Below, piece by piece: positions 1-22,522 of a stretch of 22,522 nucleotides of DNA. Under the pieces are notes generated by a model. That model saw nothing but the letters and a program-made list of their open reading frames with translations, was not told where the DNA came from and did not search any database. The stretch's first letter is position 1; every line of letters begins with the position of its first letter. Origin of the DNA: a virus; the IMG/VR virus record IMGVR_UViG_3300006805_002715, positions 1-22,522 of that record, one strand, 5' to 3'. The translations under genes were made by a program, and so were the position numbers.

Positions 1-150
1 ATACATGACGTGCCACCCGTCGCCGTATTCGGCTTCGAGGTTCTTGGGATCGCAATGCGGAGGACACGGCACCGACGACTGACCCAGCACAATGCCCAAC
101 TGCCACACAACGGCCACCGCCGTTAGAAACGTGCCAATGCGATTTCTCAC
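1..150 (-). CDS. Exported small protein, N-terminal part only (cut by window edge)
   Basis: The frame opens with GTG at 150-148 inside a GTGA overlap with the stop of the upstream gene (147-149), and runs off the left edge after 50 codons. The N-terminus reads MRNRIGTFLTAVAVVWQLG, a basic start followed by a hydrophobic core and then LGQSS, which looks like a Sec signal peptide. A short segment with two cysteines in a Pro-rich setting follows (VPCPPHC). It sits directly after a holin-like gene at the end of the virion operon, so a lysis role such as a spanin or other envelope protein is possible. There is no clear lipobox (no L-x-G-C), and the remaining sequence is missing. Function is not assigned. 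Confidence 0.55.
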   Translation of the reverse strand, partial: MRNRIGTFLTAVAVVWQLGIVLGQSSVPCPPHCDPKNLEAEYGDGWHVMY

Positions 151-431
151 TTCTGCGCCCGTTCAATCAACCGATCAATCTTCGCGTTCATTTCATGGAC
201 CGACTCGGTCAACGCCGTGAATTGCTCTTTCGAGACGCTGGTTTCTTCGAGCTTGGCAATCCGTCGCCGGTCCTCATTTCGCGCTGACACCATCTGACCA
301 CCCGCAAAGATGATCGACGCCACGGCAATCATCGTGCTCGGTTCGGTCCACGCATTCAACCCCTGCGCAGCCACACTCCCGACATATCCCATTGATAGAC
401 CGATCATGACGCCATTCCCCAAAATCCACAT
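147..431 (-). CDS. Two-helix membrane protein with C-terminal coiled coil, holin-like
   Basis: This 94-residue protein has a hydrophobic helix at about residues 4-22, a second at about 33-50, then a charged heptad-like tail (residues 52-94, ending DRLIERAQK). Small size, two membrane spans, a charged tail and the position after the virion genes fit a holin or related lysis membrane protein, but no family signature was recognised. The start was chosen because GGAGGA lies 8 bases before the ATG at 431. The same frame stays open upstream, and an ATG at 545 preceded by GGTGA would add a 38-residue basic segment (MIQPFLIISRSG onward), so a 132-residue form is a real alternative. The stop overlaps the next gene by GTGA. 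Confidence 0.6.
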   Translation of the reverse strand: MWILGNGVMIGLSMGYVGSVAAQGLNAWTEPSTMIAVASIIFAGGQMVSARNEDRRRIAKLEETSVSKEQFTALTESVHEMNAKIDRLIERAQK

Positions 432-580
432 GGGACTATTCCTCCGACGTTCATGCAACCGACGACGTGCGATGGCCGGCAATCGCCGCTCGTCGCGGAT
501 CACCTCCGCGCCCGACCTGCTGATAATCAAAAACGGCTGGATCATCGCGTCACCGTGGCCCGTCGTGGTAGCGTAGGCGC

Positions 581-679
581 ATGAGAAACGCCGCAATCGC
601 GCTGGGAGTGCTGGCCATCCGTGGACTGCTGATCGCTCTGTCTTTTGCCGTGCTGTGGAGCGTGCTGTCTCTGCTGTAG
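581..679 (+). CDS. Possible 32-residue hydrophobic peptide (opposite strand)
   Basis: The frame starts with ATG at 581 and ends with TAG at 677-679, filling the gap between the stop of the 452-residue gene (682) and the longer possible start of the holin-like gene (545). The peptide is almost one continuous membrane helix, beginning MRNAAIALGVLAIRGLL and ending WSVLSLL, with GC-rich third positions. There is no good Shine-Dalgarno sequence and no visible promoter, and it opposes the surrounding operon. A run of CTG codons could arise by chance in this base composition. It is listed as a weak candidate only. Confidence 0.2.
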   Translation: MRNAAIALGVLAIRGLLIALSFAVLWSVLSLL

Positions 680-681
680 TG

Positions 682-2040
682 TCATTTCTGGTCATGCCTC
701 ATTGACGCCATGATGGCCGCACGTAGCGCCTGCGCGGTCTGCTGCGCTGGCAGTGCTGATGCGGTCGCCATGCGACCACCCGCGTTATACATCACCTGTC
801 CTCCGTAGGTCTTGAACGCGGGCGAGTTCAAAACGGCCATCAGTCCACTTGTCAGCGACGGCTTGACGCCAAACAGCAATTTCGACACAGACGCCGGTTC
901 TTGCCGACTTTGAATCAAGCGCATCCGCGAGAACGCCTTACCTGCGGGCACCAGCTGAGAGATTTCGGCATTAGCTGCGGCAGCGGCTGGTTCGGCGGCG
1001 GCGATCTGCTCTTTAGCGCTGCGTGCAGCGGCCTTGCGGACCTCATTTCCTGCCGTGACGTTCGCATCTGGCGAGTAGTTCAACTTCTTATAGGTCGCGA
1101 CCTTGTCGGCTTGGGCGTCCTGCACAGATACGTCTTTCCACGCAGGCTTGCCCGGCACCCGTTCGTATTTCAATGGCGAGAAGTCGGCCATCACTGGCGT
1201 GCCGTCTTCGGCCACGTCGACAATCGTCGATGACGGTCGGGCGGCACCTGGATACTTTGCACTGACGGCAATCTGCGTCGTTGGCCGTTTGAATTTGTCT
1301 CGAATCTCAGCGGCAACACGTCGCGCCGACTGGTAAGCATCACCGCTGCCGAATCCGCTTTTCTGCTTGACGGCTTCTCGCATGGACGCCCGGACAATCC
1401 GGCGCGGGTCAACCTTCGCAGTGGAATTAGCGATTGTCTGAGTGAGCCGCTCGTCTGCGTCGCCAACCGCACGCGTCAACGCAAGTGCATTATCTTCGCT
1501 GTTCCCGCCTAGTCCGCGAGATAACACCGTGTCAGCAATCTCGCGTTCGCCTGCGACAATATCGCCGCCACGTCGCACGGTATTGGTCTGCTTGGCGATG
1601 GCCTCTGGAATCTTGGCCGCACGTAGCCACAGCCGACGCCCCATGTCTGTTACACGGGGCCCGAGACCGCGCACGAATTTTGCCGCGCCTCCAATCACGC
1701 CATGCATCAGCATGTTCGTCTCGGCGTCTTTGATCATTCCTTCAACGCCGCCACCACGCGCAGCGCCAGACGCCAAACCTGCTAGACCTTGCGCTCCAAC
1801 TTGAGCCGCCAGAGAAGCGCCGCCGGTCAACGCCGCCGCACCAGCCGACAACGCTGGCGTCGCCGCTTCTTTCGGGATCACCGGTATATCGTTCCGCTGC
1901 GACCCGGCAACAAATGTCTGTGTGGCACGTGGAACATTTGGCGCGTCAGGCACAAAGCCCAACGCCTTGAGGTCTAGCGTCTGCGGCTCATCGGGAATGA
2001 ACCCGAGCGCCTTCAAATCAAGCGGAGGATTCTGCGGCAT
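682..2040 (-). CDS. Putative internal virion (ejection) protein with N-terminal LDLKALGF repeats
   Basis: This is a 452-residue protein, last of three consecutive genes with the composition of podovirus ejection proteins. It opens with two near-identical units, LDLKALGFIPDEPQT and LDLKALGFVPDAPNV (residues 7-36). A small-residue-rich stretch follows (about 63-110, many Ala and Gly) that could be membrane-active, then long charged helical segments. The chosen ATG at 2040 lies just after the previous stop (2043) with GGTGAAG upstream; an ATG at 2058 would add six residues. The role, lining or forming the channel that carries DNA into the host, is inferred from position after the nozzle gene and from composition. 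No enzyme motif such as a lytic transglycosylase is visible. Confidence 0.6.
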   Translation of the reverse strand: MPQNPPLDLKALGFIPDEPQTLDLKALGFVPDAPNVPRATQTFVAGSQRNDIPVIPKEAATPALSAGAAALTGGASLAAQVGAQGLAGLASGAARGGGVEGMIKDAETNMLMHGVIGGAAKFVRGLGPRVTDMGRRLWLRAAKIPEAIAKQTNTVRRGGDIVAGEREIADTVLSRGLGGNSEDNALALTRAVGDADERLTQTIANSTAKVDPRRIVRASMREAVKQKSGFGSGDAYQSARRVAAEIRDKFKRPTTQIAVSAKYPGAARPSSTIVDVAEDGTPVMADFSPLKYERVPGKPAWKDVSVQDAQADKVATYKKLNYSPDANVTAGNEVRKAAARSAKEQIAAAEPAAAAANAEISQLVPAGKAFSRMRLIQSRQEPASVSKLLFGVKPSLTSGLMAVLNSPAFKTYGGQVMYNAGGRMATASALPAQQTAQALRAAIMASMRHDQK

Positions 2041-2042
2041 CG

Positions 2043-3158
2043 CTACTTCACCTTCCATCCTGCGGCTTGCAACGAGGCGACATTTGCCTTTGGCACACGC
2101 CCTGATTGCTTGCCATCGGGAGAAACGACCGAGACCATGTCGCCATCAGGCGGAGGATTCTTCGCTTCATCCTTTGGCGCAAGGACGCCAGACCGTTCGC
2201 GCAGCGAGTCAAGCGCCAATTCACGAGCACGACCGCGGTCTGTGGAGATGCCCTCAGTCTCGCCGTATTGTTTCGCATAAGTGCGACGGTCACGGGCATA
2301 TTCACCGTCGGAAATAGCTGCGCCAGATACCGGACGCAAGCGTGCTTCAGTGAATTGCTCAAACGCTCGGAGATATCGCTTCGCGCCTTCGCTTAATTGG
2401 TTCCGATTCAACATGCCCATTAGTTCCTCTTGCGGCAGTGTCTGAATCTGATACATCTCGCGCTCGGTGATGGCAGGTTCTACCAAGTCAATGGTCGCAA
2501 TAGCATCGCGCATCTGACGGTAAAATCCGACCGCGTTTCGTTCTCCTTCGGTCGCTGGTCGTGTCGAATTTGTCGCCGGTCGTTTGCCCACGGCTTGTGA
2601 TCGTGGCACGAAAACAGCTTGCCCATCTGGACCCATAACGCTCTCTAGCGGTTCTTGCGCACGCTCCTTCGGCGTCGGCTTGAATCCTGGCACGCGCTGC
2701 GGGTTCATCGGGTCTTCGGGATCAATCGCCATGAGACCTTGTGAGTCTTCGCGAAACGTGAAGTTTTTCGGCTTCGGCGATGGTGTGCGCAGGTCGTTGA
2801 CGTCAATGCCGGTGATGCCAGCGCGACGCAATCCGGCCACCGTGCGCACGTTCGGATCTGTGATGCCGCTCATGAGCTTGTCGGCTTCAGCGGCTTGCAA
2901 CGACTTTGCGAGTGCGTCCGCTTGTGCTGCTGCGTCGGCGCGTGCGCGGTCGCCTTTGGCGATGCCGAGATATTCGCTGCCGCGTGCGTCGGCGTTCTGA
3001 TCCAAAGTCAGCTTACCGAGGTCGATGTTCTGCTTCACCGAATCGGCGGCAATCTTCCGCGCCCGTTCCTCAGCGGCCATCCGAGCGGCCAGCAAGTCCT
3101 CCAGCGTCTGCTGTGGCGCGTTTGCGGTCGCCGCGCCAACGAGTCCCCAGTTGCCCAT
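2043..3158 (-). CDS. Putative internal virion (ejection) protein, helical, middle of three
   Basis: This 371-residue protein is rich in Ala, Arg, Glu and Asp. Residues about 20-110 form long predicted helices, followed by a linker with MDPEDP-like repeats and Pro. A conserved-looking block near residues 205-300 contains GERNAVGFYRQM, then FTEARLRPVSGAAIS and RRTYAKQYGE. From memory this block recurs in proteins of this position in many short-tailed phages, where they are annotated as internal virion or hypothetical proteins. The C-terminus has a small beta unit (SVVSPDGKQSGRVPKANV). The start ATG at 3158 shares its A with the TAA of the preceding gene (TAATG), indicating translational coupling. 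The family-level role is inferred; the gene itself is secure. Confidence 0.7.
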   Translation of the reverse strand: MGNWGLVGAATANAPQQTLEDLLAARMAAEERARKIAADSVKQNIDLGKLTLDQNADARGSEYLGIAKGDRARADAAAQADALAKSLQAAEADKLMSGITDPNVRTVAGLRRAGITGIDVNDLRTPSPKPKNFTFREDSQGLMAIDPEDPMNPQRVPGFKPTPKERAQEPLESVMGPDGQAVFVPRSQAVGKRPATNSTRPATEGERNAVGFYRQMRDAIATIDLVEPAITEREMYQIQTLPQEELMGMLNRNQLSEGAKRYLRAFEQFTEARLRPVSGAAISDGEYARDRRTYAKQYGETEGISTDRGRARELALDSLRERSGVLAPKDEAKNPPPDGDMVSVVSPDGKQSGRVPKANVASLQAAGWKVK

Positions 3159-3838
3159 TAGCCGACTCCCGTGAAGCGTGGCTGACGATACAAGCCGTAT
3201 TTGTTGCGGTTGGCGAGTGAATCGGGCACGTCTTCAGGATTGAGCGCCCCGTTCCCCATGCCGCCACTCATCGCAAAGTTTCCGATCTGCGATTCAGCGC
3301 CAGAGATATCAGGCGCACTCGGTTTGCCGAGAGACGCCAGTTCGCCGCCAATGCCAGCGAGACCGCCGATCCCTGACACGACATTCAGCAACTTGTCAAA
3401 CTTGCCCGCCTTCGGCAGTGGCGTCAGTGCTGCGCTGTCGCCCTTCAAGCCGGGTGCGCCCTGCATGTAGCGCAGCATCGCGTCACGCTGAAACTGATCG
3501 CCCATCGCGTCCTTGCCCGCAATCGCAGACGGACGCAAGCCTCCCTGCACACTGACAGTCGGAATCCCGGCCGGCCGCGTGATCGACGCATCGGTGATGC
3601 CTTTCAGCAGACCGCCGCGAATGGCCGCGTTCGTCTGTTTCGCACGGTAGTCAGTATCCGTGGCGACGTTCGCCCGTGCGTTCACGGCGTCCTGTCCGGC
3701 TTTCTCCAAGGCCAACCGATCGGCCTCGGCATTCAATCCGGCCTCGTTCACGCGAGCCGTGGCGCGGTTGCTGGACGTTTTCCCCGCCAGTTTCCCGATG
3801 ATCTGAGCGCCGGCCATAATTGCTGCGAGTGGAATCAT
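3158..3838 (-). CDS. Putative internal virion protein, small Ala/Gly-rich, first of three
   Basis: This 226-residue protein has a hydrophobic N-terminus (MIPLAAIMAGAQIIGKLAGK), a helical Ala/Asn/Asp-rich region at about 21-75, and a Gly-rich, weakly hydrophobic segment at about 150-172 (LLNVVSGIGGLAGIGG). The pattern resembles the smaller ejection proteins of podoviruses, which are short, helical and membrane-seeking. GAGG lies six bases before the ATG at 3838, and the stop overlaps the next start as TAATG at 3158. It sits 10 bases after the 400-residue gene. No enzyme motif is visible. The function is inferred from neighbours and composition only. Confidence 0.65.
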   Translation of the reverse strand: MIPLAAIMAGAQIIGKLAGKTSSNRATARVNEAGLNAEADRLALEKAGQDAVNARANVATDTDYRAKQTNAAIRGGLLKGITDASITRPAGIPTVSVQGGLRPSAIAGKDAMGDQFQRDAMLRYMQGAPGLKGDSAALTPLPKAGKFDKLLNVVSGIGGLAGIGGELASLGKPSAPDISGAESQIGNFAMSGGMGNGALNPEDVPDSLANRNKYGLYRQPRFTGVG

Positions 3839-3848
3839 GATGCCCTCG

Positions 3849-5051
3849 TTATCCGTTCAGTAGGTTGATGACCGAATCTCGGTTCGCGCCGTATTCCAGG
3901 TTCGCGTAGTTGAACCCGAGATTGTTGTCGGCGATGTCTTTGTTCAGTTTGGCGAGTTCGCGCTGTAAGGCCAACGTCTGGTCAAACTGCCCCATCTGCG
4001 CGGCAATCCGCATCGCGTCCATGATCTCATTGCGCCGATCGGTCATGATCTGGCGCGCACGGTCGCCGGTGTAGCTTGCCACGTCGTTCGCCTGATCCTC
4101 GGCCAACCCTCGGAGTTTGCCGTTGAATCCACCGCTGGCAATCGTGCCGTTCAGCGCGGCATCTTCGGCCCCTTGCTTGCGAAGGTCCGCAAACTTGCGC
4201 GACGACACGCGCTTGTAGGCCGCGACAGCGGGATCGCTTTCCACGGTCGACGCGGCATCTGCGGGAGAATCGCCTCCGAGCAGTCGCTGAATCCAAGCGT
4301 TCAAGGCGTCACGGTTGGCATTGGTCGACGTGGTTCCGACCATCGAGGCGAGCGCATCGCCGCCGCCTGCAAGACCCTGTTCTTGGGCCATTGACCCTTG
4401 TCGTGTCATGCCGCTGTAGCCGTCCAGCACGCCTTCGTCACCGGCTAAATTGGGATCAGCCGACGCGACTTTCTGCGTCATGCGCTCTTCAAGGTAGGGA
4501 TTCCACCCGACGCGGGTCTTGTTGTCGCTGTAAACATCCGGCGTTGAGGCATAACGAATGCTTTCCGCTAATTCCTGCGCGGTCGGCACACGCCCTAGCC
4601 GCTTCTGGAAACTGGCCGTGATCTGCTGTGTCAGATAAGCCGGGTCGAGATTGGCGCGACCGCCGTATTTGTTCGCGGCTCCATCGCCCAACGTCTGCGC
4701 CGGCGCGGAGACCTGCACGGCGTCATTCATCGTGCGTGGCGCTGTAGGCGACGGATTCGTGCCACCAACCGCCAACGGCGCGGGCGTTTGCGCGGGCGTG
4801 TTCTGGTTCACGAACGCGCCGGCCGGTTGCACCATCGAATTATTGTTCCCGTTCCCAATCGGGTCGAGACCACCGGCCCAATTCCGCTCAAATCCTGCGG
4901 GCGCGGCGGGAGTCTTTGCGGGCGTGTTGACAAACGGCGCAGTCGAGATCGGCGCATTTGGGTCTTGATTCGCGTCGATCTGATCCGTGTCATCAATGCC
5001 TGGTCGCTTCTTCTTCAGCCCGAACAATTCCGCGTCTGTCTGCATCGCCAT
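3849..5051 (-). CDS. Putative virion structural protein with disordered N-terminus and helical C-terminus
   Basis: This 400-residue protein has a low-complexity N-terminal third (about residues 20-125) rich in Pro, Ala, Asn and Thr, with repeated TPA and NTPA units. A helical domain follows, with FQKRLGRVPTAQELAESI near residue 150. The C-terminal third (about 290-400) is strongly helical and charged. AAGGAG lies six bases before the ATG at 5051, one of the best ribosome sites in the operon. It lies between the fibre-like gene and three ejection-type genes, so it probably belongs to the tail or the internal protein set. I do not recognise a named family; LGRVPTAQE resembles short stretches found in other phage virion proteins, which is weak evidence. 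Confidence 0.65.
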   Translation of the reverse strand: MAMQTDAELFGLKKKRPGIDDTDQIDANQDPNAPISTAPFVNTPAKTPAAPAGFERNWAGGLDPIGNGNNNSMVQPAGAFVNQNTPAQTPAPLAVGGTNPSPTAPRTMNDAVQVSAPAQTLGDGAANKYGGRANLDPAYLTQQITASFQKRLGRVPTAQELAESIRYASTPDVYSDNKTRVGWNPYLEERMTQKVASADPNLAGDEGVLDGYSGMTRQGSMAQEQGLAGGGDALASMVGTTSTNANRDALNAWIQRLLGGDSPADAASTVESDPAVAAYKRVSSRKFADLRKQGAEDAALNGTIASGGFNGKLRGLAEDQANDVASYTGDRARQIMTDRRNEIMDAMRIAAQMGQFDQTLALQRELAKLNKDIADNNLGFNYANLEYGANRDSVINLLNG

Positions 5052-5061
5052 GTGTCGCTCC

Positions 5062-5658
5062 TTACGTGCTAGATTTCACGGGAAACCACCCCGAAAACGT
5101 GATGGTTGAATTGTTCGCCGCCGTGACGGTCCACCCACCAATAAAATTGGTCAACGTGAGCTTGTCGCTGTCCGTCGTGCATTCGACCACGCCGACCGCT
5201 GCCGGCGCGCCCGCATCCGAATAAATCATCGTCGTGCTCGTGTTGGCCGACGCCATGAGGCCATACGGCAAGAGCAAATAGAGCGCCGTCGACCCGGCCA
5301 CACTAACGTTGAAGTTCACAAACGACGCGCACACCCACAGCATATTGCCGACCCGTGCGGCGAGAAACGTCGATTGGTTCGTCGATGTCATGTCCCATGT
5401 TGTTGGAGCGACCGCCGTATACATCGTGGGATCGAAGCGGATCGTCTCGCCCGAGCCGAGCGGCTGTAGCCGCCCATACTCATGATACCCGCCTGCTGAG
5501 GCACACGTCTCCGCGACGATATCGCTGTGCGTGCCGTCGCTCTTGTGGTTCTCGCCGAGGTAGCCTTGAATCAACGAGACGAGCGCCTCAAGCTCCTGGC
5601 GCGTGGTTGCGCTCACGAGGCCCGAGTAGGTGAGGTCAGGGAATCCTGTCGCCGCCAT
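5062..5658 (-). CDS. Putative tail fibre or appendage protein with C-terminal beta domain
   Basis: This 198-residue protein has a short helical N-terminus (about 15-45) and a C-terminal half (about 75-198) made of short beta strands, with the pattern RVGNMLWVCASFVNFNVS, then a PYGL loop and closing strands TNFIGGWTVTAAN and ITFSGWFP. This arrangement is common in small phage appendage domains, in which a trimer of beta sandwiches sits at a fibre tip. The gene follows the nozzle gene with a TAATG overlap at 5658, which fits an appendage attached to the tail. The function is inferred from fold-like sequence and position; a head fibre or other virion surface protein is equally possible. Confidence 0.5.
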   Translation of the reverse strand: MAATGFPDLTYSGLVSATTRQELEALVSLIQGYLGENHKSDGTHSDIVAETCASAGGYHEYGRLQPLGSGETIRFDPTMYTAVAPTTWDMTSTNQSTFLAARVGNMLWVCASFVNFNVSVAGSTALYLLLPYGLMASANTSTTMIYSDAGAPAAVGVVECTTDSDKLTLTNFIGGWTVTAANNSTITFSGWFPVKSST

Positions 5659-7631
5659 TACCGCGCATCCTTCAGCAACTCAATCGCGCCTTCCCAGCTT
5701 TCGAGTTCCCATGTCGTATTCGCCGCCGCGCTGTCGCCAATTTCGACCTGCAACGTGCGCAAGTCAGTAAAGTCCATCGCATCAGGGCGCGGACGCACGT
5801 AGGCTTCCGACCCGACCGGCGCAATGCTCACGTCGCGGTCGAGCGTGGCAAATCCCCAATCGGCAATCAGTCGCTGACGAATCGTCGTGGCCGTCTGCGC
5901 CTTCGCAATCAGCACGGCATCGAGAATCTTCTTGAACCGACCGAGCGGCGCCCAGCGGAATGCCCGAGAGCGCACATATGCTTGGTAGTTGGTTGAGCCG
6001 TCTTGTGTGGCGCTCGTGCTCGTGCGGAGCAACGTCGTGCCAGTGGCCGAACCGTAATACGGCGTCGTCGTCAACGGGCGCGTGGCGGCTAACGTGGAGT
6101 TAAACACTACCGCGCAGTAGCTCGAGGCGATATCGCCCGTCCACTGCACCCAGCCCTTGCGGATCGAATCGCCGTCCGACACCTTGCCATTGGTCACGTC
6201 GAACACGATGAGTTTGTCAGGCGTGTTGCTCGATCCCGTCGCAATGCCCCAAATGATGAGCTTGCGCGAACGGTCGTAGATGCCCCATGCCGTCTGACCC
6301 GTGGCCGATAGATTGATCGTGTCCCACAAGTCCTTCACGTCTTTACCCAGCCATTGCATCGTGTAGCCCGTGCCGATGCGATAGGGGCCATCGGACGGAT
6401 TCAGGAAGTAGAGGCACGGCTGACCGTTTTCGTCCTCGGCCTGCACAATCGACTGGTGCGACACCGCGCCGATGCGCTGCGACAACACGACGCGACGATA
6501 CGGCGTGTTCGCGTTCCCCGTCGGCACAAACATATACGTCGCGTTCGACTGAAAAGCATAGATCGCGTTATTGAGCGGACCACCGAGACCGCGATCATCA
6601 CCGCCGGCGCCGAGCGCCAAGTCAATCCATCCGTCCGCTGTGGTCGTGCTTTCGATCCGTTCGTCATCGCCCAAGTCGGACGTGCCGAGGCGTGGCGTGA
6701 AGTAGAGCCGACCGCTGACCGGCGTCACTGACGTGCCCGCGCTCGTTTCCCATGCGCCAAGACCAAAGAGTCGCGTGCCGTCGCTGAGGATGTATTTGCA
6801 CGACGGAAACGGGTAGCACGAGCCATCCGGCGGCGGCACGTCTCCAGTAATCTCGTAGTCATTCGGCACGGTCGAATCGTCCCACGTCGTGGTCGCAATG
6901 GTGAGTTCGCCGCTCATCTGCCAGAACGTCACATCGTCAATCGACGCTTCCACAATCCAGTGCGTCTCGCCTTCGTTGGGCATCGAGGCCGGTTGCGCCA
7001 CACGAGCCGCCGTGCCAAACCCGGACGGCGTAAAGTCGGTCGAGAGACCAGGATTGGACGTGCGCACCGTGACGCCGCTCACCTTTGCCAACACGCGCAC
7101 GCGGTAATATCGCTTGATCGCCGGATAAGTGCCGATGCCGGTATTCGTCGCGGAGATCGCCCCCGTCGGCGCGAGGCCGGCCCGACGCACGTTCGATGTC
7201 GACTCGTTCGGAGCATAGACCTGTAACCGATTCACGGTCGAGTCATACGCCTGAAAGAGTTTGTTATTCAGTGCCGCCGAGTTCCACGACTGTGGAGACG
7301 AGGCGACGTTATCTTTCAGCGTCAGCCCCGCCGCCACCGCAGCCGTGACGCGAAGAATTTTCGGCGTGGCGTCCCCGCTGCACATGTGCAGTTCGGCGTC
7401 GGTTTCGATGTTGCCCGGCGTGAACTTCGCCAACGCCCGATAGCCGGTAAATGCCGTGCCCGTCAGCGCCTGCACCACGGACCCGGATCGCTTCTTGCCG
7501 AGACCGCCTTCGCGCAACTCGATATTGAGACACTCCGCCGCCATGTCGGACGGAATCGCCATCGGCTGATCCCATCCGTCACGACCGAGGCATCGGTCCC
7601 ACGTCGCAAACTCGCTCGGCAGAGACGACAT
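5658..7631 (-). CDS. Putative tail nozzle/stabilisation protein (P22 gp10- or T7 gp12-like role)
   Basis: This 657-residue beta-rich protein begins with a segment typical of the short-tail nozzle or DNA-stabilisation group: MAAECLNIELREGGLGKKRSG around residues 30-50, where a charged E-GGL-KR stretch precedes the first blades. The rest alternates short hydrophobic strands with Gly/Asp/Thr turns (for example TRLFGLGAWETS and AIYAFQSNATYMFVPTGN), consistent with a beta-propeller-like body. These proteins extend the tail tube below the adaptor and keep packaged DNA from leaking. The ATG at 7631 directly follows the adaptor gene's TAA, with GGTGA upstream. The strand pattern and neighbours support the role, but no diagnostic residue is available. 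Confidence 0.65.
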   Translation of the reverse strand: MSSLPSEFATWDRCLGRDGWDQPMAIPSDMAAECLNIELREGGLGKKRSGSVVQALTGTAFTGYRALAKFTPGNIETDAELHMCSGDATPKILRVTAAVAAGLTLKDNVASSPQSWNSAALNNKLFQAYDSTVNRLQVYAPNESTSNVRRAGLAPTGAISATNTGIGTYPAIKRYYRVRVLAKVSGVTVRTSNPGLSTDFTPSGFGTAARVAQPASMPNEGETHWIVEASIDDVTFWQMSGELTIATTTWDDSTVPNDYEITGDVPPPDGSCYPFPSCKYILSDGTRLFGLGAWETSAGTSVTPVSGRLYFTPRLGTSDLGDDERIESTTTADGWIDLALGAGGDDRGLGGPLNNAIYAFQSNATYMFVPTGNANTPYRRVVLSQRIGAVSHQSIVQAEDENGQPCLYFLNPSDGPYRIGTGYTMQWLGKDVKDLWDTINLSATGQTAWGIYDRSRKLIIWGIATGSSNTPDKLIVFDVTNGKVSDGDSIRKGWVQWTGDIASSYCAVVFNSTLAATRPLTTTPYYGSATGTTLLRTSTSATQDGSTNYQAYVRSRAFRWAPLGRFKKILDAVLIAKAQTATTIRQRLIADWGFATLDRDVSIAPVGSEAYVRPRPDAMDFTDLRTLQVEIGDSAAANTTWELESWEGAIELLKDAR

Positions 7632-8618
7632 TTACCAGATCACCGTCGCCGGGAAGTTCGGCCCGAGATTGTTCCATCCGTAGCCCGCCGCCTGATTGCT
7701 GGCGACCGGCTGATAATCCTTCGGGATGGTCACCGTGAACTTGAGAAAGTCGGTGCGCTGCTTCCACTCGGCTTGTGAGACACGTAACCGCATTTCATCG
7801 CCCACGCGGGTGTATTCACGCATCCGCGCATACAGCGACGGCACATCATGAAAGTCAGTCGGGAGCAACGGAATGTCGTTCGAGTTCACGAGGTCCGACA
7901 GCACAAACTGCACATCAAACGTATACGCCACGTTGTCACTGGCCGGCGTCGGCCACAGGCGCACCTGCTGATATTGCGCGGACGTTTGGCCCGGCTGGAG
8001 CCGCAAGATCACGTTCCCGCTGACCGCCGCGTCATAGACCGTCACGACGCCGACCGCTGCGGCGCTCATGTCCAGCTGCGTGATTTGCACGTAATCGGTC
8101 AGCGTGCCAATCTGCACCCGCGTCGTGCCCGTCAACGCGCTCGAGGCCGTCACGGGTGCGGCAATGTCACCGTTCGCCCGCACGCCGTTAATAGCGAATG
8201 TCTGCGTGGTGTCACCAGCCGCAGACGAGACGGCCCACAGCCCCGTCGAGGCCGGATGCCGCTGCACGACGCCATAGCCCCACGGAATCCACGCATCCGA
8301 AAACGACGACGAGTTCTGCAGGCCTGGATCAATCGTGCGGAAGGCGTCTTTCGTGATCATCCGCAGACGCACGGCGTTTGTGACCTGCGTGACGTCATAG
8401 ACCACGTTGACGGCCATTGGGAGCGCATACACGCCCTGCCCCGTTACCGTGTTGATGTCGAACTGTCCATCCCGTAGCTGCTCCATGCCGGGAATCGCCA
8501 TGACATGCCGGTAGCCTTCGTTAATCCACCGTTTGATGCGCGTCACCTGCGCGGTCGACGGTGACGACGTGTAGCCGAGGTCGTCATACGTGGCTTGCAG
8601 CATGTCGTTAAAGGTCAT
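7632..8618 (-). CDS. Putative head-tail adaptor / tail tube entry protein
   Basis: This 328-residue protein has a helical N-terminus (MTFNDMLQATYDDLGY, then a helix with RIKRWINEGYRHVMAIPG near residues 28-45), a beta-rich insert at about 70-235, and a helical C-terminal part with RMREYTRVGDEMRLRVSQAEW. A short helix bundle with 'INEGYRHV' resembles podovirus adaptor proteins (P22 gp4 or T7 gp11 roles) that dock under the portal. It immediately precedes the nozzle gene, as expected for an adaptor. The start overlaps the upstream stop as ATGA at 8615-8618. The large beta insert is longer than in the classical small adaptors. Assignment is by pattern and order. Confidence 0.6.
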   Translation of the reverse strand: MTFNDMLQATYDDLGYTSSPSTAQVTRIKRWINEGYRHVMAIPGMEQLRDGQFDINTVTGQGVYALPMAVNVVYDVTQVTNAVRLRMITKDAFRTIDPGLQNSSSFSDAWIPWGYGVVQRHPASTGLWAVSSAAGDTTQTFAINGVRANGDIAAPVTASSALTGTTRVQIGTLTDYVQITQLDMSAAAVGVVTVYDAAVSGNVILRLQPGQTSAQYQQVRLWPTPASDNVAYTFDVQFVLSDLVNSNDIPLLPTDFHDVPSLYARMREYTRVGDEMRLRVSQAEWKQRTDFLKFTVTIPKDYQPVASNQAAGYGWNNLGPNFPATVIW

Positions 8619-8965
8619 CGCGGCCCCTGCGTAATTTGATAGTTTCGTGCCGCCACGGTCAACTGCATCAGCACGATGACGGACGCAATCACGACGGCGG
8701 TCTTGGGTTTCGTCTTGCCCACCTGCACCAGCGATCCCGCTATGATGCCATTGGCCACTGTTTTGACCACGAACAAGCGCGGCGTCGATCGTGACGCCCA
8801 GCGCATGAACGGATTCACCTCACGCCCATAGCCGGATGTGACGGCCGCTCGTGTGGACAGCGTATCGACGACGCCAGACGCGATGAGCGCCGACGTCATG
8901 ATCGGCGTGCGCTGCTCAGTCACGCCAGAGAGCGCTACGACGAGCGCCAAAGCGCCGACCGTCAC
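8615..8965 (-). CDS. Small multi-span membrane protein, DUF5658-like
   Basis: This 116-residue protein starts at a GTG (8965-8963) in a GTGA overlap with the preceding gene; an in-frame ATG further upstream would lie deep inside that gene. It has about four hydrophobic segments (residues 2-14, 21-36, 64-80 and 87-104). Between the second and third is DTLSTRAAVTSGYGREVNPFM, whose D-x-x-ST...G-x-E-x-NP pattern resembles DUF5658-type membrane proteins. The biochemical role of that group is not known to me. Finding it inside a virion operon next to a one-span membrane protein is odd. It could be a morphogenesis or envelope-modifying protein; nothing in the sequence decides this. Confidence 0.6.
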   Translation of the reverse strand: MTVGALALVVALSGVTEQRTPIMTSALIASGVVDTLSTRAAVTSGYGREVNPFMRWASRSTPRLFVVKTVANGIIAGSLVQVGKTKPKTAVVIASVIVLMQLTVAARNYQITQGPR

Positions 8966-9123
8966 CGACGCGCCCCTTGCATCGACTGAATCCGCGATAA
9001 GGCGTCCGCCGTCTGTCGCTGCTCGTGGAGCCACAGCAAGTCAGACGCGATCCACCGGCCATACGTCAGCGCTAGAATCGCGAGCGCGGTCAACGCGACC
9101 GCCGTCAGCAATTGGCGTTTCAC
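8962..9123 (-). CDS. Single-span membrane peptide
   Basis: This 53-residue protein starts at GTG 9123-9121 in a GTGA overlap with the upstream stop and ends in a second GTGA overlap at 8962-8965. Residues 2-4 are basic (KRQ), residues 5-20 form a membrane helix (LLTAVALTALAILALT), and the rest is a charged helix (WLHEQRQTADALSRIQ). The overlaps at both ends are the strongest evidence that it is a gene. The layout, a short basic start, one span and a soluble helix, is seen in small phage spanin or pinholin-like proteins and in tail accessory peptides, but no family is recognised and the position is far from the lysis end. Confidence 0.6.
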   Translation of the reverse strand: MKRQLLTAVALTALAILALTYGRWIASDLLWLHEQRQTADALSRIQSMQGARR

Positions 9124-9362
9124 TTGCCACCGCCGTTCATGGCTTTCCGTGCGGCGATCTTCGCGGCCAACTCGGCCAGTTCTGTCGACGTGGCTTCGTC
9201 CGTGGCTGTGCGTCGCAATTCGTCCCGGCACGACTTCGTGAGCTTGTCCACGTTGTCCTGCACAAATGCCGTCGCATCGGCAAACTTGTTATTGGTCGCT
9301 GCCGCCGTGAGTGCGGCCAACTGATTGTCGTCCACCGTCACCGTAATGTTGTTGTTGACCAT
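9120..9362 (-). CDS. Small helical protein of unknown function
   Basis: This is an 80-residue protein with a beta-like start (MVNNNITVTVDDNQ) and a long helix over about residues 15-75, carrying a single Cys and ending MNGGGK. The ATG at 9362 has GGAGGGA 9 bases upstream, overlapping the stop of the preceding gene at 9367; the longer open frame to 9416 lacks such a site. The stop overlaps the next gene by GTGA. No family is recognised. It resembles small phage proteins of the head-tail region in size and helix content only. Confidence 0.6.
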   Translation of the reverse strand: MVNNNITVTVDDNQLAALTAAATNNKFADATAFVQDNVDKLTKSCRDELRRTATDEATSTELAELAAKIAARKAMNGGGK

Positions 9363-9366
9363 GTGC

Positions 9367-9651
9367 CTACTCCCTCCGAATTTGCGGATCAGCCAGCGGA
9401 ACCGCTTCGGCTTCAACGGCCTTCTCGGCCTCCGCTTCGGCGTGCGCCTTCAGCACGGCTGTCGCCGCCATCACCGCGCTGTCCTTGCTGTCCATCGCCT
9501 CGACGAACTGCTCTGCAAGACGCTTTCGCTGCTGGTTCTTCCACTCATCCAACTTACTCGTCACGAGCGCGTCGATCTCCGTCTGCGCGTCGGGCTGCGA
9601 GTCGAACGTGGTCTGCTCGTCACCAGCGAATGAAATGTTTGTTGTCGCCAT
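9367..9651 (-). CDS. Small acidic Ala/Glu-rich helical protein
   Basis: This 94-residue protein is mostly helical from about residue 22, with KLDEWKNQQRKRLAEQFVEAM followed by an Ala/Glu-rich helix (AHAEAEAEKAVEAEAV). The ATG at 9651 has GGGGAGA eight bases before it, and the gene lies just after the fibre-like gene's stop at 9656. Strong acidity and predicted coiled-coil character suggest a structural or chaperone-like partner, for example for the fibre encoded directly upstream, but this is inference from neighbours. No known family is recognised. Confidence 0.6.
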   Translation of the reverse strand: MATTNISFAGDEQTTFDSQPDAQTEIDALVTSKLDEWKNQQRKRLAEQFVEAMDSKDSAVMAATAVLKAHAEAEAEKAVEAEAVPLADPQIRRE

Positions 9652-9655
9652 GTGT

Positions 9656-11239
9656 TTATCTCCCCGTACATGTCACTGACAGAATATCGCTGGCTGTCCA
9701 CGCGATTGCCAGTCCCGTCGTGCGTGAATAGTTCTTCAGGCTCACGCTTGTCGTCGTGGTCGCCGTTTGCGATGTGATGTAGCTGTCGGGCGTAGACAAA
9801 TTCTGCACGGAGCACGCCCAGCCATTTGTTGCGGCAGGCATCGTCAGTACGCCAGTAGACGCCGCGCCTCCAGTTCCAACGTCGATGGTAAACGCCGCTG
9901 TGCCGTTGCTCGTCGGGATGCTCGGTGACGTACCAAACCCGCTGGCGATTGTTGGTGCCGTGGCAGATATCACCAAATTTCCGTTTGTGGCCCCAATCTT
10001 GAACGAGGTATTCGCTGTTAGCGGACCGCCGACACGGGTGATCGACGTTGACACCGACTGAAGCAGTAACACTCCGGTCGCTGACTGTGTGTCGATGCCG
10101 AACACGTCACTCGACGACCATGTGAGTGTTCCGTATTGGCCTCCATTAGCCGTTCGACCAAACACCATTCTGTTACCGCCGCCACTCGCAGCATTGATAA
10201 ACCACGCCTCGCCAGAGGTTGGCGCTATTGACGTGCTGCCTACCCCAAGCGCGAGCATTGATGTCGCACCACCGTCAGCCGTGCGGAACACGCTCGTGCC
10301 GTTGTCGAGCAGGTTGAGAATGTCTGTAGTTGTGGAGCCGTTGTTGCCGACGATAGCCGCCGACACCATTGTCGGCAACGTCGTGCCGAGATAGGCGTAT
10401 ACGCCCGTCTCATTACCCGATGAATTGCGAGCCATCCCGATGACACCGATGTTGTTTTTGCTGGTAATGGATGACTGCGCCGATCCAGCCGCACCGATGT
10501 TATAGAGGGAGTTGCTGTTGAGAACAATGCCGTAGGTGCCAACCGTTGATCCTGAATCACCACCACCACCGACCGAAGTTTTTCCAACGATCGCAATGGA
10601 AGATACCGGTGCCCCAGAGTAGAAGTCAGCGCCTCCGACGGCATTGGTCACAGCTTTGATGGCGTTGACGCCATTGGACGCAGAAGATCCGTAGCTAAGC
10701 GAGACATCCAGTACGGTCGGTGCGCCACCTCCGAGTGAACCAAACGTCGCGGACAGATCCACCATCGACGACCCACCGCCCGACGACGCGAACGTGCCGG
10801 TAATCGACAAGGGCCGATTGGACCCAGACATCGACGAGCCATAGGTCAGCGCAATTTGCTTTGCGGCCAAACCACCATCATTCGCCCCGCCACACGAGGC
10901 CGACGACACGCCAATGACGCCCGCGCTCACGCGCTGAATCCAGGTGTCCGCCGTGGACCCAAACGAGATACAGCCCGCGCCGGCCGGAATGGATCCGCCG
11001 CTCCCAAACGTGACAATCAGATAGCCGTTCGCGTCCGTCCGCACCCGGAGATTTGAGAACGGCGTCAGCGGGCCGTCCGGCGCGGCATACGCGCCCGCCA
11101 CAGCCATGACATAGCCGTTGCTGTCCGTGCGCCCCTTCGCATTCGGCCACGGCGTCAGCGGGCCAATCGGGGCCGTCTGCGCGGCGACCACCGCGCCGAG
11201 CGCCACGCTCCCAAGAATCGTCCATCCCCACTTCTTCAT
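9656..11239 (-). CDS. Fibre-like beta/Gly/Ser-rich protein with N-terminal signal peptide
   Basis: This 527-residue protein starts at the ATG in an ATGA overlap at 11236-11239. Residues 1-21 (MKKWGWTILGSVALGAVVAAQ) have the n-, h- and c-regions of a Sec signal peptide, with likely cleavage after VAA. Two 30-residue repeats follow at residues 24-53 and 54-83, both containing GPLTP, RTD and NGY, matched by an exact 90-bp period in the DNA. The body is a long run of short Gly/Ser/Thr-rich strands without charged helices, and the C-terminus ends with a compact domain (SYITSQTATTTTSVSLKNYS). This composition is typical of phage fibre or spike stalks. A signal peptide is not expected on a virion protein assembled in the cytoplasm, so it may be exported, membrane-tethered, or the helix may have another use. 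Confidence 0.65.
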   Translation of the reverse strand: MKKWGWTILGSVALGAVVAAQTAPIGPLTPWPNAKGRTDSNGYVMAVAGAYAAPDGPLTPFSNLRVRTDANGYLIVTFGSGGSIPAGAGCISFGSTADTWIQRVSAGVIGVSSASCGGANDGGLAAKQIALTYGSSMSGSNRPLSITGTFASSGGGSSMVDLSATFGSLGGGAPTVLDVSLSYGSSASNGVNAIKAVTNAVGGADFYSGAPVSSIAIVGKTSVGGGGDSGSTVGTYGIVLNSNSLYNIGAAGSAQSSITSKNNIGVIGMARNSSGNETGVYAYLGTTLPTMVSAAIVGNNGSTTTDILNLLDNGTSVFRTADGGATSMLALGVGSTSIAPTSGEAWFINAASGGGNRMVFGRTANGGQYGTLTWSSSDVFGIDTQSATGVLLLQSVSTSITRVGGPLTANTSFKIGATNGNLVISATAPTIASGFGTSPSIPTSNGTAAFTIDVGTGGAASTGVLTMPAATNGWACSVQNLSTPDSYITSQTATTTTSVSLKNYSRTTGLAIAWTASDILSVTCTGR

Positions 11240-11628
11240 CGCGTCTCGTCCTTCCATCCGTGCGCCAACGCCCACGGTTGCCCTGCGGCTTGAATTGCCT
11301 GTAACTCGGCGCGGCCCTCGGCACTATCCATCTGTGCCAGCATCGCCGCGTCGTAAAACGCCACCGTCTCGCCGTCGGTCCGCAAACATGCAAACCGGCG
11401 ACAATTGAACGGTTTTACCTCATGCGCCCCACAACGGTTGTCGTCCGTCACGAACGGACACGGCCCCGTCTTCAACATCGTGAACGCGGCCCGTGGGTGA
11501 TACTGCCACGCCAACGGACGTGACGCCCGCCCCGCCACCGCTTCCAACTCCCGACGCTCGGCAAACGTCATCACGACATACGCCGGTTGTCGGCAGCAGT
11601 CGCCGCGTGACTGGCATTGCCAACTCAC
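11236..11628 (-). CDS. YkgJ-type cysteine-cluster (Zn/Fe chelating) protein
   Basis: This 130-residue protein has the layout of the YkgJ/UPF0153 cysteine-cluster family. Cys5 and the pair C11-C12 (GDCCR) are followed by C57 (GPCPF), C66 (DNRCGAHE), C76 and C81 (PFNCRRFAC). The family motif C-x-F...R-C-x-x-[HY]-x-x-x-P-x-x-C-R-x-[FY]-x-C is clear. Members are thought to bind zinc or an iron-sulfur cluster; their reaction is not well established. The GTG at 11628 lies in a GTGA overlap with the upstream stop; an earlier GTG at 11640 would add four residues. Its stop overlaps the fibre-like gene as ATGA. Why a virion operon carries it is unclear. Confidence 0.8.
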   Translation of the reverse strand: MSWQCQSRGDCCRQPAYVVMTFAERRELEAVAGRASRPLAWQYHPRAAFTMLKTGPCPFVTDDNRCGAHEVKPFNCRRFACLRTDGETVAFYDAAMLAQMDSAEGRAELQAIQAAGQPWALAHGWKDETR

Positions 11629-11891
11629 GCAAACTGCCACGCGCCATCGGGCGCATCGCTGACGTGATGCACGGTCCGACCGCCCACGCGGATCGTGAAC
11701 GTCAAATCACCCGACGGAATCGCCACGCGCTCACACTGCGACCGATGCGTGTCGAACACATCCACCCAGATGTGACCATCCGGCAAGACCGGCGCGGCCA
11801 CCTCGGGCGCATCATCAACCACGGCGACCGGATCAACGATGACGAGCGCGTCATCCTCGACCACATCGCCACTCGGACGTTTCTTCGCCAT
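11625..11891 (-). CDS. Small protein of unknown function
   Basis: This 88-residue protein has an acidic, Val/Ala/Asp/Pro-rich first 40 residues (VVEDDALVIVDPVAVVDDAPE) and a compact C-terminal part with HIWVDVFDTHRSQCERV and LTFTIRVGGRTVHHVSDAPDGAWQFA, which looks like a few beta strands with three His and one Cys. It starts at the ATG that shares its A with the upstream TAA (TAATG at 11891) and ends in a GTGA overlap with the YkgJ-type gene, so it is firmly inside the operon. No family is recognised. Confidence 0.65.
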   Translation of the reverse strand: MAKKRPSGDVVEDDALVIVDPVAVVDDAPEVAAPVLPDGHIWVDVFDTHRSQCERVAIPSGDLTFTIRVGGRTVHHVSDAPDGAWQFA

Positions 11892-12478
11892 TAGACCGCC
11901 ACCGACTTCCCGCTGTGCAGCGCATCAATCTGCGCCTTCATCGCGGCCATTTCCGACATGAGTTTGCCAATATCGGTCGCGTCCTGGCCCGTCGCCAGTT
12001 CCGTGAGAATCGACGGCAACGCATAGACGCCCGTCAGATCGTCGGCGCTCGACGCCGGAATGGTCACAATCAATCGACCGCGACTGCCATTGGTCGGCAC
12101 TTCACAGACCGCAGACCACAGACCCTTGCGGGCTGACTTGCTCTCGGTAATCGCGTTGAACAGGTCAATTTCCAGCGGTGTCAACTGTTCGTCGCTCTGC
12201 TTCACGCCACAGAAAAACGTTTCCCGCGCCAACTTTGACTTCGGGCGCTCTTCCTCGCCTTCGGGGTGTGAAAACGCCGAAATACGCGGGTTGATCGCGT
12301 TCTCCGGGCGCTTGCCCCGCGTGTGCTCATTCGCCAGCTTCATGATCGCGCCGGCGAGCGCCTCGTTGCTCTGCCCGATGCCGCCGCTCATCTTGGCGAC
12401 CAACTCGGCCAGATCATCCAAACTCATCGAAATTGGCTGTGTCGTGCCGATCAATTCCATGTCGTCTCGTTTTGCCAT
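11891..12478 (-). CDS. Conserved-looking virion-region protein
   Basis: This 195-residue protein has a helical N-terminus (MSLDDLAELVAKMSGGIGQ near residues 18-38), a middle block with NPRISAFSHPEGE, KLARETFFCGVKQ and LTPLEIDLFNAI (about 67-112), a strand-rich section, and a C-terminal helix (MAAMKAQIDALHSG). From memory, the block 'NP...FS.PEG...K......F.G...S...LTP.E..L.N' recurs in proteins just downstream of capsid genes in many uncultured phages, so it is probably structural or an assembly factor. The ATG at 12478 (MAKRDDMEL) is preferred because AAGGA lies 9 bases upstream; an ATG at 12496 would place the start nearly against the hairpin at 12504. Confidence 0.65.
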   Translation of the reverse strand: MAKRDDMELIGTTQPISMSLDDLAELVAKMSGGIGQSNEALAGAIMKLANEHTRGKRPENAINPRISAFSHPEGEEERPKSKLARETFFCGVKQSDEQLTPLEIDLFNAITESKSARKGLWSAVCEVPTNGSRGRLIVTIPASSADDLTGVYALPSILTELATGQDATDIGKLMSEMAAMKAQIDALHSGKSVAV

Positions 12479-12503
12479 GTGTCCCGATCCTTTCAAGGGA
12501 AAC

Positions 12504-12535
12504 GCACGGACGGGGCGACATTGCCCCGTCCGTGC
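12504..12535 (-). terminator. Strong hairpin after the decoration gene, terminator or attenuator
   Basis: A perfect 13-bp stem (GCACGGACGGGGC paired with GCCCCGTCCGTGC) closes a six-base loop. On the minus strand it starts nine bases after the decoration protein stop (12544) and is followed by GTTTCCC, so only a short T run is present. Its position right after the most highly expressed capsid genes suggests partial termination or protection of the upstream mRNA end, with read-through into the next genes. Confidence 0.65.
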
Positions 12536-12543
12536 CGTGTCTG

Positions 12544-13269
12544 TTACGGCGCGATCGTGATGAAGACCGGCTTCACCTTCGTATCAACGCCCGTGCAGAG
12601 CATCGAGCCGATGATCTGCAACGTGCCGCTGTTGATCGCCGCGCCACCCGCCACCGCTGCCGGCGAACTGACCGACTGACCGACCGCGGGCGTGCCATCA
12701 ATCAAGACGCCGCCCATGCCCCACGTCTGAATCCAGCCATAGGACGCCGCCGCAATCGGATAGACCGCCACGCCAACCACCGCGCCCGTGAGTGTGGTCA
12801 CGGGAGCCTGAATGACGTTCTTGTAGGGATTGATCTGCAAGTCGAGCTTGCTCGATGTGGTCAACGCCACCTGCACGCCATCTTCGGCGACCAGATTCAG
12901 CGTGAACGCCGTCGATGCCGTGATCGCCGCGTGGCCGCTGATGCCGTAGCTGTAGCCGAGACCGGGCGTGGTCGAAATAACCGCGATGCCCTCGGCATAC
13001 AGATTCGCTGCGCCCGCCGTGGCCCCTGGCGTCACGGTGACCGCCGTGGCCCCAATCGCCGTCGCCGCCACACCGCAATTCAGGTGATTGGCGACCTGTG
13101 CCGCCGACTGAATCACGTTGCCCACGACCAGCGCCGATGCGCCCGCCTGCACGTAACGATACACGCGCCCGAAGCGGTCCTGTGCCGCCGTGCCGAGCGC
13201 ATACATCTGCGTGGTCGAGTCATTCAAGACCTGACCGTTAGTGACTTGCAACCGTCCTGTGAGATTCAT
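12544..13269 (-). CDS. Putative capsid decoration (head-stabilising) protein
   Basis: This 241-residue, beta-rich protein has few charges and many Ala, Gly, Thr and Val. It lies 15 bases after the major capsid gene, with GGAGGCGACGGAC in front of its ATG. The section YGWIQTWGMGGVLIDGTPAVGQ near residues 175-196 and the ending DTKVKPVFITI match a pattern I associate with decoration or head-surface proteins encoded directly after the capsid gene in many uncultured phages. N-terminal residues 25-40 (AAQDRFGRVYRYVQAG) carry aromatic and Arg residues that also recur in that group. Such proteins bind the outside of the mature capsid lattice. The identification rests on pattern memory and gene order. 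Confidence 0.7.
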   Translation of the reverse strand: MNLTGRLQVTNGQVLNDSTTQMYALGTAAQDRFGRVYRYVQAGASALVVGNVIQSAAQVANHLNCGVAATAIGATAVTVTPGATAGAANLYAEGIAVISTTPGLGYSYGISGHAAITASTAFTLNLVAEDGVQVALTTSSKLDLQINPYKNVIQAPVTTLTGAVVGVAVYPIAAASYGWIQTWGMGGVLIDGTPAVGQSVSSPAAVAGGAAINSGTLQIIGSMLCTGVDTKVKPVFITIAP

Positions 13270-13284
13270 GTCCGTCGCCTCCGC

Positions 13285-14262
13285 TTACGAAATGGCCGAC
13301 ACGACGCCGAGGTAACGGCTGCCGTTGGTGCCAAGGTTGCCAAACGTCTCGGTCACGTAGACGCGAGTCATCTGGTTTGAGGGCGAGACGGGTTCTTTCA
13401 TCTTCATCCACGCGCCCGCAAGATACATGAGCTTCAGATACTTCGGGTTCACGAACCGCAGTTCGCTCGCCGCCGCATCTTCGTCGTAGAACAACGCCGC
13501 GCCCTTGAACTGGATCGCGTCGTTCAAGAAGGCAATGTCGCCGCCCGTGGCGCGGGCATCGCGTTCGATCTTCTCCACCGCCACCAGCAACGACTCGTAG
13601 CCCTCAAACGTGGCGCGGTCGGTGATGGCCGCTGTCGGCGTAGATTCCACACCGCCGAGCGAGCACTGGTTGTAGGTCGTGGTCATCGACGTGCGCAGAT
13701 TGTCGAAGGCCGTCGAGGTCTTCGTGCCCGCGTTCTGACGATTGCGCCAGAACGAGAACGTCGCCCGGTTGATCCCGCCGACCGTGCCCGTGGTGGGCGT
13801 GGCCGAGATGATCTTCTGGATACCGTCGAAGTCCTTGCCGCCGTTGCCCGTGCCGTCGCCGTTGAGCATGACGTTGAGTGACGCGATGGCCGAGTTCTTG
13901 CCGTTCTCGAGCTTCGATTCGAGAATGTCGATCTTGCGGTTGGCCTCGGCGTTACGCGCCAATTCCAAGTCGCTGAAGACAATCGTGCCGGCCGCGATCT
14001 TCTGATCGTAGCGGGCGCAATCGAACACGTCGATACGGGTCGTGTCGAGCGTCTCAAACTCGCCGTAGCTCTTGAACGTGGTGTTCTGCGCGTATTCGAT
14101 GGTCATCTCAAAAAGACGGCCACCAGGCACCTGTTCCTTGAAGCCTTCGTCACCGAGGGCGTAGAACAGCGCACGCGAGTTGAAGATGTTGTTCGTCGGT
14201 TTCTTGCCAACGACCGCTTCCCAGAGGGTCGCAATTGTTTGGCCCTGATTCGGTTCTGACAT
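13285..14262 (-). CDS. Major capsid protein (HK97-fold type)
   Basis: This 325-residue protein is the expected size for a capsid subunit and sits between scaffold and decoration genes. The N-terminal half contains FEMTIEYAQNTTFKSYGEFETL (about 47-68), which fits an E-loop-like strand pair. It is followed by a long helix (FSDLELARNAEANRKIDILESK, the spine-helix position) and an Ala/Asn/Gly-rich central domain. The C-terminus has strand-rich DIAFLNDAIQFKGAALFYDED and ends YLGVVSAIS. The HK97 fold has no catalytic signature, so identity rests on order, length and secondary-structure pattern. The ribosome site before ATG 14262 is weak (CGAG), unusual for a gene that must be highly expressed. Confidence 0.85.
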   Translation of the reverse strand: MSEPNQGQTIATLWEAVVGKKPTNNIFNSRALFYALGDEGFKEQVPGGRLFEMTIEYAQNTTFKSYGEFETLDTTRIDVFDCARYDQKIAAGTIVFSDLELARNAEANRKIDILESKLENGKNSAIASLNVMLNGDGTGNGGKDFDGIQKIISATPTTGTVGGINRATFSFWRNRQNAGTKTSTAFDNLRTSMTTTYNQCSLGGVESTPTAAITDRATFEGYESLLVAVEKIERDARATGGDIAFLNDAIQFKGAALFYDEDAAASELRFVNPKYLKLMYLAGAWMKMKEPVSPSNQMTRVYVTETFGNLGTNGSRYLGVVSAIS

Positions 14263-14264
14263 GA

Positions 14265-14296
14265 CTACTCGTTAGCCCGATCCGGCGCGTGAGTAG
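14265..14296 (-). promoter_or_regulatory. Inverted repeat in the leader of the capsid gene
   Basis: CTACTC (14265-14270) and GAGTAG (14291-14296) are complementary 6-base arms separated by 20 bases, just before the capsid ATG at 14262. On the minus-strand mRNA the hairpin would include the weak GAG ribosome-binding bases, so it could modulate capsid translation. The arms are short and the loop long, so this is a weak call. Confidence 0.25.
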
Positions 14297-14346
14297 ATGT
14301 TGCCATGCGGGGCACTGACGCCGCCACACGAGCGAAACGAACGCGA

Positions 14347-15330
14347 CTAGCCGAACACTCGGTCTGCCGCTGCCGCTCCGCCATGTTGCAAGATCGCATC
14401 TTTGAACGTCTTCACAGGGGCAGCCGTTCCCCCGCGTGACACACTGCCCGCAGGCCGTGCGGTCGTGGCTTCGCCCTTCCGTTTGAGTTCTTCAAGCAGA
14501 CTCGTCCGCTCGCGCTCTCGAATGGTGGGTCGATACGACTCTCGGTAGACTTTCAAATACGCGCCTTCCAACGAATACCGCTTGTCTTTCGCCATCAGGG
14601 ATTTCAGCTGTGGCTCAAGTTCTGGGAAGCCTTCCCACTCTTTCCGAGCGGTGTCGACAATCGACTTGGCTTCTTGCATCTGCTTCGCCTGAATCGCTTC
14701 GATCTGCCGCGCCTCGGATTCTTGCGTGAGGGGCTGAATCTTCGCGTCAATCTGGGCTTGCAGAGCTTGCATCATCTGGCCGACACGTTCGGCGCTGTAG
14801 GCGGTCGCCCCGTCCTCGGTCTGGAGGTCAGCGGCGGGTAGTTCAAAGCGGGCCGGCGTCGGCGCTTCCGTCTGCGGCGCGGCCAACATGCCCGCCTGAC
14901 GCAACTGCTGCCCGAAGGATTCATAGAACCCGATCGGATCGGACGCAATCGCCCGCAACTGTTCCATGCTGTCGCGGAAATCGTTCGGATCGACCGTGTT
15001 CCGCAGTTCGGCCCACGGGCCCAGCTCGGCTTCCCACTTGGCGCGTTCGGCGCTCAAGACCTGCGGATCAACCGGAGCCGCCGACGCCCGCGTCACGTCG
15101 TCAGTGACGGCCGGATCGGGACCAGTCGGACGCGAGGCCGACGACTCCGGTTCAGCCGCCGCTCGTGGCGTCAGCGGGTCGCTGGCCGTCGATTCCCAAC
15201 GGTCCAAGGCTTCACGAAAATTACGCGGAGATTCCGATGAGAAGTCACGCGACTGTGGCGCAGGTGCGCTCTCGCTCGTCGATGGCGTGCTGGCTGGTGC
15301 TGTGGTGTCTACGACCGCCGCGTCACTCAT
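14347..15330 (-). CDS. Putative capsid scaffold protein
   Basis: This 327-residue protein has the classic scaffold pattern. Its first about 100 residues are disordered and rich in Pro, Ser, Ala and Thr. Long charged helices follow (for example MMQALQAQIDAKIQPLTQESEARQIEAIQAKQ split around residue 200, and RERERTSLLEELKRKGE around 275), and the C-terminus is short and basic to neutral. It lies directly upstream of the capsid gene, which is the usual place. Scaffolds guide procapsid assembly around the portal and then leave. GTGAG before ATG 15330 is a moderate ribosome site. The 18-bp palindrome at 15361 lies 31 bases before the start. No protease domain is visible. Confidence 0.8.
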   Translation of the reverse strand: MSDAAVVDTTAPASTPSTSESAPAPQSRDFSSESPRNFREALDRWESTASDPLTPRAAAEPESSASRPTGPDPAVTDDVTRASAAPVDPQVLSAERAKWEAELGPWAELRNTVDPNDFRDSMEQLRAIASDPIGFYESFGQQLRQAGMLAAPQTEAPTPARFELPAADLQTEDGATAYSAERVGQMMQALQAQIDAKIQPLTQESEARQIEAIQAKQMQEAKSIVDTARKEWEGFPELEPQLKSLMAKDKRYSLEGAYLKVYRESYRPTIRERERTSLLEELKRKGEATTARPAGSVSRGGTAAPVKTFKDAILQHGGAAAADRVFG

Positions 15331-15360
15331 GTGCGCTCACTTTCGCATGAAACGTGCAAG

Positions 15361-15378
15361 GTGTCAAATATTTGACAC
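15361..15378. promoter_or_regulatory. Perfect 18-bp palindrome GTGTCAAATATTTGACAC, operator candidate (site A)
   Basis: GTGTCAAATATTTGACAC reads identically on both strands. It lies in the 52-base gap between the Cys-rich gene (stop at 15383) and the scaffold ATG (15330). Its length, full dyad symmetry and lack of a loop fit a dimeric DNA-binding protein better than a transcript hairpin. Related sites occur at 18435, 18456 and 20694. Confidence 0.65.
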
Positions 15379-15382
15379 GCCA

Positions 15383-16114
15383 TTAGTGCGTCACGCCTCG
15401 CCAAAACCGAATGCGGCATTGACACGTCATCACAATTTGTTCGGTCGACATCTCCAACTCGCAGGCTACGCGGCACCCGACGCAGTAGAGCAGATGGTTC
15501 AAGCGCAGCCCCCGCAGCGCCTCTTGCTCACGGTGCAGCAGCTTCGCGTCATCGTCCTGAATCAGCACGGTGGGCAGCAGTTTCGCGCCGTCTGGACCGA
15601 CGAGCGATCCTTCCGTGCGGTCGAGCGACGTGATGGCATCGGCGCGGGTGTAGCTCATGTCTGTCATACAGACATGCGCCCGCACACGGTTGTGGCAGTG
15701 AATCGCCATGCCGCTATTGCCGCGAATCGTCACGCGGCACCCGCTCGGCGCGCCTTGCTCGAAACACACGTCACAGTGCAGCGCCTCTTGCAAACCGTAA
15801 CGCTGAAACACGCGGCCCACGGCAAATAACGTCCGCGTCTGCCACTCCGTCAGATCCGGTTCAATCTCGATGGGCTTCTCTGGCGCGGTTTCGACCAAAT
15901 CGACCGGATGCACCTCATCCGGCGCAATGTCGCTCTCCTGCTGATCCTTCATCCGCAGTCCGCGACGTTTTAGTTCACGCTTGAACTCCGTTTTTGTGGT
16001 CGCTTTGACCGGCGTCGGTCCGAGATTCTGCAACATCCCGCCTTCGAGCTTGTCGATGTCCCACAACTCGTCCGTGTGAATGGCCGGCGATACCGGCTTC
16101 AGATCGTCGCTCAC
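15383..16114 (-). CDS. Cys-rich, zinc-ribbon-like protein between portal and scaffold
   Basis: This 243-residue protein starts at the GTG in a GTGA overlap (16111-16114); ATG codons at 16138 and 16153 lack ribosome sites. The N-terminal part has a basic helix KTEFKRELKRRGLRMKDQQE (about 41-60). The rest carries ten Cys: C114-x2-C117, C126, C140, C149, then C211-x2-C214, C218, C231 and C233, with His at 113, 139, 141 and 147. Two metal-binding clusters are likely. No nuclease or redox motif is recognised. The position between portal and scaffold suggests a capsid assembly or packaging accessory. A transcription-related role, like that of other phage zinc-ribbon proteins, cannot be excluded. 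Confidence 0.7.
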   Translation of the reverse strand: MSDDLKPVSPAIHTDELWDIDKLEGGMLQNLGPTPVKATTKTEFKRELKRRGLRMKDQQESDIAPDEVHPVDLVETAPEKPIEIEPDLTEWQTRTLFAVGRVFQRYGLQEALHCDVCFEQGAPSGCRVTIRGNSGMAIHCHNRVRAHVCMTDMSYTRADAITSLDRTEGSLVGPDGAKLLPTVLIQDDDAKLLHREQEALRGLRLNHLLYCVGCRVACELEMSTEQIVMTCQCRIRFWRGVTH

Positions 16115-16374
16115 GGTCGCACCGGTTTGCATGACGTTGTGGGGTGATCGCATCGCCGCATGGCGTCAGTGATCGGGGCACGCTCACCCGCATAGTCACA
16201 TACGGCACACACGAGCTGCCATGCCCACGCTCCGCGACGCCCTAGACCAAACCACTCGCGCCAACTCAACCCATCACGCGACATGATGCTGTGCCACGGG
16301 CGCTCGGCCCATGTCTGTTGACCAATGCCAACCCATCGGCGATAACTCGCACGCCACCGTCGATATACGCTCAC
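16111..16374 (-). CDS. Small Trp- and Cys-rich protein
   Basis: This 87-residue protein opens with GTG in a GTGA overlap with the portal stop (16371-16374) and closes in another GTGA overlap with the next gene. It has eight Trp in its first 52 residues (YRRWRASYRRWVG, RRGAWAWQ) and four Cys in a C-x2-C...C-x6-C arrangement (C56, C59, C75, C82), with a His at 77, consistent with a small zinc site. It is very basic. No family is recognised. Two coupling overlaps make the gene itself convincing. It may act with the Cys-rich neighbour that follows. Confidence 0.65.
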   Translation of the reverse strand: MSVYRRWRASYRRWVGIGQQTWAERPWHSIMSRDGLSWREWFGLGRRGAWAWQLVCAVCDYAGERAPITDAMRRCDHPTTSCKPVRP

Positions 16375-18425
16375 TGCGGCCCCACTTTCGGCCCCGACCG
16401 TTCGCCCGTGCGGTCGGCGGCATGTTGGTCAATCGTTGGCACCTTATTCGCGGCCCCACCATGCGGCAACTGCGGGAACATCTGCCCGATGGTCTGCCCC
16501 ATCTGCACCGCGCCGTCGCTGATTGGCGTGCCGTTCGCTTTGAGCAATTCCTCAACCACCGGGAACTGCGGAGCCATCGGCGACAAGTCCATCCCCGTGA
16601 TCGACACGCTCATCTTCGGGCGATCGGGCGGCGGTTGCGGCGGCTGGGCGACTACGACGCGGCCTGGATCAAGGTGGAACTTCTGCGCCAACATCCGATC
16701 CAACTCAATGCGATTGAAATTGGGATCGTTCGCCGCGAGATTGTAGAGACGCAAGAACAACTCGCGCTCCTGTGAGGCATCCATCCGGATGGTCGAATCG
16801 GGACGCGCCTCAAACCGGAACAGCCCCTGAATCGCGGTCTTGTTCCACTGCGTCAGCACTTCGGCCCCATCCGGCCCGAGCATCGGCACAAAGTCGGCCT
16901 CATCGGCAAACTGCTGCATGAGCGAGAAAACCTTCTCGGATCCGCGCACATACCACCGCAGCACCTTCGCCCGTTCGGCACTCAGGCGCGAGTCGGTATT
17001 GTTCTGCATGATCGTGGCTTCGGTCGCCGTCTGCGCGTCGGTCGCTGTGCCGTTCTGATTCGCGCCGAGTGCCCACTCGCGGGCAATGTCGCGCTCAATG
17101 ATGTCTTGGAACGTGAAATTCTCACGCGGGAAACCGCTTTGCTGGACGCTCCCGATAATCTGGTTGCCGTCGCCCAGTAGCGGAATGATGCCTTGAATCT
17201 CGCCCTTTTCGAGGCGCTCAATCGTGGCCTTTGCTGATGGGTCGACCGACGTATTCACCCAGCGCAACGGCAGATTGCGTCGGCGCTGCTGCACCATCTG
17301 CGACCGCGAGAGCGATAACTCATCGACCTGTGCCCGGCTCATCGAACAATCAGACGGCGGGTAGGGATCGTCGCTCACATAGCGCAACGTCAGAATGTGA
17401 ATCGGATTACCGCGCATGCCGGCGACGACACGTCCACGCTTGTCGAGCACCTGGTAGGGCGAATCCCGATGCACGATGATCCGCGCCTGTGACCGATCGG
17501 CACGGCTCCCGCCGCGTCCCATCGCCAAAATCAACTGCGTGTAGCGTTCGGGGTCGGTGGCGTCCACGCGGTAGACGCTCGACTTATACCAGACCTCAAT
17601 CGCCCGGACCATGTTCGGCGTGGCCTGCTGGTCAGGGTCAGTCGTCAGTCGGTTGTCGTCCTGCGAGACCGTCGCGGCTTCGTAGTCGACGCCGTAGCGT
17701 GCCTTGAACGTGTCTTTGTCCGTCAGCACTTCGCGCCACAGATACGGCGCTTGGTCGTAGTCGGACCCGGTAAACGACGCCGGAATGCCGACCTTCATCG
17801 GCGTTTCGCGCTCCCAGAAATACGACTCGCGGATGATGTTCGGGAGACGGTTCACCAGCGGTTCGCCCGTCTCCGGGTCCACCGCCGGCCGCTGTGCCGG
17901 TTGGCCGTCTGGCCCCAGCATTGGTTGGCCCGTAAACTCATCCGTGACGGGCTCCATCACCGGCTCTTCGATATCCGGCCCACGGAAGCACTCGTAGCCA
18001 ATGACGCTGACACCGAGACCGGCCGGGCAAATCAAATCCGTGAGGATCTGATCGACCGTCGCCATCACATTGATGTCGTAGTTCAGCTTGTAATTGATGA
18101 CCGCTTGGGCCAACGGCGCGGCCTGCACATCATCGACGCGCTTGGCCTGCAACTGCAATTCGGGTGACTGGAAGAACAGCAGCGCCTTTTTGGCTTCCGT
18201 GTTCGCGTAGTCAATATTGACGTTGATCGTCTCGCGGCCAGAAATGCCAAACTTCGTGAGACTGGCCCCCGTCGCGTTCTTGTAGCGCCGGATGTTCTCT
18301 TTCCAGAGCGGTTCTTTCTTCTTCCGCAGCGTCTCATCGCGCTGAATGGCGCTCACCCACGCCGTCAATGACCCCGCGCCCTCTTCCGGCAGCGGCAACA
18401 GTCCCAGATCGTCGGGCGCATCCAT
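16371..18425 (-). CDS. Portal protein
   Basis: This 684-residue protein follows the large terminase and fits podovirus-type portals (about 500-750 residues). The N-terminal region has a helix RKKKEPLWKENIRRYKNATG (about 36-55), then strand-loop-helix INVNIDYANTEAKKALLFF. The middle holds an acidic Pro-rich insert (about 155-200, GPDGQPAQRPAVDPETG). A long helical clip/stem region spans about 370-520 (DELSLSRSQMVQQRR, then TDAQTATEATIMQNN, then ERAKVLRWYVRGSEKVFSLMQQ). The C-terminus is Pro-rich (PPQPPPDRPK) and helical. Portals form the 12-mer ring at one capsid vertex through which DNA enters and leaves. The ATG at 18425 has no clear Shine-Dalgarno sequence, and palindrome B begins ten bases upstream. 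Confidence 0.92.
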   Translation of the reverse strand: MDAPDDLGLLPLPEEGAGSLTAWVSAIQRDETLRKKKEPLWKENIRRYKNATGASLTKFGISGRETINVNIDYANTEAKKALLFFQSPELQLQAKRVDDVQAAPLAQAVINYKLNYDINVMATVDQILTDLICPAGLGVSVIGYECFRGPDIEEPVMEPVTDEFTGQPMLGPDGQPAQRPAVDPETGEPLVNRLPNIIRESYFWERETPMKVGIPASFTGSDYDQAPYLWREVLTDKDTFKARYGVDYEAATVSQDDNRLTTDPDQQATPNMVRAIEVWYKSSVYRVDATDPERYTQLILAMGRGGSRADRSQARIIVHRDSPYQVLDKRGRVVAGMRGNPIHILTLRYVSDDPYPPSDCSMSRAQVDELSLSRSQMVQQRRRNLPLRWVNTSVDPSAKATIERLEKGEIQGIIPLLGDGNQIIGSVQQSGFPRENFTFQDIIERDIAREWALGANQNGTATDAQTATEATIMQNNTDSRLSAERAKVLRWYVRGSEKVFSLMQQFADEADFVPMLGPDGAEVLTQWNKTAIQGLFRFEARPDSTIRMDASQERELFLRLYNLAANDPNFNRIELDRMLAQKFHLDPGRVVVAQPPQPPPDRPKMSVSITGMDLSPMAPQFPVVEELLKANGTPISDGAVQMGQTIGQMFPQLPHGGAANKVPTIDQHAADRTGERSGPKVGPQ

Positions 18426-18434
18426 TGCCGGATA

Positions 18435-18452
18435 GTGTCAACGAATTGACAC
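18435..18452. promoter_or_regulatory. Palindrome GTGTCAACGAATTGACAC, operator candidate (site B)
   Basis: Seven-base arms GTGTCAA and TTGACAC flank a four-base centre. It lies in the 49-base gap between the terminase stop (18475) and the portal ATG (18425), covering the place where a ribosome-binding site would normally be. It shares the GTGTCA-N6-TGACAC frame with site A. Confidence 0.6.
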
Positions 18453-18455
18453 GCA

Positions 18456-18473
18456 ATGTCAAATCATTGACGC
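18456..18473. promoter_or_regulatory. Imperfect palindrome ATGTCAAATCATTGACGC, operator candidate (site C)
   Basis: GTCAA and TTGAC arms surround a four-base centre in the same 18-bp frame as sites A and B. It begins 21 bp from the start of site B, two helical turns, so dimers on both sites would sit on the same face of DNA. It ends one base before the terminase stop codon. Confidence 0.5.
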
Positions 18474-18474
18474 T

Positions 18475-20070
18475 TTACCACGTCGATTCTGCCGCCGCGC
18501 TCCGTGCCGCCGCCAACGCCGCGCCCATCGTGCCCGCTTCCGGTTCCGGATCGGCAACGATCGTCGGCGCACTCCGACTATGCGCCCCGTAGCGGAACGT
18601 ATCGAGCGCATGGTCGTCGGGATCGTCGATATCCTCGGCATTGTTCGCCGCGCTCATCACCCGCCCCACCGACCGCACGAGATAGTGACAATCGGGCGAC
18701 ACCGTCACCCACGGCACAGCCGGTTCAAGCCCACGCACCGGACCCATCAGCGCATGGAGACGATTCCACCCGAGCACGCGGTCATTCTTCGCCTTGACGA
18801 GGCCATACATCCCGGCTTTCATCAACGACTCGGCAATCGTCTCGCCCGTCTGCTGCGAGGTCTGCCACATCGCCGGATCAGCCGCCGTATACCGCATCTG
18901 CCCCGGCGTAATCCCCAGCTCTCGGTCAATCTCGGCCACGCCCACCGCCACCTCGGCCGGATCGCGGTCCTTGAACTTCCACTCCCGCGCCACATGCAAT
19001 CGGCCATCGGGCAAGCACGCCCACCACAGCACCACGCCCCACGCCACGCGGCCCCAATCCATCGACCGAAACCACGACAACCCATCGGTCAACGGCAGGT
19101 CCACGACGTGATACGGACGCCCGTCCACCATCGGACGCCACCGTCCGAAAAACATCCCCGGCACGACGTCCCAATTCCCGTGACGTAACTGCTCATACCG
19201 ATCGGCACTCAGAAACGCGAGCGACGTTTCGTAATTGCTATCAAGGTAGGGATTATCCTCCAACGTCGCCGGCACATACGCCCACTGCGACGGGTTATAC
19301 AACTCGCGGAACTTCGGCGCGAAATGCTCCCACTCGGGCGCATGGTTAATGAACAAGTCCTTAATGAGCTGCGCCGAAGGGCCACCAGGATTCGTCGCAA
19401 AGAAACACCACGGCCCCCCCGCCGCCTTAATCGCCTCGGTCGACGGCCCATTTGACCCACGCGCACGGGTCGTTAACTCCGGGATCAACAGCGGATTCAA
19501 CGTGGTCGCCTCATCGACGAAAATCTCGTCATACTCGGTCGACAGCAACCGCTGCAAGTCGTCCATGTCATCCGCATAGCCCGCGAAAATGTCCGACGTG
19601 ACCCCGCTCGGATGCCGAATCACCAAATGCTTCTCCGACACCCGCCAATCGCAATCGACCCCCAGCTTTTGCATCTCCGCCACTTCGCCGGGAAACTTGC
19701 TCAGGTGCGTCTTCTTCAACTCCTCTAACGACTTGCGAATCAGCAACCCCTGGTAGCCCGGATACGCCAACGCATGACGCCACAACCGCCCCTTGCGCCC
19801 ATACATCGACTTCGATCCACCCGCGGCGCCCCCAAACGTCACATACCGCGCCCGCAACTCATCAACCGAGACCTGAATCGGTAACGGCAACCACCACCAG
19901 CCGCTGCCCTTTCCCTGCTTCCGCTTGTCCTTCGGCGCAAACCGTATCCCATACGCCATCTGACGCTGACGACACGCCGACGTCTCGCACCACCACATCC
20001 CCGAATGCGACAACATCCGCCCACGGCACCACAAACACCGCACCGAGGGATGCGCGTCACCGTCCTGCAT
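18475..20070 (-). CDS. terL: Large terminase subunit (ATPase-nuclease) with N-terminal zinc ribbon
   Basis: This 531-residue protein is the DNA-packaging motor. The ATPase domain shows a Walker A motif GAAGGSKS (residues 81-88), a Walker B motif DEIFVDEA (181-188, with D186 and catalytic E187) and a coupling motif TNPGG (226-230). The C-terminal RNase H-like nuclease shows three acidic clusters: SMDWG (D338), ADPA (D398) and DDPDDHALD (485-490). In front of the ATPase is an extra segment with C12-x2-C15 and C28-x4-C33, a four-Cys zinc ribbon that most TerL proteins lack. The ATG at 20070 shares its A with the stop of the small upstream gene (TAATG). Starting later would remove the Cys pairs. 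Confidence 0.95.
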   Translation of the reverse strand: MQDGDAHPSVRCLWCRGRMLSHSGMWWCETSACRQRQMAYGIRFAPKDKRKQGKGSGWWWLPLPIQVSVDELRARYVTFGGAAGGSKSMYGRKGRLWRHALAYPGYQGLLIRKSLEELKKTHLSKFPGEVAEMQKLGVDCDWRVSEKHLVIRHPSGVTSDIFAGYADDMDDLQRLLSTEYDEIFVDEATTLNPLLIPELTTRARGSNGPSTEAIKAAGGPWCFFATNPGGPSAQLIKDLFINHAPEWEHFAPKFRELYNPSQWAYVPATLEDNPYLDSNYETSLAFLSADRYEQLRHGNWDVVPGMFFGRWRPMVDGRPYHVVDLPLTDGLSWFRSMDWGRVAWGVVLWWACLPDGRLHVAREWKFKDRDPAEVAVGVAEIDRELGITPGQMRYTAADPAMWQTSQQTGETIAESLMKAGMYGLVKAKNDRVLGWNRLHALMGPVRGLEPAVPWVTVSPDCHYLVRSVGRVMSAANNAEDIDDPDDHALDTFRYGAHSRSAPTIVADPEPEAGTMGAALAAARSAAAESTW

Positions 20071-20273
20071 TACGTAAACACCCTACGCGGCGAGTGGAAC
20101 GATTCTTCCAAAAATCGAGAAAGAAACCGCAGAGCTTCGTGTGTAATCATTAAAGTGTTTATATGCCCATGTCGATACGCCCGACTTAACTTCCGGCGCG
20201 TGTGATTCGACGGGCGACGACTGCGACCCGCATATGGACGCTGATACATGCCTGCATGACACCGACCAGTCAC
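20070..20273 (-). CDS. Small basic protein translationally coupled to terL
   Basis: This 67-residue protein is identified mainly by its junctions: it begins at GTG in a GTGA overlap with the preceding gene (20270-20273) and ends with TAATG shared with terL at 20070. The sequence is basic (RSRRPSNHTRRKLSRAYRHGH, residues about 18-38) and ends with an amphipathic helix (HEALRFLSRFLEESF). A later ATG at 20249 would give 59 residues. The DNA is less GC-rich than its neighbours. The size, charge and coupling to terL would suit a DNA-binding packaging cofactor, but no family is recognised. Confidence 0.5.
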   Translation of the reverse strand: MTGRCHAGMYQRPYAGRSRRPSNHTRRKLSRAYRHGHINTLMITHEALRFLSRFLEESFHSPRRVFT

Positions 20274-20503
20274 CGAAACTGCCCGTCCCACACCGTCGGA
20301 AATAGCCGCGCCTTCGCCGCCGCGACAGACTCCGGCGTCTTCTCCGTAAACGCCACACAGGAAAACGGCACGCCATCCACCATCATCGGCATCACGACCT
20401 CACCCATCTGAGGGTGCAGACACCGCGTCGAGACACCATACGACCGCATCAACGACCCGGCCCACACGCACGACCCGCATGAGCGAATAGGATTGTCAGG
20501 CAT
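20270..20503 (-). CDS. Small four-Cys protein at the head of the packaging operon
   Basis: This 77-residue protein (MPDNPIRSCGSCVWAG...) has C9-x2-C12, C28 (TRCLHPQ) and C49 (FSCVAF), a plausible single zinc site, and an alanine-rich C-terminal helix. The ATG at 20503 is preceded by GGGGTGA at good spacing. The frame is open further upstream, to an ATG at 20665, but that part runs through hairpins and a T/A-rich leader and does not read like protein. The stop overlaps the next gene by GTGA. No family is recognised. The Cys pattern is shared in style with other small proteins of this operon. Confidence 0.65.
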   Translation of the reverse strand: MPDNPIRSCGSCVWAGSLMRSYGVSTRCLHPQMGEVVMPMMVDGVPFSCVAFTEKTPESVAAAKARLFPTVWDGQFR

Positions 20504-20693
20504 TACAGCTTCACCCCGAGACGCTTGCTTCTGTTTGGTAATCGTCCGATCCACGACCACGCCTCCGTCTGCCAAAAATCTTAGCACACAAATCCAGTGC
20601 GGAACTGGGGTCCCCCCTTTTTGTCTTTGATCTGGTTGGGACCCTTTGGTCCCGTCCTGCTGCACGGCGCGATGTCACTGCTAGATTAACGCA
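20504..20693 (-). promoter_or_regulatory. Leader region with a GGGACC/GGTCCC hairpin
   Basis: If transcription starts near 20695, this is an untranslated leader of about 190 bases. It contains a six-base stem GGGACC-CTTT-GGTCCC at 20638-20653, a smaller inverted repeat CCAGT-GCGGA-ACTGG at 20594-20608, and a run of C and T between them. Neither hairpin is followed by a T run on the minus strand, so termination is not indicated. A structured leader or protein-binding RNA is possible. Confidence 0.35.
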
Positions 20694-20711
20694 GCGTCAA
20701 AATTATGACGC
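20694..20711. promoter_or_regulatory. Palindrome GCGTCAAAATTATGACGC, operator candidate (site D)
   Basis: Six-base arms GCGTCA and TGACGC flank six A/T bases. The frame is the same 18 bp as sites A to C (G-Y-GTCA-N6-TGAC-R-C). It covers the -10 box of a candidate leftward promoter, which is where a repressor operator would be expected. Confidence 0.5.
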
Positions 20712-20730
20712 ACATAGAACGCAAACGCAA
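20702..20730 (-). promoter_or_regulatory. Candidate leftward promoter for the packaging/head operon
   Basis: On the minus strand TTGCGT (20725-20730) and CATAAT (20702-20707) are separated by 17 bases. The -10 box matches five of six consensus positions, the -35 box only three. No better leftward promoter was seen in the gap upstream of the operon. The start would be near 20695. Confidence 0.35.
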
Positions 20731-20968
20731 CAACATCCTGTGAGAAAAATAGGCGCAGAGTGGAACAGCCACAGCCGCGCCCGTGGGTCCCTGCCGGGTT
20801 CGCGCCCCCGATTTGACGGGGTGGGGGTGTGCTTCGCCGCGCCGTCGTGCGGTCGCCGCGAGTCGATGCGCACTGGCCCGGCCCCAAGCCGAGGCCGTGC
20901 GTCATGCGTCGGCGCGCTGGGTGAGCATCACGCCACGCGCTAATGCGACGTGGCATGTGCTCGGATTG
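20731..20968. other. Intergenic stretch with no supportable gene
   Basis: This GC-rich stretch has short open frames on both strands, but their products are Arg/Pro/Gly-rich with no ribosome sites, and none overlaps a neighbouring gene in the coupled style used elsewhere. I see no tRNA, terminator or clear repeat apart from a GGGTCCC motif near 20784. Confidence 0.5.
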
Positions 20969-21064
20969 CGCTGATTATGCGATAGGGCGGGATATCGCCG
21001 TAACTTACTGACAGAGTTACACTTACGCTGATAATGGCCTAGTTAACAGAAGTGCCATTATCAG
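20969..21064. repeat. CTGATWATG repeat and inverted-repeat cluster, possible packaging or operator site
   Basis: CGCTGATTATG (20969-20979) and CGCTGATAATG (21026-21036) are direct copies 57 bp apart. The second forms a perfect 11-bp inverted repeat, CTGATAATGGC (21028-21038) with GCCATTATCAG (21054-21064), separated by 15 bases that contain the palindrome GTTAAC (21042-21047). A further GTAAC...GTTAC pair lies at 21000-21020. The cluster begins 31 bp past the stop of the helix-turn-helix gene and is AT-richer than its surroundings. It could be a binding site of that protein (pac- or cosB-like), or an operator. Confidence 0.5.
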
Positions 21065-21094
21065 ACATTGATCGTTTTGGGCGCAAGAAACCAC

Positions 21095-21634
21095 TCACTT
21101 TTCGTTAGTGATGACTTTCGCCTCAGCAAACGGGTCAGCGCCGTCAACGTTCACGACGCTCGTGCCAGTGCCGACCTGGATAATGATGGGCGACACGGGC
21201 GCTTGTTCTTGCGCGACCACTCCGGCCGCGGCTAGCCAATCTTTCGCTGGGCGATGGTCGCCTTTACGTGCCGCGATGGGCACAGCCTTGAGCCACTCAG
21301 AGGCCACTTTTCCTGCTTTCGCGTGAATAAGAAGGCGAGCGGCGTCTACGGTTGGCCGGTATCGGTTGGCGAGGTGTGAGATGGCGGGTTGTGAGCATCC
21401 AACGAGTTTGGCGATTTCTCGTTGTGTGACGCCTTCGGCAATTAGGGTGAGCGCCCTATTACGTTGAGCGACGGTGAGCTTACGGTAGGCGAGTCGTCCT
21501 TCTTCGTCTTGATAATCTTCAGGTGCGTCAAAATTAGAGTTTTGAGCGGTCAAAATCTGAGTCGTTGGAAGGTCAGGATCATGGCCTGCGGCGCCTGGTA
21601 TTTGGGTGGGTGCTGGTGTGGGTGTGTCGCTCAT
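21095..21634 (-). CDS. Helix-turn-helix protein, small terminase subunit candidate
   Basis: This 179-residue protein has a Pro/Thr-rich N-terminus and a clear helix-turn-helix at about residues 55-92 (NRALTLIAEGVTQREIAKLVGCSQ, split across the two helices). A helical region follows (AARLLIHAKAGKVASEWLKAV, about 98-118) that may oligomerise, then a beta-prone tail (IIIQVGTGTSVVNVDG). Small terminase subunits share this order: DNA-binding HTH, oligomerisation helices and a tail that contacts TerL. It is the only such gene near terL. A plain transcriptional regulator is the main alternative. There is no Shine-Dalgarno sequence; see the -10 element upstream. Confidence 0.65.
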   Translation of the reverse strand: MSDTPTPAPTQIPGAAGHDPDLPTTQILTAQNSNFDAPEDYQDEEGRLAYRKLTVAQRNRALTLIAEGVTQREIAKLVGCSQPAISHLANRYRPTVDAARLLIHAKAGKVASEWLKAVPIAARKGDHRPAKDWLAAAGVVAQEQAPVSPIIIQVGTGTSVVNVDGADPFAEAKVITNEK

Positions 21635-21640
21635 GTGTGG

Positions 21641-21649
21641 ATGATAGCA
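21641..21649 (-). promoter_or_regulatory. Extended -10 promoter element, leaderless start candidate
   Basis: On the minus strand TGC-TATCAT carries a TGn extension and a five-of-six -10 box (21641-21646). The initiating A of the ATG at 21634 is seven bases downstream of the box, where transcription would start. No -35 box is visible. This would give an mRNA without a leader, in agreement with the missing ribosome site. Confidence 0.4.
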
Positions 21650-21682
21650 GGACGGTCAAGGTCGGGCCGGTGGCACGCGGGT

Positions 21683-21709
21683 CGGCGCGATGCGCCGTGA
21701 TCTTTTTTT
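21683..21709 (+). terminator. Short GC hairpin followed by seven T
   Basis: CGGCGC (21683-21688) and GCGCCG (21692-21697) form a six-base stem with a GAT loop; TGATC and then seven T follow on the plus strand. It is shaped like a rho-independent terminator, but no plus-strand gene lies before it, so it may instead stop antisense transcription. On the minus strand it sits upstream of the HTH gene's -10 box. Confidence 0.35.
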
Positions 21710-21729
21710 CGTTGGTCTTGCTAATTTTG

Positions 21730-21759
21730 TTGACACCTTCTCGGGGAGACGTGTATATT
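21730..21759 (+). promoter_or_regulatory. Sigma70-type promoter for the plus-strand genes
   Basis: A perfect -35 box TTGACA (21730-21735) and a -10 box TATATT (21754-21759, five of six) are separated by 18 bases. Transcription should start near 21766, about 42 bases before the first plus-strand ATG. The -35 box extends to TTGACAC, the same as half of the 18-bp palindromes, but the other half-site is missing. Confidence 0.7.
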
Positions 21760-21807
21760 GAGTTCATCGGGCGACGGTGCCCGGTGCGTATCTGGGAGGA
21801 TACAGAC

Positions 21808-22041
21808 ATGACAGCACAGACTAAGCAGACTATGTATTTCGTGGTTCCGGCGGAAGGCCACTACGGCGATTCGAGCCGGGTGATGTCGGCACATCGCACA
21901 CTCTCAGCGGCACGTCGAGCATCGGGCACGGGCTACGTGGTGCGCGAGGGAGGGCTGAAGCGAGGCGATGTGTGGATGCGCGTCTATAGCGAGACGTATC
22001 GTGAGATGGCGCTCGTGACGATTGAGGTGAGCAATGACTGA
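21808..22041 (+). CDS. Small plus-strand protein of unknown function
   Basis: This 77-residue protein begins at ATG 21808 with GGGAGGA at good spacing (21794-21800), downstream of the strong promoter at 21730. The sequence alternates strand-like and helical parts: MYFVVPAEGHYGD, then a basic helix (SAHRTLSAARRAS), then GYVVREGGLKRGDVWMRVYSET and a final strand (LVTIEV). Divergence from the structural operon and its own promoter suggest early or constitutive expression. No DNA-binding motif is certain and no family is recognised. It is one of only two plus-strand genes in the window with good support. Confidence 0.65.
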   Translation: MTAQTKQTMYFVVPAEGHYGDSSRVMSAHRTLSAARRASGTGYVVREGGLKRGDVWMRVYSETYREMALVTIEVSND

Positions 22042-22261
22042 GCACATTGAAAGCGCGATTCACACGGCCAAGTTTACGGTGGACTCGTTGCGCGATGCCT
22101 TGAAGCTGGCCACGGCGGTCGAAGCGTCGATGATCCTCTTGCCGATGATTGAGGCCCAGGTTGCCATCTTGCGCGACTTGGAGCGATGGCACGGGGCACG
22201 GTCAGAGGACGCGAACGCGGACGCGGTGACGTTGGTGCGGAGAGCCGCGCATCGTTCTTAG
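22034..22261 (+). CDS. Small helical plus-strand protein, coupled to the preceding gene
   Basis: This 75-residue protein starts at ATG 22034, eight bases inside the end of the preceding gene, with GAGG six bases before the start. It is helical throughout: IESAIHTAKFTVDSLRDALKL, then VEASMILLPMIEAQVAILRDLERW, and then a less ordered basic end. The pattern suggests a two-helix hairpin, possibly dimeric. Overlap implies co-translation with the 77-residue protein, so the two may act together. No family is recognised. Confidence 0.6.
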   Translation: MTEHIESAIHTAKFTVDSLRDALKLATAVEASMILLPMIEAQVAILRDLERWHGARSEDANADAVTLVRRAAHRS

Positions 22262-22354
22262 GTCCACTATGGAAGACAACCGCACGCTGTAACGCCTCGT
22301 CGCGTGACAGTCACGGCACTCCCGTTGTGATGACGGTGCGTGCCCGTGTGTCGT

Positions 22355-22522
22355 TTAGGGCTGTGGTTCCCATCCGGCACAGGAGAACGGCCGGTTGTTG
22401 ATGGTGAGCGGGACGATATGCTTGTGATCTGGTTCGACTTGGCATAACGACGGTTGCAGGCAGATCTGATAGTGCTCAGCTCCGTCGAGTATTTGATGCC
22501 ACCGGCACGTCTCGCACCGTTG
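22355..22522 (-). CDS. HNH endonuclease, C-terminal fragment (cut by window edge, possibly interrupted)
   Basis: The frame enters from the right edge and reads 55 residues to TAA at 22355-22357. It shows C3-x2-C6, two more Cys (ICLQPSLCQ) and the HNH core VEPDHKHIVPL, where D-H starts the beta-beta-alpha-metal site. The usual closing Cys pair and terminal His are absent before the stop, but the same frame continues past it with QRECRDCHATRRY (near 22320-22280), matching the normal end of such nucleases. Phages often keep an HNH nuclease near the terminase genes, where it assists cos cleavage. The gene may be broken by a nonsense mutation, or the fold may end differently. Confidence 0.6.
   Translation of the reverse strand, partial: QRCETCRWHQILDGAEHYQICLQPSLCQVEPDHKHIVPLTINNRPFSCAGWEPQP

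Follow-up and report, generated by a model that had tools for sequence, protein, structure and literature searches.

The head operon and its palindromic sites

The window, by which we mean the whole stretch of DNA that was analysed, is a 22.5-kb IMG/VR phage record in which the head genes all run on the minus strand (Table 1). The genes for the scaffold position and for the small protein upstream of TerL gave no match in family searches. Four copies of a palindromic element, in its refined form TGTCAA-N4-TTGACA, lie in short gaps ahead of capsid and packaging genes. In the direction of the genes, the ATG of the scaffold-position gene is 30 bp downstream of site A, the portal ATG is 9 bp downstream of site B, and the GTG start of the small gene that precedes terL is 28 bp downstream of site D. 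Site C is the tandem partner behind site B at a spacing of 21 bp, or two helical turns, and one arm of site D deviates from the GTCAA/TTGAC core.

A preliminary description of this DNA had reported an 18-bp palindrome family of the form GTGTCA-N6-TGACAC, perfect at site A and in tandem 21 bp apart at sites B and C, and we recovered all four sites as described. The same description held that the gaps of the operon are filled by this element, which is true in part: sites A to D are all in noncoding gaps, but two gaps have none, one of 84 bp ahead of the capsid gene (14263-14346) and one of 47 bp at 12497-12543.

Table 1. Palindromic sites, genes and other features of the window
Feature	Position	Strand	Sequence or family match	Remark
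Site A	15361..15378		GTGTCAAATATTTGACAC	Perfect 18-bp palindrome, exact GTGTCA-N6-TGACAC; matrix score 25.0
Site B	18435..18452		GTGTCAACGAATTGACAC	Exact GTGTCA-N6-TGACAC; matrix score 20.7
Site C	18456..18473		ATGTCAAATCATTGACGC	2 mismatches to GTGTCA-N6-TGACAC; matrix score 23.7
Site D	20694..20711		GCGTCAAAATTATGACGC	2 mismatches to GTGTCA-N6-TGACAC; matrix score 17.9
Hairpin	12504..12535			14-bp, GC-rich, in the gap 12497-12543; terminator-like on both strands
Major capsid protein	13285..14262	-	phrog_9953, 3.3e-45; NF033394	Anchor for the comparison of relatives
Scaffold-position gene	14347..15330	-		Downstream of site A; between a 256-aa gene and the capsid gene
Portal gene	16371..18425	-	phrog_156 portal, 1.4e-4	Downstream of sites B and C
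Terminase large subunit (TerL)	18475..20070	-	phrog_979, 1.2e-20	Upstream of sites B and C
Small ORF	20270..20665	-		From the ORF list; GTG start; downstream of site D
Inverted repeat	21028..21064		CTGATAATGGC-N15-GCCATTATCAG	Directly past the TerS stop
HTH protein, terminase small subunit (TerS) by position	21095..21634	-	HTH_38/HTH_23	Homologues in G002, G004, G006, G007 and G009
Near-consensus sigma-70 promoter	21730..21759	+	TTGACA-N18-TATATT	Directed toward early-side ORFs

Occurrence in the window and in other viral sequences

The 18-mer as it was loosely defined at the outset does not stand out from background in the window, where 14 matches with up to three mismatches were found against 10.9 expected, which is the chance level. 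A different picture emerged with a 20-bp matrix built from 88 sites of other viral contigs. At a cut-off score of at least 15, it yielded four matches in the window that are exactly sites A to D (scores 17.9-25), while 300 dinucleotide shuffles of the window gave 8 such matches in total. The preliminary description had staked its case on the palindromes not being equally dense inside genes, and this expectation was borne out: all four sites are in the noncoding DNA outside predicted genes, which accounts for 8% of the window's length; the probability of this for four sites of four is about 4e-5.

At least 120 IMG/VR stretches have tandem cores separated by any gap from 0 to 30, versus 15 for a composition-matched control, and pairs with the 21-bp spacing are found in 31 other viral contigs. 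Among the matches listed, tandem spacings form groups near 16-17, 19, 21, 23, 30-33 and 40-44, with the main peaks (21, 23, 30-33 and 40-44) near two, three and four helical turns. Most clusters among the matches listed (129 of 151) do not fall within ORFs of 90 aa or longer, and the genes that flank them are divergent in 27 cases versus convergent in 7. The small and large terminase subunits are the commonest named families among 144 neighbour proteins, and some arrays lie ahead of CobS-like ATPase genes (L026, L027). Site-bearing loci span a GC content of 24-71%; capsid, portal and TerL mark two of the phages matching the pattern (G025, G037) as distant relatives, and others, such as G022/G043, have a different, P22-like portal. 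A scan of genome contigs returned 18 matches, several of them in phage-like short MAG contigs or simple tandem repeats. ParB-family genes are found close to tandem pairs in three MAG contigs (L114:966-1760, L129:6617-7243, L130:1055-1852). Judged by its sequence, the same element is found in more than 100 further viral sequences, of which many are unrelated to this phage. Literature searches for the motif found no paper.

Conservation in related phages

Several capsid relatives at 58-67% identity share the core at the corresponding gap. The records G002-G009, which range from 9 to 42 kb, contain two to three sites each, at the scaffold, terL and pre-terL gaps, and the matrix found no sites outside these gaps. 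In a survey of positions across 68 capsid relatives, sites were located at -1.06 to -1.22 kb from the capsid start for the scaffold gap, at -4.1 kb for the portal gap (L298, at -4092) and at -6.2 to -7.6 kb on the terL side. The scaffold gap is also occupied in L044-L050, L169, L292 and L298, and with a weaker score in L328. Across the scaffold gaps of six relatives, the window included, the GTCAA...TTGAC arms are 100% identical, with ten invariant positions, and the arms are likewise 100% identical in the terL gaps of four relatives; the flanking columns of these conserved sites are on average 24-38% identical, with a value of about 25-30% at the scaffold gap. A degenerate partner precedes the scaffold site by exactly 21 bp in both G006 and G007.

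The expectation that the palindromes would recur at the same gaps is upheld for some of the related phages, but their presence is patchy. Of 41 records of relatives and reference genomes, 14 have the core and 27, near neighbours among them, do not; sites are also missing from the phages nearest by terL (L003-L011), and GTCAAN4TTGAC was found in none of the 20 named phage genomes tested. Because the core is missing from so many of these records and from all of the named phages tested, the element must be dispensable for the head operon. In relatives without sites, no recurrent replacement palindrome family was found at exact 6-bp arms.

Other repeats and structured elements occur in these phages. 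A different family of dyads, of the type CCGTTTCC...GGAAACGG (L132:39215, 41433, 1928, 16862), occurs in the distant relative MW202803, with two copies in gaps around the terminase genes. Stenotrophomonas phage BUCT555 has three GTTCCACGTGGAAC sites (L131:473, 2371, 37885), which we take to resemble parS of the Pseudomonas type. The sequence TCTGATAATGG(C/T)CGTTA recurs downstream of terS in G004, G009 and L295/L296, and a Type-P5 twister ribozyme (Rfam RF02684) is located near terS in phage G006 (L079:8032-8089, minus strand).

The element as a probable duplex-DNA site

An inverted repeat ahead of a gene may act in the transcript, and the arms of the element could pair around a 4-nt loop, with site B only 9 bp before the portal ATG. 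We nevertheless regard RNA hairpins that serve processing, translation control or termination as extremely unlikely. On the sense strand, the outer pair is T..A in 69 cases, T..G in 39, C..G in 39 and C..A in 34. A C..A mismatch is about as common as a U.G pair, and because the T..G wobble is not favoured over C..A, selection appears to act on duplex-DNA half-sites. The four central positions pair less often than expected (0.25-0.26 observed versus 0.33-0.35). Intrinsic terminators have a GC-rich stem and a T run, and the sites were rejected as such: they have no T run, sites A to D are not listed by a terminator scan of the window, and few clusters among the matches listed have convergent flanks. 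The earlier argument that the palindromes are not terminators therefore stands. In form, the element looks like the kind of dyad to which a symmetric protein binds.

Comparison with known systems

The preliminary description had likened the sites to the stoperators of mycobacteriophage L5, repressor-type sites that stop elongation when bound, and in placement the likeness holds, as both occupy short intergenic gaps; this holds for all four sites of the window and, among the matches listed, for the 129 clusters noted above. In other respects the two differ. Stoperators of the L5 type are 13-bp sites that lack symmetry, each bind a monomer, are oriented with transcription and number more than twenty per genome (PMC9283540). 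The phage sites described here are two-fold symmetric rather than asymmetric 13-bp elements, number one to four cores per near-complete related genome, and adjoin gene starts. A related hypothesis is that they are immunity operators or stoperators of a phage CI-type repressor, scattered so as to silence the late genes of the prophage. The relatives are temperate, with integrase, cI-like and cro-like genes, and the sites are in late-gene gaps. However, no such palindrome is present between cI and cro in G004, G007 and G009, matrix scans list none there, and the symmetry and small number of the sites set them apart from those of L5; we consider this hypothesis improbable. What we have is, on the comparative evidence, a real, conserved, phage-borne family of putative operators, for which the stoperator analogy holds in placement and goes no further.

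The closest published geometry that we found is that of CooA, a member of the CRP/FNR family, with the site consensus TGTCGGCNNGCCGACA (PMC545781). Both are 16-bp dyads whose outer arms are TGTC/GACA and lie equally far apart, and the core has the TGTCxx/xxGACA arms spaced by 4 that characterise CooA-like operators. Nine viral loci have mixed forms, TGTCGG-N4-TTGACA. Unlike CooA sites, the element has AA/TT rather than GG/CC in the inner arm, forms tandem phased arrays and is borne by phages, and among the phages searched no CRP-type gene tracks the sites.

The sites resemble parS in being palindromes of about 16 bp, but their sequence differs and ParB (PF02195) is absent from most site-bearing phages. 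A further likeness is to the FleQ box of Pseudomonas, GTCAnTAAAtTGAC, which is bound by a protein that can both activate and repress; it has the same GTCA-N6-TGAC arms and AT-rich centre. The phage sites differ in being spread over the whole GC range given above, and the Fis-type HTH_8 domain (PF02954) is not common to site-bearing phages; a host FleQ may remain a candidate. The IHF consensus, WATCAA-N4-TTR, shares the TCAA-N4-TT geometry. IHF was provisionally set aside, because the outer G and C never vary in lineage A and the element has the symmetry expected for a homodimer.

Candidate regulators

Iterative profile comparison of the 1194 ORFs of five genomes found sharing across lineages only for head and tail genes and a cytosine methyltransferase, and no regulator. 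Family searches in site-bearing and site-free genomes covered sigma region 4, HTH_8, ParB_N, CRP-type HTH and HTH_31, and none of these tracks the sites. The TerS-like HTH protein of the window was weighed as a binder of the sites and is disfavoured.

The association of the sites with terminase genes raises the possibility that they are packaging signals, of the pac or cos type, bound by a ring of the small terminase subunit. Clusters often adjoin terS or terL and are helically phased. Sites are nonetheless found at the scaffold and portal gaps as well, kilobases from terS; the TerS recognition helices vary among site-bearing relatives (SQPAISHLANRY, TQQSVCNIIAQH, SHQRVVDILRRS) while the sites are constant; and TerS of a similar type also turns up among relatives that lack the sites. 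We give this explanation little credence.

Phages of lineage A have a FliA/WhiG-family sigma factor gene in the early region, in some relatives at its end (L075:2717-3400, plus strand; G009 22422-23252, plus strand), and INPHARED contains almost no phage gene similar to it. The sites could then be the -35 elements of promoters for such a sigma factor. Gene and sites occur together in G004, G006, G007 and G009, and the TCAA arm is at a FliA-like distance, as judged by the familiar FliA spacing, from some putative -10 elements. Against this, sigma region 4 was not found in site-bearing G074 (37.9 kb, with sites in the scaffold and portal gaps) or G095, the sigma factor is absent also from site-bearing G022, G028, G037 and others, and the sites of sigma factors are not palindromic, all of which makes it very unlikely that the sites are promoters of this kind.

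A model for operator function

We propose instead, with good though not complete confidence, that the palindromes are operators for a two-fold symmetric DNA-binding regulator. The palindrome is probably a docking site for a gene regulator; we infer its binding by a protein, the action of that protein on transcription and the sign of this action. The predicted regulator would bind as a dimer to a site of about 16 bp, YGTCAA-WWWW-TTGACR, and at tandem sites the bound copies would lie on one face of the helix. With sites 9-30 bp ahead of the scaffold, portal and pre-terL start codons, this regulator would govern separate transcription starts inside the head and packaging operon. Most likely it is encoded by the host, or is a fast-evolving phage protein that may have diverged beyond the reach of family searches.

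The sequences around the sites would be compatible with either direction of control. A conserved promoter that faces away from the late genes is present in three relatives (L076:7617, L079:10397, L083:7970) and consists of TTGACA or CTGACA, a 17-bp spacer and TAGCCT; the pre-terL site of these phages overlaps its -35 element or adjoins it. The promoter is followed by AGATCNAGATCT and then by no conserved ORF directly downstream, and its product is possibly a small or antisense RNA. Binding at this site should repress. The terL gaps of G004, G006 and G009 have a TAGACT hexamer 8-9 bp after the site. Across the late sites, no -10 element was found at a constant distance, with TAGACT-like sequences at 8-9 bp after only some lineage A sites. 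Other lineages have a weak excess of TATAAT 40-47 bp after the site, which is inflated by homologous contigs and, once these are taken into account, not significant; a TATAAT at this distance downstream would suit an activator. By inference, a dual regulator that both activates and represses fits best.

A more sweeping hypothesis, which we hold to be doubtful, is that one operator serves as the late-gene control site in many unrelated tailed phages whose hosts differ widely in GC content, and that it is gained or lost with a change of host because a conserved regulator of the host reads it. If this is true, the shared operator would be an input of host state into the expression of capsid and packaging genes.

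To our knowledge, there has been almost no study of how environmental phages control their late genes. A conserved, helically phased operator beside the packaging and capsid genes of phages whose terminases and capsids are dissimilar would suggest that many phages share or exploit one regulator, and finding that regulator would provide a handle on the late transcription, and possibly the host assignment, of uncultured phages.
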